Assembly (NCBI GenBank): GCA_031266555.1
Contig: JAISAU010000007.1
Coordinates: 62,001 to 126,000 of the forward strand
Direction: 5' to 3'
DNA from: Campylobacteraceae bacterium
GTDB taxonomy: Bacteria; Campylobacterota; Campylobacteria; Campylobacterales; Campylobacteraceae
Length of the DNA: 64,000 nt
This document shows, one piece after another, positions 1 through 64,000 of this stretch. The position numbers and the translations under genes are program-made. Under the pieces are notes generated by a model. The model searched no databases. It was given only the letters and a program-made list of their open reading frames with translations, and was not told where the DNA came from. The stretch's first letter is position 1. Each line of letters begins with the position of its first letter.

Positions 1-2387
1 TAAGAAAGCAACTTCCCATCGCTATAGAGTGGATTAAAAAAATGGGATTTGCCGAATACTCAAAAGAGGGTTATGAAGCGGACGACGTCATAGCTTCAAT
101 GGTGAAATTTGCAAAAAACAGCGATTTAAGAGTGCGAATTGTTACGCACGATAAGGATTTGTATCAGTTAATAGACGATGGTAAAGTCACTATATTTGAA
201 CCTGTCAAAAAGATAGAGATAGGCGAAAAAGGGTGCTTTGACAAGTTTGGATTGCCGCCTTCAAAAATTAGAGACTATTTGGCGCTTACCGGCGACGCGT
301 CCGATAATATTCCCGGAGTTAAAGGCATAGGGCCGGTGGGAGCGAGAAAGCTTTTAAGCGAATTTGGCGATATAAAAAATATATATGAAAATATAGATAA
401 AGTGAGAAACGAAAGGATTAAAGAGCTTTTAAAAGAGGGTCGGCAAAGCGCGTTTATAAGCTTAAAACTTACCGCGCTTGACGACTCTTTGGACGTTTAT
501 GAAAAACTTGAAAAGTTTCAATTCCCGGTTGATGAACCGCTGCTTGCGATAAAAGACGAATTGCTTGAAAATAGTATGCATACTATCTTAAATCGCGTTA
601 GTGTAAAAAAGAGACAAGAGGTTTTGAGTTTTGAAGCTATTTTGCTTGACAGCAGAGAAAAACTTTTTGAAGTCGTAGACAAAATCCCGCAAAGCGCGCT
701 TTTAGCGTTTGATACCGAAACAAACTCTTTGGATTCGAGAAACGCCGATATTATCGGATTTTCATTTTGTTTTGAAGAAGATAGAGCTTATTATGTGCCT
801 ATCGCGCACTTTTATCTTGGAGTCGGCGAGCAAGTAAGCAAAAGCGACGCCAAAGAAGCGCTTCGTAAACTCTTTGAGCGCAAAATTATAGGTCAAAATA
901 TCAAATTTGACATGAACGTTATATCTAATAATTTTGATTTAAAGATAGATATTTATGCTGACACTATGATAATGGCATGGCTTTTAAGTTCCGAATATAG
1001 CGTTAGTATGGACTCTTTGGCAAAAAGACTTTTAAATTATACTACTGTGAAATTTTCCGAGATTGTACAAAAAAAATCTACTTTTGCCGACGTTGATATA
1101 AAAACGGCTTGCGATTATGCCGCGGAAGACGCGTGGGTGACGCTTAAGCTATTCCATAAATTAAAAGATTTGCTTGAGCCAAAACTTCTTGAGATAGCAA
1201 GACATGTAGAGTTTTTGTTCATAGAAATTTTAAGAGATATGGAAAACGAGGGTATAAAAGTAGATACGGATTATTTGTCAAAATTGCTTCAAAAAAGCGA
1301 AAGTGCTATCGGAGAACTCACTAAAGAGATTTATAAACTATGCGACAGAGAGTTTAACATAAATTCGCCTCAGCAAATGGGTAATATTTTATTTGAGCAT
1401 TTAGGTCTAAAAGCATATAAAAAGACGAAAATCGGCTATAGCACAGATGAAAATGTTTTAAGCGAACTTGTAAAAGAACACCCTGTAGTTGAAAAACTTT
1501 TGGAGTATAGGGAACTTTATAAATTAAAATCCACATACATAGAGCCGCTCTTAAAACTTGGACTTTCAGATAAAAATTCGCGCGTGCGCACAAGTTTTTT
1601 GCAGACAGGAACATCTACGGGAAGACTTAGTTCAAAAGAGCCGAATTTGCAAAATATTCCGGTCAGAACCGAGCTTGGCAAAGAGGTAAGAGCGGCGTTT
1701 ATAGCAAAAGAGGGATTTAAACTCATAGGTATTGATTATTCGCAAATAGAGCTTAGGCTTTTAGCGCATTTTAGTTTGGACGAAGCTTTGGTAAACGCTT
1801 TTATGGGGGATAAAGATATCCATTTTGAGACTGCCGTTAAGCTTTTCGGCGAAAACGCCAAGAGTATGAGAAACGTTGCGAAAAGTATCAATTTTGGACT
1901 ATTATACGGTATGGGCGCTAGAAAATTAGCGCAAACCATTAATGTCTCTCAAACAGAAGCGAAAGGCTATATAGATAGCTATTTCGCCTCTTTTCCAACC
2001 GTAAAAACATATCTTGCCTCTATTGACGTGGGAGCGAGAAGAGACGGATTTATACGAACTATTTTAGGACGCAAGAGAAATTTTGATTTTGCCTCCGCTT
2101 CCGCCTTGCAAGTCGCTAATTATGGCAGGGAAGCGATAAACGCCGTTTTTCAAGGAAGCGCCGCGGATTTGATTAAACTTGCTATGTTAAAAATAAAAAA
2201 CAGCATTTTAAAAGACGACGCGAAATTGTTACTGCAAATTCATGATGAACTTATATTTGAGACGAAAAGCGAAAATGCTTTGGATTTCGCGAAACAAGCG
2301 AGCGAAATTATGGAAAATATTTGGAAATTAAACGTGCCTTTAAAAACTACCGTTAGCATAGGCAATAATTGGGGAGAATTAAAATAA
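1..2387 (+). CDS. polA: DNA polymerase I, 5'-truncated by the window edge
   Basis: Replication and repair polymerase that removes RNA primers and fills gaps. The reading frame is open from base 3 to the stop at 2385-2387, and the residues before the first ATG (position 42) still match PolA, so the true start lies upstream of the window. What remains covers the end of the 5'-3' exonuclease domain (EADDVIAS, LTGDASDNIPGVKGIG). The 3'-5' proofreading domain keeps its acidic motifs (FDTETNSLD, QNIKFDMNVI, DYAAEDAWVTL), so proofreading should be active. The polymerase domain has motif A (IDYSQIELRLLAHFS), motif B (RNVAKSINFGLLYGMG) and motif C (LQIHDELIFE). A TACATGTA palindrome begins 8 bases after the stop. 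Family assignment is certain; only the N terminus is unseen. Confidence 0.97.
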   Translation, partial: RKQLPIAIEWIKKMGFAEYSKEGYEADDVIASMVKFAKNSDLRVRIVTHDKDLYQLIDDGKVTIFEPVKKIEIGEKGCFDKFGLPPSKIRDYLALTGDASDNIPGVKGIGPVGARKLLSEFGDIKNIYENIDKVRNERIKELLKEGRQSAFISLKLTALDDSLDVYEKLEKFQFPVDEPLLAIKDELLENSMHTILNRVSVKKRQEVLSFEAILLDSREKLFEVVDKIPQSALLAFDTETNSLDSRNADIIGFSFCFEEDRAYYVPIAHFYLGVGEQVSKSDAKEALRKLFERKIIGQNIKFDMNVISNNFDLKIDIYADTMIMAWLLSSEYSVSMDSLAKRLLNYTTVKFSEIVQKKSTFADVDIKTACDYAAEDAWVTLKLFHKLKDLLEPKLLEIARHVEFLFIEILRDMENEGIKVDTDYLSKLLQKSESAIGELTKEIYKLCDREFNINSPQQMGNILFEHLGLKAYKKTKIGYSTDENVLSELVKEHPVVEKLLEYRELYKLKSTYIEPLLKLGLSDKNSRVRTSFLQTGTSTGRLSSKEPNLQNIPVRTELGKEVRAAFIAKEGFKLIGIDYSQIELRLLAHFSLDEALVNAFMGDKDIHFETAVKLFGENAKSMRNVAKSINFGLLYGMGARKLAQTINVSQTEAKGYIDSYFASFPTVKTYLASIDVGARRDGFIRTILGRKRNFDFASASALQVANYGREAINAVFQGSAADLIKLAMLKIKNSILKDDAKLLLQIHDELIFETKSENALDFAKQASEIMENIWKLNVPLKTTVSIGNNWGELK

Positions 2388-2873
2388 AAATCCGTACATG
2401 TAAAGTTAAAATCTCTCAAAAAGCTTATATGTAACTGTTTTTGTAAGTTTTAATGCTTTGTTTTTTTAATTACATGTGAAGTGCTTGGATATGATAGATA
2501 TTTGATCACTTACATGTAAGAGTATTTTACCGCAAATACAGAGTTTTAAATAAAACGTCTTACATGTAAATATTATTGCAATAAATCTCATATTAATTGT
2601 TTTTTCTTTCATTTGTGATGATACAATCTTTAATTTATGCTAAAATTGAGAAAATTTTTAAAGGATTTGCATGCTGACTTTGAAAAAAGATTTATTTGCA
2701 AAAATAGTTTTCACATTGTTATGTTTATTAGCTTTTAGAATGCTCGCATACGTTACTGTTTAGATAGAGCGTAAAACTTTGCTTTTTTGTCCAAAAAATG
2801 TAAATAAAGTTTAAAGCTTACATGTAAGGATAAAATATTGCGCTAAATTATCCTACATGTAAGGGAATTTAAA
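2388..2873. repeat. Spacer with a cluster of TACATGTA palindromes
   Basis: This 486-base gap between polA and the converging acyltransferase gene holds five exact copies of TACATGTA, at 2395, 2511, 2561, 2819 and 2854, and one variant TACATGTG at 2471. Several extend to CTTACATGTAAG. It also contains a possible 30-codon gene at 2671-2763, listed separately. I see no convincing GC-rich terminator after polA here, so the palindromes themselves may serve that or another role; this is inference. Confidence 0.8.
2671..2763 (+). CDS. Possible 30-residue membrane peptide resembling the SecY N terminus
   Basis: A 30-codon frame with good expression signals: a -10-like TAAAAT at 2641-2646, a ribosome binding site AAAGGA at 2660-2665 and an ATG five bases later. 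The peptide has a charged start (MLTLKKDLFAK) then one hydrophobic helix ending FRMLAYVTV. From memory, the first transmembrane segment of Campylobacterota SecY has the pattern KI..TL...L..R.LAY.PVPG, which this follows until it stops just before the PVPG turn. The stop codon is followed by unrelated sequence. It could be a decayed SecY copy, a functional micro-protein, or chance. No neighbour helps to decide. Confidence 0.35.
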   Translation: MLTLKKDLFAKIVFTLLCLLAFRMLAYVTV

Positions 2874-5800
2874 TCAGCTTCTTTCTTTACTGTTTGATAA
2901 TTCCAAGGCTAACTCTTTTGACGCTTTAAAGTCAGCTTTTCCGCTGGCAAGCTTTGGCAAGACTTCTACTTTATAAAATTCGCTTGGCGTTAAAAGCGGC
3001 GGAAGCGCGGCATTTTTTATAGTTTGCAAAAACTCTTCATGAGATAATTCGTTAACAAATAAAAGCACGATTTTCTCACCTTTTTTATCGTCTTCAAGAT
3101 TAACAGCTATAAGGTCAACTTCGTTTTTAAACAAAGATACTATCGAACTTTCCACACTTGTTAAGCTTATCATCTCGCCACCGATTTTAGCGAAGCGGCT
3201 GTATCTGTCTACTATTGTGACAAAACCCTCTTCGTCTATATGCCCTTTATCACCGCTTTTATAGTATTGCCATTCTCCGATTTTTACTATAACTTCCTCG
3301 GTTTTTTCTTCATTTTTATAATAGCCTTTCATCACTTGCGAACCGCCTATCAAGATAAGTCCGTCTTCGCCTGTAGGCAATTCCTCCAAAGTTTGCGGAT
3401 CAACTATTTTTACGATGGTTCCTGGAAGCGGCATTCCAACCGTTCCGTCTTTGTGAAAAGTCAAAGGTTTGTAAGATACGTATTCTAGGGTGTCGGGCAT
3501 ATTTACGCATACGACCGGAGCGGTTTCTGTTGTTCCGTAACCCTCATATATATTTATGCCGAATTTTATTTTAAAACCGCTTTTTACATCGTCTTTTAAT
3601 TTCTCGGCCCCGGCTACGGCGATTCTTACGCTTTGAAGCATTAAAGGATGAAGTTTTTTATTTTTTATATATAATCTAAAGAATGTCGACGTTCCAAGTA
3701 ATATGCTGGCACGATATTGCACGCACATTTTTCCTATGCCAACAACATCCGTAGGATCGGCTATGCATACCATCAGTATGCCTTCGCAAAGCGGCATTAA
3801 AGTTGTGATAGTAAGTCCAAAAGAGTGAAAAATAGGCAAAGAGTTCAGCACAACGTCATCTTTTTTGAAGTTCAGCAAATCAGCCACTTGTTTGATATTG
3901 GCGAGCAGATTTTTATGCGTTAACTCAACGCCTTTTGGCGCGTCTTCGCTTCCGCTACTAAAGAGTATAACGGCGGTATCGTTCAGTTTAACCGGTTCAA
4001 AGTACAAAAACTCCAAAACCCAAGTTGGGAACAGCAAAACTTTTAAAAGTGTTTTTATAATTTGCGTTTTTGTGAATGTCTCTTTTATATTTTCGGCATA
4101 AATCGCTCTGCCTTCCAAAATTTCTTGAAAATTAAGGCCTCTTGTTTCAAGCTTTTTGACAAAAGTTTTGGAAGTTATAATAGTTTTCAAGCCGCTTTGT
4201 TCCACCGCGTTTTTTAAGGTTTCTATGCTGAGCGTATAATTTAAGTTGATAGATTTTTTGCCTAAAGCAAAAAGAGCGAGATTAACTATCGCTCCTACAG
4301 CGGAAGAGGGCAATAAAACGCCTATATTTTCCTCATCTTTCAACACGCCTTTTAATTTTTTTATAAATAAAATAACGGAGGTTAAAAGTTTTAAATTATT
4401 TAATTTCACTCCTGTCGATTGGTCTATAACGGATATCGCGAATAGTGACGAATTCGCACGTTTTAGCCAGTGATAATGCAAAGGTTTTTGATTTGACAAG
4501 TAAAAATCCCAAGCCGCGAGCGACAATTTTATAACAGCTTGTTTGACCTCATTCGCTTTTGCGCTTGATTTTAACGCTTCTCCAAAAGCTATCATTATCT
4601 CTCTTTTGCCGCTCGTTTGACGAAGTTGCTTATAATAATCGTCCGCGCGAGAGAAAGTAGAGCCCCAAAGACCTCTTAGATAAAATGGGATAATTGGCAC
4701 GTCAATATCGGCAACTGAAAGTTCAAAACCTCTTTCAAATTTGCCTATTTGTCCGTTATAACTTATAATTCCTTCCGGAAACAACGCGACTACTTCGCCG
4801 TTTTTAAGTCTCGCTCTAATGCTTTCAATCGCTGATTTGCTAGCGCCCCCAGCTATTGGTATAACGTCAAAAAATTTAAATATCCAAGTTAAATACCATT
4901 TGTCGTAATATGTCTTGAACATCGCAAATTTAAGCGCTCTTGGACTTGCCACTTGCAAAATTAACCAATCTATCCAACTTATATGATTGCCAAGTAAAAG
5001 CGCTCCGCCGCTTGATGGAATATTTTCAATACCTTGTATATTTGTTTTGTAACCTATTTTTAAAATTGGGAACAATAAGATTCTCGCGAACAAGTGAGGC
5101 ACTTGTTTTATGGCGTACAAAGCTCCTAAAAACGCTATTAAAGTCGTTATTAAAAACAGTTCTGTCGTGGAAAAGTCAAATAAGACGAATAAAACCGTTA
5201 AAGCCAAAAAAGAGACCATGGCGCAATTTTGAATAAAATTGTTTCCGGCTAATATTTTGCCAATTTGCGCGTCGTTTGAAAAGTATTGTATGATGGAGTT
5301 TAGGGGAACTATAAGAAGTCCTCCGAAAAATCCGAATATTAAAGAGTAAAATCCCATTAAAAGCGCGTGATTGGCAAATGTCATACCGCAGAGTGCGGCA
5401 AACATTCCAAGCGCGCCTATGGGTATAATGCCAAGCTCTATGTGTCTTTTTGAGCAAATTCCGGCTATGACGGAACCGCTTATGAGTCCTATCGCGCTTA
5501 CGGCTAAAATGCCTTGGATGATAATAGCGTTGTTATCCCCCGTTATCATTTTATAATGCGCCGGAAATGCCGCTATAACCATTTGCGAGATTCCCCAAAA
5601 GATACTAAGCCCTATTATGCTAAGCCAAATATCTTTATTGCTTCTTACTGTTTTTAAATTTTTGCGAAGATATTTTAATTTCAAGTACTCTTTAAAATCA
5701 AATCTCTCTTTTATGGGTTTAGCATCAAAAAACGGTATTTTAAAAGCGAAAAACGCCTCTAAAGAGCTTAAAATCACAAGCAAAAATCCTATGGGCGTCA

Positions 5801-6338
5801 TATATGTCAAAATAACATTCGGGTCAACAATATCTTGCATGTAGTATTTTTCAAAAATAGCCGAAAACACAAAAGAGCTAAGAAGAATGGCGATGATAGT
5901 TAAAGCTTGAATAACGCCGTTCGCGAGACTGAGCTTTTCAACGCCGACAAAGCGTTTGATGAGTCCGTATTTCGCGGGTGAGTAAAACGCGCTTTGGACA
6001 GCCAATAAAAACGTCATAATAAAAGCGAATACAAACCAGCCTTGATAGTAGCTTACAAGTATCAATACGCTAAGCGCTATCGCCGTGAGAGTCGCGTATC
6101 TTATAACTGTTGTTTTTGAAAATTTGTCGTTTATAAAACCTGCGGGAGAAAATAAAAATATAAAAGGAAGCAGTATCATAGCGTTTACAAGAGCGACTAG
6201 GATCACTAAAGTATTGCCGTCAAAGCTTTTTATTAAAACGTTTTGAATCGTTATCTTATGCGCCAAATCAACGGAAGCATTGATAAACATAATGAGAATA
6301 AACGGCAAAAACCCGCGTATTTTTAAAAGCCGAAGCAT
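2874..6338 (-). CDS. aas: MFS transporter / acyltransferase / acyl-ACP synthetase fusion (LplT-Aas type)
   Basis: Predicted to import and re-acylate lysophospholipids: a flippase brings the lyso-lipid in, and acyl-ACP synthetase plus acyltransferase restore it to phospholipid at the inner membrane. At 1154 residues it joins three parts. Residues 1 to about 410 are an MFS-type transporter with about 12 hydrophobic segments. Residues about 420-640 are a PlsC-type acyltransferase with the HX4D motif in GNHISWIDW and an FPEG motif. The rest is an AMP-forming ligase with the phosphate-binding loop FSSGSEDAPKGVELTH and the YGTTETAP motif. In E. coli the same functions are two proteins, LplT and Aas; fused forms are known elsewhere. 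No neighbour of the same pathway lies beside it. Confidence 0.88.
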   Translation of the reverse strand: MLRLLKIRGFLPFILIMFINASVDLAHKITIQNVLIKSFDGNTLVILVALVNAMILLPFIFLFSPAGFINDKFSKTTVIRYATLTAIALSVLILVSYYQGWFVFAFIMTFLLAVQSAFYSPAKYGLIKRFVGVEKLSLANGVIQALTIIAILLSSFVFSAIFEKYYMQDIVDPNVILTYMTPIGFLLVILSSLEAFFAFKIPFFDAKPIKERFDFKEYLKLKYLRKNLKTVRSNKDIWLSIIGLSIFWGISQMVIAAFPAHYKMITGDNNAIIIQGILAVSAIGLISGSVIAGICSKRHIELGIIPIGALGMFAALCGMTFANHALLMGFYSLIFGFFGGLLIVPLNSIIQYFSNDAQIGKILAGNNFIQNCAMVSFLALTVLFVLFDFSTTELFLITTLIAFLGALYAIKQVPHLFARILLFPILKIGYKTNIQGIENIPSSGGALLLGNHISWIDWLILQVASPRALKFAMFKTYYDKWYLTWIFKFFDVIPIAGGASKSAIESIRARLKNGEVVALFPEGIISYNGQIGKFERGFELSVADIDVPIIPFYLRGLWGSTFSRADDYYKQLRQTSGKREIMIAFGEALKSSAKANEVKQAVIKLSLAAWDFYLSNQKPLHYHWLKRANSSLFAISVIDQSTGVKLNNLKLLTSVILFIKKLKGVLKDEENIGVLLPSSAVGAIVNLALFALGKKSINLNYTLSIETLKNAVEQSGLKTIITSKTFVKKLETRGLNFQEILEGRAIYAENIKETFTKTQIIKTLLKVLLFPTWVLEFLYFEPVKLNDTAVILFSSGSEDAPKGVELTHKNLLANIKQVADLLNFKKDDVVLNSLPIFHSFGLTITTLMPLCEGILMVCIADPTDVVGIGKMCVQYRASILLGTSTFFRLYIKNKKLHPLMLQSVRIAVAGAEKLKDDVKSGFKIKFGINIYEGYGTTETAPVVCVNMPDTLEYVSYKPLTFHKDGTVGMPLPGTIVKIVDPQTLEELPTGEDGLILIGGSQVMKGYYKNEEKTEEVIVKIGEWQYYKSGDKGHIDEEGFVTIVDRYSRFAKIGGEMISLTSVESSIVSLFKNEVDLIAVNLEDDKKGEKIVLLFVNELSHEEFLQTIKNAALPPLLTPSEFYKVEVLPKLASGKADFKASKELALELSNSKERS

Positions 6339-6659
6339 TACATGTCCTTATTTAAAAAATAAATTTAATTATATGAAAGAAATACTTTAAAAGAACTATT
6401 TTATCTTTTAAGAACAAACAGGCAATAAAATGGCTATATTACATTTTATTAATTTAATCATTCCTTTTTATTGTCCATTTGGGCATTTTTTAAGCTCTCA
6501 CACGATACATTTTACAAATATTTTTAAAAGGCGAGATTTTTGCTATGGCGAATGAGAAGGGCTATATCAAAAGAAGCTAAATGCATTTGGCTATTTTTTA
6601 GAGATGGACGCATAGACGTTTACGCGGAAATTACTAAAAGATTTATTGATTAAAGGGGA
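6339..6659. other. Spacer upstream of the amidohydrolase gene
   Basis: A 321-base AT-rich gap between divergent genes. It contains the motif variant TTACATGTCC at 6339-6348, directly before the start of the acyltransferase fusion gene, and a possible short coding frame at 6540-6653 (listed separately). I see no RNA gene or clear terminator. Confidence 0.6.
6540..6653 (+). CDS. Possible 37-residue peptide, unknown
   Basis: A short frame starting at TTG 6540, eight bases after an AAAAGG ribosome binding site (6526-6531), and ending 12 bases before the start codon of the amidohydrolase, whose own ribosome binding site overlaps its stop. An internal ATG at 6552 would give 33 residues. The peptide is basic and unstructured-looking at its start, with CIWLFFRDGRIDVYAEITKR in the middle. 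I do not recognise it. The position suggests a translated leader or a co-transcribed small protein, but a chance frame is equally possible. Confidence 0.3.
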   Translation: MLWRMRRAISKEAKCIWLFFRDGRIDVYAEITKRFID

Positions 6660-6665
6660 TTGGTT

Positions 6666-7643
6666 ATGGTTGATATGCATGTACATCTTTTAAGCAGTCA
6701 AGTCGGATTTAAACGCTTGTATGACAAGCTTGCCATTATGTTTTTTGCAAGACGCCTCGGCGCAAACCCAAGACGACTTATAAAAAATAGCTATGAAGAA
6801 TATGTAAATACGCTTACTAAGTCAGTCAAAACTTCAAAAAAAATTAAAAAAATAACTCTTTTTGGCATTGACGATAAAATAAACAAGGAAGGTAAACTGC
6901 TGCATAAAGACAATACGGTGTGTGCTAGCAATGATGATGTGTTAAATCTTTATAAAAACCATTCGGATATCATTATCCCGTTTTTTTCTATAAATCCATT
7001 GAGGAATGACGCCCTAAAACTTATAGATAAGTATGCCAATGCGGGCTTTAAGGGAGCGAAATTTATGCAAAACTACTGGGAGATAGATACAAATGATGAA
7101 AAATTTATCCCGTATTATGAAAAGCTTAAGAAAAAAAATTTGCCCGTCATTTTTCACATAGGAAGTGAAAGCAGTCTGCCTTCAAATAAAGCTTACGAAT
7201 CTTTAAAAATGATAGATCTACCGCTAAAACTCGGCGTCAAAGTGATAGTTGCGCATATGGCGCTAAGTTATGAGCCGTTAAAAATATCGCGGGCTTTAAA
7301 ACGTAATCCCAAATACTATCCGCAAGAGTACTTCACACTTATTGAAATGCTCAAAACTTATGATAATCTTTATGCTGATATTTCGGCTATATTAACACCT
7401 GTAAGAGCTAAAGTCTTGAGACATTTAAGCCGCGAAAAAGAGATACATCATAAACTCTTATATGCTTCAGACTATCCGGTGCCGTTTTCCATCATATTGA
7501 ACAGTTATGATTTACCGCTTTCAAAAAGACTGAAGTTTGTGTTTGAGAAAAACCCATTTGACAGATATGCTCTTGTTATCGGCGAGTATTTTCCGCAGGG
7601 AAACGCGATATATACAAACTATAAAAAGGTTTTAGAAATTTAA
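6666..7643 (+). CDS. Amidohydrolase-2 family metal-dependent hydrolase
   Basis: A soluble TIM-barrel hydrolase of the amidohydrolase superfamily; the substrate cannot be named. Metal-binding features are visible: the N-terminal HxH in DMHVHLL, a candidate Lys in FKGAKFMQNYW, His in PVIFHIGSES, His in VIVAHMALSY and the late Asp in LLYASDYPVPF. I chose ATG 6666 over TTG 6660 because it sits seven bases from the AGGGG at 6654-6658. The gene stands alone. Its residues 20-60 are basic and lack family motifs. Family is well supported, exact reaction unknown. Confidence 0.8.
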   Translation: MVDMHVHLLSSQVGFKRLYDKLAIMFFARRLGANPRRLIKNSYEEYVNTLTKSVKTSKKIKKITLFGIDDKINKEGKLLHKDNTVCASNDDVLNLYKNHSDIIIPFFSINPLRNDALKLIDKYANAGFKGAKFMQNYWEIDTNDEKFIPYYEKLKKKNLPVIFHIGSESSLPSNKAYESLKMIDLPLKLGVKVIVAHMALSYEPLKISRALKRNPKYYPQEYFTLIEMLKTYDNLYADISAILTPVRAKVLRHLSREKEIHHKLLYASDYPVPFSIILNSYDLPLSKRLKFVFEKNPFDRYALVIGEYFPQGNAIYTNYKKVLEI

Positions 7644-7713
7644 GGACTTTTTAGCAAAAAGTTTAAAAAACGTGATCGGCTTTTCTTGTTATATACCGCA
7701 AAGTTTTATGCAA

Positions 7714-9606
7714 TTATTCGTATATCCAAGATTGATTTTCACAAATATCCTTATAATCAATAAAAGCAGAATAATCAGCAAGTATATTACCCGCTCTCCA
7801 TGCAATCGGTTTAAAATTGCTATATAATTTTAATTCTCCTTTCTCATTGATTTTCAAATCAGCAATACGTCCATTATTTGCCGCAAGCATTGCTATTGGA
7901 ATTCTGAAAACTGGATTGCACTTATCCTTAACAATCAAAGTAACATAAAATGAATATTCGGTATTAGCAAGATCGAGAGAAGAAATATAAATCGGATAGG
8001 TTTTATTCTTATCAATATAATAATCATAAATATGCCACATGCCACTAATTTCACGAAGTATAGCGCCATCTATTTTCACACTATAATCCCATATTTTACC
8101 GATAATATAATAATCATGTATAGACGGATTTTCAGCGATAATTATATTCATGTGTTTTGGAGCTATTCCGTCTATTTTGCCGACAAGCTCCTCATTCTCG
8201 TCGTTAAATTTATAACAAACTTCGCTAGTTTTTGTCTCTTCTATCTTCACCCCATCAAAACTATTAGTTTTCACATATTCGCCATTTACAAGATAAATCT
8301 TACCCTCTTTATCAAACGGATAGACTTTGTCCATATCTTTTATGCTGCTGTCGTATTTATGTTTTGCCTTTAACAATCTATCTTCGCAAACTTTCACATC
8401 ACCCTCTTGTTTTTCTGTGACCTCCCACTGCGAAGGAGCAGTTTTAAACGCTTCTATACTCTCAGACAAAAAGTTTATTATGTACTCTCTCGAAGGGTTT
8501 TGACGTATAGTCCCGATATCAGATATAAGTTGCTCTTGCATGTAGTATTCAAAATCGTGAAATTTATAGTTTGGTATATCAAACACGGCTACATTCGCGT
8601 CGTCATAACACAGATCCGTCAAATCGTCTCCAAAGTAAAATTTAAGTACGGTGCTGCACTCCTCAGGCATAGACATATCGCTTATCTCAGCTATAAGATC
8701 CAAAGCGCCCTCGTCCGATAAAGTTTCGCCAAAATTATACTGTTGATAAAACCTTCTGTAACGCAAAGGGTTTAAAGTATCGCCTCCTACTCTGTTTGGC
8801 CAATTTATAGTAGGGTCGTTGTCGTAAGTTATATGAGAACCTCCGAACGGAACTTTATTCGCAGGACTTGATACGGATATAGCTTTAATGTATCGCTTCA
8901 TCCATTGTTTGTTTTGAGCGTTTATTTTATCTTCCAACTCGTTGGCGAAGAAGTTTCCCTCAGCGTGAGCTATGATGATAACTTGATGCCCCGAAACAAT
9001 ACTTGTCGTTAATGAATTAAACTGAGCGTTCAGATCTACCTCTTTTAAAATGTCGCTAACGGAATTTATAATATTCCAAGTGTATGAACCTATATTTTTA
9101 TCCAAAGCGTCTTTAACGGCGTCTATAACATTTTTATACGCTCCTGAGTCCACAGAATCAAGAGTGTAAGTTAAAGCCATATTTGTTATGGCTTCAAATA
9201 TCTCTTTAGATATGATCTCGACTAATTTATCTTTGGCGGCGTCTGTTACTATGCCTATCTTTGTCGTTTTGCCGGCTATTTTTATAATAGATTCTATCGT
9301 TATCCAAAAGTATTTGTGTTCGGCTTTCTTTTGATTGAACGTCTCAAGCATATCGGCGTAGAAACCGTATGTTTGGTTGTAGAGGAGGTCAAAACGAGCT
9401 TCTTTTTTCATATCGTCAGTGTTACCGTTGTAGATATCTTGTTTGGTAGCGTCAATAATCAATTTTAATGAAGCTTGTGCACCATCTTTTGTAACCAAAA
9501 CCCCGTTAGCGAAATAAATATCGTTTATGCGTTCATCTATTTCTATAACTTGGCTATTAAGAAATATTGGGAATAAAAATATTAAGAGTGATATTATTTT
9601 TTTCAT
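7714..9606 (-). CDS. Secreted alpha/beta-hydrolase-like protein lacking the nucleophile serine
   Basis: A 630-residue exported protein with an N-terminal signal peptide (MKKIISLLIFLFPIFLNSQ). Around residue 215 is QVIIIAHAEGNFFANEL, which has the form of the nucleophile elbow of alpha/beta hydrolases (usually HSQGN in relatives I recall), but the serine is Ala, coded by GCT. A following ITYDNDPTINWP segment and FHDFEYYM could be the Asp and His sites. The C-terminal half has no family I recognise. I chose ATG 9606, five bases after AAGGAG, over GTG 9612; the gene overlaps the end of the lipoprotein gene before it, so the two form an operon. Probably a binding or structural protein rather than an active lipase. 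Confidence 0.7.
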   Translation of the reverse strand: MKKIISLLIFLFPIFLNSQVIEIDERINDIYFANGVLVTKDGAQASLKLIIDATKQDIYNGNTDDMKKEARFDLLYNQTYGFYADMLETFNQKKAEHKYFWITIESIIKIAGKTTKIGIVTDAAKDKLVEIISKEIFEAITNMALTYTLDSVDSGAYKNVIDAVKDALDKNIGSYTWNIINSVSDILKEVDLNAQFNSLTTSIVSGHQVIIIAHAEGNFFANELEDKINAQNKQWMKRYIKAISVSSPANKVPFGGSHITYDNDPTINWPNRVGGDTLNPLRYRRFYQQYNFGETLSDEGALDLIAEISDMSMPEECSTVLKFYFGDDLTDLCYDDANVAVFDIPNYKFHDFEYYMQEQLISDIGTIRQNPSREYIINFLSESIEAFKTAPSQWEVTEKQEGDVKVCEDRLLKAKHKYDSSIKDMDKVYPFDKEGKIYLVNGEYVKTNSFDGVKIEETKTSEVCYKFNDENEELVGKIDGIAPKHMNIIIAENPSIHDYYIIGKIWDYSVKIDGAILREISGMWHIYDYYIDKNKTYPIYISSLDLANTEYSFYVTLIVKDKCNPVFRIPIAMLAANNGRIADLKINEKGELKLYSNFKPIAWRAGNILADYSAFIDYKDICENQSWIYE

Positions 9607-9608
9607 TG

Positions 9609-10241
9609 TCACTCCTTTAACATCGTATCTACATCAAAGCTGCAAAACGCCCTTTCTTCATCTGGATAAGGCATTCTATATACCCCACCGCTAAGTTTTC
9701 TATCGTAGGCTAAATAGGCTTTTATTCTCTCGTCCGTATCAAGTTGTATAGTTTTAAAAGCTGTAGAAGTAATTATGTCGTGGTCAATCAATATTGGGTC
9801 ACCAAACTCGGTCGCATCATATTTAAAATACCAATTGCAATATTGCGCAGCGTCAAGCATATGATATGTTTCTTTGGCTCTACTCGGGTCTGTTATGACT
9901 ATCTGTACAGCTCTTCCGGTTTGAAACCCAATTTCCGTAACTATTTTATGATTATTTTTGTATCTTACGATAAGCCATCTCTCTACATCGTCTCTTACAC
10001 CATTATTATTTATATCTATCCCTAAAAGAGTGGAATCGTTTATCTTCGGGTCTGGACAAGGAGGAAGTTCGTATCCGTTTACTACAACATATCCTTTACA
10101 ATCGTATCCGTAAGAGTAAGGGTTTTTGGTTACGTTGTTGCTTATTGGCGTATCGGTTGAAGACTGATTGTTGTCTTTATTACAAGATGAAAGAAAAATA
10201 GTTAATGCTAAAAATAAGAAAAGTTTGACAGCAGATTTCAT
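9609..10241 (-). CDS. Lipoprotein with an acidic DINNNGVRDD loop, unknown function
   Basis: A 210-residue predicted lipoprotein: signal segment followed by the lipobox FLSSC at about residues 16-20. After a low-complexity Ser/Asn/Thr linker, it has DINNNGVRDDVERWL around residues 75-90, a calcium-loop-like pattern also seen in dockerin and thrombospondin-type repeats. Four further cysteines downstream could form disulfides in the periplasm. It is the first gene of a two-gene operon with the serine-less hydrolase, overlapping it so that its TGA sits just before the next ATG. The pairing suggests a shared envelope role. No named family. Confidence 0.65.
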   Translation of the reverse strand: MKSAVKLFLFLALTIFLSSCNKDNNQSSTDTPISNNVTKNPYSYGYDCKGYVVVNGYELPPCPDPKINDSTLLGIDINNNGVRDDVERWLIVRYKNNHKIVTEIGFQTGRAVQIVITDPSRAKETYHMLDAAQYCNWYFKYDATEFGDPILIDHDIITSTAFKTIQLDTDERIKAYLAYDRKLSGGVYRMPYPDEERAFCSFDVDTMLKE

Positions 10242-10458
10242 TTGGTATCTTTATAGATAAAATTGAAAAATATTTTTGATTTTATCATACTATGAACGCA
10301 AATGATATTAATTTTAAAAAATACAGCATAAAAATAGTAAATTTGATTTCGAATAGTACACATTTGCAATTACAAACAAATTTATATGTAATTTCTTTAG
10401 TTATTTGATTGTTGGATAAAAAAGCTACAAGTATTTCATAGTTTTTATGAAATACTTG

Positions 10459-11925
10459 TCAAAACTCTTTTATCGGCACGTAACCCACATTTTTGACAAG
10501 CGTTTGTCCTTGTTCGCTCAAAAACCAATCAATCAATTTCTGTCCGTTTTTTGAGATATTTCGCATACTTACGATATAAAATTCAGCCGCGAACGGATAA
10601 GTATTGTTTTTGATGTTTTCAACAGTAGGCTCTATGCCCTCAATACTTAAAAGTTTTATATTTTCATCCGAATTCATCACGGTCGCATAGTATCTAAACG
10701 AATATCCTATCGCGTTTTTGGCGTTTCTATAGTCCGCTACTCCTTCTATCATACCGCCCATTGAACCGTAAAACACTTCGCGTATAGGCTCTTTAAAGTC
10801 TAATCCTTTCATAATATAGTTTTCCATAGCCGTTTGACTGCCTGAGTTTTGATTGCGCTGAAAAGCCAAGATTTTTTCATTTTCTCCGCCAAGTTCGCGC
10901 CAATTTGTGATTTTCCCCGTATAGATTTGTCTAATCTGCTCAACGCTTAAATTTTTAACAGGATTTTTCTTATTTGTCAAAAATATAAAAGCTTCTTTAC
11001 CTATTGGCATTAAAACCAGCTCCACGCCTTTCTCTTTTGCCATTTGTATTTGTTTATCTGAAGGTGAGAGGGCAAATATAATATCCGCCTCGCCGTTTAT
11101 AAGCCTTTCGTAAGCATACGGTGTAGATGAACAATTTATATATTCGTAATGATTTTGCATTTGCGGATATATAGCTTTATGCGCTGAAAAAAATATCGGA
11201 CAAAGAGCGGTCGCGCCGTCAATTTTTGGAAGATTATCATCAAGATTAAATTTTAGTGTCGGGTTATCTATCGGAGTTATAACGTAGTCGTGACTCCCAT
11301 AGCGGTACCACCCATCATTATCCGTAAAACTCTCAAGATTAGCAACGAAAGAGGGTAGAAAACGAGAGTTTCTATATGAGCATTGAGCTATGGCAAGAAG
11401 CGCTAATATAAAAAAGATGAGAGTTAAAATCTTCATCTTTTTATCAGGTTTTAACAATCCTTTTTTACAAAGAGCAAAAGCAAATCCCGCGCTAAACGCT
11501 CCGTACGATATGATTTGCAGTAAAAAAGCGTATATCGGTTTGCCTTCAAACATAAATGCAATATTTGGTACAAGAAAAATAATGTTTGAGAAAATGGTTA
11601 TCAACTCAAAATAGCCGTCCGAATAGTCCCAGTCTGAGAGCACAAAAGCTAAATTCAGACAAAAAAGAGTATATACCAAAAACGCGAAAAGCGCGAAATA
11701 GGCTGTAAAATTCATTTTATTTATAAATTTTTTAGCCCAAAAATATCCTAAATACATAAGCAATATTGATGAAAGAATAAACGCGGAAATTATAAAAACT
11801 ATCATTTCCAGTTGATAACCCAAGACTCCACTAGAAAGAAAGCATAAAAAACATATGACATTTGCAATTAGCGGTACGTATACAAACAAAGCCATATATG
11901 TGTTTGTGAATATCTTTTTTAGCAT
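10459..11925 (-). CDS. Membrane-anchored PstS-like substrate-binding protein
   Basis: A 488-residue protein with two parts. Residues 1 to about 190 hold five or six hydrophobic segments. Residues about 205-488 resemble a periplasmic phosphate-binding protein of the PstS/PBP-like type: SAHKAIYP, NGEADIIFALSPSD, QIRQIYTGKITNWRELGG and QNSGSQTAMENYI are typical. PstS is normally a free or lipid-anchored protein next to pstCAB, but no transporter genes are nearby. It could sense rather than transport its ligand; that is inference. ATG 11925 follows an AAAGGG site. Two TACATGTA copies lie just upstream at 11947 and 11968. Confidence 0.75.
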   Translation of the reverse strand: MLKKIFTNTYMALFVYVPLIANVICFLCFLSSGVLGYQLEMIVFIISAFILSSILLMYLGYFWAKKFINKMNFTAYFALFAFLVYTLFCLNLAFVLSDWDYSDGYFELITIFSNIIFLVPNIAFMFEGKPIYAFLLQIISYGAFSAGFAFALCKKGLLKPDKKMKILTLIFFILALLAIAQCSYRNSRFLPSFVANLESFTDNDGWYRYGSHDYVITPIDNPTLKFNLDDNLPKIDGATALCPIFFSAHKAIYPQMQNHYEYINCSSTPYAYERLINGEADIIFALSPSDKQIQMAKEKGVELVLMPIGKEAFIFLTNKKNPVKNLSVEQIRQIYTGKITNWRELGGENEKILAFQRNQNSGSQTAMENYIMKGLDFKEPIREVFYGSMGGMIEGVADYRNAKNAIGYSFRYYATVMNSDENIKLLSIEGIEPTVENIKNNTYPFAAEFYIVSMRNISKNGQKLIDWFLSEQGQTLVKNVGYVPIKEF

Positions 11926-11945
11926 AATTTCCCTTTTAAATGTTT

Positions 11946-11977
11946 ATACATGTAGGGAATTAACCCTTACATGTAAG
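11946..11977. repeat. Two TACATGTA palindromes between envelope genes
   Basis: The 53-base gap holds TACATGTA at 11947-11954 and the full 12-base palindrome CTTACATGTAAG at 11966-11977. They lie between the end of the LpoB-like gene and the start of the PstS-like gene, both minus-strand, so they could act at the promoter of the latter or as the end signal of the former. Confidence 0.75.
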
Positions 11978-11978
11978 G

Positions 11979-12599
11979 TTACCAATTGACTGATTTTTTA
12001 TCTCCGACTTTTCCGATTATACTCTCCTCTTCCCATATAGCAAGTCCATTTTTGAGATTTGTGAGAGTTAGCTGAAAGTAATACTCAACCAATTTGTTTT
12101 TATCAACGGTTTTTGATTGTTGTATTATCTTGCCTGTCAATGAGAGTTCCGGCGCTAAAATCGTCCCTTTTTCAGCTATTGTATCTTGCTGAAACTCATC
12201 GTCCGCTCTTAAATCTCTTGTTTGATAAATGAGTTCATCATCGTTTCCGCCCGCGGTTATCGCCGAAGTAATGACCGCTTTACCGGAATTTAATATAGAC
12301 GTTCTTATCTTTTTGATAAACAAATCCGTATCAATTCTTTGCGTGGTATCATTTATTATTCTGCCTATCGCCACGACATATTTATCGCCATTAGGTTTAC
12401 TTAACACACCAGAACGAAGCAGCGAATCTACCGCGTCAGTAGCCGCTTTTTCAAAATCCTGCCTATCAAGTCCCATAGATATAACAGCTTGAACTTCAGG
12501 GTTATCAACTCCAACATAACGAGGCGCTTGTTGCGTGCACCCAACTAAAATAAATCCCATTACCGCTATAGATAATTTTAAAAATACTGCTTTTTTCAT
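11979..12599 (-). CDS. lpoB: LpoB-family penicillin-binding protein activator lipoprotein
   Basis: A 206-residue outer-membrane lipoprotein of the LpoB type, which in E. coli reaches through the peptidoglycan to activate a bifunctional penicillin-binding protein. The signal peptide ends in the lipobox LVGC near residue 21. The mature part has the family pattern: YVVAIGRIINDTTQRIDTD, KKIRTSILNSGK, and ALS-like LSLTGKI. It is the last gene of a trio with a YcfL-like and a COG3014-like lipoprotein, 5 bases after the YcfL stop. In E. coli ycfL also precedes lpoB, which supports the call. Which synthase it activates here cannot be seen. Confidence 0.85.
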   Translation of the reverse strand: MKKAVFLKLSIAVMGFILVGCTQQAPRYVGVDNPEVQAVISMGLDRQDFEKAATDAVDSLLRSGVLSKPNGDKYVVAIGRIINDTTQRIDTDLFIKKIRTSILNSGKAVITSAITAGGNDDELIYQTRDLRADDEFQQDTIAEKGTILAPELSLTGKIIQQSKTVDKNKLVEYYFQLTLTNLKNGLAIWEEESIIGKVGDKKSVNW

Positions 12600-12604
12600 T
12601 TTTT

Positions 12605-13048
12605 TTATTCCCCTCTATATTCTCTTAAATTCACATTTTGGTCTCTTAACTCGTCATCGCTTGTCGGCAATCCGAAACGAACCTTATAACTTGCCGCGTT
12701 CGCATTAGGGCTTATCACATGTATGATTATGGATTTACCATTTTCAATACTCGCTATTTTGCGTTTAACCAATATGGATTTAATCGTAAAACCGTTTTGG
12801 TCGTACCAATCCACATTATAAGTTAAAATTTGTTTAGACGAGCTGATGTTTTTGCCGACTACTTCAACTTCTATAAATCCATCGTCTCTAACAACGGAAA
12901 TAATATTTTGCAAAACAAACCACTCTTTTATATTATTGTTTTCAAAGACAATATTAGAGTAAGCCGCCGGATTTATTTGCGGCGTTTTGTCCGCACAACC
13001 TATAAAAACAAGCGCCAAAGACGCTAAAAAATAGAACATTTTTCTCAC
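12605..13048 (-). CDS. YcfL-family (DUF1425) lipoprotein
   Basis: A 147-residue lipoprotein with lipobox VFIGC at about residues 14-18. The mature domain is an immunoglobulin-like YcfL/DUF1425 fold, with VEVVGKNISSSKQILTYNV and WYDQNGFTIKSIL matching the family strand pattern. The GTG at 13048 is chosen because GGAG lies seven bases before it; the next ATG would be too far away. It sits in the middle of the COG3014-YcfL-LpoB operon. Molecular function is unknown in the family; context links it to cell-wall synthesis control. Confidence 0.8.
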   Translation of the reverse strand: MRKMFYFLASLALVFIGCADKTPQINPAAYSNIVFENNNIKEWFVLQNIISVVRDDGFIEVEVVGKNISSSKQILTYNVDWYDQNGFTIKSILVKRKIASIENGKSIIIHVISPNANAASYKVRFGLPTSDDELRDQNVNLREYRGE

Positions 13049-13060
13049 TTTTTATCTCCT

Positions 13061-14494
13061 TCAAAGATATATTTTATGCGTTATAATTTGACCTTTTTGC
13101 GAGGATTTTATATAAATTATAACATTTTTATCGTTTCGTAAAAACTCTTTGAGCAATATTACTCCATTTTCATCAACAATCGTAATATTGCCGTCTCTTA
13201 TCGGAATGCTCGCCGCTTCAAAATTTTTTGGCAAAGCGCTCCAACTTCTTGTATCGGCTTTTGCCGTTGCCGCTTGATAAAATAACCCTAAAAATCCCAG
13301 CAAAGGATTGACATCGTTTAATTGCTTTTGCATAATAGTTTTTGCCGCCGCGCTTATAACGGCTTCCGCGGCCAAACCAAAATATCTTTTATCAAATTCC
13401 GCCGCCGCTATAGCGTCAATACTTGCTATGATTGATGTTTTGGAATTATCTCCTGAACTGTTTTTTATCGTTAAATATGGATAAGAGGCGGCGCGAAACT
13501 GGAGCGAGGGCAGGGCGATACCGGAATATATAAACGAATCCGAGACTAAAAAAAGCGGCAAATTAATCACAATCTCGTTTTTTATCGCGCCAAGTCCGTT
13601 TTCATACAACAACCAAACGTAATGCTCCTTAAAATCGGTGTTAAATTCACCCGCCATTTTATCCGCCAACGCGAAATCTTTTGCTATTTGCAGATTACCA
13701 GGATCCATTTGCAAACCCTCTTTAAGTAAATCAACCGCTCTTTGGTAGCTTCTGTCATTCAACAAAAAAAGTGCGGCGGCATAAGTCGTAAACGGATTTA
13801 TAAAATCAGCGTACGCGCTACTGTCGGCATTTTGCGTATATTTGTTGAAAGCTAAGTCAATGGAGTTTTCATTAAACTCAAGAGTTTGCGCGCTATTTTT
13901 CCCTTTTTGCTGTTTGGCGTTTAACCTCACTAAAGCGTTGTATAAATCCTGACTGCTTTTAAGGTCTTGCAGATTTTGCGCGTTCTTTTTTTCCAAATCA
14001 GCTATATCGTTCGCGAAATACTCTTTTGCTATACGCTGTCTTTCAAGCGCTCTATTAAATTCCACTCGCGCGTTTTCCTTGTCATTCAGAGCCAAGAAAT
14101 TTAGCGCTTTATAAGTATTTACCATTATTTTTTCATAAACATTTCCTTCGTATTGGTTGACGTTATTATTTATTAAAATAGACCTCGTTTTATCTCTTAC
14201 TTCAAGCAAAGGATTTTTCATATCCACATCAAATTTATAATGAAGTTCGGCTTCGTCAAAAAGTTCTGTACTTTTCGTGAAATCCACGCAATTTCTGGCG
14301 AGCGATCCTCCTTGTATAGACCAAAGTATTATATCGTCGCCGTTTTTTAGTTTTTTGTCAATAAGCGAGAAGTCGCAGTCGTTTTCACGCAAAATATCGT
14401 CAAATCGCACGAGTTCGCTTGTAGAGGATTTATACGCGCAACCGCTGAAGAGTAAAATTATAAAAAAAATCATACATGTAAAGTTTTTTTGCAT
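13061..14494 (-). CDS. COG3014-like lipoprotein with tetratricopeptide-like repeats
   Basis: A 477-residue lipoprotein (lipobox LFSGC near residue 19). The middle region, residues about 130-290, is rich in helices with TPR-like segments (NTYKALNFLALNDKENARV, ALFLLNDRSYQRAVDLLKEG). The C-terminal part is beta-rich and carries IPLRD-like IPIRDGNITIVDE. It is the first gene of the operon that continues with the YcfL-like and LpoB-like lipoproteins. I recall the same trio in other Campylobacterota, but no experimental role. A TACATGTA copy lies inside its signal-peptide codons (14473-14480). Confidence 0.75.
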   Translation of the reverse strand: MQKNFTCMIFFIILLFSGCAYKSSTSELVRFDDILRENDCDFSLIDKKLKNGDDIILWSIQGGSLARNCVDFTKSTELFDEAELHYKFDVDMKNPLLEVRDKTRSILINNNVNQYEGNVYEKIMVNTYKALNFLALNDKENARVEFNRALERQRIAKEYFANDIADLEKKNAQNLQDLKSSQDLYNALVRLNAKQQKGKNSAQTLEFNENSIDLAFNKYTQNADSSAYADFINPFTTYAAALFLLNDRSYQRAVDLLKEGLQMDPGNLQIAKDFALADKMAGEFNTDFKEHYVWLLYENGLGAIKNEIVINLPLFLVSDSFIYSGIALPSLQFRAASYPYLTIKNSSGDNSKTSIIASIDAIAAAEFDKRYFGLAAEAVISAAAKTIMQKQLNDVNPLLGFLGLFYQAATAKADTRSWSALPKNFEAASIPIRDGNITIVDENGVILLKEFLRNDKNVIIYIKSSQKGQIITHKIYL

Positions 14495-14648
14495 AAACCG
14501 TCTTTGTTTTTGCGAAAGTATATTACTATTTTCAAAAAAAATTGATTAACATCTCAAAAATTACTTAAAATAATAATCTTTTTTTGAGAATTTATATTAT
14601 ATTTTCAGAAACTTTTGGTAATCTACATGTTTTTTTACAAGGAAAAAT

Positions 14649-16028
14649 ATGAGTGACAAAAAATTGCACAGAGCTTTGAAAAATAGGCATATTCAACTTA
14701 TCGCGCTTGGCGGCGCTGTGGGAACGGGACTGTTTTTGGGAACGGGTTCTGCTATATTTTTAGCCGGTCCTGCCGTGCTTGTCGGGTATGCGATAGTAGG
14801 TTTTTTAGCATTTTTAATAATGAGACAGCTTGGCGAAATGATGACCGAAGAGCCGCAAGCCGGTTCGTTTAGTTATTTCGCGTATAAATATTGGGGCGAT
14901 TTCGCGGGTTTTTTGGCGGGTTGGAATTATTGGATACTTTACGTGATGGTAAGTATCTCGGAACTTACGGCGGTCGCGGCTTATATGCAGTTTTGGTTTC
15001 CGGAACTCCCAACGTGGATAAGCGCTTTAATATTTTTTGTCATCATAAATGTAATAAATCTTTCAACTGTTAAAATATTCGGCGAAGTGGAGTTTTGGTT
15101 TTCCATAATCAAAATAACCGCCATCATCGCTATGATACTTTTTGGTCTGTATATACTTTTCATAAATACAAGTTTAGTGCCGGACGCGACTATAAAAAAT
15201 CTTTGGGAAGCGCCTATAGGCACGGATGGCAAGAGCGGTTTTTTCGCGAACGGGTTATATGGATTAGTCGTAGCGATACCGATTATAATGTTTTCTTTCG
15301 GCGGTCTTGAACTTGTCGGTATCGCCGCTGCCGAAGCGGATGAACCTAAAAAGACGATACCTAAAGCGACAAATCAAGTATTGTTTCGTATTTTGGTTTT
15401 TTATATAGGAACTATCGCTGTTTTGCTCTCGCTTTATCATTGGAGCAATCTTACCAAAGAGTCGAGTCCGTTTACTCTAATATTTACCGATATAGGTTTT
15501 AGACATGTGGCGGGCATTTTAAACTTTGTTATCTTAACCGCCGCGCTTTCGGTGTTTAATAGCGGCGTTTACGCGACAAGCAGAATGCTTTTTGGGCTCT
15601 CACATCAAGGCAACGCCCCTAAAGTATTTTCAAAATTAAATATTCGCGCGATTCCAACGGCGGCTATGGGACTAGCGGCTTTGCTTACTTTTATGGTTGT
15701 GCCTTTAAATTATTTTTTACCGCATTGGAACGAGGCTTTTAAACAAGCTATGTCGATAGTTGTCGTGGCTTTGGTAATAAATTGGGCTATGATAAGTTTG
15801 GCGCATCTGTTCTTTCGTAAAAATAAAGATAAAAACGGCGTTAAAACGCTATTTCCGACTATTTTATATCCTTTTGGAAATTATCTGTGTTTAGCGTTTG
15901 TGGTTTTTGTTTTGGCGGTTATGGCGACGCCTGATTTTGGAATGTTTTACTCCGTACTCGCTGTGCCTATTTGGATAGTTTGTATGTATCTTTTTTATAT
16001 TTTTTTAAAAAGGACGAAAAAAAGATAA
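14649..16028 (+). CDS. Amino acid permease (APC superfamily, AAT family)
   Basis: A 459-residue inner-membrane permease with 12 predicted transmembrane segments that imports an amino acid with protons. The N-terminal signature HIQLIALGGAVGTGLFLGTG and the segment GEMMTEEPQAGSFSYFAYKY are hallmarks of the AAT family (relatives AroP, PheP, LysP, ProY, CycA). The first segments and the FGGLELVGIAAAEADEP motif are intact. The substrate cannot be fixed from sequence. It stands alone, preceded by an ATCTACATGTTT variant of the palindrome 25 bases upstream and followed by a cluster of palindromes. Confidence 0.88.
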   Translation: MSDKKLHRALKNRHIQLIALGGAVGTGLFLGTGSAIFLAGPAVLVGYAIVGFLAFLIMRQLGEMMTEEPQAGSFSYFAYKYWGDFAGFLAGWNYWILYVMVSISELTAVAAYMQFWFPELPTWISALIFFVIINVINLSTVKIFGEVEFWFSIIKITAIIAMILFGLYILFINTSLVPDATIKNLWEAPIGTDGKSGFFANGLYGLVVAIPIIMFSFGGLELVGIAAAEADEPKKTIPKATNQVLFRILVFYIGTIAVLLSLYHWSNLTKESSPFTLIFTDIGFRHVAGILNFVILTAALSVFNSGVYATSRMLFGLSHQGNAPKVFSKLNIRAIPTAAMGLAALLTFMVVPLNYFLPHWNEAFKQAMSIVVVALVINWAMISLAHLFFRKNKDKNGVKTLFPTILYPFGNYLCLAFVVFVLAVMATPDFGMFYSVLAVPIWIVCMYLFYIFLKRTKKR

Positions 16029-16361
16029 ATCGTTTTACGTGTAAGCGTTTAAAATTCCTTACATGTAAGACTTAAAAATATCAATATGCCATTTATTCTT
16101 ATCTTACATGTAAAGATTTTGACTTTGCTGCAAATACTCTTTACATGTAAAACAATCTAATCTTTTATTTATTTAATATAGTAGCTTTTTGTAATCATTT
16201 TGTTACCGTTTTGAAATATAATAGTAATATCAATCACAAATAAGAAGCAGACATTGGGTTCAATCAGTTATTGTTGCGCCGACTTGTTTATTCGTTATGT
16301 CATACAAATATCCACAGAGAAAATCACGAAATCTTTACAACTGAAAAATTAAAGGAAAACA
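16029..16361. repeat. Spacer with three TACATGTA copies and a PAP2 promoter
   Basis: This 333-base gap carries TACATGTA at 16060, 16105 and 16142, plus the one-base variant TTACGTGTAAG near 16035. Downstream is a good -10 element TATAAT at 16217-16222, which would give the PAP2 phosphatase gene a leader of about 130 bases. The leader has no open frame of note. I see no terminator hairpin after the permease. Confidence 0.7.
16217..16222 (+). promoter_or_regulatory. -10 promoter element for the PAP2 gene
   Basis: TATAAT in the context AAATATAATAG; upstream sequence is T-rich but has no clear -35, which is usual for sigma-70 promoters in Campylobacter. It predicts transcription start near 16229 and a leader of about 130 bases before the ATG at 16362. 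Confidence 0.5.
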
Positions 16362-16883
16362 ATGTCTAAATTTATAAAATTATTTACCATCGCGGCAATT
16401 TGGAGTTACTCTTACGCTAAATCCGGCGTTGAAGAAGTTGGGGACTATATGCAAGTTGTGGTTCCGGTTTATGCTTTTGGAATGGCTATGAATGAAAAAG
16501 ATTTGGAAGGAGTAAAACAATTTGCATATAGTTTTGCGGCAATGGAAGCAAGCGTTTACGGGTTAAAAGGTATTGTAAGCGAAGAGAGACCGCATAGTAA
16601 TAATAAAAACGCTTTTCCCAGCGGTCATACGGCAAGCGCTTTTAGCGGAGCGACTTTCATTCACCAAAGATATGGATTTAAAAAAGCCGTAATTCCGTAT
16701 TTGATGGCCGGATTCACCGGATATTCAAGAATTGAAGCGGATAAACATCGTTTTCCGGATGTAGTGGCCGGAGCGGTCATAAGTAGTTTAATGACATGGA
16801 TTTTTATAAGCGAATATGATACGGCGGTACAGGTAGATATAAGACCTGATGGAGTAAAATTTGGATTTATGGTTGAGTTTTAA
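16362..16883 (+). CDS. PAP2-family membrane-associated phosphatase
   Basis: A 173-residue phosphatase of the PAP2/acid phosphatase superfamily, probably acting on a lipid phosphate such as undecaprenyl pyrophosphate, phosphatidylglycerol phosphate or lipid A. All three catalytic motifs are present: KGIVSEERP, PSGHTASAF and SRIEADKHRFPD (SRx5Hx3D). The N-terminal 20 residues are a signal peptide or membrane anchor. The protein is short and the hydrophobic segments are few compared with typical six-helix members, so it may be periplasmic. It has its own predicted promoter. Confidence 0.85.
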   Translation: MSKFIKLFTIAAIWSYSYAKSGVEEVGDYMQVVVPVYAFGMAMNEKDLEGVKQFAYSFAAMEASVYGLKGIVSEERPHSNNKNAFPSGHTASAFSGATFIHQRYGFKKAVIPYLMAGFTGYSRIEADKHRFPDVVAGAVISSLMTWIFISEYDTAVQVDIRPDGVKFGFMVEF

Positions 16884-16978
16884 GTAAAAAATCCGTTTTT
16901 TGAAACCAATTTTTCACTTGCGAATAACATAAAAATAGGGTCAAAAGATATATTGAAGTTTTAAAAAAGGTTTACGAT

Positions 16979-18178
16979 TTGAAAAAGTATTTGGTTGGCG
17001 GCGCTGTGCGGGATTTGATACTTGAGAGAAAAAGCAGCGACAAAGACTACGTGATTGTCGGCTCAAACGTTGAGGAGATGTTATCGCTTGGCTTTAAAAG
17101 CGTTGGAAAGTCGTTTCCTGTATTTATTCACCCGAAAAAAAAAGGCGAATTTGCCTTAGCCAGAAGTGAAAAAAAAAGCGGTGAAAAGCATTTTGATTTT
17201 GAATGTTTTACTGAAGATGTGAGTTTGGAAGAGGATTTGAAGCGGCGAGATTTGACGATAAACGCGATAGCTTACGATGAAGAAAATAATACCTATATAG
17301 ACCCATTCTGCGGACTTGATGATATAAAAAAGAAAATTTTGCGTCCGGTTTCGGAAGCTTTTTGCGAAGACGCTTTGAGATTGCTACGCACCGCGAGATT
17401 TAAAGCGGAACTTGGAAGCGAATGGCAGTTTGACGACAAACTAAAAGAATACGCCTTAAAAACCAAAGAAGAGTTGAAATACATCTCAAAAGAGAGGGTT
17501 TACAAAGAGACCAAAAAAGCTATGCGGTGCGAAAAACCCTCTTTATTTTTTAACTCTTTATTGGAGCTTGACATTCTAGATATAGTCTTTCCTTGGGCTT
17601 ACGAACTTACAAAAATAGAACACAACAACGATTATCATCTGGAAGGGACGGTTTTTAATCATATTATGATGGCTGTTGACTTGTGTAAAGACGAGAATGC
17701 GAAATGGGCTGTTTTATTTCATGATGTCGGTAAACATCAAGCGCTTTTGGAAGATGGAAACTTTTACAGACATTATGATGCCAAAATTTTGCAAAAGCTT
17801 TTTAAAGATATACAAAAAACATTAAGCCTTAGCCGTGAAGAGCTTGAAATCTCAAAATTTTTCGCTCTAAATCACCACAATTTGCAAAATATTTTTAAAA
17901 ATACGATGAGAGCTTCAAAAATAGCCGTTTTGCTTTTTAAGATAAAAGATGAAAAAAAGTTTAAGAGTATTCTTGAGGCGACTTTGGCGGATTTAAACGG
18001 AAGAGTGGGCAAAGGCAACGAGCTGGTTTTTAGTAAAGAACAGATAAGCTACATGTGGCGTCTTTTAAAAAGCGCGGATTATGGCGTGGATAATGAGACA
18101 ATGAGTGTGGAACAAATAAAATCAACCATAACCCACAAACAAGCAAATATTATAAAAGGTTATATAAAAATAATTTAA
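16979..18178 (+). CDS. cca: CCA-adding tRNA nucleotidyltransferase with HD domain
   Basis: Adds or repairs the CCA end of tRNAs. The head domain begins KKYLVGGAVRDLIL and has the catalytic DKDYVIVG and RRDLTINAIAYDE segments. An HD phosphohydrolase domain follows around residues 220-310 (FNHIMMAVDLC, AVLFHDVGKHQ, LNHH), as in E. coli Cca. The start is TTG at 16979, eight bases after AAAAAAGG. The three tRNA genes in this window appear to encode CCA themselves, so the enzyme would chiefly do repair, which is inference. The next gene follows 12 bases later. Confidence 0.93.
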   Translation: MKKYLVGGAVRDLILERKSSDKDYVIVGSNVEEMLSLGFKSVGKSFPVFIHPKKKGEFALARSEKKSGEKHFDFECFTEDVSLEEDLKRRDLTINAIAYDEENNTYIDPFCGLDDIKKKILRPVSEAFCEDALRLLRTARFKAELGSEWQFDDKLKEYALKTKEELKYISKERVYKETKKAMRCEKPSLFFNSLLELDILDIVFPWAYELTKIEHNNDYHLEGTVFNHIMMAVDLCKDENAKWAVLFHDVGKHQALLEDGNFYRHYDAKILQKLFKDIQKTLSLSREELEISKFFALNHHNLQNIFKNTMRASKIAVLLFKIKDEKKFKSILEATLADLNGRVGKGNELVFSKEQISYMWRLLKSADYGVDNETMSVEQIKSTITHKQANIIKGYIKII

Positions 18179-18190
18179 TAGGAAGTTAAA

Positions 18191-18916
18191 ATGGAAATTA
18201 TTATCAAAGATATCTTTGCAACTTTTGGAATAGTAATTGGAATAACAATTTGTATTGCTTATATTATTTACAATGTTTTCAAATATTTTTGTGAAAAATT
18301 GGTAGAAAAATATATTTCAAAAAGTATAGATGAGTATCGAAATGAACTCAATAAGGAACTAGAAAAATATAAATATGAAACAAATATATTATTTCATAGA
18401 ATATCAAAAATACATGAAAAAGAGTTTGATGTATTACCTGAAATATTTTCATTAATGATAGATGCCTATAATTCTCTAAGCGAGGCAACATCAATACTTA
18501 AAGAATATGCAGATGTGGAACGAATGGATGAGATAGAATTTGAGAATTTTATCAAAAACGAGGATTTACCAAGTAATTGCAAAGATCAATTAAAAAGTGA
18601 GTGTCCAGAAGAAAGAGCTAAAAATTATCAGAAACTTATTAATAAAAAGACAATTTTAAATAGTCGAAAAAAGATAGAACAGTTTCACTTCTTTGTTCAA
18701 AAAAATAGCTTGTTTTTAAGCGATGATTTGAAAGAGCAGTTTTTAAAAATTGATGATTTAATGTGGGAAATAAATATAAAAATAGAAATTGGCGAAGACA
18801 CAGAAGATCAAAAAATAAAAATTAGCGCTTGGCAAAAGACAAAAAACGATATTAATCCAATAATCAAAGAGATAGAAAAATTAACGCAAAAGCGTTTAAG
18901 ATTTGACAAAGCTTAA
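18191..18916 (+). CDS. Membrane-anchored coiled-coil protein, unknown
   Basis: A 241-residue protein with one N-terminal transmembrane helix (about residues 8-32) and then a long charged helical region likely to form a coiled coil (YRNELNKELEKYKYET). I do not recognise a family. Its codons are more AT-rich than those of the neighbours and it lies between cca and a SIMPL gene without functional context, so it may have been acquired. It has an AGGAAG ribosome binding site and follows cca by 12 bases, so it is probably co-transcribed. A hairpin overlaps its stop codon. Confidence 0.6.
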   Translation: MEIIIKDIFATFGIVIGITICIAYIIYNVFKYFCEKLVEKYISKSIDEYRNELNKELEKYKYETNILFHRISKIHEKEFDVLPEIFSLMIDAYNSLSEATSILKEYADVERMDEIEFENFIKNEDLPSNCKDQLKSECPEERAKNYQKLINKKTILNSRKKIEQFHFFVQKNSLFLSDDLKEQFLKIDDLMWEINIKIEIGEDTEDQKIKISAWQKTKNDINPIIKEIEKLTQKRLRFDKA

Positions 18917-18921
18917 ACGCT
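18891..18921 (-). terminator. Hairpin terminator, probably for the SIMPL gene
   Basis: Ten-base perfect stem AGCGTTTAAG / CTTAAACGCT with an 11-base loop, spanning the stop codon of the plus-strand gene. On the minus strand it is followed by TTTT, so it best serves the converging SIMPL gene that ends at 18945; it may work in both directions. Confidence 0.55.
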
Positions 18922-18944
18922 TATAAATTACTAAAAAAGCAAAT

Positions 18945-20024
18945 CTATTTTTTGATATTTTGCAGTATATCAAAACTGCCGTTAACGACAAATGTTATTT
19001 TATATTCGGAAGGCGGGTTGACATCAATCTCGTTCGCGATTTGACTTTCATCTTGCAATTGCTTTGAGTTTGCCATCATATCGCCGCGATATCCGTAATC
19101 GTATTCGTTATTATAATCGAGAGTTTGTATGTTCAAATGAGAAGGCGCGCCTACAAAATAGCCGTTTCTTTCAACCGTTCTTTTTGCTTTTTCTTGGAGT
19201 TTGGCGAAAAGTCTCTCTTCGACCTCTTTTTCGGCTTTTTGTCTTTGTTCTGTTGAGACAGAGTAGTCCAAATCATTATTTACGGACATTTTGAGTTCTT
19301 GCGCTTTCGCGAATACTTTGCCTACGTTATCAAAATCTGAAGTTTTAATTCTTATAGTGTTTGCGACAAAATACTTTTTGACATCTTGCCTTACTTGCTC
19401 TGTTTTATACTCTTTGATATCTATCTCGTCAACGCCGCTTTTTTCAAGTGCTTGCGATATTTTATCAAGACTGTTTTGGGCATTTTTTCTAGAAAGAGTC
19501 GCGGACGAGGCTATATCTGTGATAGTAAAGTAGTATCCGTTGTCATAGTCGTCTTTATTGAAATTATTTATACCGTGTTTTTCAAGTAACTCAATGACGT
19601 TGTAAATAGATCTTTTGGGCGCGTCGATCCATATGGTAATCTCTGTTTCAAACCGTTTGTCTTTATTGTCTAACACCTCATACACAGTTTGCTGATAGTT
19701 CATATAGCTAAGCGTTGTTATATCTTTATCCTCTATTTTGATGGACTTGAGATATTTTTTGAGCTCATTCATATTTTGGACGTTGCGATTTGAAGCATTA
19801 TTGGGCGTATATCCCTCGGTCAAGTAAGTGATACTAAACTGTGCTATATCAGGTTTCAGGCTCAACTCCTCGCTATATTGTACGCCGATAGTACCAACTG
19901 GTATTTGGCTTCTGCCATATTTTAGTTCGCTAATTTTTTGAAAATCGCCGGCACTTTCTGTTTGCGCAGAAAGAATGGTGGAGATAACGCCCAAAAGCCA
20001 GCCGAATAGAAGAATTTTTTTCAT
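18945..20024 (-). CDS. SIMPL-domain (DUF541) periplasmic protein
   Basis: A 359-residue exported protein with a cleavable signal peptide (about residues 1-20, ending SAQT). The mature protein has the SIMPL/DUF541 pattern: a GTIGVQYSEELSLKPDIAQFSI strand start, repeated beta-alpha units and a late INVQ-like LNIQTLDYN. Members such as OMP28 and YggE are periplasmic or outer-membrane proteins of unclear function, some linked to oxidative stress. It has its own promoter region and converges on the preceding unknown gene. Confidence 0.8.
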   Translation of the reverse strand: MKKILLFGWLLGVISTILSAQTESAGDFQKISELKYGRSQIPVGTIGVQYSEELSLKPDIAQFSITYLTEGYTPNNASNRNVQNMNELKKYLKSIKIEDKDITTLSYMNYQQTVYEVLDNKDKRFETEITIWIDAPKRSIYNVIELLEKHGINNFNKDDYDNGYYFTITDIASSATLSRKNAQNSLDKISQALEKSGVDEIDIKEYKTEQVRQDVKKYFVANTIRIKTSDFDNVGKVFAKAQELKMSVNNDLDYSVSTEQRQKAEKEVEERLFAKLQEKAKRTVERNGYFVGAPSHLNIQTLDYNNEYDYGYRGDMMANSKQLQDESQIANEIDVNPPSEYKITFVVNGSFDILQNIKK

Positions 20025-20427
20025 AATTGTTCCTTTCTTGAAAATAAACGGTTATTGTACAATAAAAAGCTTATATTATTTGATGTTATATGTTATTTGA
20101 GTTTAAATTTATCTATTTATATTATCACAACATTAAACCGTAATTTTTAGATGCTTGGAACAACTATTACCCTACATGTCGTCTGTTTTTTTATAAAATA
20201 AAGGCAACTTTTCATTACATGTTTTATATATTTTCTGAGAATAAATAATTATTGTGTCAGTCTTTTGGTGGTAACTTTTAAAAACTATATAGAATTTATC
20301 CCTATTATTACCCTTAAATTTTATAAAAAGATATGAAATAAGTTGAAAAAGTATAAAAAAGCGATATTGCAAAAAGCCTATTTATCGTGTTTTTGTTATC
20401 TGGCGTTACTTGGTGGAATTTATAAAT
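20025..20427. other. Non-coding spacer before the tRNA pair
   Basis: About 400 bases of AT-rich sequence between the SIMPL gene start and tRNA-fMet. Contains palindrome variants CTACATGTC near 20172 and TTACATGTTT near 20214. I see no supported gene, RNA or hairpin. Confidence 0.5.
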
Positions 20428-20504
<77 letters not shown>

Positions 20505-20511
20505 ACACATG

Positions 20512-20586
20512 TGGATGGGGAGGAGGGATTCGAACCCCCGAATGACTGGACCAAAACCAGTTGCCTTACCGCTTGGCTACACCCCA
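20512..20586 (-). tRNA. tRNA-Gln (TTG)
   Basis: A 75-base cloverleaf on the minus strand with anticodon TTG in the loop TTTTGGT and encoded CCA. The acceptor stem TGGGGTG / CTCCCCA has a T-T mismatch at 6-67, and the discriminator base is T rather than the usual G of bacterial tRNA-Gln. It is transcribed first, followed by tRNA-fMet. Confidence 0.92.
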
Positions 20587-20629
20587 ACAAGTTGTGCTTT
20601 CTAGACAAAAACACATATTTGAGGTCGGA

Positions 20630-20658
20630 ATTATAGTAGCTTTTTAATTGTTTGTCAA
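20630..20658 (-). promoter_or_regulatory. Consensus sigma-70 promoter of the tRNA-Gln/fMet operon
   Basis: On the minus strand TTGACA (20653-20658), a 17-base spacer and TATAAT (20630-20635): both boxes are perfect consensus, which is rare for this group and fits a strongly expressed stable-RNA operon. Predicted start is about 37 bases before tRNA-Gln. Confidence 0.85.
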
Positions 20659-20709
20659 GAAGCAAAGAGTATAATTTACCCTTATTTTTGAGTTTTTAAA
20701 GGAAATTAA

Positions 20710-21732
20710 ATGCCTTACAAAAGAGTGCAGGCTGCCATTGAGGATATAAAAAATGGCAAAATGGTTGTTATGGTAGACGATGAGAATAGGGAAAACGAAG
20801 GGGATTTGGTTTATGCTTCCGCTTTTTCAACGCCTGAAAAGGTAAATTTCATGATAACGCACGCCAAAGGACTTGTTTGCATATGCGTTACAGGCATTAT
20901 GGCAAGACGTTTAAATTTAACTCCTATGGTAGCAAATAACGATTCGGCTCATGAAACGGCGTTTACCGTATCGGTAGACGCAAGAGCTGCAAAAACAGGA
21001 ATATCGGCAATTGAACGCGATATGACAATCAAAACAATCACAAATCCAAACAGCATTCCTAAAGATTTAGTTCGTCCAGGACATATTTTTCCTTTGATAG
21101 CAAAAGAGGGCGGCGTTTTAGTGCGCACAGGACATACGGAGGGTTCTATTGACTTGTGCCGACTGGCCGGAGTAGGGGATTGCGCCGTTATATGTGAGGT
21201 GGTAAAAGAAGACGGCGATATGGCAAGACGCGATGATTTGGATCTGTTTTGTAAAAAACATGATATAAAAATGATATCCATCGCCGAGCTTGTAAATTAT
21301 CGCATGAAACACGAATCCTTAATAAGAGAAAACAGCAAAGAAGAAGCTGAGTTTTTAGGATTCAAAGTAGAAAGAGTGGATTTTTTAGACCATTTAAATA
21401 ATCACCACACAGCTTTTATTTTTGGTAAAATATCTCAAAGTTTAGCGGTTAAGTTTCATAATGTTATGAAGGATATAGAGCTTTTATCATCAAGCAAAAA
21501 GTTTGACGCACTGGTATCGTCTGTAGAATATCTTAAAAAAAATGGTGGGGTATTGATATTTTTGGACGTAGGAACAAAATTTACGGATAATATGAAAGAG
21601 TATGGCATAGGAGCGCAGATATTGAACCATCTTGGCGTCAGAAAAATTACGCTCATTTCATCTCAAGGCAGTCAAGAGTTTGTTGGTATCAAAGGTTTTG
21701 AGCTTGATATAGCAAAAGAGATTATTATCTAA
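20710..21732 (+). CDS. ribB: 3,4-dihydroxy-2-butanone 4-phosphate synthase with degenerate GTP cyclohydrolase II domain
   Basis: First committed step of the ribulose phosphate branch of riboflavin synthesis. The N-terminal 200 residues are a full RibB domain with the acidic loop DDENRENEGD, and RTGHTEGSIDLCRLAG. The C-terminal 140 residues align in shape with GTP cyclohydrolase II (EYGIGAQILNHLGVRKITLIS) but contain no cysteine at all, so the three zinc ligands are absent and this half cannot be a zinc-dependent cyclohydrolase. I recall the same loss in Helicobacter RibBA, where a separate RibA is used. The gene stands alone here. Confidence 0.92.
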   Translation: MPYKRVQAAIEDIKNGKMVVMVDDENRENEGDLVYASAFSTPEKVNFMITHAKGLVCICVTGIMARRLNLTPMVANNDSAHETAFTVSVDARAAKTGISAIERDMTIKTITNPNSIPKDLVRPGHIFPLIAKEGGVLVRTGHTEGSIDLCRLAGVGDCAVICEVVKEDGDMARRDDLDLFCKKHDIKMISIAELVNYRMKHESLIRENSKEEAEFLGFKVERVDFLDHLNNHHTAFIFGKISQSLAVKFHNVMKDIELLSSSKKFDALVSSVEYLKKNGGVLIFLDVGTKFTDNMKEYGIGAQILNHLGVRKITLISSQGSQEFVGIKGFELDIAKEIII

Positions 21733-21797
21733 GTATAGAAGTTTTAGCCTCTTGTGTGATAAAATACAGTCATTAATTTACTAAAAAGGATATTAGG

Positions 21798-21980
21798 ATG
21801 GACTATCAAGAGCTGAAGCTTTCTGACGAGTGGTATGAAGATGATTTGAATGAAAATGACGACGATGATGATAGCGACTTGGAAGAAAATTATGATGAAG
21901 AGTCATATCAAGACGATGACGATTATGATTACGATCAAGACACGTACGACGTGAATTATGATAATGACTATAGCGAATAG
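21798..21980 (+). CDS. Extremely acidic 60-residue protein
   Basis: Thirty of 60 residues are Asp or Glu (21 D, 9 E), nine are Tyr, and only one is basic (Lys 7), so the protein is intrinsically disordered and very negative. It has a fair ribosome binding site (AAAAAGG, 21784-21790) and its own spacer after ribB. Small proteins annotated only as highly acidic protein occur in other Campylobacterota. Possible roles include DNA mimicry or metal or protein binding, but nothing in the sequence decides. The coding frame is clear because the composition is far from random. Confidence 0.65.
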   Translation: MDYQELKLSDEWYEDDLNENDDDDDSDLEENYDEESYQDDDDYDYDQDTYDVNYDNDYSE

Positions 21981-22440
21981 AAATAATTAAGCGAAATACT
22001 AAAACCCAAAATAATTTAAACCGATGGAGTATATTGTGTTTGATGACTATATATGTTCTACCGCATCTATTTTTTGACAAATCTACCTAATTTTATAAAA
22101 CACATTTTTTATATTTTTGCTACATGTAAGAATGCTGAATTTATCTTTTTAAGTAGTCACATGTAGTATGCTTAGTTATAATTATGCTTACATGTAAGGA
22201 AATAGAAACCAAACTCAACTTTTTGTCAGTCGTTGAAAAATTTTTGGATTAACTGAATTTGGATAAATAAAATTTTCTCATAAAATGCCTAAAAATAGCT
22301 CGCTTATTTCTTTAAGTATTTTTTCAAGTTGATAGTTTTACAATTCGTTTTTACATTCCAGCACAACGAATTTTCTTTTGCCCTTCCAGGTTAAATCTAA
22401 AGTCCATTGCTACTGGTAAGATTTAACATGAAGGAAAACA
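21981..22440. repeat. Spacer with TACATGTA copies and a leader hairpin
   Basis: A 460-base gap. It holds TACATGTA at 22121 and 22189 and the variant CACATGTA at 22158. Just before the next gene there is an inverted repeat GTTAAATCT (22390-22398) / AGATTTAAC (22419-22427) with an inner CCA/TGG pairing; it ends four bases before the ribosome binding site. No gene is supported in the rest. Confidence 0.6.
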
Positions 22441-23421
22441 ATGCCTACTCTAAAAATACTAGATTATGAGTTGAGACATTTTAATATCCAGACAAAAGCC
22501 TTAATGGAAGAGTACTTAAAAGAAGTTGATGTAGATTTGAGCGATTATACATTCGCGGCGAACTATCTCTGGCTCTCTTCCGCAAGCGGTTTTTACGCGA
22601 TTATAAATGACACTTTTTGTTTGTTTATTATGCAAGGAAGCGAAATATCGATGCTTTTGCCGCCATTAGGTAAAAAAGAGTATGTAAACGACGCGATTGT
22701 AAAATGTTTTGAGATAATGAATACAAACAATACGTCAAGTTATTACTCAAGAATTGATTATGTACATGAAAAAATATTGGAAGGTTTTGCTGATTTTTTG
22801 GAAAAAGGCACGACAATGTTTGAGATATTAGCCGATTATATAGTTGAAAAAAAATTGGTTGATTATGTATATAAAAGCGAGGATTTGGTAGAGCTTAAAG
22901 GAAATAATTACCATACCAAAAGAAACGAGATAAACAAATTTAAAAAGGCTTATACGGATTTTTGTGTAGCCGAACTTGACCCTCAAATTCATAGCAGCGA
23001 TATAATACATCTGTTTCACAAATGGGTAAGCGAACGCGTAAGATATATGCCCAAAAAAGAAGAAGAGAGATTTTTGGAGGGAATTTTATTTGAGCAAACG
23101 GCGATAAAAAGGCTTATGGCTCATTATAATGAACTGGAACTAACGGGGATTTGTCTTTTTATTAATAACGAACTGAAAGGTTTTACCGTTGGTGAAAAAA
23201 TAAATGAACACACGGCAAGTATAATCATAGAAAAAACTGATTTTGAAACGCTTGGATGCGCGCAATTTCTATTTAGAGAGTTTTCAAAAGTTTTGAGAGA
23301 TAAATACAGCGTTGAGTATATCAATGTGGGCGACGATATGGGGTTTGAAAATTTGAAAAAAGTCAAGATGAGCTACAGACCTGAAAAACTTATCACAAAA
23401 TATACGATTTATCAAAAATGA
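22441..23421 (+). CDS. DUF2156-family protein (acyl/aminoacyl-transferase fold)
   Basis: A 326-residue soluble protein of the DUF2156 type, which shares the double GNAT fold with the catalytic domain of phosphatidylglycerol lysyltransferases but has no membrane part. Typical features are FAANYLWLSSASGFYAIIND near the start, the KRNEINKFKKAY segment (family KRRNHIRKF) and a C-terminal half ending GDDMGFENLKKVKMSYRPEK. It overlaps the downstream GNAT gene by four bases (ATGA), so the two are translationally coupled. Its acceptor is unknown. A structured leader precedes it. Confidence 0.8.
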   Translation: MPTLKILDYELRHFNIQTKALMEEYLKEVDVDLSDYTFAANYLWLSSASGFYAIINDTFCLFIMQGSEISMLLPPLGKKEYVNDAIVKCFEIMNTNNTSSYYSRIDYVHEKILEGFADFLEKGTTMFEILADYIVEKKLVDYVYKSEDLVELKGNNYHTKRNEINKFKKAYTDFCVAELDPQIHSSDIIHLFHKWVSERVRYMPKKEEERFLEGILFEQTAIKRLMAHYNELELTGICLFINNELKGFTVGEKINEHTASIIIEKTDFETLGCAQFLFREFSKVLRDKYSVEYINVGDDMGFENLKKVKMSYRPEKLITKYTIYQK

Positions 23422-23861
23422 TTAGGTCCGCGAATTTAAAAGATTTAGACAGTTTATTTGAAATCGAAAACGAATCTTTTGACTATAATAGCTTTGCTTT
23501 ATCGCGTCAAAACTTTATTTATCATATCAAAAAAAATCCGTTATTTGTATATGAAAAAGAGAGTAAAATATGCGGGTATATTTTACTTTTATCTCGCAAA
23601 AACTCAGAAAAAATCAAAGTCTACTCTATAGCCGTAAGCAAAAATTTTAGAGGATTTGGCGTAGCTTCAAAATTACTTGAAAAAAGTTTTTTATATGCGT
23701 TAAACGAAGGCAAAAAGTTTGCAAAACTTGAGGTGCGAACCGATAATACAAGCGCTATAAAAATTTATAAAAAGTATAATTTTCTACATGTAAAAACATT
23801 AAAAGCATACTACCCGAATAAATCCGACGCGTTTGTTATGCAAAAAACTTTACTCTTTTAA
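23418..23861 (+). CDS. GNAT-family N-acetyltransferase (RimI-like)
   Basis: A 147-residue acetyltransferase. The acetyl-CoA loop is seen as VSKNFRGFGVASKLLEKS (pattern RGxGxA), and the C-terminal part RTDNTSAIKIYKKYNFLHV resembles RimI, which acetylates protein N termini. It is coupled to the DUF2156 gene by an ATGA overlap. Its stop is directly against the stop of the converging gene with no base between. A TACATGTA copy is inside the gene and encodes HV. Substrate unknown. Confidence 0.85.
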   Translation: MIRSANLKDLDSLFEIENESFDYNSFALSRQNFIYHIKKNPLFVYEKESKICGYILLLSRKNSEKIKVYSIAVSKNFRGFGVASKLLEKSFLYALNEGKKFAKLEVRTDNTSAIKIYKKYNFLHVKTLKAYYPNKSDAFVMQKTLLF

Positions 23862-25097
23862 TCAATTTTCATTCGTGTTGAGAGTATTTTGAATATTTGG
23901 CGTTGCCGGTAAAAATCCATATCTGCTAGTTTTGTAAATTTTTGTATCGTAGAGTACTTGACCGTACTCTTCCATATTTTCTTCAAATAATCTTTCCACT
24001 TTTTGAGCGAAAAAACGCTCGTTGAAATACTCAACGCCTATTGAAACGGCGTAATTTACATACTCATATTCCAAATTATTCCCAAAAAACGAGTTAATGC
24101 TGTTAAGTTCATTGTCTATTTTACCGATAGAGTTTGCTAAATACAGGTTTTTTCTATCTTCGTATTGACTAAGCACTAAAAGTGCTGGTTGGTAATTTGC
24201 TTGGGTAGACAAAAGCGCGAATGGAGAGTATTTATAAATTCTAAGTTGCGAAGCTAAAAGGCTTGTCATAACCGGTCTGGTATTTAGATACACAGAAGAG
24301 CTGTTTAGGTTTTTATTATTGGTAAAATATTTTTTGAAATCATCTTTTACCGACGCGAACGCTATCTCTTCAACAAGCACTTTATCGTTATTTTCTATCA
24401 TTTTATTAAGCGCTAATCCAAGTTTTGTATCGTCGGATATGGCAATCGCGTATCCGTTTGAGAAATTACTCAATGTAGCTATTTGCGCATTATAATCTAT
24501 ACCGCCGAAAAATATGTTATTAGGCGCGTCTTCAAAAAGAGATTTGTGTAAAGTTGGGATAAACACATAAAGCCCGTCGCTATTTTCAAAAAGCGTTTGC
24601 GCTCCATCTTGCGTTATAGGCGCTATTACATGTGAATAACCGTTTTTTCGTATTTCAATCAGCTTTTCAATCAAAGCTTCTTTTGACTCGTCTCCGCTAT
24701 TAAAAACTTCGAGTTCAAAATTGTTGCTTTGCCTTAAAAGATAAGCTGTAGCGGCGTTTACTGACGCAACAGCATGGCTTTTTATTGTTTTTTGTGGAAC
24801 TAAAACAGCTATTTTTACTGTTTTTAAGTCGATATCGAAAAATATATTGAACATTTGTCCGTAAATCAGATAATTTTCTTGAGTATATTTTGTGGAATAT
24901 TCATCATTATATTTACTTAAAAAGCTAAAAATCGCTCTGTTTTTCAAAAGTTTATCCAAGCATGCGTTGTCGCATATCGGCTCGTCAATATCTAAAAAAA
25001 CACCTTGAGGAAGCGGTATTTGAGAAAACTTATCGCTTGCGGCAAAAAGTGAAAAACAGATAAAACATACGTATAAAAGCACATGTAAAATTTTCAC
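23862..25097 (-). CDS. Periplasmic-binding-protein-like protein, unknown
   Basis: A 411-residue exported protein with signal peptide KILHVLLYVCFICFSLFAA. The segment VKIAVLVPQKTIKSHAVASVNAATAYLL followed by IRKNGYSHVIAPITQDGAQTLF looks like the type I periplasmic binding fold, as in amino-acid receptors and LpoA. I place the start at GTG 25097, six bases after AAAGGG, because it overlaps the TGA of the upstream uracil-DNA glycosylase gene; the longer ATG start at 25130 would add residues before the signal peptide. No transporter genes are adjacent. Confidence 0.6.
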   Translation of the reverse strand: MKILHVLLYVCFICFSLFAASDKFSQIPLPQGVFLDIDEPICDNACLDKLLKNRAIFSFLSKYNDEYSTKYTQENYLIYGQMFNIFFDIDLKTVKIAVLVPQKTIKSHAVASVNAATAYLLRQSNNFELEVFNSGDESKEALIEKLIEIRKNGYSHVIAPITQDGAQTLFENSDGLYVFIPTLHKSLFEDAPNNIFFGGIDYNAQIATLSNFSNGYAIAISDDTKLGLALNKMIENNDKVLVEEIAFASVKDDFKKYFTNNKNLNSSSVYLNTRPVMTSLLASQLRIYKYSPFALLSTQANYQPALLVLSQYEDRKNLYLANSIGKIDNELNSINSFFGNNLEYEYVNYAVSIGVEYFNERFFAQKVERLFEENMEEYGQVLYDTKIYKTSRYGFLPATPNIQNTLNTNEN

Positions 25098-25753
25098 AAT
25101 AAACCCTTTACTTTGAGCATATCGCGCCAAACGTCTTTTTTTGCTGACGGCGTTCTTAGGAGATAACTTGGATGAAAAGTTGGTATTAATTTGGCGTTTT
25201 TATATTTTATTATTTCTCCGCGAACTCTACTGATCGGGGTTTCATCGTCTGTCAAATAACGAAAGCTTGTACTACCGAGAGCTACAATTACGCTTGGATT
25301 AATTATCTCTATCTGTTTAAAAAGATATGGTCGGCAAATACTCGCTTCTTCATAAGTGGGCGCGCGGTTTTGAGGAGGACGACATTTGACAATATTTGCT
25401 ATATAAACGTCGTCTCTTTTTAAGTTAAGCACATTTTCAATGATTTTTGTAAGCAGCTGTCCGGCTTGTCCGACAAAAGGTCTTCCCGAAGCGTCTTCGC
25501 TGGCACCAGGTCCTTCTCCTATAAACATCAGTTTAGCTTTTGTATTTCCCTCGCCAAATACCACGTTTTTTCGTCCTTTGCAAAGTTGACATAAATAACA
25601 CTTCAAAACTGTTTGCCTTAACTCGTTTATACCTTCAGGCATATAATTATTCGGCTCACTTTTAATTTCTTTTGATTCTTTATAATATTCAAAACCCATA
25701 GCTCTATACATGTAGAGTTCTTTTAATGTTTTTAGTTTTTCAAGTGTTGACAT
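25094..25753 (-). CDS. Uracil-DNA glycosylase, family 4 (iron-sulfur type)
   Basis: Removes uracil from DNA to start base excision repair. Family 4/5 motifs are clear: FIGEGPGASEDASGRPFVG for the uracil pocket and HPSYLLR near the C terminus. Four cysteines that fit the [4Fe-4S] ligands are in CYLCQLCKGR, IVKCRPPQNRAP and SICRPY. I prefer ATG 25753 (MSTLEK); the longer TTG start at 25771 adds six hydrophobic residues and neither has a strong ribosome binding site. It is coupled to the downstream periplasmic gene by overlapping stop and start. Confidence 0.9.
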   Translation of the reverse strand: MSTLEKLKTLKELYMYRAMGFEYYKESKEIKSEPNNYMPEGINELRQTVLKCYLCQLCKGRKNVVFGEGNTKAKLMFIGEGPGASEDASGRPFVGQAGQLLTKIIENVLNLKRDDVYIANIVKCRPPQNRAPTYEEASICRPYLFKQIEIINPSVIVALGSTSFRYLTDDETPISRVRGEIIKYKNAKLIPTFHPSYLLRTPSAKKDVWRDMLKVKGLL

Positions 25754-25915
25754 AAAAATAATGATAGCCAAGAGGTTGTTAAAAAAAGCTAAACTTTGTC
25801 AAAAAAATGGTTCAAAGCGAATATAGGTCATTAAGCTAAAAAAGTATTGACGACTTTTGGCAAACATATTCTAAAAATTTTTAGCACAAAGAAAATATGT
25901 CAAAAATCTTTCAAC

Positions 25916-25933
25916 CCCGCCAATAATGACGGG
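25916..25933 (-). terminator. Hairpin after the superoxide reductase gene
   Basis: Stem CCCGTC / GGCGGG on the minus strand with loop ATTATT, 10 bases beyond the stop, followed by a moderately T-rich tract. Plausible intrinsic terminator with a short stem. Confidence 0.5.
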
Positions 25934-25943
25934 ATAATAAGCG

Positions 25944-26336
25944 CTATTCTGTTACTTCAACTATTACGGGGTCGCTCTCCCAAAGTCCGTGTTTGGTACA
26001 GTAAGCGTGAGCTACAAGCGTCAATTTTGAAGTTGTCGGAACAATATGAAATGTAACTTCAAGCTGTCCTTTTGCGCCTTGTCCTCCAAGTGTTCCGGCT
26101 ACAAAATCCGCTCTCGCGACCAATGTTTCGCCGTTATACAGCGAAACATTTGCTATATAATGATCAAAATCATCCGGATGAGAGTACTCTTTTCCAACTT
26201 GTACGGTTACGGCCAATTTCTCACCTTTTTTTGCCTTATCCGGAGCATAAATAAAAGGCGAGTGTCTATCTATAAAATCTTTTTTAGACTCTCTTTCCAC
26301 TGTGTCTATATCAACATAACGATTAATTTTTGGCAT
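25944..26336 (-). CDS. Superoxide reductase (neelaredoxin, class II)
   Basis: Reduces superoxide to peroxide without making oxygen, which suits microaerobic or anaerobic life. The 130-residue protein is the single-domain form without the N-terminal desulforedoxin centre. Iron ligands of the His4-Cys site are visible: His in DRHSPFI, two in SHPDDFDHYI, and Cys plus His in AYCTKHGLW. It stands alone with its own promoter region and a terminator-like hairpin. Confidence 0.92.
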   Translation of the reverse strand: MPKINRYVDIDTVERESKKDFIDRHSPFIYAPDKAKKGEKLAVTVQVGKEYSHPDDFDHYIANVSLYNGETLVARADFVAGTLGGQGAKGQLEVTFHIVPTTSKLTLVAHAYCTKHGLWESDPVIVEVTE

Positions 26337-26474
26337 TTTGTTTTTTCCTTATATTTTAAAATTAAGCACTGAAATTCTATATAAAAGATGATTAGCCCAT
26401 AATTAAAAAAGAGATTTATTATCTTATTTAAGCATATATTTAGAGTATAGTTTTCGCACGGCGCAGATATAAAT

Positions 26475-27314
26475 CTACTTCAAAATAGTCGGTTTAACTT
26501 TATGCGCGTTGAAACCTAAAAGTTTTTTATCTTTTTCGCCAAGAGCAAGCAGCACAACTTGCGGCATTGTTAGTATATAAAGTGGTATTTGTCTGCCTAT
26601 CTCTTTTTCAATTTTTTTACGACATGTGTCAAACATATAAAATGTTCTTATGTCATTTGTGATAATAAAATCAGCACCGCTGTCAAAAGCGTCCGACAAG
26701 ATTGCTCCAGCCATTTTTTCGGCGATTTTAGGCGCGTAAGAATGTATATCGTATCCATGCGGACATAATTCTCTATCAAAATAGACGCGAGAAAGTTTTA
26801 TGGCGTCAAAAAGTCTGTTTAAATCATTGTTCGCATTAGAGTTAAAGTCCAAATACGGACCGGTGTATACGGCTGCCTTAAAACCCTCAAACATTTGCTT
26901 CGCATTTTTTTCAATGCCGTCAATAACATTTTTAGTTAATAAAACCCCATCTATATGAACTACTTTAGCCAAAAAATCTGTGGTCAATTCAAGCGAATTT
27001 AATTTTTTTTCTATTTTGTTTTTAATATAAGAGTTGTTTGATATATAGTTTTTGGCGTATTGCAAGGAGTAATATGAGCTATTTTCAAGGGCAATGATAA
27101 TTTCGCCGTTTTTTCCAGCTTGCGCCAAAATAAACGCGAATCTTTGGGTAAAAGCTTCCGGATTAAATATGTAATTTTCAAATCCGATATCGTGATTTTG
27201 CGTATTTATAGTTTGATTTGCTATGAAAAGTTTTTTCAAAAGTATTTTAGCCGCCATAAAAGGCTTCGTGCAAAGTTTGGTATTTAATGCGTCAAATATG
27301 ATATATTCGGACAT
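26475..27314 (-). CDS. HdrB/SdhE-related protein without the CCG cysteine clusters
   Basis: A 279-residue protein whose C-terminal half (ELCPHGYDIHSYAPKIAEKM, ADFIITNDIRTFYMFDTCRK, YILTMPQVVLLALG) resembles the second cysteine-rich domain of heterodisulfide reductase HdrB and of SdhE. Only three cysteines remain, and the CCG motifs that hold the unusual iron-sulfur cluster are gone. It follows the SdhB-like gene by 10 bases, so the pair forms an operon. I recall such pairs in Campylobacterota annotated as HdrB C-terminal domain and DUF5644. Function unknown; assembly or regulatory role is possible. Confidence 0.65.
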   Translation of the reverse strand: MSEYIIFDALNTKLCTKPFMAAKILLKKLFIANQTINTQNHDIGFENYIFNPEAFTQRFAFILAQAGKNGEIIIALENSSYYSLQYAKNYISNNSYIKNKIEKKLNSLELTTDFLAKVVHIDGVLLTKNVIDGIEKNAKQMFEGFKAAVYTGPYLDFNSNANNDLNRLFDAIKLSRVYFDRELCPHGYDIHSYAPKIAEKMAGAILSDAFDSGADFIITNDIRTFYMFDTCRKKIEKEIGRQIPLYILTMPQVVLLALGEKDKKLLGFNAHKVKPTILK

Positions 27315-27324
27315 AATTTTAACC

Positions 27325-28020
27325 TTAAAAATTTAAATTTTGAACGCGTTTGGCTTCACGTTTTGTAACGCTGTTTGTATTTGGAACATGTCTTAAAATC
27401 TCTCTTTTAAGTTCAGCTATATTTTCCTCTACAGTGATGGCGTTTTGAGAAGTTATTATAAGATTTCTGTATGGCACATAAAGCCAAATGCCATAATCTT
27501 CATCCGCGATGATTTTTAATATCTCGTCTTTGTTTTCTGGATATTTTTTTATTAAAAAGATAGCGAACAATAAAAACGAATCTCCAAAATATTCGCGCTC
27601 AAATTCTAAAGAGGGTGAAATATAGTAGTAAGAAATTAGCTCACGATAACACTCTTCATCCATTTTCTCTTTTATAAAAGGTTTTAAGGGTTCTATTTTG
27701 CTCTCAAAGTCGCTTGTATCCATATCAAGATCGTTTATAGCTCTAAATTCGCTTAAAGGCTCAAACCTTAAATTGGTAGTTCCAAGTTTTTCTATTATGA
27801 TTCGTATAGGGGTATGAATATATACGCTGATACGATTTATCCTAACAGCTAAAAAATCATTATTTGAAAACGAAAAGCTTTTATCTTGTTTTTTTATCAG
27901 ATTTAATACGTCCAAAAGTTGCGCATTTTCGTCCGCTTCAATTTTATATTGTTTATAATACGGAAGGAAATCCGTTTGTGCGTTAAAACGAAAAGCGTTG
28001 ATATTAAGCGAATAAGACAT
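27325..28020 (-). CDS. SdhB-like (DUF5644) protein lacking ferredoxin cysteines
   Basis: A 231-residue protein. Its first 80 residues follow the iron-sulfur subunit of succinate dehydrogenase or fumarate reductase closely in pattern: INAFRFNAQTDFLPYYKQYK then LLDVLNLIKKQDKSF. Where the CxxxxCxxC [2Fe-2S] ligands should be, it has FSNNDFLAVRINRI with no cysteine. The whole protein has one cysteine. The start ATG follows AAGGA by seven bases. It is the first gene of an operon with the HdrB-like protein, so both partners have lost their clusters together. Confidence 0.65.
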   Translation of the reverse strand: MSYSLNINAFRFNAQTDFLPYYKQYKIEADENAQLLDVLNLIKKQDKSFSFSNNDFLAVRINRISVYIHTPIRIIIEKLGTTNLRFEPLSEFRAINDLDMDTSDFESKIEPLKPFIKEKMDEECYRELISYYYISPSLEFEREYFGDSFLLFAIFLIKKYPENKDEILKIIADEDYGIWLYVPYRNLIITSQNAITVEENIAELKREILRHVPNTNSVTKREAKRVQNLNF

Positions 28021-28187
28021 ACTTTTTTCCTTAGCGAGTAGAATTAAGTAGTTTAGCCCAAAAACACTTAATATATTTTTTATTAAACGTTCTTTTAAAA
28101 ATTAAGTTCTTACATGTTTCTTTTTGTAGCTAACCTAACATTAAAGAGAGCGCTACTATAATATCTGATTTTAATTTCGGAAACAAG

Positions 28188-29009
28188 ATGGATAAAGAGT
28201 CATTCGCGATATCTCAATTTCAAAACAAATTTATAGGCGACGATGGAGCAGTTGTTGGCAAATGGGTCTATTCAAAAGATATTTTCGCCGAAGATACGCA
28301 TTTTAAGAAAGAGTGGCTTAATCTTTCGCAAATAGCTAAAAAAGCTATGCTTGTAAATATTTCAGACGCTGTAGCTATGAACGCGAAACCAAAATACGCA
28401 CTTTTAGGAGTTGTTATTCCTAAAGATTTTTCACTTGAACAGATAAAAGAGCTTACATGTAGTTTTTTAGATACGGCAAAACAACATAATATACAAATCA
28501 TAGGCGGCGATACTGTATCCGGAGATAAACTTATCGTTTGCGTTACCATTATTTCGAGAAAAAGAAAATATACTCTAAAGCGCGAAGGGTTGAAAAAGGG
28601 CGATTTAATAGCTTACACGGGAGAGCTTGGGGAGAGTTTAAGGGATTTGAACAGACTTTTTGAAGGCAAAAAGATTTTGGAAAATTCGCGTTTTGCAGAA
28701 CCTTTTTTGAGGGAAGAATTTGTGAAAAAAGCGGCGAAATACTTAAGATGCGGGCTTGACATATCAGACTCCCTCAGCAAAGATTTATCGCGTATTTGCG
28801 CACTTTCAAATCTTGGCGTTGAATTTTTGAAAGATTTTACAAAAGAAGAGCTTTGCAGCGGTGAGGAGTATGAAATGCTTGTCGCGTTTAAACCAAAATA
28901 TAAAGATAAAATACTCCAAATAGCGCAAAAAACCAGCACGCCGATTAATATATTCGCGAAAGCCAAAGACGGACTGTATAAAAGCGAATGTAAAGAGCAT
29001 CATTTTTAA
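28188..29009 (+). CDS. thiL: Thiamine-monophosphate kinase
   Basis: Makes thiamine diphosphate from the monophosphate. The 273-residue protein is shorter than the usual 320, as in other Campylobacterota, but has the family motifs: IGDDGAVVG, DTHFKKEWLNLSQIAKKAM, NISDAVAMNAKPKYALLG, GGDTVSGDKL, and GLDISDSLSKDL. It is followed immediately by truD, whose ribosome binding site overlaps the thiL stop. No TPP riboswitch is visible in the 167 bases upstream. A palindrome copy lies inside the gene at 28453. Confidence 0.92.
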   Translation: MDKESFAISQFQNKFIGDDGAVVGKWVYSKDIFAEDTHFKKEWLNLSQIAKKAMLVNISDAVAMNAKPKYALLGVVIPKDFSLEQIKELTCSFLDTAKQHNIQIIGGDTVSGDKLIVCVTIISRKRKYTLKREGLKKGDLIAYTGELGESLRDLNRLFEGKKILENSRFAEPFLREEFVKKAAKYLRCGLDISDSLSKDLSRICALSNLGVEFLKDFTKEELCSGEEYEMLVAFKPKYKDKILQIAQKTSTPINIFAKAKDGLYKSECKEHHF

Positions 29010-29019
29010 AGGAAAAATT

Positions 29020-30111
29020 TTGAGCAGACTTTTTTTTACGAATCACACGCCCGTACAAGCGTATTTTACAAAAAACTCAAACGATTTTGTCGTAAGCGAA
29101 ATACCTTTGTATGAATTCAGCGGTAACGGCGAACATCTTGTATTACATGTAAGAAAAAAAGATTTGACTACATGGCAAACGCTGCAAATATTCAGCGAGA
29201 TAAGCGGCGCGAAAATACGTGATTTCGGATATGCCGGGTTAAAAGATAAAGACGGCATGACGACGCAATACATAAGCATTCACAAAAGTTATGGAAAAGC
29301 GTTTGAAAATTTTACACATCAAAATATCAAGATTTTGAATTCAAACTATCACAACAATAAGATAAAAATAGGGCATTTAAAAGGCAATCGCTTTTTTATT
29401 CGTCTGAAAAAAGTCTTGCCTGTCGACGCGCTAAAGATAAAAGAGGCTTTTGGGCGCATATCGCAAGAAGGATATCCGAACTATTTTGGTTATCAGCGTT
29501 TCGGTAAGGGCGGAGATAATTTCAGCGAAGGTAAAGCGATACTGCTTGGGGAAAGAAAAGAGAGAAATAAAAAACTTAGAGATTTTTTGATTAGCGCTTA
29601 TCAAAGCGAGCTTTTTAACCGTTGGCTGTCAAAAAGAGTTGAGATAAGCAAATATTTTGAAAGTTTTAACGAAAAAGAGTTGCAATCCACGCTTAATTGG
29701 GGTAAAAACAGTATCAAAGAGATAAAAAAGCAACCGCAGTTTTTTAAACTCTTAAGAGGAGACGTATGCCACCATTATCCGCACGGTAAAGCTTTTATAT
29801 GCGAGGATACCGAAGTTGAACTCGAGAGATTTAACGCTAAAAATATAACGATAACGGGATGGCTTGTCGGCGGCAGATCAATGAGAGCTTGCGACTTGGC
29901 CGGCGAGATAGAGAATGAGTATTTTAAAGAGAGTGAAATATTTTTGAGTAAACTTGACGGTACGAGGCGTTTCGCGTGGAATTTTATAGAAAATCCGGAA
30001 TTTAAATACAAAGAAGAAGACGCATGGGTAGAGTTGGCGTTTACGCTGACAAAAGGAGCGTACGCTACTGTGGTTTTGGAGGAGATTTTACACAAAGAGT
30101 TAGCAGAGTAA
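29020..30111 (+). CDS. truD: tRNA pseudouridine synthase D
   Basis: Forms pseudouridine 13 in certain tRNAs. The signature GYAGLKDKDGMTTQYIS contains the catalytic Asp, and NYFGYQRFGKGGDN is the second TruD motif. The start is TTG 29020, eight bases after AAAGGA (29008-29013), which itself overlaps the end of thiL, so the two are coupled. 363 residues, full length. The codons for LHVRK include an exact TTACATGTAAG palindrome. Confidence 0.94.
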   Translation: MSRLFFTNHTPVQAYFTKNSNDFVVSEIPLYEFSGNGEHLVLHVRKKDLTTWQTLQIFSEISGAKIRDFGYAGLKDKDGMTTQYISIHKSYGKAFENFTHQNIKILNSNYHNNKIKIGHLKGNRFFIRLKKVLPVDALKIKEAFGRISQEGYPNYFGYQRFGKGGDNFSEGKAILLGERKERNKKLRDFLISAYQSELFNRWLSKRVEISKYFESFNEKELQSTLNWGKNSIKEIKKQPQFFKLLRGDVCHHYPHGKAFICEDTEVELERFNAKNITITGWLVGGRSMRACDLAGEIENEYFKESEIFLSKLDGTRRFAWNFIENPEFKYKEEDAWVELAFTLTKGAYATVVLEEILHKELAE

Positions 30112-30580
30112 GGAAGTTTACGCGCTAAAAAATCTGATTTAAAATATTTTGCGTTACATGTGAAGAGTAAAAATATTTTTATTATCTAAAAAGAATAGTG
30201 AAAAGTTCTACATGTAGGGCTTTAAAATAAAAATTTATTTTTTACTTTTTTATCGTATTTCTCAAGCATACATGTAGTAAAAAATTATGTTTTTCTCAAA
30301 TTATATAAAGAATAAGTATGTTTTTTAATATATATCTTTTTCTTATAAAGTTATTCTTTATTCTTATTTATAGCATAAAAGTTATGCTACCTAAAATCCT
30401 CACCTCTCACAGTTTTTTACATACAATAAAGATTATAGAAGGAAAGGGCGAACAATAGTTTGCATTTTGCACATATTTTTATGCGTTTCATAGATATTTA
30501 TTAAATACTTAATAATTCACTTTTCAATTTAAGCTTTGTTTTTTTGGACATGATTTTGATATTTTATTCAAAGGACGGAT
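30112..30580. repeat. Spacer with TACATGTA copies and a small palindrome
   Basis: About 470 bases after truD. TACATGTA occurs at 30209 and 30269, with TACATGTG at 30155. A separate palindrome TAGCATAA AAG TTATGCTA lies at 30371-30389. A purine-rich stretch near 30437 looks like a ribosome binding site but only a 14-codon frame follows. I see no gene here. Confidence 0.55.
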
Positions 30581-31033
30581 ACGAACAAAAGTTTACTTTG
30601 TTTAATAGCTATTTTTATAGCTATGTTATTTACGGCTTGCGGTGGCGGAGGAGGCGGTAGTGATACTCCTAGCGCAAAAAGTTGCAACGTGCAATCACAT
30701 GCAAAAGATGATGCTTCTTATACAGGTTTTTATGACGTTGCGTCTACCGATTGCGAATTTTTCGCTACGGCGAAATATAGTGACGGCACTATTATAGGCT
30801 ATGCGGTATCAACTCCTCAAAACCCTAATTTAGCACAAGTTCCTTCTTATGACGCACAATACAGCAATTATTGCAAAGTAGATTTTTTAGTATTTACAGA
30901 AGTTGGCGGCTGGCGCGGATACTTTACAAATTCCGAGTGCGTTATAAACGATAGAGATGTGTATGACGGCGACGAACCCGACAGATGTTACTATGTCTAT
31001 AAAAATGAAAACAAAGAAGTTGCTTGCAATTAA
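30581..31033 (+). CDS. Small lipoprotein, apparently starting at ACG
   Basis: The first ATG (30623) gives a protein starting five residues before the lipobox cysteine, too short for a signal peptide. In the same frame upstream are codons for NKSLLCLIAIFIAM, which make a perfect lipoprotein signal with lipobox LFTAC. They begin at ACG 30581, five bases after AAAGGA (30570-30575), exactly where an ATG should be. The mature 130-residue part starts with a glycine run, has six cysteines and no family I recognise. Either ACG is used as a weak start or the start codon has been mutated. A strong terminator follows. Confidence 0.6.
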   Translation, partial: TNKSLLCLIAIFIAMLFTACGGGGGGSDTPSAKSCNVQSHAKDDASYTGFYDVASTDCEFFATAKYSDGTIIGYAVSTPQNPNLAQVPSYDAQYSNYCKVDFLVFTEVGGWRGYFTNSECVINDRDVYDGDEPDRCYYVYKNENKEVACN

Positions 31034-31042
31034 ACAAAACAG

Positions 31043-31071
31043 AAGGTAGCATAACAAACTACCTTATTTTT
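31043..31071 (+). terminator. Rho-independent terminator of the lipoprotein gene
   Basis: Stem AAGGTAG / CTACCTT with a nine-base loop, followed by ATTTTT, 10 bases after the lipoprotein stop codon. Its presence argues that the lipoprotein gene is, or recently was, expressed. Confidence 0.75.
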
Positions 31072-31227
31072 CACATGTAGCCTTTTATACTACAATTGCA
31101 AATCTTATTTTAAAAGGTTTATATCTCAGCTTTAAAAGTTGATTTTCCAAAAAATATTGTATATTGGGGACTTACGTTTTTGGTATATTATTTTATAGCT
31201 ACGTACGGAACTTTTCACTAAAGTTTA

Positions 31228-31255
31228 CAAGAGACTTTAAGAGTAAAGTCTCTTG
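31228..31255 (-). terminator. Perfect 12-base-pair hairpin
   Basis: CAAGAGACTTTA pairs with TAAAGTCTCTTG around a four-base loop. It lies 18 bases after the end of the decayed minus-strand gene and is its likely terminator, although no long T run follows. Confidence 0.5.
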
Positions 31256-31273
31256 TCTCTAAGCTTAAAAATA

Positions 31274-31473
31274 CTATTTCCAAGCATTAAAAGCTTCCAT
31301 AAAATTTTTATAGTCTGTCTTTAACGTGCAATGCATTTTGCAAACTTAGTATGGTTGTATAAATATTCGGGTATTTGGGCTTTATAAGGCACTTTTGCAT
31401 ATTTTGCAGCACAGGCATTAAAAATTAGCGCGCGACAGGTTAATAGCGCTAGAACAATTGTCTTAAATTCCAT
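31274..31473 (-). pseudogene. Frameshifted small exported or lipoprotein gene
   Basis: From ATG 31473 one frame gives a signal-like start (MEFKTIVLALL, then LIFNACAAKY) and runs 50 codons to TAA at 31321. A second frame, one base off, continues with CKMHCTLKTDYKNFMEAFN and ends at TAG 31274. Joined near 31345 they make about 66 residues with a plausible secreted, cysteine-containing protein. A one-base deletion near TAAG is the simplest cause. A hairpin follows directly. No ribosome binding site is seen, which fits a dead gene; a sequencing error cannot be excluded. Confidence 0.4.
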
Positions 31474-31623
31474 TGTATACAACAATTAAAAATATTAAAA
31501 TACTCTACATGTAACGTTAGATTGTGAAATATATTAATCCTTAATATGCGAACACATTAGCAAAATATCTAAATCTTTCTACATGTAAACGTAAAAACAA
31601 ACTTTTTACATGTTGGTGTCTTA

Positions 31624-31856
31624 TTAGTCTATATAGCTTTTGGGTTGGTCGTAATAGTAGGTCTTATTAGGCGTAATAGAGTGAGAATATGAATTTTGTT
31701 CCGCATTCAGCGGGGTGACTATTTTTCGTGTTCTTTTTTTGCAGAAGTAGTAACTGTAACGGATTGCGATGTTTGGTGGTCGTATTCATACGCATGTAAG
31801 CCTTCTATCCAGTTTTGGCGTGAGAAGTATTGGCAGTAAAATGCTTATTATTTCAT
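31624..31856 (-). pseudogene. Multiply frameshifted small secreted-protein gene
   Basis: Three frames together read as one small protein: a signal-like start (IISILLPILLT after ATG 31856), then NWIEGLHAYEYDHQTS and VTVTTSAKKEHEK, then VTPLNAEQNSYSH and TYYYDQPKSYID to the stop at 31624. The shifts fall at or near runs of A (ATGAAAT, CCAAAAC, GAAAAAT). About 77 residues if repaired. I do not know the family. Decay is likely; repeated errors in A runs are the alternative. Confidence 0.35.
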
Positions 31857-31995
31857 GTATATTATTTTATGAGTATGATTATTTTGTATGCAAAACTTAC
31901 CCAATTGCATTTAAAACTTATAAGCCTTACATGTAAAAGATTTTGTCAAGTTGAAAAATATGTTGATTTTGTTTAGAGAATTCAATATTTGGGGC

Positions 31996-32018
31996 AAGAG
32001 GGAAGTATTTTCCCTCTT
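31996..32018 (-). terminator. Terminator of the cmeABC-like operon
   Basis: Stem AAGAGGGAA / TTCCCTCTT with a five-base loop, starting four bases beyond the cmeC stop. The T tract is better on the plus strand, so it may also stop transcripts coming from the left. Confidence 0.65.
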
Positions 32019-32021
32019 TTG

Positions 32022-33431
32022 CTAGTTTGGTTTATTTTTATTCCAACCGCCTCCAAGAGCCTTAAATAACGCGACTCCGCTACTTAAAAGAGATTGGTGA
32101 GTTTGAATAGTAGATAATTGCGCGTTTAAAAGTGAACGTTGGGCGTCCAACACTGAAAGATAATCAACATAACCGGCTTCATATTGATAATTTACAAGTT
32201 CAAGCGTACGTTTGATAGCGCCTTCATAATCTCGCGCATTTTTTAGGTTTTCTTCCAAAAACATACGAGAAGTCATAGCGTTGTAAACTTCGCTAAAAGC
32301 GTTTAAGACACTTTTTTCGTAATTTATAGCGGCTATATCTTTTGAAATTCTCGCCATTTCAACATTATTTGACGTTCTGCCAAAATCTATCAAAGGAGCG
32401 GCAAGAGTTGCTCCGGCATTCCAAGTTCTAGCACTTGATTTCAATAGATTGTCAACATCATAACTGCCAAGACCAAAAAGCGCGGAGAGACTTAAGCTTG
32501 GAAAGTAAGCCGCGCGAGCTACTCCTATCAATTCGTTAGACGATACAAGTTGTTGAAAACTTGCCTCTATGTCCGGTCTGTTTTCTATTATATTTGAAGG
32601 GATGTTACTTGGTATTGAAATATCGTTTGGCAACGCTTCAGCCGTGATGTTTTTATCTGCCAACAATCCTTGCACATCTCGTCCAAGCAATATTCCAAGA
32701 GCGCTTCCTGTAGTCGCTATTTGTTGTTCTATATTGTTTTTCGTAATTTTAGCGCTTGACAAAAGCGACTCTTGCTGCGCCAATGTGCTTTCTCTTTCAA
32801 CTCCCGCTTCAAAACGAGTTTTTGTAAGCTCAAACGTCTCTTCTCTTGTTTGAATAGTCTGTTTTACAAGCGATAACTGCTCTTTTAGCGATAAAAGCAC
32901 AAAATAGCTGTCGGCTACTCCGCTTGCCAAAGAGAGTCTAACTCCATCAGCGGACGCTTTTGAAGATAGTAGTTCCGCTTTAGCAGCAGAATTTGCGGAG
33001 GAGATTTTTCCCCATAAGTCAACTTCATAACTTAAAATCGCGCTTAACGAAAAATCATTATAAGTCGCTCTGCGTCCTTGCGAAGAGAAAGTTTCCTCAC
33101 TCGTTTGAGTTCTGGAAGCTCCTCCCTTAGCACTAAGAGTTGGGTATCTATCGGCTTCTTTTATGGCTAATGAAGCGCGAGCGAGCGAAATATTAAGTAA
33201 AGCTATCTCTAGATCTTTATTGTTTTCCAAAGCCTCTTCCACAAGCGAGTTTAAAGTCTCATCGTTATACTCTTCCCACCATTTGTCCGATATTATCGTT
33301 GTGTTATTCACATTAAATCCCAAAGAGGCTATATCGGAACTTTCTACATGTGAAGTCGTTAATTTTGGAGAAAGCGAGCAACTCGTAAATATGAGCGCGC
33401 AAGCTATCATCAGACACATTTTCTTATTCAT
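32022..33431 (-). CDS. cmeC: Outer-membrane efflux channel, CmeC/OprM type
   Basis: Outer-membrane channel of a tripartite RND multidrug pump. A lipoprotein signal (MNKKMCLMIACALIFTSC) is followed by two repeated TolC-family domains with long helices (KEADRYPTLSAKGG, LSYEVDLWGKISSANSAAKAEL, FEAGVERESTLAQQESLL). 469 residues from the chosen start. ATG 33431 is six bases after AAAGGAG; the longer frame from 33455 lacks a binding site. It overlaps the end of cmeB by eight bases. Last gene of the operon, with a terminator directly after it. Confidence 0.92.
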   Translation of the reverse strand: MNKKMCLMIACALIFTSCSLSPKLTTSHVESSDIASLGFNVNNTTIISDKWWEEYNDETLNSLVEEALENNKDLEIALLNISLARASLAIKEADRYPTLSAKGGASRTQTSEETFSSQGRRATYNDFSLSAILSYEVDLWGKISSANSAAKAELLSSKASADGVRLSLASGVADSYFVLLSLKEQLSLVKQTIQTREETFELTKTRFEAGVERESTLAQQESLLSSAKITKNNIEQQIATTGSALGILLGRDVQGLLADKNITAEALPNDISIPSNIPSNIIENRPDIEASFQQLVSSNELIGVARAAYFPSLSLSALFGLGSYDVDNLLKSSARTWNAGATLAAPLIDFGRTSNNVEMARISKDIAAINYEKSVLNAFSEVYNAMTSRMFLEENLKNARDYEGAIKRTLELVNYQYEAGYVDYLSVLDAQRSLLNAQLSTIQTHQSLLSSGVALFKALGGGWNKNKPN

Positions 33432-36400
33432 CCTCATCTCCTTTTTCGCTGTCATTTGTTTTTCTTGAAATGAATTTTTGATTTAATTTAGCAAGCCAAC
33501 TATAAAAAAGCGGTACATAAAAAATCGCGATAGTAGTTGAAGCTATCATTCCTCCGATAACGCCTGTACCTATAGCGTGACGGCTAGCAGCTCCTGCTCC
33601 CGAACTTATCGCCAAAGGAATAACGCCGAGCGTAAACGCTAAAGAGGTCATAACTATCGGTCTAAAGCGAAGTTTTGCCGCTTCCAAAGTAGCGTCAAGT
33701 ATACTTTTGCCTTTCTCTTGCGCTAACATCGCGAATTCTACAATTAAAACGGCGTTTTTAGCCGCAAGTCCTATAAGCACCAAAAGTCCTATTTGGAAAT
33801 AGATATCGTTGCTTATACCTCTTAAATAAACGGCGAGAATAGCTCCAAAAGCCGCGAATGGAACAGCGGTCACAACCGCTAAAGGCATTAACCATCTCTC
33901 ATATTGAGCCGATAAAATCAAAAAGATAAAAATAACACCGAATATAAACGCTTTAGAGCCGGAACCTTGCATCTCTTTTTCTTGATAAGAGCTTCCTATC
34001 CAACCGATATTATAACCTTCCGGCAATACTTCGTTAGCTACCTCTTCAATAGCTCTTAACGCGTCGCCTGACGTATATCCATCCGCTATATTCGCGTCGC
34101 CTGTGACTTTAGCGGCATTAAATACGTTGTATCTTTCAATTATGTCGGCTCCTACTATCTTATCAAATCTGACAAGCGAACTTAACGGCACAAGGCTGCC
34201 GCTTTGAGAGCGTACAAAAATATTGCTCGCGTCTTCTGGTTTTTCTCTGTATGAGTTATCGGCTTGAACGTTTACCCTGTAAGACCTTCCGTAAAGATCA
34301 AAATCATTTACATAGTAAGAACCGAAGCTTGACTGTAAAGCCGCGAATGCGTCGGATATGGAAACGCCGTAAGATTTGGCTTTTTCTTTGTCTATCTCTA
34401 TTTTATATTGCGGATAGTTGATATCAAAGTTTGTTCTAACGCTTGTATTTGAAAGCTCTTTTCTTGTTTTGGCTTTTTCCACTACTTGATTTGTTAATTC
34501 TTGCAAAGTTTGCATAGAACCGCCGGTTCTGTCTTGTATATACATTTCAAAACCGCTTGATATGCTAAGTCCCATAATAGCGGGCGGATTCAAGGCAACA
34601 GTTGTAGCTTCCGGTATCATAAAATTTAACTCTCTCATAAATTTATTCGCTATTGCGAAAGAGGATTGGTTTTGATTTTTACGTTCACTCCAATCTTTAA
34701 GCACAACAAACGATATACCGCTGCTTGTTCTTACCGAAAAGCTATTTAAAAGGTCAACGCCTGATAAAATTGTAACTTGTTTAACATTTTCATCATTTTT
34801 AACTATCTGTGTAAATTTACTGGCTACCTCTTTAGTTCTATCAAGCGAAGAAGCCGGCGGAAGCATAATGGCAGCCAAAACTACGCCTTTATCTTCAGGC
34901 GGTACCAACTCTGTGGGCACTTTAGTAAATAATTTATACGTTACGCCCATAAGCGCCGCGAATATCACTATAGCTATAATTCCGTGTCTTAATATAATCT
35001 TTACGCCACTTGTAAATATATTTGTTGAAGCATCAAAAACTTCGTTAAATTTCCTAATAAACCAAAACGGGCGCGGTTCTTTTCTTCTTAAAAACACCGC
35101 GCATAAAGACGGCGTCAACGTTAAAGCCACAATTCCGGATATTACAACTGAGATAACTATAGTGATTGCAAACTGTTGATACATTTGTCCGGTAAAACCG
35201 CCCATAAACGAAACAGGAATAAAAACGGCGCATAAAATCAACACTATCGCGACAACTGGACCCGTAACTTCTTGCATAGCTTGGATAGCCGCGCTCTTTA
35301 CGGATATTTTTGAATCTGAGTGAATTATTCTTTCTATATTTTCAATAACTATAATAGCGTCGTCAACAACAATTCCAATTGCTAGTATTAAGCCAAACAG
35401 CGTTAAAAGATTTATTGAAAAACCCATAGCGTACATACCGGCGAATGTGCCTATAATTGAAACTGGAACGGCTAGCATTGGTATAATAGTAGCTCTTACG
35501 TTTCCTAAGAACATGTAAACAATCAACATGACAAGTATAATAGCTTCTATGAATGTTTTCACAACTTCGTCTACAGAAATTTTAATAAAATCCGTAGTAT
35601 CGTAAGGAATTGCGTATTTCAAATGCTCGGGAAAGTTTTTACTAACTCGCTCCAAAGTTTCATCTACTAGCTCCGCCGTCTCCAAAGCGTTCGCGCCGCT
35701 TTGTAAAAATATACCTATAGCGATTACTTCTTGACCTTCAAGTCTTCCTTCTATATCATATGCTTCAATGCCAAGCTCTATACGCGCTACGTCTTTTAAT
35801 CTCAAAGTCGAGCCGTCGGAATTTGTGCGCATTATAATATCTTCAAACTCTTTTACGTTCGTAAAACGCCCGTCGGTTGTAATAGAATACGTAAATGCTT
35901 CGTTACCGCTATTTGGAGACTGGTTGAATTTGCCGGGCGCAAATTGGCTGTTTTGTTCTCTTACGGCGTTTACAACGTCATTTGGCGAAAGATTATATTT
36001 TGCCAGCATATCCGGTTTTGTCCAGATACGTATAGAATAATTTTGCCTGCTAAATAGTGCGGCGTCGCCCACGCCTTTTACTCTTTTTAATTCGTCAATT
36101 ACGTTCATTAAAGCATAATTTGCCATATATCCGGTATTGTATGTGCTATTTTCCGAATACAAAGTGACAAGCTTTAAAATAGTTGAGGAACGCTTAATTA
36201 CGGTAACGCCTCTTGCTTGAACTTCAGCGGGAAGATTAGCTAAAACTTGCTGTACACGGTTATTTACGTCAATGGTAGCTTGATCCGGATCGGTGCCGAT
36301 TTTGAAAAATATATTTATAGATAAAGCTCCGCTCGAAGATGAAGTGGACGTCATGTATAACATGTTATCAACGCCATTTATCTGTTGTTCCAAAGGCGCG

Positions 36401-36588
36401 GCTACAGTATTTGCTATAGTTTCTGCATTCGCGCCCACATAAGTCGCGAAAACCGAAACTTGCGGCGGAGTGACGTTTGGATACTCTTCAACAGCCAACT
36501 CTTCAATGGAGACAAAACCTGCTATTAATACTATTATAGAGATTACTGTCGCAAAAATAGGTCTATATATAAAAAATTTAGAAAACAT
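33424..36588 (-). CDS. cmeB: RND multidrug efflux pump, CmeB/AcrB type
   Basis: Inner-membrane proton-driven pump of the HAE-1 family that exports drugs and bile salts in Campylobacter. 1054 residues with 12 transmembrane helices and two large periplasmic loops. The proton-relay Asp pair is in LILAIGIVVDDAIIVIENIE and the essential Lys in GLAAKNAVLIVEFAMLA. It lies 9 bases after cmeA and overlaps cmeC. Expected control by the CmeR-like repressor encoded upstream. Confidence 0.95.
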   Translation of the reverse strand: MFSKFFIYRPIFATVISIIVLIAGFVSIEELAVEEYPNVTPPQVSVFATYVGANAETIANTVAAPLEQQINGVDNMLYMTSTSSSSGALSINIFFKIGTDPDQATIDVNNRVQQVLANLPAEVQARGVTVIKRSSTILKLVTLYSENSTYNTGYMANYALMNVIDELKRVKGVGDAALFSRQNYSIRIWTKPDMLAKYNLSPNDVVNAVREQNSQFAPGKFNQSPNSGNEAFTYSITTDGRFTNVKEFEDIIMRTNSDGSTLRLKDVARIELGIEAYDIEGRLEGQEVIAIGIFLQSGANALETAELVDETLERVSKNFPEHLKYAIPYDTTDFIKISVDEVVKTFIEAIILVMLIVYMFLGNVRATIIPMLAVPVSIIGTFAGMYAMGFSINLLTLFGLILAIGIVVDDAIIVIENIERIIHSDSKISVKSAAIQAMQEVTGPVVAIVLILCAVFIPVSFMGGFTGQMYQQFAITIVISVVISGIVALTLTPSLCAVFLRRKEPRPFWFIRKFNEVFDASTNIFTSGVKIILRHGIIAIVIFAALMGVTYKLFTKVPTELVPPEDKGVVLAAIMLPPASSLDRTKEVASKFTQIVKNDENVKQVTILSGVDLLNSFSVRTSSGISFVVLKDWSERKNQNQSSFAIANKFMRELNFMIPEATTVALNPPAIMGLSISSGFEMYIQDRTGGSMQTLQELTNQVVEKAKTRKELSNTSVRTNFDINYPQYKIEIDKEKAKSYGVSISDAFAALQSSFGSYYVNDFDLYGRSYRVNVQADNSYREKPEDASNIFVRSQSGSLVPLSSLVRFDKIVGADIIERYNVFNAAKVTGDANIADGYTSGDALRAIEEVANEVLPEGYNIGWIGSSYQEKEMQGSGSKAFIFGVIFIFLILSAQYERWLMPLAVVTAVPFAAFGAILAVYLRGISNDIYFQIGLLVLIGLAAKNAVLIVEFAMLAQEKGKSILDATLEAAKLRFRPIVMTSLAFTLGVIPLAISSGAGAASRHAIGTGVIGGMIASTTIAIFYVPLFYSWLAKLNQKFISRKTNDSEKGDEDE

Positions 36589-36597
36589 ATTTTACCT

Positions 36598-37794
36598 TTA
36601 TTTGGTATTCGCTGTGGCGTTAGCTTTAGACGCCATCATTTGAGCGAAAACAGCCGCGGAAACGACATTAGCGTCCGGTCTGATTTTCGTAAGGTTGTCA
36701 ATGATAATCTCTTCGTTTTCTTTCAAACCTTCCGTTACTATTATATTGCCGCCGGCTACGGTGATATCTGTTTTGATAGGAGTTTTTTTAGCTTTTCCTT
36801 CCCTCATAATGTATACGTAGTTTCCTAAAGAGTCTTGCATAATAGCTTTTTGTGGGATTGACAGCGCGTCTTTTAATACAAGTCCTTCTATAGAAACTCT
36901 TACAAAAAGACCCGGAAAAAGAATTTGATTTTTATTGTCAAACGTCGCTCTTGCTTTTATGGTTGAAGTTTGAGGATCCACCAAATTGTCTAAAAAGTCA
37001 AACGTTCCTAAATTATCGTATGTATCTCCTGCCGGAGTTATAATTTTAACGGGTAATTTGGCTTTTGCTATATTGTTCCAACTTCCTTTACTGAGCGAAT
37101 ATCTCTTTTTTAAAAAGTCAATATCGGGTATGGAAAATTCCGCGTATACGGGGTTTGTTTGAGTAACGACCGCAAGTATCGAATTTGCGGACGATGTGCC
37201 TACGTAACTTCCGATATCTTGCAAATTTTCGCTTATGCTTCCGCTTGCCGTCGCTTTAACTTTTGTATAACTCAAGTCAACCTCGGCATTTTTAAGAACG
37301 GCTTTAGCCGCTTCTACTTGCGCTTTTGTACTTTCGTAAGCATTTAAAGCTACATCTTGCTCCCTTTGGCTAACGGCGTTTTTCGCATAAAGCTGTTCTA
37401 TTCTCTGCCAATTTCTATCAGCCTCTTTCGCGGCGGCTTGAGCGACACTAAGTTGCGCTTTAGCAAGATCGTACGCCGCTTCATATTTTGATGGATCTAT
37501 CTGATAAAGTAACGTTCCTTCTTTTACAAATGAACCCTCTTGGAAAAATTTTTTCTCTAAAGTTCCCGGAACTTTCGCTACAACTTGTACTTGTTGAACG
37601 CTTTTTACCCTCGCCGGATACTCCAAAGATATGAAAATATCTTCTTTTTGCGTTTTAAAAATATTTACGGGAAGTGGCGGCATTTGTTGCGCAGAATCGG
37701 CGACTTTGTCTCCCGAACACCCTGCAAATACCAATGCGAATAAAGACATAGCGGCAATACCGCGTTTAATTTTTAAAAATTTACTAAAAACCAT
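36598..37794 (-). CDS. cmeA: Membrane fusion (periplasmic adaptor) protein, CmeA type
   Basis: Links CmeB to CmeC in the periplasm. Lipobox VFAGC near residue 26 anchors it to the inner membrane. The barrel-sandwich motif KVPGTLEKKFFQEGSFVKEGTLLYQID, the helical hairpin (QLYAKNAVSQREQDVA) and the beta-barrel region are in the usual order; 398 residues. First gene of the pump operon, with a promoter and a predicted operator in the 122-base gap before it. Confidence 0.93.
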   Translation of the reverse strand: MVFSKFLKIKRGIAAMSLFALVFAGCSGDKVADSAQQMPPLPVNIFKTQKEDIFISLEYPARVKSVQQVQVVAKVPGTLEKKFFQEGSFVKEGTLLYQIDPSKYEAAYDLAKAQLSVAQAAAKEADRNWQRIEQLYAKNAVSQREQDVALNAYESTKAQVEAAKAVLKNAEVDLSYTKVKATASGSISENLQDIGSYVGTSSANSILAVVTQTNPVYAEFSIPDIDFLKKRYSLSKGSWNNIAKAKLPVKIITPAGDTYDNLGTFDFLDNLVDPQTSTIKARATFDNKNQILFPGLFVRVSIEGLVLKDALSIPQKAIMQDSLGNYVYIMREGKAKKTPIKTDITVAGGNIIVTEGLKENEEIIIDNLTKIRPDANVVSAAVFAQMMASKANATANTK

Positions 37795-37832
37795 TTTTGT
37801 AGCTCCAATATTTATTTAAATCTAAATTGTTA

Positions 37833-37848
37833 TGTAATAGTAATTACA
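37833..37848. promoter_or_regulatory. Predicted CmeR operator upstream of cmeA
   Basis: TGTAATAGTAATTACA: a perfect inverted repeat of TGTAAT spaced by four bases. The published C. jejuni CmeR site in the same place is a 16-base inverted repeat with the same TGTAAT half site and four-base centre, as I recall it. Here it lies 39 bases before cmeA and about 10-20 bases downstream of the predicted transcription start. Confidence 0.75.
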
Positions 37849-37863
37849 TTTTTAAAGTTGACG

Positions 37864-37893
37864 ATTATATCCTTTATTTTGTCAATAAGTCAA
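37864..37893 (-). promoter_or_regulatory. Sigma-70 promoter of the cmeABC-like operon
   Basis: On the minus strand TTGACT (37888-37893), 18-base spacer and TATAAT (37864-37869). The start of transcription would fall near 37857, so a repressor on the inverted repeat at 37833-37848 would block early elongation or RNA polymerase binding. Confidence 0.7.
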
Positions 37894-37916
37894 GAGTTTA
37901 AAAGATGAAATTTGTA

Positions 37917-38585
37917 TCATTTTTTTACGACCATACCTTTCGAAAAGATTTTTACTGTTTGACGCAGTGATTTTTCCACGTCAAATATAGGACTATCGCC
38001 CGTATCCACGCCAAGTATTTCGGCAAGAAAAAACGGCTCTTTCAACAAATGTAAAAATTGATACGCCGCCAGAGTAGGGTCTTCTATGCTGATGTTTCCT
38101 CTCTCTCTCTCTCTCTCGAAATACTTCGCCACTGTGGATACGGTGCGTTTTACGGCATTCTCAAAGAAAAGTTTTCCAACTTTCGCGTTATTTTTATGAC
38201 CCTCGTATATTATTAATCTATGGAAGGCTATAGCGTCGTCCGTTGTGCTGATAGCTATAATTTTTTTACCGATATCATATAAGAAATCTTCAAAATTTTC
38301 ACTATAAGAGATAGCCGAATTTTCTATACTTGAAAAAATTTCCTCTGTTTTTTGAGATAAAACCTCAACAAAAAGAGCCTCTTTATTGCCGAAAATTTTA
38401 TACATAGTTACAAACGAACCGCCCGCTTGTTTGATTATTTTACACATTTTAGCTTTTTCAAATCCATATTGTAAAAAAACTTTAGACGCGGCGTCGATTA
38501 GCTTATCATATCTCGCTTTTTCTTTTGGACTTAATAACTCTTTCGCGGTTTTTATACATGTAGGCATAGTTTCACTTTTTTTCAT
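37917..38585 (-). CDS. cmeR: TetR-family repressor, CmeR-like, with a (GA)9 tract
   Basis: A 222-residue TetR-family regulator placed directly before cmeABC in the same direction, as in C. jejuni. The N-terminal helix-turn-helix reads AASKVFLQYGFEKAKMCKIIKQAGGSFVTMYKIFGNKEALF. The variable C-terminal ligand domain includes FERERERERG-type repeats: a stretch of nine GA units (38099-38116) encodes three Glu-Arg pairs near residues 157-162, so loss or gain of a unit would truncate the protein there. The gene overlaps the preceding lipoprotein gene by 14 bases. An ATG at 38567 is an alternative start. Confidence 0.85.
   Translation of the reverse strand: MKKSETMPTCIKTAKELLSPKEKARYDKLIDAASKVFLQYGFEKAKMCKIIKQAGGSFVTMYKIFGNKEALFVEVLSQKTEEIFSSIENSAISYSENFEDFLYDIGKKIIAISTTDDAIAFHRLIIYEGHKNNAKVGKLFFENAVKRTVSTVAKYFERERERGNISIEDPTLAAYQFLHLLKEPFFLAEILGVDTGDSPIFDVEKSLRQTVKIFSKGMVVKK
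38099..38116. repeat. (CT)9 / (GA)9 dinucleotide repeat inside cmeR
   Basis: Nine perfect CT units on the plus strand (GA on the coding strand). Slipped-strand mispairing would change the length in steps of two bases and shift the reading frame of the repressor. Confidence 0.9.
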
Positions 38586-39471
38586 AACGTTTTTTTACAA
38601 GCACTCTTTCTATATAGTTTTTGGCTTCAGGTATTGTTTGCGTTAAATACTGATAATTTTGCAAAGCTTTATCCAAATCCCATTCGTGTTCATATAAAAG
38701 TCCTAAATTGAGATATATCTCATAAGGCGTTTCATCGCTTGTTGGCTTTTTCAGCTTTTCAAAGCCCAAAATTGCCTCTTTATAACTCTTTTGTGAAACA
38801 GCTTTAAGACTTTGCTCAAAAATTTCCGTTTCACTTTTAGAGAGCTGCGTACTTTTCACCTCGTCTAATAGTCTCTCTTTTTGTACGGTTTTAATAGGAA
38901 AAACCGTACTTCTTATCTTTTTTGCCAGCAGTATTATATTTTCACGCTTAACATTATCGGCTAAAAACATATCAAAGCCAAAACTGTGTAAACGATTGTA
39001 GCAACTATCGGCAAATTCTCTACTTATTATTGGAAGTTCTTTAGTCTCATTTGTATGTATATTAAACGCTCTAACCATTACATGTATGCTATCTGTGATA
39101 TCTAAACACGACACATATACAACTCTTGGAATACGATAACACTCTCCGTTTGGAGCGCATTTTATGCTGGAGTAATCATAAAAAGGTTCATATCTGCGAT
39201 ACGCGAACCTATTGTGCGATAATAGTTCCAAATCCAAAAGATATGAAGCATTTTGTTCGCTTATTAAAAAGTCGTCCCTAATTATCTGTTCTTCAAGTTC
39301 ATTTTTTATAACTTTGCTTAAAAGCGGATACGAATTATTTTTTATATCTATTGAAATCGGCAGATTTTCTTTCACAAATGCATCGCTCGTGAAAGATACT
39401 ATTTCCACCTTTGTAGCGCATCCTGAAAATAAAACAAAAAATATGCCGACAAAAACAAGATTTTTGAACAT
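38572..39471 (-). CDS. Lipoprotein with a C-terminal TPR-like region, unknown
   Basis: A 299-residue lipoprotein (lipobox LFSGC, about residues 14-18). Residues 20-190 form a domain with four cysteines (SSIKCAPNGECYR, YVSCLDI, FADSCYN), and the last 90 residues contain TPR-like repeats (SLKAVSQKSYKEAILGFEKL, YLNLGLLYEHEWDLDKALQNY). I do not recognise the first domain. It overlaps the cmeR start by 14 bases, so the repressor may be translated from the same message. Confidence 0.65.
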   Translation of the reverse strand: MFKNLVFVGIFFVLFSGCATKVEIVSFTSDAFVKENLPISIDIKNNSYPLLSKVIKNELEEQIIRDDFLISEQNASYLLDLELLSHNRFAYRRYEPFYDYSSIKCAPNGECYRIPRVVYVSCLDITDSIHVMVRAFNIHTNETKELPIISREFADSCYNRLHSFGFDMFLADNVKRENIILLAKKIRSTVFPIKTVQKERLLDEVKSTQLSKSETEIFEQSLKAVSQKSYKEAILGFEKLKKPTSDETPYEIYLNLGLLYEHEWDLDKALQNYQYLTQTIPEAKNYIERVLVKKRYEKK

Positions 39472-39579
39472 ATAGAGACCTTAGCAAAGCATCGCAAACT
39501 AAAATAATTTTTTAAGTATACCAAAGTGCGCGTTAATAATCAATTTCATTTTAGGACTTAATAAAGCGCTTTTATGGTT

Positions 39580-39593
39580 TTGATGTACATCAA
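39580..39593. promoter_or_regulatory. FNR/CRP-type binding site upstream of nrfHA
   Basis: TTGATGTACATCAA is a perfect 14-base palindrome that matches the FNR box TTGATnnnnATCAA exactly. A -10-like TATAAA at 39614-39619 would put the start of transcription near 39627, about 40 bases from the centre of the box, the classic class II activation distance. The likely ligand is a Crp/Fnr-family activator responding to low oxygen or nitrogen oxides; which one is not encoded in this window. Confidence 0.75.
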
Positions 39594-39656
39594 TGCAAAG
39601 AACGGCAAATAACTATAAAATAAAAATATATAAAAATCTCATTCTAAGGAGGAGTA

Positions 39657-40187
39657 GTGAAAACACGCAAACTGCTTGCGGTATGTTCAGCAGTCGCATT
39701 TGTTATAGCATTAGGATTTTTAATCTATACGCTAAATATTGCGAAAGTTTCATCATATCTTACAAGCGATTCAAAAGCATGTATTAACTGTCATGTGATG
39801 AATACCCAGTACGCCACATGGCAGCATAGTTCGCATGCGTCTGTAGCCGCTTGCGCAGATTGCCATCTGCCGCACAATACTGTTAAAAAGTATATCGCCA
39901 AAGCAAGAGACGGTATAAATCACGCTGTCGCGTTTACTTTTAACACGTACAAAAACGCTATCGTCATAAGCGACGACGGAGCAGGGCGAGTACAAGAAAA
40001 CTGTATCTCTTGTCATGCCGCGCTCACATCGGTTATAGCGGCAAATAGCGATATAAATCATCGTTATGACGATTTAACGGTGAATACGGGGAGACGTTGC
40101 TGGGATTGTCATAAAGAAGTGCCTCACGGAAAAGTAAGAGGCTTAAGCGCAACGCCTGATAATCTTGGCGTAAAATATATAAAATAA
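39657..40187 (+). CDS. nrfH: NrfH tetraheme cytochrome c, quinol oxidase subunit of nitrite reductase
   Basis: NapC/NirT-family membrane cytochrome that passes electrons from menaquinol to NrfA. One N-terminal anchor helix is followed by four CxxCH heme motifs: CINCH, CADCH, CISCH and CWDCH. 176 residues. The start is GTG 39657, four bases after AAGGAGG. It precedes nrfA by 11 bases; a perfect FNR-type box lies upstream, so induction under oxygen limitation is expected. Confidence 0.95.
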   Translation: MKTRKLLAVCSAVAFVIALGFLIYTLNIAKVSSYLTSDSKACINCHVMNTQYATWQHSSHASVAACADCHLPHNTVKKYIAKARDGINHAVAFTFNTYKNAIVISDDGAGRVQENCISCHAALTSVIAANSDINHRYDDLTVNTGRRCWDCHKEVPHGKVRGLSATPDNLGVKYIK

Positions 40188-40198
40188 AGGATACATCA

Positions 40199-41740
40199 AT
40201 GAAAAAGTACATATTGTTGTTGACGGTTCTTATAGTCGTCATTAGTATATTGGGATTTTTATCTGGCGATATTAACGCTAAAGAGAAAGAAAGAACAATT
40301 TTAACTGACGCCAAAACGCAAATAGATAAACCTACTTTTAGTTCGGAATGGCAAAAATACTATCCAAGACAACACGACTCGTGGAAGCAGACAAAAAATG
40401 ACAGCGAGCTTAGAGATATGATCAAAAAATGGCCGCAACTTGCTATTTTATGGGCGGGATATCCTTTTAGCAAAGATTATAACGCGCCTCGCGGTCACTA
40501 CTATTCGATACAAGATAATGTTAATACATTAAGAGTGGGCGCTCCTACGCAAGAAAACGACAGTCCGCTTCCGACAGCGTGCTGGACATGTAAATCTCCG
40601 GATGTGGTGAGACTGATGGAGACAAACGGCGATTTGGATTTTTTCACCGGCAAATGGAACAGATGGGGCGGCGAAATAGTAAACTCGATAGGTTGTTACG
40701 ACTGTCACAATCCACAAACCTCACAACTTAAAATGGGGAGAGACTATCTAAATAAAGGCTTAAAAGACGCAGGACTAAAAACTTTTGAAGACTCGACTCA
40801 TCAAACAAAAAGAGATTTAGTTTGTGCGCAATGCCATTCGGAATATCATTTTTCTCCCGTCAAGCATGGAGATGATAATGAAAAAACGGCTATGACGGTA
40901 AAACTTCCTTGGAAAGACGGATTAAAAGCGACGGATATGGAAAAATATTATGAGAACGGCTCAAACTTTGCCGATGGAAAACCGTTCGCGGATTTTATAA
41001 ACGCTATCTCAAAAACGCCGATTATTAAAGCTCAACACCCCGACTATGAACTTCACCTTAGCGGTATTCACGGTAAAAAAGGCGTCTCTTGCGCGGATTG
41101 CCATATGCCCTATACTCAAGAAGGTTCAGTGAAGTATTCCGATCACAAAGTTGGAAATCCGCTTGAAAGTATGGATAGAAGTTGTATGACTTGCCATAGA
41201 GAAAGCGAAGCGAAACTAAAGAGCATAGTTAAAGAAAAATATGACAGGAAAGAGATTTTATTTGACATATCTATCAACAATATCGCTAAAGCTCACCTTG
41301 AAGCGGCAAAAGCTTGGGAAGTCGGCGCGACGCAAGATGAAATGAATGAGATATTGCACGATATCAGAATAGCGCAATGGAGATGGGATTACGTAGTGGC
41401 AAGTCACGGCGGCTTTTTTCATGCACCCGACGAATCTTTGTTTATATTGGGCACATCTATAGATTACGCTCAAAAAGCGAGATTATCTCTTGTATCTGTT
41501 CTTGCGAAATACGGCGTGTTTAATTACGAAGCTCCGGATTTTTCATCCAAAGACAAAGCTCAAACGCTTATGAGCAAATATTCAGGCGTAAATATGGACG
41601 CGGAAATAGAGAAAAAACTCAATTTCAAGAAAACTTTAGAAGCCGAATGGAAGAAGCTCGCCACACAAAACGGTATTTTGGATGAAAAAGTAAGAGACTA
41701 CAAAGATGACGTCTCTTCGTACTTTGGAAATCCTAAATAA
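40199..41740 (+). CDS. nrfA: NrfA cytochrome c nitrite reductase (ammonia-forming)
   Basis: Periplasmic pentaheme enzyme reducing nitrite to ammonia with six electrons. The catalytic heme has the special CxxCK motif in TACWTCKSP, and four normal CxxCH motifs follow (CYDCH, CAQCH, CADCH, CMTCH). The signal peptide is at the N terminus; 513 residues. No NrfI/CcsA-type heme lyase gene follows, unlike Wolinella and Sulfurospirillum operons, so attachment of the CxxCK heme depends on a gene elsewhere. A hairpin terminator follows. Confidence 0.96.
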   Translation: MKKYILLLTVLIVVISILGFLSGDINAKEKERTILTDAKTQIDKPTFSSEWQKYYPRQHDSWKQTKNDSELRDMIKKWPQLAILWAGYPFSKDYNAPRGHYYSIQDNVNTLRVGAPTQENDSPLPTACWTCKSPDVVRLMETNGDLDFFTGKWNRWGGEIVNSIGCYDCHNPQTSQLKMGRDYLNKGLKDAGLKTFEDSTHQTKRDLVCAQCHSEYHFSPVKHGDDNEKTAMTVKLPWKDGLKATDMEKYYENGSNFADGKPFADFINAISKTPIIKAQHPDYELHLSGIHGKKGVSCADCHMPYTQEGSVKYSDHKVGNPLESMDRSCMTCHRESEAKLKSIVKEKYDRKEILFDISINNIAKAHLEAAKAWEVGATQDEMNEILHDIRIAQWRWDYVVASHGGFFHAPDESLFILGTSIDYAQKARLSLVSVLAKYGVFNYEAPDFSSKDKAQTLMSKYSGVNMDAEIEKKLNFKKTLEAEWKKLATQNGILDEKVRDYKDDVSSYFGNPK

Positions 41741-41750
41741 CCAATTTATT

Positions 41751-41773
41751 TTAAGGGGTTAACAACCCCTTAA
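41751..41773. terminator. Bidirectional hairpin terminator after nrfA
   Basis: Perfect ten-base stem TTAAGGGGTT / AACCCCTTAA with a three-base loop, 10 bases after the nrfA stop and between two converging genes. The symmetric A/T ends suit both strands. Confidence 0.8.
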
Positions 41774-41839
41774 AAATCTTTGAACACAAGCAATTAAACT
41801 TAAACTATAGAGATAGATTTTAATATTTAGAAGTAAAAA

Positions 41840-42052
41840 CTATATTATAGGTTTTAATTCTCTTAAATCTTCCAACAATTTAGCGTATTTTTGCGCTGAA
41901 TCATAATACCTTAGCCAACTATCCACCCATCCCGGTATCGGATGATTACTCCAATTCAACACAGCTTGATAAGCATAGTCAACTTGCGCTGCAAACTCTT
42001 TGCGGGTTAAATTCACCTCTTTCAATCTTTTGGCAAACTCTTTATTTGTCAT
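41840..42052 (-). CDS. Small XRE-like DNA-binding protein
   Basis: A 70-residue protein with a helix-turn-helix pattern of the Cro/XRE type (FAKRLKEVNLTRKEFAAQV, then AYQAVLNWSN) and a conserved-looking end PIPGWVDSWLRYYDSA. I recall similar short proteins in other Campylobacter. It stands between nrfHA and a membrane-protein pair and converges on nrfA. Its target is unknown; it has a TACATGTA copy at 42101 upstream. Confidence 0.6.
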   Translation of the reverse strand: MTNKEFAKRLKEVNLTRKEFAAQVDYAYQAVLNWSNHPIPGWVDSWLRYYDSAQKYAKLLEDLRELKPII

Positions 42053-42128
42053 TTTTGAATCCTCTCAGGTTTTTAAATTTTTTTTGACCATTTAATTACT
42101 TACATGTAGGTACAATATCTGCTGTGAA

Positions 42129-42677
42129 TTATTTTTGATTTTTTATAAATTCACTTATAGATACATTCCCTACGACCACATTCTCTATAACGCCCTTACC
42201 GTTTAATACTCTTATTTTTACCGATACCTCATTATTGTTAAAAAAATTCCATTGGCGCATATCTACATATTGCGCTAAATCTTCTTGCATGTAGAATCTA
42301 TTAAAAGGATAAGTTATGCTTATTTCGCCATCAACATAAACATATCCTTTTACCTTAAGGTACGGTCTTTCGTCTTGCGGCGGAACATCAAAAATATCAT
42401 CAATTATAGCAAATTTTCCTTCGTTATTAAACGTAATAAAAAAATCACTTGTCTCATTAAAGTGTTTATTAATATTTATGCGTCTTTGTTCGAAGTTTAA
42501 TGTTATATACCTACCCCTAAACGGATCGTAAGGGTCGATAGGTTCCGCCTTCAAAATAATGACGTCCCCAAACAGTAAAACGCTCTCGTATTTCGCTACC
42601 ATATAAATAACCGCGATAAGCTGCATTACGCATAAAGTAAAGAACGCCGCCAAAAAATGCTTTTTAAAACGGTTCAT
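42129..42677 (-). CDS. GDYXXLXY-domain membrane-anchored protein
   Basis: A 182-residue protein with one N-terminal helix and the PYDPFRGRYITLNFE motif of the GDYXXLXY family. These proteins are usually encoded next to a DUF2157 membrane protein, as here. ATG 42677 is chosen over the longer frame because AAAGGAC lies six bases before it and the codon overlaps the DUF2157 stop as ATGA. Function unknown; the pair is probably a membrane complex. Confidence 0.75.
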   Translation of the reverse strand: MNRFKKHFLAAFFTLCVMQLIAVIYMVAKYESVLLFGDVIILKAEPIDPYDPFRGRYITLNFEQRRININKHFNETSDFFITFNNEGKFAIIDDIFDVPPQDERPYLKVKGYVYVDGEISITYPFNRFYMQEDLAQYVDMRQWNFFNNNEVSVKIRVLNGKGVIENVVVGNVSISEFIKNQK

Positions 42678-43957
42678 CTTTTGTCCTTTATATACTTTTT
42701 CATTATTACGTTTAATATTAAAAACAAAATACCTATGACTATAAAAGCGCACCCTTTAAGTAAAAAGCTCAAATCCGAATCAAAAAATCGTATAGCTATC
42801 AATATGGCGATTAGAATTATTCCTTGATTTGCCAACGCTATATCCGCTTTTCTCGCCGCGCTAACTATCATCGCTAAACCGCCTATAAGAATATATATGT
42901 TAAATATGAGAAAAGCTTGATCATACATGTAGAAATAAAAAACGGCTAATAATAAAAGGGGCGACAGCGGTATCATAAGTTCGTCAAACCTTTGCCTTTT
43001 ATACATGCAAAACAGTAAAAAGAGAATAATAAAAACCGCGATAAAAGGATAGAAAAATTCTTCAGATAATATATACGAATTATACAAACGCTTGCTGGCG
43101 CAGGAAACTAAAAGTATTGCAAATATTGCGAGTTTTGATAAAATTTCAAAAACGCGTATATAAAATTTTTCCTTTTCACCGTACAAAAATACACCTAAAA
43201 TCCAAAAAATCGCGGCAAAAGCGGTTATATTTAAAATGGGAAACGAATGACTGTAGTACGGTACAATTGCGGGTATAAGCATAAGAAATACGCCGATAAT
43301 AAATATTAAATTTAAAAATATAGTTGAGTTTGCTCTTAGGTTATTTTTTAGATGCGATATATAAAACAGCAACCATGCAAATAATAAAAACGTATCAAAA
43401 AAGATTTCGGGTACTTTTGGCATTTGCGCCAATAATTCGCCAATATTGGTATACATCAAAAAAGTTATGGGTACAAAAAGTAAAATGCCGACTCCTCTTG
43501 AATTAAAAAGGTACATAATCGGCAACGATAAGAGGACTAAAACTCGCAATAAATCATTCAAATTTCCGTCTAAGTTATAAACTTGTCCGATAACGGCGAG
43601 CGAACAGCCAAAAGATAAAAACCAAAAAATACTTACAGCTTCGCTTGCCGCCAAACTGTTAGGCTTGTAACGTTTCGCCCAAAAAGCGCAACATTGCGAA
43701 ATAATCAAAAGAAGTATGACCGCGCCGCCTTTAACATGTCTTGATAATTCGTCCCAGTTGTAAGCGAATATAGATATGATACCAATCCCAATAAGTAAAG
43801 AACCAAATGCCGCGAGAATAATAAAAGGTATTTTGGAGTTTTCGCTTCGCTCCGATTTGTACATGTTAAGCAAAATATCGGCATTTTCTTTTGTGATAAG
43901 AGTCTTCTTGACCCAAATCGGCAACTCTTTTTCTAACCATTGAAAAGGTTCTCTCAT
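42674..43957 (-). CDS. DUF2157 multi-pass membrane protein
   Basis: A 427-residue protein with about 12 hydrophobic segments. Its N-terminal soluble part (WLEKELPIWVKKTLITKENADILL) and first helices (IPFIILAAFGSLLIGIGIIS) are typical of DUF2157. It is coupled to the GDYXXLXY gene by an ATGA overlap. Function unknown; the family is widespread in membranes and never characterised to my knowledge. Confidence 0.8.
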   Translation of the reverse strand: MREPFQWLEKELPIWVKKTLITKENADILLNMYKSERSENSKIPFIILAAFGSLLIGIGIISIFAYNWDELSRHVKGGAVILLLIISQCCAFWAKRYKPNSLAASEAVSIFWFLSFGCSLAVIGQVYNLDGNLNDLLRVLVLLSLPIMYLFNSRGVGILLFVPITFLMYTNIGELLAQMPKVPEIFFDTFLLFAWLLFYISHLKNNLRANSTIFLNLIFIIGVFLMLIPAIVPYYSHSFPILNITAFAAIFWILGVFLYGEKEKFYIRVFEILSKLAIFAILLVSCASKRLYNSYILSEEFFYPFIAVFIILFLLFCMYKRQRFDELMIPLSPLLLLAVFYFYMYDQAFLIFNIYILIGGLAMIVSAARKADIALANQGIILIAILIAIRFFDSDLSFLLKGCAFIVIGILFLILNVIMKKYIKDKR

Positions 43958-44060
43958 AGCCCGCCTTTAAAAATTTCCCCCATTATAGCAAAAATAATCA
44001 CATGTTTATATTATATTTAGTGTTAATCTTGTAAAATGATTATTTAAAAGTTTAAAAAGG

Positions 44061-45194
44061 ATGTTATTTTTGATAAATTTTAGCATAATTGCATCCGCGG
44101 TAATGTTCTGTTTAAACCTTTTTTCATTTGTTTGTCTTTTCTATCGCATAGATTTTTTAAAAAAGTGGCGATGGGTTATAGCGGCTTTGCTTATTGTTAT
44201 TACAATTTTGGAAGCGTACTATTTTCTCTCTTTCAGAAGAAGCGGCGGGAGTGTTTTTTTACTCCAAGCTGCGGCGTCTTTGGTTGGTGTGTCTTTTTTA
44301 CTTTTTTTCTCTTCCCTTTTATATTTCATTTTAAGAATTCCTTTACATGTAATACATTTTAGCGAATCAAGAAGAAGAGCTTTAAAGTCCATTTTGGATA
44401 TTACTATTCTTATAGCCGCTTTTTCGTGGATATTTAAAGGATTTGTCGGAGGATTCAGTAAGCCCATCAAAAGAAGCGTCGAGGTTAAAATCAAAAATCT
44501 GAAAGCGCCGCTGTCTATCGCTCAAATAACGGACGTACATATTGGAAAAGTTTTAGGACTTGATTTTATGCGAGAGGTTGTAAGATTAACAAATGAGCTT
44601 GACGCCGATATAGTCGTAATAACAGGCGATTTGGTGGATCTGGCGCCAAAGTACGCCAAAGAGAAGTTAGAACCGTTAAGAGATCTGAAAAGTCGTTTTG
44701 GAGTTTATTACGTCTTGGGAAATCACGAATATTTTAACGGCGATGTTGAAAAGGTAATAAAACTTATTCAAGACTTTGGCATAAAAGTATTGGAAAATGA
44801 GAGCGTAGTTGTAGATGGAAAAATAAATTTGGCGGGAATTTATGACTTAAGGGGCGATAGTTTCGGATATTTTAAGCCGAACATCAAAAAAGCTTTGAAA
44901 AATACAAATAAAAATTTGCCGACGGTTTTGCTTTCTCATCAACCAAAAGTTGTGCGAAGAATTTCAGATGAGGATAATGTGGATTTGATAGTCAGCGGAC
45001 ATACGCATGGCGGACAAATTTTTCCGTTCGGATTGTTTGTGTTGATAGACCAGCCTTATCTTTACGGACTTTATCAACATAGCCAAAAGACGCAAATTTT
45101 CGTAAGTTCGGGAACTGGATATTGGGGACCGCCGTTAAGAGTTTTGGCGCCTTCAGAAATAGTAAAATTAGAATTAAAACGGAAAGAAGAATAG
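44061..45194 (+). CDS. Membrane-anchored metallophosphoesterase (YkuE/YaeI type)
   Basis: Calcineurin-like phosphoesterase with a membrane N terminus. Four hydrophobic segments (residues 1-145) precede the catalytic domain, which has every metal motif: QITDVHIG, VVITGDLVD, YVLGNHEYF, VLLSHQP and SGHTHGGQIFP. Relatives act on lipid A precursors (LpxH-like) or other phosphodiesters; the substrate is unclear. TTG 44070 is an alternative start because AAAAAGGA is too close to ATG 44061. It is followed after one base by psd. Confidence 0.85.
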   Translation: MLFLINFSIIASAVMFCLNLFSFVCLFYRIDFLKKWRWVIAALLIVITILEAYYFLSFRRSGGSVFLLQAAASLVGVSFLLFFSSLLYFILRIPLHVIHFSESRRRALKSILDITILIAAFSWIFKGFVGGFSKPIKRSVEVKIKNLKAPLSIAQITDVHIGKVLGLDFMREVVRLTNELDADIVVITGDLVDLAPKYAKEKLEPLRDLKSRFGVYYVLGNHEYFNGDVEKVIKLIQDFGIKVLENESVVVDGKINLAGIYDLRGDSFGYFKPNIKKALKNTNKNLPTVLLSHQPKVVRRISDEDNVDLIVSGHTHGGQIFPFGLFVLIDQPYLYGLYQHSQKTQIFVSSGTGYWGPPLRVLAPSEIVKLELKRKEE

Positions 45195-45195
45195 T

Positions 45196-46023
45196 ATGCG
45201 ATATATTACAAATGTTTTTTCAAGAATTTTTGGTTTTTTAGCGAGTAAGCGTTTTCCAAAAAAGATACAAAAGTTCATTAACGAGAGTTATGTCAAGCTA
45301 TTTAATATAGATATGGGAGAGTTTAAAACACCGCAAAACTATGAGAGTTTAAACGCGCTTTTCACTAGAAGTTTTATAATTTCGCGAGATTTTGCGAAAA
45401 ACGATAAAGTTCTTATTAGCATGTGCGATTCTTTGATTAGCGCTGAGGGCACGATAAAACGTAATGATTTTACCGCTTTGCAAATTAAAGGTTCGTCGTA
45501 TTGCGTAAACTCATTGCTCGGGGATTTTATTCTCACAAAAGAGAAAAAAAAGCTTGAAGGCGGAATATTTATCAATCTATATCTATCGCCCGCCGATTAT
45601 CATCATTACCATTCTCCGTGTTATATGAAAATCATTAAAGCCGTTCATATTCCCGGTAAATTATATCCCGTAAATTTTAAGTGGCTAAACAAAAAAGCAG
45701 GGATTTTTACAGAAAATGAGAGGGTGGTTTTGGAGTGCGAAACAAAAGACGCGGATAAGTTTTTCTTAATTTTTGTAGGCGCGCTAAACGTTGGAAAAAT
45801 GAGATTTTATTTTGATGAAAACATTTGCACAAATGCCAAAGAAACCAATCAAACTCTTTACATGTACAAAGATTTATACGTATCGCAAGGCGATGAGCTT
45901 GGTTTTTTTGAAATGGGTTCAACCGTCGTATTTTTGGGTGAGAATAAAATTTTTAAATCGCTTGTGAAGTGTGATACGAAAGTTAAATTCGGCGATGAAA
46001 TCATACAAATAGCAAAACAATAA
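45196..46023 (+). CDS. psd: Phosphatidylserine decarboxylase proenzyme
   Basis: Makes phosphatidylethanolamine. The 275-residue proenzyme cuts itself at the GS of FEMGSTVVFL (usually LGST), giving the pyruvoyl cofactor. NALFTRSF, ISMCDSLISAEG and YLSPADYHHYHSP are the other family motifs. It follows the phosphoesterase gene by one base, suggesting a lipid-linked operon. It converges on the WG-repeat gene and shares a hairpin with it. Confidence 0.93.
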   Translation: MRYITNVFSRIFGFLASKRFPKKIQKFINESYVKLFNIDMGEFKTPQNYESLNALFTRSFIISRDFAKNDKVLISMCDSLISAEGTIKRNDFTALQIKGSSYCVNSLLGDFILTKEKKKLEGGIFINLYLSPADYHHYHSPCYMKIIKAVHIPGKLYPVNFKWLNKKAGIFTENERVVLECETKDADKFFLIFVGALNVGKMRFYFDENICTNAKETNQTLYMYKDLYVSQGDELGFFEMGSTVVFLGENKIFKSLVKCDTKVKFGDEIIQIAKQ

Positions 46024-46059
46024 CCCCACAACAAAGCCTATTTTTATAGCTTTTGCTAA

Positions 46060-46085
46060 CTTAAGACTTATTTGCAAGTCTTAAG
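46060..46085. terminator. Bidirectional hairpin between psd and the WG-repeat gene
   Basis: Perfect ten-base stem CTTAAGACTT / AAGTCTTAAG with six-base loop ATTTGC, located between the two converging stop codons. No long T tract, but placement supports a terminator. Confidence 0.65.
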
Positions 46086-46094
46086 CTGTCATCG

Positions 46095-47261
46095 CTAAAC
46101 TATCAATTTTTTTGACCCTGTTTCTACGCGCGAACTCGGGGGGGGGGGGGTGGAAAAGCTGTCGTTAAACACTTCACAAACTATGATATATTTAGCGTTT
46201 TGAAGCACTTGTCTGCCTTGTATATTTTTTATTCTTAAAACAATTTCGCCTTTTTTATTTATAAAAACATGTTGTTTTTTAATATGCGCTTCCGTCAACA
46301 TGTGAGAGTTAACAAACGGACGCGCTTCGTCAAATATCGGCTCTATCGCCCATTCGCCTTTTCTATTGATAAAACCGTATTTTTTATCAATCCTGGCGGT
46401 CGTCAACTCTTGATTGTCAAACGCATTAGCTTTATTGAATTTTAAATCAATCAAAATGTTCATATCTTTATCGGCGTAACCATATTTTTTTCCGGATTTT
46501 ATCAATATAAACGGATCGCAATCATCATAGTAAATTTGGTCAAATTTTGATACGACAGCTATATTTCCACATGAACTTATAAAACTCCATTTAGTTTTCG
46601 CTTTAACAGCCGCTAATCCGCTTGACATAAAGTGTTTCGCGTCTTCATATTTCGGAGCTATAACTATCTCTCCTGTTTTATTTATGAAGCCATATTTTTT
46701 TCCTATCATAATTTGGGCTAATCCGTTGCTTGAAAAACGAAAAGCCTGTTCAAATTTCGCCTCTATAACCATGTCACCTTGTTCGTTAATAAAGCCGTAT
46801 TTGTCCTCTAACTTGACGGGGGCTAATCCTTCGCTAAACAATCCTATGGATTTGAATTTTGGTTTTAATATCCATCTACCTTGTTTATCAATAAATCCTT
46901 TATTTCCAAAACATTCTAAAGAAGCCACCAAAACATTACTTTTGTTAAATTCTTGAATATAGCTGAATTTTGGCTCAATAACCCATTCACCTTTTTTGTT
47001 TATAATTCCATAATTTAAAAAATCTACACTGGCGACTACTAATCCGTTTTTAATGTTGCATAAAGAACAAAAACGCGGTTCAACAACCCATTCGCCTTTT
47101 TCATTTATCACACCGTATTTGGAGCCTAAAGAGACTATAGCGGTATCATATTCGTCAAATGGATATGCGTTAGTAAATTTTGGCGCTATTGCTACTTGGG
47201 CGTTTTCATTTAAATAACCGTCTTTAAAACCTAATCTGAAAGGCTGTAGATTATACGACAT
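46095..47261 (-). CDS. WG-repeat protein with a C13 tract at its 3' end
   Basis: A 388-residue protein built of about ten WG/KWG repeats of some 36 residues, each like FINKKGEWVIEPKF. Such repeats form beta-propeller-like or solenoid binding surfaces; no enzyme motif is present and there is no signal peptide. The last 25 residues follow a run of 13 C (46138-46150) that codes for a proline stretch, so the present tail is PPPPSSRVETGSKKLIV; one base less gives a short RVRA tail, one more gives a different 20-residue tail. Binding partner unknown. Confidence 0.75.
   Translation of the reverse strand: MSYNLQPFRLGFKDGYLNENAQVAIAPKFTNAYPFDEYDTAIVSLGSKYGVINEKGEWVVEPRFCSLCNIKNGLVVASVDFLNYGIINKKGEWVIEPKFSYIQEFNKSNVLVASLECFGNKGFIDKQGRWILKPKFKSIGLFSEGLAPVKLEDKYGFINEQGDMVIEAKFEQAFRFSSNGLAQIMIGKKYGFINKTGEIVIAPKYEDAKHFMSSGLAAVKAKTKWSFISSCGNIAVVSKFDQIYYDDCDPFILIKSGKKYGYADKDMNILIDLKFNKANAFDNQELTTARIDKKYGFINRKGEWAIEPIFDEARPFVNSHMLTEAHIKKQHVFINKKGEIVLRIKNIQGRQVLQNAKYIIVCEVFNDSFSTPPPPSSRVETGSKKLIV
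46138..46150. repeat. G13/C13 homopolymer tract
   Basis: Thirteen G in a row on the plus strand (C on the coding strand of the WG-repeat gene). It is the only long G or C run in the window and is the type of tract that phase-varies in Campylobacter and Helicobacter. Confidence 0.9.
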
Positions 47262-47299
47262 GTAGAGTTTTTCTCCTTAATTTTTAATAATTACTTGAT

Positions 47300-48238
47300 T
47301 TAAAAATCCAAAACGGATCTGTTTTCGGATAGTTTTATAGCTTCTTTTACAGCGTTAGCGTAACTTTTCACAGAAGGGTTTTTATTTTTGTACGCTATGT
47401 CAAAAGCCGTTCCGTGATCAACTGAAGTACGGATTAGCGAAAGCCCTAAAGTTACATTGATACTCTCCTCAAAATATAAAGCTTTTAACGGTATCAATCC
47501 TTGGTCGTGATACATACAAACAAAATGACGGCATCTTTCAAGACTTTTTTGCGTAAAAGCGGTATCTGGCACAAGAGGACCGAAAAACACATTTTTACCA
47601 AGCTCGTCATTAGCTCTGTTGATCGCTTTTGTTATTTTTATCTCTTCATCTCCCAATACTCCGCCATCTCCAGCATGCGGGTTTAATCCTAAAACGCCGA
47701 TATTTTCTACCGCGAGGGATTCGTAAGTTTTTATCAGAAATTTTGTCAGCGTTTTGCTTTTTACATGTTCGCTTATGTTTTTAAAAGGTATATGGTGGGT
47801 AAAAAGTATCGTGAAAAGTTTATCGCACCCTAACATCATTATCGCTTTTTTATCGGTCATATCTTCAAGAGCGTCGGTATGTCCTTTGTAAATTATGCCT
47901 GCCTTACTCCAAGCCTCTTTATTTATCGGAAGCGTAACTACCGCGTCTACGTTATTTGATTTCGTGAGAGCGACTGCCGTTACAAATGAGTCAAACGAGG
48001 CTTTACCTGCTTTTTCGCTAACGATTCCGGGTGTTATTTCAAAAAATTCTTCCGCGCACTCAATCGTTTTAAAATCCAGTGGAACGCTAACGCCTAAAAG
48101 TGCGGCGCCCCATTGCAGCATTGTTTCATTTATACAATATATCGGATCGCATAGCGCTTTTACCTCTTGATGAGCTTTTAACGCTATCTCAAGTCCTATG
48201 CCGTTCAAATCCCCAATGCTTATCGCTATCTTTTTCAT
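47300..48238 (-). CDS. pdxA: 4-hydroxythreonine-4-phosphate dehydrogenase
   Basis: Vitamin B6 synthesis, deoxyxylulose 5-phosphate-dependent route. 312 residues with the metal-binding histidines in YKGHTDALEDM, LNPHAGDGGVLGDEE and YHDQGLIPLKAL. Start overlaps the pdxJ stop as ATGA, so the two enzymes that act in sequence are translationally coupled. Confidence 0.95.
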   Translation of the reverse strand: MKKIAISIGDLNGIGLEIALKAHQEVKALCDPIYCINETMLQWGAALLGVSVPLDFKTIECAEEFFEITPGIVSEKAGKASFDSFVTAVALTKSNNVDAVVTLPINKEAWSKAGIIYKGHTDALEDMTDKKAIMMLGCDKLFTILFTHHIPFKNISEHVKSKTLTKFLIKTYESLAVENIGVLGLNPHAGDGGVLGDEEIKITKAINRANDELGKNVFFGPLVPDTAFTQKSLERCRHFVCMYHDQGLIPLKALYFEESINVTLGLSLIRTSVDHGTAFDIAYKNKNPSVKSYANAVKEAIKLSENRSVLDF

Positions 48239-49023
48239 TTAGACGCTTTTAGCTGCTCTTGCATTTTTGTTATCGCTTCTTCAAGTCCCCAAAATACGCT
48301 TCTTGCTATAATGCTTTGACCAATATTCAACTCTTTTATCTCTTTTATCTCAGCTATATTTTTAACATTATAATAATTCAATCCGTGACCGGCGGCGACT
48401 AAAAGACCAAGCTTATCTGCTTCCACAGCAGCGTTTATAAGTTCTTTTAAGGATTTTTCCAATAATATATGAAGTTTTTCAGGGCTCAACTCAAGGTTTT
48501 TGATAGAGTTGTGCGTATAACGCAAGTTTGTATGAAGCATAGCGTAGATATCGGCGTATTTTCCCGTATGAAGCTCTATCCATTTCGCGCCTAAATCGTT
48601 TGAAAGATTCACAGCTTCCAAACTGGGGTCAATAAAAAGCGAAACGTCTATTCCTTCTTCTTTAAATCTCTTACATGTAAGCTTTATTCTATCAAACTGT
48701 TTTTTTACATCCAATCCGCCTTCGGTAGTAACTTCTTCGCGTTTTTCAGGTACTAAAGTAATACGTGCGGGTTTTGCCTTGAAAGCTATATCTAATATCT
48801 CGTCGTTTAAAGAACACTCCAGATTTACCGGCATATAAGCTGTTTTTATTATCTCAAATAAATCTTCATCGTGAATGTGTCGTCTATCTTCGCGCAAATG
48901 AATGGTTATCTGATTAACCGCGCATTTTTTTAATATACAAAGGGCGTCAAGCGGATTTGGGTCATTTGTGCGTCTTGCTTCTCTTAAGTAAGCTATGTGG
49001 TCTATATTAATCCCCAGCAACAT
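48235..49023 (-). CDS. pdxJ: Pyridoxine 5'-phosphate synthase
   Basis: Joins the product of PdxA with deoxyxylulose 5-phosphate to give pyridoxine 5'-phosphate. 262 residues; the N-terminal GINIDHIAYLREARR and TIHLREDRRHI are family signatures, with VAAGHGLNYYNV near the end. First gene of the pdxJ-pdxA operon. It diverges from ilvI across a 249-base gap. Contains a TTACATGTAAG palindrome at 48671. Confidence 0.96.
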   Translation of the reverse strand: MLLGINIDHIAYLREARRTNDPNPLDALCILKKCAVNQITIHLREDRRHIHDEDLFEIIKTAYMPVNLECSLNDEILDIAFKAKPARITLVPEKREEVTTEGGLDVKKQFDRIKLTCKRFKEEGIDVSLFIDPSLEAVNLSNDLGAKWIELHTGKYADIYAMLHTNLRYTHNSIKNLELSPEKLHILLEKSLKELINAAVEADKLGLLVAAGHGLNYYNVKNIAEIKEIKELNIGQSIIARSVFWGLEEAITKMQEQLKASK

Positions 49024-49181
49024 TTTACCCGCCTTGCTATATTAAACTAAGGTTATCATTATAGCAAAATAATATCGCAAATTTACGGTAAATTTTTAAC
49101 ATGTAAAAAAAATTTTCTTATAAAAATTTATATGAATTAGCTTTTAAATTCCAAAATGAAACAATACATGTATAAAAAAAC

Positions 49182-49220
49182 AAGACTGAAAATAAAATGT
49201 ATAAGACGTTCAGTCTTTTT
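49182..49220 (+). terminator. Terminator-like hairpin upstream of ilvI
   Basis: AAGACTGAA (49182-49190) pairs with TTCAGTCTT (49209-49217), followed by three more T (five T in all). A second, shorter pairing AAGAC (49203-49207) with GTCTT (49213-49217) competes for the same right arm. It points toward ilvI but lies just before the ilvI -10 box, so it would end a transcript that starts further left. Confidence 0.5.
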
Positions 49221-49224
49221 CTGT

Positions 49225-49230
49225 TATAAT
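49225..49230 (+). promoter_or_regulatory. -10 element for the ilvI-ilvH-lpxD operon
   Basis: TATAAT with T-rich upstream sequence; predicted start near 49237 leaves a leader of about 36 bases with the AGGAG ribosome binding site at 49263-49267. Confidence 0.6.
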
Positions 49231-49272
49231 CTTTGATTTTATGCGTTTTATCTGAAGTTTGCAGGAGATACA

Positions 49273-50964
49273 ATGGAGATGAACGGTTCACAGATGATTA
49301 TTGAAGCATTGCACAAAGAGGGCGTTGAGGTAGTTTTCGGCTACCCGGGCGGAGCAATGCTTAACATTTACGACGAGATTTATAAGCAAAAATATTTTGA
49401 GCATATCTTAACAAGACACGAACAAGCGGCGGTTCACGCTGCCGACGGATACGCCAGAGCTTCCGGAAAGACAGGCGTCGCGTTCGTTACAAGCGGTCCT
49501 GGTTTTACAAACGCCGTAACCGGACTTGCCACAGCTTATATGGATTCTACTCCTTTGGTTTTAATAAGCGCGCAAGTCGCTATCAGCATGATAGGCACAG
49601 ACGCTTTTCAAGAAATTGACGCTGTTGGTATTTCGCGTCCGTGCGTTAAGCACAACTATCTTGTTAGAGATATTGGGGAATTGCCTCGCATACTAAAAGA
49701 GGCGTTTTATATAGCGAGCACAGGAAGACCCGGACCTGTACATATAGATGTGCCAAAAGACGTAACGGCAAGCATGGGAAAGTTTATATATCCGAATGAG
49801 ATCGTTATGCAAACATATAAACCCACCTACAAAGGAAATTCGCGCCAGATAAAAAAAGCCGTTGAAGCTATATCAATAGCAAAACGTCCCGTATTATATT
49901 TAGGCGGCGGGATAGTAAGTTCAAACGCTTCCGAGACGGTACGAATATTTGTAAAATTGACGCAAATTCCCTGTGTTGAGACTCTTATGGCAAGGGGTGT
50001 TTTACAACATGACGATCCTTTGCTTCTTGGTATGGTTGGTATGCACGGAACTTACGCGGCAAATATGGCTATGAGCGAAGCAGATCTAATAATAGCTTTG
50101 GGTACGAGATTTGACGATAGAGTTACCGGAAAACTCAGCGAATTTGCCAAATACGCCAAAGTTATACATGTAGATATAGACCCAAGTTCTATAGGAAAAC
50201 TCGTCGATATAGATTTTCCAATAGTTGGCGATGTCGGCAACGTAACCGAAGCTATGATTGAGGTAGCGAAAGAAAAAATTGACAGCAAAAGATATAAAGA
50301 TTGGCGCGACACTCTTAATCGCTACCGCAATATCCATTCACTAAAATATGAAGATTCGGACAAGGTTTTAAAACCGCAATGGATTATCGAATATGTAGGC
50401 AAAATCCTCGGCGATAAGGCGATTATCACCACAGACGTCGGACAACATCAAATGTGGACGGCTCAATTTTATCCATTTACAAAAGCTCGTCAATTGGTAA
50501 CAAGCGGCGGACTTGGCACTATGGGATTTGGTTTGCCCGCGGCCATGGGCGTAAAAAAAGCGTTTCCAGATAAAGTTTCCATTAATTTTGTTGGGGACGG
50601 CGGTATTTTGATGAATATTCAAGAACTTATGACTGCTGCTGTGTCAAATATTCCTGTCATCAATATCATCTTAAACAATAGATTTTTAGGGATGGTTCGT
50701 CAATGGCAGACTTTTTTTTACGGTAAACGCTATTCGTCTACCGATCTTGACATGCAGCCTGATTTCGTAAAATTAGCTGAAAGTTTTGGCGGTATCGGCT
50801 TTAAAGTCAAAACAAAAGACGAGTTTGAAAAGGCTTTTGAAAGCGCGCTAAATAGCGATAAAATCTCAATAATAGATGTTGAGATAGATAGATTTGAGAA
50901 TGTTTTGCCTATGGTCCCAGCCGGCGGCTCGCTTTACAATATGATGTTAGAGTACAAGGATTGA
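49273..50964 (+). CDS. ilvI: Acetolactate synthase, large subunit
   Basis: First common step of valine, leucine and isoleucine synthesis; thiamine diphosphate enzyme. 563 residues with the catalytic Glu in [16 protein letters not shown], the FAD region, and the thiamine motif [14 protein letters not shown] ending with the NN of IILNNRFLG. The small regulatory subunit gene follows after 3 bases. This ilvI-ilvH-lpxD order matches what I recall of C. jejuni. Confidence 0.96.
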
Positions 50965-50967
50965 GAT

Positions 50968-51438
50968 ATGGAAGAGATAAGACGCGTTATTTCCGTTATA
51001 GTTTTGAATGAACACGGTGTTTTGTCGCGGATTTCCGGACTTTTTGCCGGACGCGGCTATAATATAGATTCGTTAACGGTAGCTCCGATCCCAAATACAA
51101 ACTTATCCCGCTTTACCATAATAACATTTGGAAGCGCCAAAGTATTGGAGCAGATAGTAAAACAGCTCCATAAATTAATTCCAACTTATAAAGTTATAGA
51201 GTGCGGCGAATTTATTGAAAAAGAGATGGCGCTTGTCAAAATCCCTTTAAACGAGAGATTTGACGGACTTGACGCTATGCTCAAAGCCTATAACGGCACC
51301 ATAACGAATAGCGGCGAGGATTATATAGTTGTAATGGTAGCCGACGATACGACAAGAGTCGCCGGTTTTTTAAAAGCTGTCAAAAAATACAATCCGACCG
51401 ACATAGTTCGAGGCGGTTCAGTTGCTATGGATATATAA
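50968..51438 (+). CDS. ilvH: Acetolactate synthase, small regulatory subunit
   Basis: 156 residues; N-terminal ACT domain (VISVIVLNEHGVLSRISGLFAGRGYNIDSL) that binds valine for feedback control, then the conserved C-terminal half. Pairs with the large subunit encoded just upstream. The stop is directly followed by the lpxD ATG with no spacer. Confidence 0.95.
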   Translation: MEEIRRVISVIVLNEHGVLSRISGLFAGRGYNIDSLTVAPIPNTNLSRFTIITFGSAKVLEQIVKQLHKLIPTYKVIECGEFIEKEMALVKIPLNERFDGLDAMLKAYNGTITNSGEDYIVVMVADDTTRVAGFLKAVKKYNPTDIVRGGSVAMDI

Positions 51439-52398
51439 ATGAGATTATCTGATATTTGTGAAAAACTAGCGCGTGATTACGTGGGAGAAGATAGAGAAAT
51501 TAGCGGATTTCAAGCGATACAAGACGCTTCAAGCGAACATATAGTCTATCTTGAAAATGAGAAATTTTTAAATGTTTTTAAAAATACAAAAGCGGGTGCA
51601 GCTATAGTTTTAGAAAAACATAGGGAGTTTGTTCCTGAAAATTGTTCTATTATCATAAGTCAAAATCCGCATTTGGATATGGCGCTTTTGAGCGAACTGT
51701 TTGCCGCTAAAATTATTGGTTCTACATCAAAACCGCCGCAAATTGATTCAAGCGCCATTATTATGCCAAATGCTTACGTCGGAAACGGCGCGGTTATTAA
51801 AGCTAATGTTACCGTTATGGCAGGAGCGTATATAGGCGAAAACGTCGTAGTGGAAGAGGGCACTATAATTTATCCCAATGCGGTTGTTTACAATAATTGC
51901 GTTATAGGCAAAAAGTGTCACTTGTTGGCAAATTGTGTTATCGGCAGCGATGGTTTTGGATATGCGCACACGAAAGAGGGCGTACATGTAAAGATTTATC
52001 ATCTTGGAAATGTGATTTTGGAAGACGATGTGGAGATAGGAGCTTGTACGACGATTGATAGAGCGGTTTTTGGTTCTACCGTTATAAAAAAAGGCACAAA
52101 AATAGATAATCTTGTACAAATTGGACACAATTGCGAATTGGGCGAACATTGCATTATTGTTTCGCAAACAGGACTCGCGGGCTCTTCCATACTTGGCAGA
52201 AATGTTGTCATGGGCGGGCAGAGCGCTACGGGCGGTCATATAAAAATTGGAGACTTTACCACTATAGGCGGCAGAGGCGGAGTTTCTAAAAATATTGACG
52301 GCGGCAAAGTATATGCCGGCTTTCCTTTAATGTTACACAAAGATTGGCTAAAAATGCAAATGAAACTGCTATCTTTTTTTAAGGAAAAAAAGATCTGA
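51439..52398 (+). CDS. lpxD: UDP-3-O-acylglucosamine N-acyltransferase
   Basis: Third step of lipid A synthesis. 319 residues: an N-terminal uridine-binding domain then a left-handed beta-helix of hexapeptide repeats (IDSSAIIMPNAYVGNGAVI, AGAYIGENVVVEEGTIIYPNAV) with the catalytic His in QIGHNCELGEHC. Starts on the base after ilvH ends, so translation is coupled to amino acid genes. A terminator hairpin lies 53 bases downstream. Confidence 0.95.
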   Translation: MRLSDICEKLARDYVGEDREISGFQAIQDASSEHIVYLENEKFLNVFKNTKAGAAIVLEKHREFVPENCSIIISQNPHLDMALLSELFAAKIIGSTSKPPQIDSSAIIMPNAYVGNGAVIKANVTVMAGAYIGENVVVEEGTIIYPNAVVYNNCVIGKKCHLLANCVIGSDGFGYAHTKEGVHVKIYHLGNVILEDDVEIGACTTIDRAVFGSTVIKKGTKIDNLVQIGHNCELGEHCIIVSQTGLAGSSILGRNVVMGGQSATGGHIKIGDFTTIGGRGGVSKNIDGGKVYAGFPLMLHKDWLKMQMKLLSFFKEKKI

Positions 52399-52635
52399 AT
52401 TCTTACATGTAAGGATAAAATAGGGCTACATGTATCGAAATATAAAACACGATAGGAGACAAACGCTTCTCCTATCTTTAATGTTTTTATCCAATAAACG
52501 CCCAATTATCGCATATAAAACAAGTTTTTACATATTTTTTGCAGACGCTCAATATCTGTTTTTTAGCGGTAAAACGAATCCTTACATGTAACATAAAATA
52601 AAAAGAGTAACTTGAATGAAAAAAATCAAAAAGCC
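52399..52635. repeat. Spacer with three TACATGTA copies and a terminator
   Basis: TACATGTA occurs at 52404, 52427 and 52583; the first two bracket the end of the ilv-lpxD operon just before its hairpin terminator. Confidence 0.75.
52451..52480 (+). terminator. Terminator of the ilv-lpxD operon (repeated hairpin, copy 1)
   Basis: Stem GATAGGAGA / TCTCCTATC with eight-base loop, then TTTAATGTTTTT. The 26-base hairpin is nearly identical (24 of 26) to the one at 53320-53345 read from the opposite strand. Confidence 0.8.
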
Positions 52636-53145
52636 TTATTTCACTTTTCCGCCCGATACCCACGCTTTTTTATAGTATGATTCGTCAAGAGAGCTTACAA
52701 TAACGCCTTTTGATGTACTCGCATGTATGAATTTGTTGTTTTTCAGATATATTCCCACGTGATTTGGGATTTTTTTATTCCCATTGTCTGTTCTAAAAAA
52801 GACTAAATCCCCTTCGCTTAGTTTTGAACGCTCTGATTTAGCGATATCTTTTTCAAATATATTGGCTGTTGAGCGGTTAAGAGTCTTTTTATAAACGTCT
52901 TTATATATAGCGTTTACAAAACCGGAGCAGTCAACTCCTTTTTTGGAATTTCCGCCGATTTTATACGAAGCTCCAAGCCATCCCGAAGCTATGTCGTATA
53001 ATTCTAAATTGTCATCTTGTGTGATTTTTATATTAAACCGTTGCGATAAATCGCTGTACATGTCGCTATTTGGATAAATATTTTTTGTTCCGCAAGCGTT
53101 AAATAAAAAGATACATGTGATATATAACGCGAAAAATTTTTTCAC
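52636..53145 (-). CDS. NlpC/P60-family lipoprotein, peptidoglycan endopeptidase
   Basis: A 169-residue lipoprotein (lipobox LFNAC at about 14-18) with a cysteine-peptidase domain that cuts peptidoglycan cross-links or stem peptides, like MepS/Spr of E. coli. The catalytic Cys is in KKGVDCSGFVNAIY, with His in PNHVGIYL and the third polar residue in FIHASTSKGV. It stands alone between two near-identical terminator hairpins pointing toward it. Confidence 0.88.
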   Translation of the reverse strand: MKKFFALYITCIFLFNACGTKNIYPNSDMYSDLSQRFNIKITQDDNLELYDIASGWLGASYKIGGNSKKGVDCSGFVNAIYKDVYKKTLNRSTANIFEKDIAKSERSKLSEGDLVFFRTDNGNKKIPNHVGIYLKNNKFIHASTSKGVIVSSLDESYYKKAWVSGGKVK

Positions 53146-53319
53146 ATTAAGTCTCTTTTGTTAAAAATATATACCTTTGCCAATATACCATAAAGTATAT
53201 AAATTTACCTCGCAATTTAATGAAAAACAAATATAATCGTAGTATACGAAATATAAAGAAATATGTAAAAACCTGCTCTATATATGATAATATGGGTATT
53301 TATAAGGTGAGAATATAAG

Positions 53320-53345
53320 GACAGGAGAAACGTTTGTCTCCTATC
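53320..53345 (-). terminator. Terminator of the aspB gene (repeated hairpin, copy 2)
   Basis: On the minus strand it reads as the same hairpin as 52451-52476 with two changes, six bases after the aspB stop. The T tract is weak (CCTTATATT). Confidence 0.65.
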
Positions 53346-53350
53346 GTACT

Positions 53351-54526
53351 TTATTTACGGTATCTGTTTTCAACAAAAGAGGCTATGCGTTTAATGCCAT
53401 CTATTATACTTTTTTCGTCTGTGGCGTAAGAAAATCTAAAATATCCGTCCATACCAAAGCCAATACCAGGCACTACCGCAACGCCAGCTTGTTCTAGCAA
53501 CTCTTTACAAAATTCCATAGAATCATTTGAGAGTTCTTTAATGTTCGCGAATATGTAAAACGCTCCGTTTGGAACTACAACCGATATACCGTTGATGGCG
53601 TTTAAAGCGTTTACGGCTAAGTCTCTGCGTTTTTCAAATGTCTTTCGCATAAACTCTATATCTTCGTCTATTGCGCCGTTAAGCGCCGGAATGGCGGCTT
53701 TTTGGATAATAGAGGTGATATTGGACACACTTTGACTTTGAAGTTTTTTAACGGCGTTTATTATCTCTTTATTTGGCGTCGCAAGATAGCCAAATCGCCA
53801 ACCTGTCATCGCCGCCGATTTGCTAAGACCGTTTATAGTTATCGTTCTTTTAAAGGCGTCTTCGCTTAGACTAGCGAACGAGGTAAATTTTGTATCCCCA
53901 AAAAGAAGTTTTTCATAAATCTCATCCGCGACTACTAAAATATCTGTCCCCTTTAGCACGTTCGCTAAAGCTTCAAGCTCATCTTTTGTATATACCGAAC
54001 CGGTTGGATTTGACGGATTATTTAAAATAAAAACTTTAGTTTTTGCAGTTATGGCGTCTTTTAATTGTTTTGGTGTTATTTTAAAATCAGTGCTGTCGTC
54101 TGTTTGTAAAAATATGCTTTTGCCGCCGCAATACTTTATAACTTCAGGATATGTAACCCAATAAGGCGAGGGTATAATAGCTTCGTCTTCACAGTCAATA
54201 ACCGCTTGAAAGAGTGCGAATAAAGAGTGTTTCGCGCCTACATTTATAACAATATCGTTTGGTTTGTAATCAAGGGCGTTATCTCGTAAAAGCTTATCCG
54301 CCACAGCTTTTAAAACTTCAGGAGTTCCGGAAACGGCGGTATATTTTGAAAACCCGCTCTCTATCGCGTCAATAGCGGCTTTTTTAACAGCTTTAGGCGT
54401 ATCAAAATCAGGCTCTCCGGCTGAGAAGCTTAATATATCTTTTCCATTTGCTTTTAACTCTTTCGCGAGCGAAGAAATCGCTACGGTGATTGATTCGGAT
54501 AAATGTAAAACGCGTTGTGATAACAT
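53351..54526 (-). CDS. aspB: Aspartate aminotransferase (class I, subgroup Ib)
   Basis: PLP enzyme that makes aspartate from oxaloacetate and glutamate. 391 residues; N-terminal SFSAGEPDFDTP, the PLP Lys in NGLSKSAAMTGWRFGYLA, and the C-terminal RFSYATDEKSI are subgroup Ib marks. In C. jejuni, as I recall, cysE lies between this gene and speA; here only 87 bases separate them. It is followed by a hairpin terminator. Confidence 0.92.
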   Translation of the reverse strand: MLSQRVLHLSESITVAISSLAKELKANGKDILSFSAGEPDFDTPKAVKKAAIDAIESGFSKYTAVSGTPEVLKAVADKLLRDNALDYKPNDIVINVGAKHSLFALFQAVIDCEDEAIIPSPYWVTYPEVIKYCGGKSIFLQTDDSTDFKITPKQLKDAITAKTKVFILNNPSNPTGSVYTKDELEALANVLKGTDILVVADEIYEKLLFGDTKFTSFASLSEDAFKRTITINGLSKSAAMTGWRFGYLATPNKEIINAVKKLQSQSVSNITSIIQKAAIPALNGAIDEDIEFMRKTFEKRRDLAVNALNAINGISVVVPNGAFYIFANIKELSNDSMEFCKELLEQAGVAVVPGIGFGMDGYFRFSYATDEKSIIDGIKRIASFVENRYRK

Positions 54527-54613
54527 ACTTTAAAACCCTTTAAAAAAAATGTCCGACGATTATAACTAAAAATACCTTCGTAAGTAAATGATTTTGAACC
54601 TAAATCTTGAAAA

Positions 54614-56464
54614 TTACTGTACTTTATTCGGAATATTACTGACCGTCTTTAAATATCCGTTGTCGTTAAGCAACAGATATAGCTCTCCTAATATATGTTT
54701 TTTTGCTTTCTCATCTATTAGTTCCGACTCTTCAATGCGATCATTTAACGTGTCTTGAATATCTCTCACGTCATAATCCAAATCCTCTAAAATATCCAAA
54801 ATACATTGTGATTCCAGCAGATTTTCTACTTCGTATCCATCATTATTTATCTTTATCGTAGCTTCGGTAGGGTGCGTGAAAAGATTATGTTTCATACCCA
54901 AAACCTCTTGATACGCGCCGACTAAGAAAAATCCTAAAAAATACTCTCTTTCGTCCAAATCGACATCATGTAAAAACAGAGGTTCTTTTATGTCAAATCC
55001 TATTTCGCCGTCCGAATCACATGTGATATCCCATAAAGAAGCCGAACGGGTAGGGTGCTCGTCTAACATGTCTAACGGCATAACCGGAAAGTTCTGCTCC
55101 AATCCCCAATAATCTGGTAAACTTTGAAAGATAGAAAAGTTTACAAGATATTTTTCTTGCACTTGTTCTTGAATATTCAGTATTTCGCTATAGTGCTTTT
55201 CACCTAAAATATTGACCGCTTTTTTTATGATGAGATTGACCAAAACTTCTGTATTGGAACGATCTTGCAAATCCACATAACCCAAATCAAAAAGAGTCAG
55301 CAAAGATTCCATATGATCAATAGCGTCATGTAAGTACTCCATAGCGTTTTTAGCATTTATGGTTGTGTATAAATAGTGCAGCTCTTCTACAAGCTGTGGA
55401 TTCGCCTCTTTAAATTCTAGTTTTTGCTCAGTATACTCTTGACTGAAAAGTTCCAGCACGGGCGCGATGAGTACGGCGTGACTCGCTGCGACATACCTGC
55501 CTGATTCTATGAATATATCAGGCTCCATCTCATTTTTCTTATTGGCTATATCTTTCAAAAGATAAACAACGTCGTTAGCATACTCTTGCAAAGTATAATT
55601 ACGCTGCTGAACGCTTTCATATTGAGAATATTCAATCGCCAATCCTCCTCCAAGATTTATCGCATGTAAGTTTTTGGCTCCCATCTTTTTAAGTTCGGCA
55701 TATATGTTTCCAGCTTCCCTTAAAGCTTTTTTCATCGGAGCGATTTCGGATATTTGGGAACCGATATGAAAATGAATCATTGTAAATTGCTCTAAAAGAT
55801 TCGCGTTTTTTAGCATTTTAACAGCTTGAATTAACTCTGTGGAAGTTAAACCGAATTTTGAATTTATACCACCGCTTTTTGCCCAAATGCCAGTACCTGA
55901 GCTATGAAGTCTTATACGAAGTCCGATTTTTGGTTTTGGAGCGAATCTCTCTTTGGCTGTCTCAATGATTCCTTCCAACTCATTTAAACCTTCTATGGTT
56001 AAAGTTATATTGTGTCCCATTTCAGCGGCTATAAAGCCAAGTCCAATCATTTCGCTGTCTTTAAAACCGTTTACCGTTATGGGCGAACCGTTATTGTTGT
56101 GGGTCATTGCCAAAATCAACTCAGCTTTACTGCCTGCTTCAAGACCGTATTTGTACTCTTTGCCGATTTCTACCATATTTTTCACAAAATTTGGAAATTG
56201 ATTAACTTTCAAAGGATAAACCGCTTGAAACGAACCTTGATATTTTATCTCTTTTTGCGCTTGTTTGAAATTGCTGTAAATGGAGCGTATCTGTTTGTGT
56301 ATAAGATGCGGAAAACGAAGCAATAAAGGACCTCGTATGCCATTGCTTCTGATCTCTTTAACTATATCTATTATCGCCGGTTGCGAACCTTCATTTACGC
56401 ATACTTTGCCGTTTTTGATAATAAAATCCCCGTTTGCCCAAACTTTAATACCGTAATCTACCAT
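54614..56464 (-). CDS. speA: Biosynthetic arginine decarboxylase
   Basis: Converts arginine to agmatine, the start of putrescine and spermidine synthesis. 616 residues, fold III PLP enzyme: the PLP Lys is in QAVYPLKVNQFPNF, with GLEAGSKAELILAM and the glycine-rich HAINLGGGLAIEY. Its start overlaps the end of hisS by seven bases. Confidence 0.95.
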   Translation of the reverse strand: MVDYGIKVWANGDFIIKNGKVCVNEGSQPAIIDIVKEIRSNGIRGPLLLRFPHLIHKQIRSIYSNFKQAQKEIKYQGSFQAVYPLKVNQFPNFVKNMVEIGKEYKYGLEAGSKAELILAMTHNNNGSPITVNGFKDSEMIGLGFIAAEMGHNITLTIEGLNELEGIIETAKERFAPKPKIGLRIRLHSSGTGIWAKSGGINSKFGLTSTELIQAVKMLKNANLLEQFTMIHFHIGSQISEIAPMKKALREAGNIYAELKKMGAKNLHAINLGGGLAIEYSQYESVQQRNYTLQEYANDVVYLLKDIANKKNEMEPDIFIESGRYVAASHAVLIAPVLELFSQEYTEQKLEFKEANPQLVEELHYLYTTINAKNAMEYLHDAIDHMESLLTLFDLGYVDLQDRSNTEVLVNLIIKKAVNILGEKHYSEILNIQEQVQEKYLVNFSIFQSLPDYWGLEQNFPVMPLDMLDEHPTRSASLWDITCDSDGEIGFDIKEPLFLHDVDLDEREYFLGFFLVGAYQEVLGMKHNLFTHPTEATIKINNDGYEVENLLESQCILDILEDLDYDVRDIQDTLNDRIEESELIDEKAKKHILGELYLLLNDNGYLKTVSNIPNKVQ

Positions 56465-57681
56465 TGAAACTCTCCCAATGATTTTATATCTATATTTAAA
56501 TTTTCTTTCGTATCAAGGTTTTTAACCCATAACGTACCGTTTTTAAGTTCATCTTCACCTATACAAATACAATATTTCGCATTCGCCCTGTCCGCATTTT
56601 TTAGAATATTTTTTAACCCTTTAACCTCAAACTCGACAATAGCTTTGTTTTGTTTACGAAGAGTTGCCGCTATTCTAAATGCCAAATCTTGTCCGTCTCT
56701 TTCAAGCGTTCCTATATAAATGCCTTCCCTTCTATCCTCATCTATATTGATAAGCTCTAAAATCCTCTCGACTCCTATCGCAAAGCCTATAGCAGGGGTT
56801 GGCTTTCCGTCTAAAAACTCAACGAGTCTATCGTACCTGCCTCCTCCCGCAACCGAATTTTGCGCTCCTATATCGTCGCTTACAAATTCAAACGCCGTTT
56901 TTGAGTAATAATCAAGCCCTCGCACGAGTTTCGCGTCTATTTCATAATTTATGTCAAATTTGTCCAGTATGGATTTTAAGTTGTCAAAATCGTCTTTGCA
57001 CTCGCCGCAAAGCTCATTTAATAGAAGCGGCGCTTTACTTAAAAGATTTTGACAACGTTCGTTTTTGCAATCAAGCACACGTATGGGATTTAGATCTTTT
57101 CGTCTTTTGCAATCCTCGCACAACCCGTCAAGACTATCCAAAAATTTTACAAGTTTTGTTCTGTAATGAGGCATACATGTAGGACAGCCAAGGGAGTTTA
57201 GCTTTAAAATAGTTTTAATATCAAAAAAGTTCAATATGTCGTTAAGCATTAAGATGACCATCGCGTCCTCTTTGACATCGCTCACGCCAAAACTCTCAAC
57301 GCCAAACTGATGAAATTGTCTAAATCTACCTTTTTGCGGTTTTTCATATCTAAACATAGGACCATAGTAAAAAAATCTTTTTACACCAAGCGTTTTATCC
57401 ATTTTGTTTTGGATAAACGAACGCACGATTCCAGCCGTTCCTTCCGGTCTTAAACAGACGTTATTTTCGCCTTTATCTATAAACTGATACATCTCTTTGC
57501 CGACTATATCGCTACTCTCTCCAACGCTTCTTTTAAACAAAGCGGTCTCTTCCAAAATCGGCGTAGAGATAAACTCAAATCCATAATTTTTTGCGACCCT
57601 CGAACAGTTTTCCAAAAAAAAGAGATATTTTTTACTCTCCAAAAAAAGTATATCTTTCATTCCCCGTAACGCGTTAATCAT
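56458..57681 (-). CDS. hisS: Histidine-tRNA ligase
   Basis: Class II synthetase, 407 residues. Motif 2 is seen as CLRPEGTAGIVRSF, the histidine-specific loops as VRGLDYYSKTAFEF and AGGGRYDRLVEFL. The insertion domain is cysteine-rich (CPTC, CEDC, CGEC), suggesting bound zinc, a form seen in this group. First gene of the hisS-speA unit. Confidence 0.96.
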   Translation of the reverse strand: MINALRGMKDILFLESKKYLFFLENCSRVAKNYGFEFISTPILEETALFKRSVGESSDIVGKEMYQFIDKGENNVCLRPEGTAGIVRSFIQNKMDKTLGVKRFFYYGPMFRYEKPQKGRFRQFHQFGVESFGVSDVKEDAMVILMLNDILNFFDIKTILKLNSLGCPTCMPHYRTKLVKFLDSLDGLCEDCKRRKDLNPIRVLDCKNERCQNLLSKAPLLLNELCGECKDDFDNLKSILDKFDINYEIDAKLVRGLDYYSKTAFEFVSDDIGAQNSVAGGGRYDRLVEFLDGKPTPAIGFAIGVERILELINIDEDRREGIYIGTLERDGQDLAFRIAATLRKQNKAIVEFEVKGLKNILKNADRANAKYCICIGEDELKNGTLWVKNLDTKENLNIDIKSLGEFQW

Positions 57682-57738
57682 ATCTAACTCCGTAAATTAT
57701 CTTTTTGTACATGTAAGACGTTAAACTTTGAAAATACA

Positions 57739-58326
57739 TTAAAAATTACCGCTTAAAAACGTTTTTATCTTTACATGTAAGCTTTCTATACTCTCATTTG
57801 CGTCTAAAATCATATGGTTTATATCTATTTTTTTTAAAACTTTTTCCATATTTTCTTGAACCGTTAAAAGATATTCTATACCGCGGCTTTCTATCTTATC
57901 GTGCGATTTTGTTTTTATTCTTGAAATTAAAAGCTCTTTTGTGGTTTTGAAAAAGACGATTTTATCGGGCAGTTTCCCACCAAGAGCAAAACGGTTCGCT
58001 TCTATCAAAAAAGGTACGTCAAGATTTTGATTGTTTGTGAGCGCGTAGGCGATACCTGACAAAAATCCTCTGTCGCTTATCACTAATTTTTCGGCATTTG
58101 GAGCTATTATTTTCTCATAATGTTCCGCTCTGTCGGCAAGAAATAGCAAAAGTTCCGCCGCCTTGCTTATCTTGAAATCTTTTTCAAGCAAAATAGCTCT
58201 AAGTTCTTTTCCAAGTTTTGTGGCTCCGGGTTCAAAAGTCACTTTTATATCGGCATTTACGCTTTTTAGTTTTTCTATTTGCGTCGTTTTGCCGCTGGTA
58301 TCGATACCTTCAAAAAGTACAAACAT
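57739..58326 (-). CDS. tmk: Thymidylate kinase
   Basis: Phosphorylates dTMP to dTDP. 195 residues; P loop in FEGIDTSGKTTQ, the DRG-type motif in VISDRGFLSGIAY, and a lid region near residue 140. It follows coaD after 2 bases; its likely ribosome binding site AAGGAAACC lies inside the end of coaD. Confidence 0.94.
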   Translation of the reverse strand: MFVLFEGIDTSGKTTQIEKLKSVNADIKVTFEPGATKLGKELRAILLEKDFKISKAAELLLFLADRAEHYEKIIAPNAEKLVISDRGFLSGIAYALTNNQNLDVPFLIEANRFALGGKLPDKIVFFKTTKELLISRIKTKSHDKIESRGIEYLLTVQENMEKVLKKIDINHMILDANESIESLHVKIKTFLSGNF

Positions 58327-58328
58327 TC

Positions 58329-58805
58329 TTAAATGGTTTCCTTGATAAAGTATTCTATCTCTTTCGGATATAAATGCGAAGCGTTTCCGTTATGTTTTAA
58401 AATAGAACGAACAACTGAGGAACTAATAAAAGCGTTCTCTAAAGAGGGCATAAGATAAACGGTCTCTATCTCTTTATTTAAAGAAGAGTTCGCGTACCCT
58501 ATCTGAAGTTCGTACTCAAAGTCGCTCACAGCTCTAAGTCCCCTTATAATTACGCGTATATTTTTACTTTTGGCAAAATCCGCAAGCAAATTTGAAAACG
58601 GCTCTACCTCAACGCCCTGTATATCTTTTGTCGCCGCTCGCGCCATATCAACTCTTTTTTCAAGCAAAAACATAGGTTTTTTGTCGTCGGAATTGGCAAC
58701 TGCTACCAAAACGTTGTCAAATAATCTTTTCGCGCGCTTTATGATATCTATATGTCCGTTTGTTATCGGGTCAAAAGTACCTGGATATATCGCCGTTTTC
58801 ATCAT
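58329..58805 (-). CDS. coaD: Pantetheine-phosphate adenylyltransferase
   Basis: Fourth step of coenzyme A synthesis. About 158 residues with the nucleotidyl-transfer motif [16 protein letters not shown] and [10 protein letters not shown]. The start is taken at ATG 58805 or 58802, overlapping the ubiX stop as ATGATGA, not the longer GTG/ATG frame upstream at 58817. Confidence 0.95.
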
Positions 58806-59329
58806 TTTTCGCCCCATCTTTTATATAATGAGTTTGGAATGCCAAGCAAATCAAACCATCTTCCTATTAAAAAATTTTCCATATCTTCCAAAGCGTTAAT
58901 GTTAGCATAAAATCCAACTATAGGAGGCGCTATTATGACATTTAAGAGCGATAATTTACGCATATTTTCCAAATCTATCGCGCTGTAAGGCATTTCACGA
59001 GGAGCGATGAGCAGCGTTTTTTTCTCTTTTATCATCACAGCCGCGCTTCTTGAAAGCAAATTGTCCGCTATGCCGCAAGAGATTTTCGCGAGAGTATTCA
59101 TGCTGCAAGGAATTATAGCCATCATATCGGCTTTAAACGAACCCGAAGCGGTAACTTCCGAAATATCTGTATTGTCTAAAAGCGCATAGTTTTCTTCTTT
59201 TTGGCTTACAATTTTTGCACTTTGCGTCGGTATGGCGTAGACTTCATACTCTTTTGGCAAAGCTTTTATAAATTTTTCGCCGAGTCTTACGCCGCTGGCT
59301 CCTGATATGCCGACGATAATTTTTTTCAT
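58802..59329 (-). CDS. ubiX: Flavin prenyltransferase UbiX
   Basis: Makes the prenylated FMN cofactor used by UbiD-type decarboxylases. 175 residues: [16 protein letters not shown] at the FMN site, [21 protein letters not shown] and [17 protein letters not shown]. First gene of the ubiX-coaD-tmk unit. In C. jejuni, as I recall, flgA comes next on this side; here an unrelated gene is found. Confidence 0.94.
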
Positions 59330-59459
59330 GCTTTGCCTTTTAAACGTTTTAAAGTTAAGGATTTTACATTTTATGAGATTATGTTTTGCTTACATATAAA
59401 TAAAAGCTTTTTAAAGCCTTTTTTAGAGACAATTGCATATTTTATGTAAGGCTGGTTAG

Positions 59460-60284
59460 ATGGAAAATAAAAGTTCAAGAAATAGCAAGATTTTTACAAT
59501 AGTGTTGATTGTTCTTATTATAGGCGCTGTTTTTATGGCGGGAGCGCATTTTTTCTTTTTATATAAAGTAAAGAGCGTGCTTAGTAATAATAGCTTAAAG
59601 TTTCAAGATTATGAGGCATCTGTCAAGCTGAGCGACGAATTTGAGTGCAAAAGTGTCGGATATATAGAACTTGATTGCACAGGCGGAAGAGGATCCATAT
59701 ATCTGAAACAATTTAGTCAAAATGACGCGGTCTTTGGATTTGAGAATATCACGCTTAAAATAAGTGCCGCAGGCGTTAAAAACATGCATATTTTTAATAT
59801 GGACATCGACTTTATACAAGGCGAAGAAAAGGAGTTATTTTCGCCCATAAATTTTGATTTTAAAAATAGTGGCAGTGACGACTTTAAAGCTTCTTTGGAC
59901 GGAGCTTTCGGTATATTTAATTTAGTTGGCAAAGACAATATTATAAAATTTTCATACAACAATGATAACTTTAGAGAATATTTTCATAAGATTTTTACTC
60001 TCTTGAAACCAAATTTAGACGAGAATTTAACATTTGATGAGTTTAATCATGCTATTATAGGCGCATTCTTCGGCGATTATGAAAAAGCGTCCGGTATTTC
60101 AACTCAATATGTGCAGTTGCTGAATGCCGCGCAAAATTTGATAAACGGAAAATCAAAAGGCATAAGTATAGAGTTTTATATGAAAACCAAAGATCAAGAC
60201 GCTATTGATAACGCTTTTCGGATGATGGCTATAACAAAAACCGTTAATACGAATGTTTTTGATGTAAAAATCTCAAATTTATAA
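59460..60284 (+). CDS. Single-pass membrane protein, unknown
   Basis: A 274-residue protein with one N-terminal transmembrane helix (residues about 11-35) and a large extracytoplasmic domain. Two cysteines at FECKSVGYIELDC could form a disulfide. The order of beta strands and the phrase MDIDFIQGEEKELF recall AsmA/YdgA-type proteins but I do not claim a family. It lies where flgA is found in C. jejuni. Confidence 0.6.
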   Translation: MENKSSRNSKIFTIVLIVLIIGAVFMAGAHFFFLYKVKSVLSNNSLKFQDYEASVKLSDEFECKSVGYIELDCTGGRGSIYLKQFSQNDAVFGFENITLKISAAGVKNMHIFNMDIDFIQGEEKELFSPINFDFKNSGSDDFKASLDGAFGIFNLVGKDNIIKFSYNNDNFREYFHKIFTLLKPNLDENLTFDEFNHAIIGAFFGDYEKASGISTQYVQLLNAAQNLINGKSKGISIEFYMKTKDQDAIDNAFRMMAITKTVNTNVFDVKISNL

Positions 60285-60362
60285 AAAGCGTTTAAGGTTA
60301 TGATATCGGTTTTTTGGTTACATGTTGCAATTTGCATTTAGCGATAAACAAACGAGGTTATT

Positions 60363-60770
60363 ATGAAAGCTGTTGATCTGGTTAAGCAAGATAAGTTCGC
60401 TATCTTTTTAGGTATAAAAATTTTAAGCGTGGGAGGCGGAAGTGCCAAAGTAAGTTTAGAGTGCAATGAAAATTGTCTCAACGGAATAGGGCGTATTCAA
60501 GGCGGCGTTACGTACACATTAGCCGATTATGCTTTCGCGCTTGCCGTAAACTCCGCGGCAGATGAGATGGAAGGCGTGGCGTGCGCGGTAGGAATGTCCA
60601 CAACGGCAACGTTTTTGCGCGCGGGAAAAATAGGCACATTTTACGCCGAAGCTAAAGAGGTTAGCAAAAATAAAACTATCGGACACTATGACGTTATAGT
60701 AACAGATGAAAACGGTAAAACTATAGTTGTATTTAACGGCGTAGCGTACTTCAAAAAAGATGTCAAATAA
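60363..60770 (+). CDS. PaaI-type hotdog thioesterase
   Basis: A 135-residue single hotdog domain that probably hydrolyses an acyl-CoA. The motif is GIGRIQGGVTYTLADYAFA: the usual HGG is QGG here, while the catalytic Asp in LADYAFA is kept. Other parts (STTATFLRAGKIGTFYAEA, GHYDVIVTDENGKTI) are standard. It stands alone; substrate unknown. Confidence 0.85.
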   Translation: MKAVDLVKQDKFAIFLGIKILSVGGGSAKVSLECNENCLNGIGRIQGGVTYTLADYAFALAVNSAADEMEGVACAVGMSTTATFLRAGKIGTFYAEAKEVSKNKTIGHYDVIVTDENGKTIVVFNGVAYFKKDVK

Positions 60771-61050
60771 TATCTCAAAAACATCACAAGGCTTTTAAAA
60801 GCTCAAAAATCATACATGTAACCCTTTACATGTAAGCGCAAATAAATCCATATATTATCTCTTATGCAAAAAGCCTCAAAAGCAACTACGATCGTCATAT
60901 TTAGCTTTATAGCGTTACACATGTATCAAAAATAGATAAACAAAATGTGTGTAATAATTTATCTGAAATACACATTTTGTTGATTTGATTTCAGAATGAT
61001 ATAAACAAAATGTGTGTATTATTTTCATAGAAAAATAGGGTAAGGCAAAG
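60771..61050. repeat. Spacer with TACATGTA copies before the S24 repressor
   Basis: 280 bases. TACATGTA occurs at 60813 and 60827 only six bases apart; a 12-base palindrome GCTTTTAAAAGC near 60791 may end the thioesterase transcript. The right part holds the operator-like repeats listed below. Confidence 0.7.
60937..61017. promoter_or_regulatory. Three operator-like repeats before the S24 repressor gene
   Basis: AAACAAAATGTGTGTA occurs twice, identical over 16 bases, at 60937-60952 and 61002-61017. Between them is an inverted, slightly shorter copy AACAAAATGTGTA at 60968-60980. Starts are spaced 31 and 34 bases. A -35-like TTGATT (60979) overlaps the middle copy and a -10-like TATAAA (60999-61004) overlaps the last, so bound repressor would shut its own promoter. 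Confidence 0.7.
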
Positions 61051-61689
61051 ATGAATAGATTATTTGAAGTAACGTCTAGAATGATGAAGCAAGAGAGCAC
61101 TAAAAATATTGATTTAGCAAATTTTTTAAAAGTTTCCGCGCAAGTATTCGGCAATTGGGTAACTAGGGAAAGTATTCCTGAAAAATACGCCTCGCAAATC
61201 GCCGAGTATTATAAGAGCGATTTAAACTCCTTATACGACGAAGACGCGAAACCTATAAAAAAAGTTCCGATAGTTAGCACGGTAAATTGTGGAGATGATG
61301 CAAAAAATAACGGCTATAAAGGGTTTGCCTCATATAAAGGCGATAATAAAATAGAAAAACTATACTGTGTGATAGCTCGCGGCGATAATATGTCGCCCGA
61401 GATTGAAGACGGCGATGAGATCATATGCGACCCCGACGCCAAGATAAAAAGCGGCGACATAGTTCACTATACAATAGAAAAAGAGAGCGCTGTAAAAATT
61501 TATGTCAAAGATGAAGACGCTGATATTTTACAATTAGTGCCATACAGCCAAAGTAAAGATTTTAAAACAAAAACTATCAGACTTGACGACAAAAACACAA
61601 ATCTCGCGGTTGTAAAAGTCGTAGCTATAAATAAATTAAACATGAAAAGCAATCAAGCGAGACTAAAGCTCATCGGCAGAGCCATTTGA
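61051..61689 (+). CDS. Phage-type repressor with S24 peptidase domain
   Basis: A 212-residue CI/LexA-like regulator. The N-terminal third has a helix-turn-helix (DLANFLKVSAQVFGNWVTRESIP), and the C-terminal domain has the self-cleavage Ser in ARGDNMSPEIEDGD; the partner Lys is probably in ESAVKIYV. A damage signal could therefore inactivate it. No phage genes are near, so it is either a domesticated repressor or one that acts elsewhere. Three operator-like repeats lie before it and tRNA-Gly 132 bases after it. Confidence 0.88.
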   Translation: MNRLFEVTSRMMKQESTKNIDLANFLKVSAQVFGNWVTRESIPEKYASQIAEYYKSDLNSLYDEDAKPIKKVPIVSTVNCGDDAKNNGYKGFASYKGDNKIEKLYCVIARGDNMSPEIEDGDEIICDPDAKIKSGDIVHYTIEKESAVKIYVKDEDADILQLVPYSQSKDFKTKTIRLDDKNTNLAVVKVVAINKLNMKSNQARLKLIGRAI

Positions 61690-61820
61690 AATTAAATTAA
61701 CACTCTTTAGAATTGCGTTATACGAATCGCGGTAAAAATAGCGGCTACATGTACGTTTTTGCAATACATTTATTTCATTTTTTACTATTAAAATTGTCTT
61801 TTTGATAAAAAAGTTTTTAA

Positions 61821-61895
61821 TGGAGCGGGAAACGAGGTTCGAACTCGCGACCCCAACCTTGGCAAGGTTGTGCTCTACCACTGAGCTATTCCCGC
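61821..61895 (-). tRNA. tRNA-Gly (GCC)
   Basis: Cloverleaf on the minus strand with acceptor GCGGGAA / TTCCCGC, anticodon GCC in the loop of CAACCTTGCCAAGGTTG, discriminator T and encoded CCA. It lies between the S24 repressor gene and a decayed murA fragment, and is a possible integration target. Confidence 0.95.
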
Positions 61896-61963
61896 GAAAT
61901 GAGGATAGAATGATATCCAAAAAAACTTTAGACAAAAATAATTTCTCATTCAAAACCATAAAA

Positions 61964-62040
61964 CATTATGGCGGCGACTTTGGCAAGGGCGTTACTACTT
62001 TAAGCAACGTTGCGAAAAAGCCGGAATAGTACAACTTTGT
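61964..62040 (+). pseudogene. Decayed fragment of murA in inverted orientation
   Basis: About 77 bases that match the coding strand of murA at 62764-62842 at roughly 80% identity but lie on the opposite strand. Translated, it reads [14 protein letters not shown] and then a stop, against [17 protein letters not shown] in murA; at least two one-base deletions are visible. Nothing else of murA is present. Confidence 0.75.
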
Positions 62041-62088
62041 ATCTTACATGTAAAAATAAATTTTTGTGTTTTATCTTGAAAACTCTAT

Positions 62089-63351
62089 CTATTCCGACAA
62101 TCTTTTTATACTTGCTCCAAGCATAGAGAGCTTTCCTTCCAAATTTTCATATCCTCTGTCAAGGTGATAAATTCTGTGGATTTTGGTTTTTCCTTTTGCT
62201 GCAAGAGCGGCCAAAACCAAAGCTGAACTCGCTCTCAAATCGGTTGCCATCACATCAGCTCCCGTTAATTTCGTAGGACCGTAAACAGTGGCTGTATGAC
62301 TCGATAGTCTTATATCGGCTCCCATTCTTAAAAGTTCGCTTACATGCATAAAACGATTTTCAAACAATCTTTCGTCAATAACACTTGTGCCGTTTGCTTG
62401 TGTGCAAAGAGCCATAAATTGCGCCTGCATATCCGTTGGAAAGCCGGGATATTCTACTGTTTTGATATCTATTGGTAAAATCTTGGAAGATGATTTTATG
62501 CTGATGGAGTTTTTATCTTTTTCTATCTTATAACCCATACATGTAAGTTTTGAGATAACCGCTTTTAAGTGTTCGCTTGCAACATTTTTCAGTGTTATGT
62601 CGGAGTTTGTGATAGCTCCCGCACAAAGATAAGTTCCGGCTTCAATTCTATCCGGAATAACTGTGATATCGTTAAGTTCAAGCAACTTCCCGCCGCTTCC
62701 TTGTATCTCAAGTTCGTCTGTGCCTATACCTTTTATTATCGCACCGCCTTTATTTAAAACTTTACAAAGTTGCACGACTTCCGGCTCTTTCGCAACGTTA
62801 CTTAAAGTTGTAATGCCATTTGCCAAAGCTGCCGCCATAATGATATTTTCACTTCCTGTTACGGTGATTTTGTCAAAAACTATATTCGCGCCGTTAAGAG
62901 ATTTTGGAGCTTTTGCAATAACGTATCCTTGCCTTATCTCTATAAGCGCTCCCATCTGCTCCAACGCTTTTAGGTGTAAATCAATGGGACGTTGACCTAT
63001 GGCGCATCCTCCCGGAAGCGAAACTTCGCAGTGTCCAAAACGTGCAAGCAAAGGTCCTAAAGTCAAAATGGAAGCTCTCATCTTACGCACAATATCGTAA
63101 TTCGCGCATGTAGAGTTTACGTCGCTTGTGTTTATCGTAACTTGATTGTTTTCAAATGACTGTTTGGCTCCTAAATTTTCAAGCAGTTGGAGGAGCGTTT
63201 TCACATCCGCAACATTAGGCACATTATCGATATGAACGGAAGTTTTGCCTAAAAGCGTACATGTAAGCAAGGGCAGGGCGGCGTTTTTCGCTCCTGAGAC
63301 CGTAATAGTTCCATTTAATTTTTTACTGCCTTCAATCTCCAAATAATCCAT
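62089..63351 (-). CDS. murA: UDP-N-acetylglucosamine 1-carboxyvinyltransferase
   Basis: First committed step of peptidoglycan synthesis, target of fosfomycin. 420 residues, full length. The catalytic Cys is present in [23 protein letters not shown], so normal fosfomycin sensitivity is expected at this site. [12 protein letters not shown] and [15 protein letters not shown] are further marks. Two palindrome copies lie inside the gene (62540, 63260). Confidence 0.96.
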
Positions 63352-63437
63352 AAATTTAAGTCCTTATTTTAAGTTTCGTCATTGTAGTAAAAGTTTGTTT
63401 TATGTATCATTATAGTAAAAAATAAAAAGGCGGCAGG

Positions 63438-63983
63438 GTGACTTTTTTAAAAAACGGCAAAATACATACAAGCATTACAATTTTTACCATATGTATTAAC
63501 GCGATTGTGTTTTTACTTCAAATGCTAAGCAATGGCGATATGCCTTTCATCTTTGGATTAAATACACTTTTTTTTGAAGGATTTTTATGGCAGCCTTTGA
63601 GTATGATGTTTATACATGGCGGTTTGCTGCATCTTGCTATGAATATGGCGGTTCTATTTCAATTCGGTACATTAATTGAACATGCGAGAGGAAAGTGGTT
63701 TTTTATCTTATTGTATTATGCGGGCGGTATTGTAACTTCGCTTTTAACATTGGCGTATATTTATATATTTACAAATCACCACATAAACGTTATCGGCGCA
63801 TCAGGAGCTATATGCGTACTTATTGGTTGGATAGCGCAAAAAGATTCGTTTAACAGGCAAGGGTTGATTGTTGCGGTCTTGCTCATCTCTTTTTTACCGT
63901 TGCTTGCCGGAATAAATATCGCTTGGCACGCCCATTTGATAGGTTTTGGAGTAGGGTGGTTAATAGGAAAACTTTTTAGATAA
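63438..63983 (+). CDS. Rhomboid-family intramembrane serine protease
   Basis: A 181-residue membrane protease with about six helices. The catalytic Ser is in INVIGASGAICVLIG and the His in NIAWHAHLIGFGVGWLIG; HGGLLHLAMNMAVLFQFG is the conserved N-terminal loop. Start GTG 63438 follows AAAAGG by seven bases. Its substrates are unknown. Confidence 0.9.
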   Translation: MTFLKNGKIHTSITIFTICINAIVFLLQMLSNGDMPFIFGLNTLFFEGFLWQPLSMMFIHGGLLHLAMNMAVLFQFGTLIEHARGKWFFILLYYAGGIVTSLLTLAYIYIFTNHHINVIGASGAICVLIGWIAQKDSFNRQGLIVAVLLISFLPLLAGINIAWHAHLIGFGVGWLIGKLFR

Positions 63984-64000
63984 CACATAAAAGAAGAATG

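Follow-up and report, generated by a model that had tools for sequence, protein, structure and literature searches.

The cmeR-like repressor gene and its efflux locus

The window analyzed here is a 64,000-nucleotide stretch of DNA from a Campylobacteraceae genome. It contains a cmeR-like gene that lies directly upstream of co-oriented genes for a CmeABC-type adaptor, permease, and outer-membrane factor. The genes and the associated sequence elements are summarized in Table 1.

Table 1. Features of the cmeR-cmeABC locus and their positions in the window
Feature	Position	Strand	Remarks
cmeC-like outer-membrane efflux protein	32022..33455	-	
cmeB-like RND permease	33424..36588	-	best solved relative, C. 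jejuni CmeB
cmeA-like RND periplasmic adaptor	36598..37794	-	
CmeR-box-like inverted repeat TGTAATAGTAATTACA	37833..37848	.	between cmeR and cmeA
sigma70-like promoter TTGACT-18-TATAAT	37864..37893	-	11 of 12, pattern match only
cmeR-like TetR-family repressor, 222 aa	37917..38585	-	TetR_N and AefR-like C-terminal domain
(GA)9 dinucleotide tract	38100..38117	-	ERERER, E157-R162 of the repressor
299-aa lipoprotein-like gene	38572..39471	-	overlaps the repressor start codon

Both PF00440 and PF14246 scored above the cut-off in the repressor protein. CmeR was among its solved relatives by sequence (E ~5 × 10−11) as well as by fold, and NalC- and FrrA-like proteins outscored CmeR in this set. The inverted repeat TGTAATAGTAATTACA fits the CmeR-box layout (TGTAAT-N4-ATTACA) and lies in the cmeA promoter region, with the sigma70-like promoter, a pattern match only, just upstream of it. 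A CmeR-box was also present at each of the remaining five cmeR loci in the genus (in genome G012, one half-site carries a mismatch) and in several other genera. The arrangement is like that of C. jejuni, in which a TetR-type repressor is located directly upstream of cmeABC with a 16-bp CmeR-box. Domains, solved relatives, gene order, and CmeR-box thus agree with the preliminary description of the locus as a CmeR-type repressor adjoining a CmeABC-type pump. In all respects testable here the protein is, by its sequence, a CmeR orthologue, and its DNA binding and repression are predicted.

The lipoprotein-like gene, which is probably cotranscribed with the repressor gene, gave no match in Pfam and NCBIfam searches. 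When the locus of G004 (L071) was compared with that of G000 (window positions 33424 to 38585), identity was ~90% over cmeR and only ~70% from cmeA on, suggesting a recombination breakpoint near the cmeA start.

The GA tract and the predicted effect of a one-unit slip

The repeat in the repressor gene is a perfect (GA)9 that occupies nucleotides 469 to 486 of the gene, i.e., codons 157 to 162. The earlier report of nine GA units within a 222-aa CmeR-like reading frame proved exact. The units were also said to encode Glu-Arg pairs, and they do, but there are three such pairs (six residues) rather than nine. Apart from (GA)9, dinucleotide runs in the window reach 4 units at most. Under a first-order Markov model, ~1.6 × 10−7 GA/TC runs of at least 9 units are expected per window, and when the cmeR gene was resampled synonymously with the protein sequence fixed, a pure run of at least 9 units appeared in 0.5% of the resamplings. 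The tract also exceeds the published repeat-number cut-offs for calling phase-variable genes, which are at least 6 units in Campylobacter and at least 8 in Neisseria (PMC6321876, PMC5953494).

A change of one unit had been proposed to shift the frame and remove the end of the ligand/dimer domain, and both the translations and the structural model, in which the dimer helices would be lost, bear this out. With 8 units, the gene encodes a 196-aa out-of-frame product carrying 34 foreign residues, and with 10 units, an out-of-frame product of 167 aa. In the AF2 model (mean pLDDT of 76), residues 157 to 162 end a helix spanning residues 135 to 161, and three helices (170 to 181, 184 to 190, and 203 to 217) lie downstream of the tract residues. 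Translation restarting within the gene, past the purine-rich repeat, was considered and rejected, as no suitably spaced start codon exists there.

The C. jejuni repressor offers a milder parallel for such a truncation: a frameshift that truncates CmeR at residue 193 of 210 abolished DNA binding there, and the isolate with this truncation overexpresses cmeABC (PMC4488513). Since truncation near residue 162 is the more severe of the two, we infer with good support that a slip in (GA)9 would lead to loss of pump repression. Unlike a slip in a repeat, the natural cmeR frameshifts of C. jejuni isolates are ordinary indels (PMC4488513). In the literature searched, we found neither a dinucleotide tract in C. 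jejuni cmeR nor phase variation of cmeR or of other TetR efflux repressors. Drug resistance as the outcome, as put forward in the preliminary description, was an over-reading: cmeABC overexpression in C. jejuni altered susceptibility to few drugs, leaving that to most antimicrobials unchanged with the exception of chloramphenicol, so that "resistance switch" is too strong a name; the overexpression did promote the emergence of ciprofloxacin-resistant mutants (PMC4488513).

Probable slippage of GA/CT repeats in the genus

The relatives compared were Campylobacteraceae MAGs with k119 contigs, including 14 genomes of the genus, which we read as termite-gut Campylobacteraceae, the termite hosts being taken from sample codes and not from statements in the titles. 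Each species is represented by a single consensus MAG, in which variation within populations is invisible. A MutL-family search gave no match in any of the 14 genomes, with the control positive in 11 of them. (GA) tracts of at least 7 units were present in 13 of the 14 genomes, whereas among 67 genomes from the family's other genera, 11 had them; a search of the genus for (CA) tracts of at least 7 units returned none, and poly-G tracts of at least 9 were abundant. The missing MutL and the GA tracts make slippage in this genus plausible. The earlier idea that the repeat could slip is supported by this background, with MutL in 0 of 14 genomes and GA/CT slippage signatures in many genes.

Across the genus, 57 GA tracts were located, and 34 of them lie in or beside lipoprotein-type genes with a (CT)n-encoded signal peptide. 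Members of this family carry (CT)7–15 in the signal peptide (..LFKFKAFSLSLSLSLLLAFFLSFSLIGCGG) at L076, L077, and L079 (G000), L087 to L091 (G003), L095 to L100 (G004), and other loci. Their bodies contain VGGIAG-type repeats recognized by eye, and a Pfam search of them gave no match, so the family is left unnamed. Where leader and body were both readable, 6 leaders were in frame (ON) and 20 out of frame (OFF), which does not differ from the one-third expected of freely drifting frames. Three TonB-dependent receptor genes begin with an ATG-(AGAG)n stretch (7, 7, and 10 units), and all three are out of frame (L085, L128, and L129). Six lipoprotein tracts were observed no more than 119 bp from a contig end compared with 0.4 expected. 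This excess is consistent with branching of the assembly at length-variable tracts, and some of the contig-end genes have identical 5′ regions, which leave the same signature. The lipoprotein frames, the uniformly OFF receptors, and the contig-end tracts indicated that GA/CT slippage very probably operates as an ON/OFF mechanism for surface genes of the genus, and the lipoprotein family looks like an Opa-like switch that would act via its signal-peptide repeat. A (GA)7 was also seen in the coding sequence of the housekeeping gene panC of G005 (NEREREQALALS; L104:58-71), near a contig end.

The cmeR tract across species and its possible role

cmeR was found in 6 of the 14 genomes; four of these six species carry the tract, which is rudimentary in one other and decayed in the last. 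The repeat counts nine GA units in G000, G004, and G013 and five in G009, and it is missing from G011; in G012 the run is slightly shorter, Ile having taken the place of the first Glu. Two cmeR matches in G024 are separated by masked N's and were not accepted as a genuinely split gene. The segment coded by the tract is of equal length in all six cmeR genes and in more distant orthologues, and in this comparison between species (one consensus MAG for each), no OFF allele was present among the 4 tract-bearing genes. All four are in frame, compared with 6 of the 26 lipoprotein leaders (Fisher p ~0.008; about three independent lineages), and no cmeR tract lies at a contig end. The proposal that the tract acts as an actual switch is not supported by these genomes: cmeR is in frame in every species examined, the length of the coded segment is constant, the contigs continue through the tract, and one species has lost it.

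Since G013 is basal to G012, G011, and G000/G004 in the cmeR tree, the tract is probably ancestral to all of these and decayed in G011. The GAG codons of the tract were retained in 8 of 8 cases versus 8 of 18 for the other cmeR GAG codons (Fisher p ~0.008), a difference that agrees with either selection for the repeat or slippage homogenizing it. Synonymous identity over the rest of cmeR is 62 to 79% among the tract-bearing species; at this level a strong claim from cross-species conservation of the tract was discarded, and only the GAG-specific comparison is modestly significant.

The most likely reading, which we hold with moderate confidence, is that the tract is a slippage-prone loss-of-function hotspot in cmeR that is kept ON by selection and emits rare, revertible pump-derepressed cells. 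In a genus lacking MutL, one-unit slips at this tract would be far commoner than ordinary mutations, and we infer an elevated slippage rate there. Each slip, as a consequence of the sequence, would cut CmeR after helix 8 with the dimer helices gone; by analogy with C. jejuni, the cut protein should free the CmeR-boxed cmeABC promoter, and a back-slip would restore the repressor. Because cmeR appears to be held ON by selection, the expected product is a rare revertible derepressed minority, not a balanced ON/OFF switch. The identical tract length in related species is the opposite of what the freely switching tracts of the genus exhibit.

Several known systems resemble this hotspot in part. Like the simple-sequence contingency loci of Campylobacter and Neisseria, it is a coding repeat above the unit cut-off at which slippage shifts the frame, and the absence of MutL from the termite-gut genus is a further likeness; those phasomes, however, consist mostly of poly-G or longer units in surface genes (PMC6321876, PMC5953494), whereas the cmeR case involves GA units in a cytosolic efflux repressor and no OFF allele was seen among the MAGs. 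The M. tuberculosis glpK 7C-tract (Safi 2019, as described in PMC9184757) likewise combines a reversible short-tract frameshift in a mismatch repair-poor organism with a link to drug tolerance, but glpK is a metabolic gene, its tract is a homopolymer, and switching was demonstrated there. Indels in M. tuberculosis rv0678 (mmpR5) are similar in that frameshift loss of an efflux-pump repressor leads to resistance, and differ in that they are resistance mutations that were selected for, with a repeat switch forming no part of that account (PMC9184757).

The tract could instead be an evolved contingency locus, kept by selection because reversible loss of CmeR helps cells against toxic gut compounds. 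Its presence in three lineages of the genus (G000/G004, G012, and G013), the GAG retention, and the use of the same repeat type as a switch by surface genes argue for this, as does the near absence, among the 57 tracts, of other pure GA coding runs in cytosolic genes (panC being the one case). We nevertheless regard it as unlikely, given that cmeR was never OFF and never of another length and that the tract is absent in G011 and degenerate in G009. Moreover, homogenization by slippage could also account for the codon retention, sister species are not independent, and with the synonymous identity between species given above, plain inheritance could explain much of the tract. We likewise doubt that gut symbionts have evolved a dinucleotide-slippage switch, reversible by nature, in the repressor of a multidrug pump, providing a standing minority with a constitutive pump beside the genus-wide GA/CT and poly-G phasome.

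Least probable to us is that the tract is a passenger, a charged helix end that happens to use GAG and AGA codons, with no selected role and with slips too rare to matter. In other genera this position is rich in E, R, and K without a repeat and aligns without an indel, AGA is the commonest Arg codon near the tract, and the GA7 in panC of one species is comparable. Against chance codon usage stand the low probability of the run given the protein and its codons (P ~0.005), the retention of GAG in the tract above that in the rest of the gene, a unit number beyond both the Campylobacter and the Neisseria cut-offs (at least 6 and at least 8), and the missing MutL.

Loss of an efflux repressor usually comes about by irreversible mutation. 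If such a gene contains a slippery tract, as in the hotspot reading favored above, the loss would become frequent and revertible and thus amount to heritable bet-hedging of the pump. The extensive GA/CT phasome of lipoproteins and TonB receptors in this uncultured termite-gut genus is arguably the stronger result, and termite-gut metagenomic reads could address the cmeR tract and the phasome together.

The repeat-bearing genes and elements of the genus have further peculiarities. In G004, different lipoprotein bodies share one 5′ region through the CT tract (L097 end, L098 end, and L101 start), and in G008, a single lipoprotein body occurs behind either of two distinct upstream regions, the tract having 12 units in one case and 11 in the other (L114 and L115 starts); these joins may have arisen by recent gene conversion or by recombination resembling that of a shufflon. 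Across species, there are also recurring intergenic (CT)n elements whose flanks are conserved (L080, L082, L086, L092, L122, and L125); they read TTTAAGG-(CT)n and then an inverted repeat resembling TTGATAA..TTATCAT.
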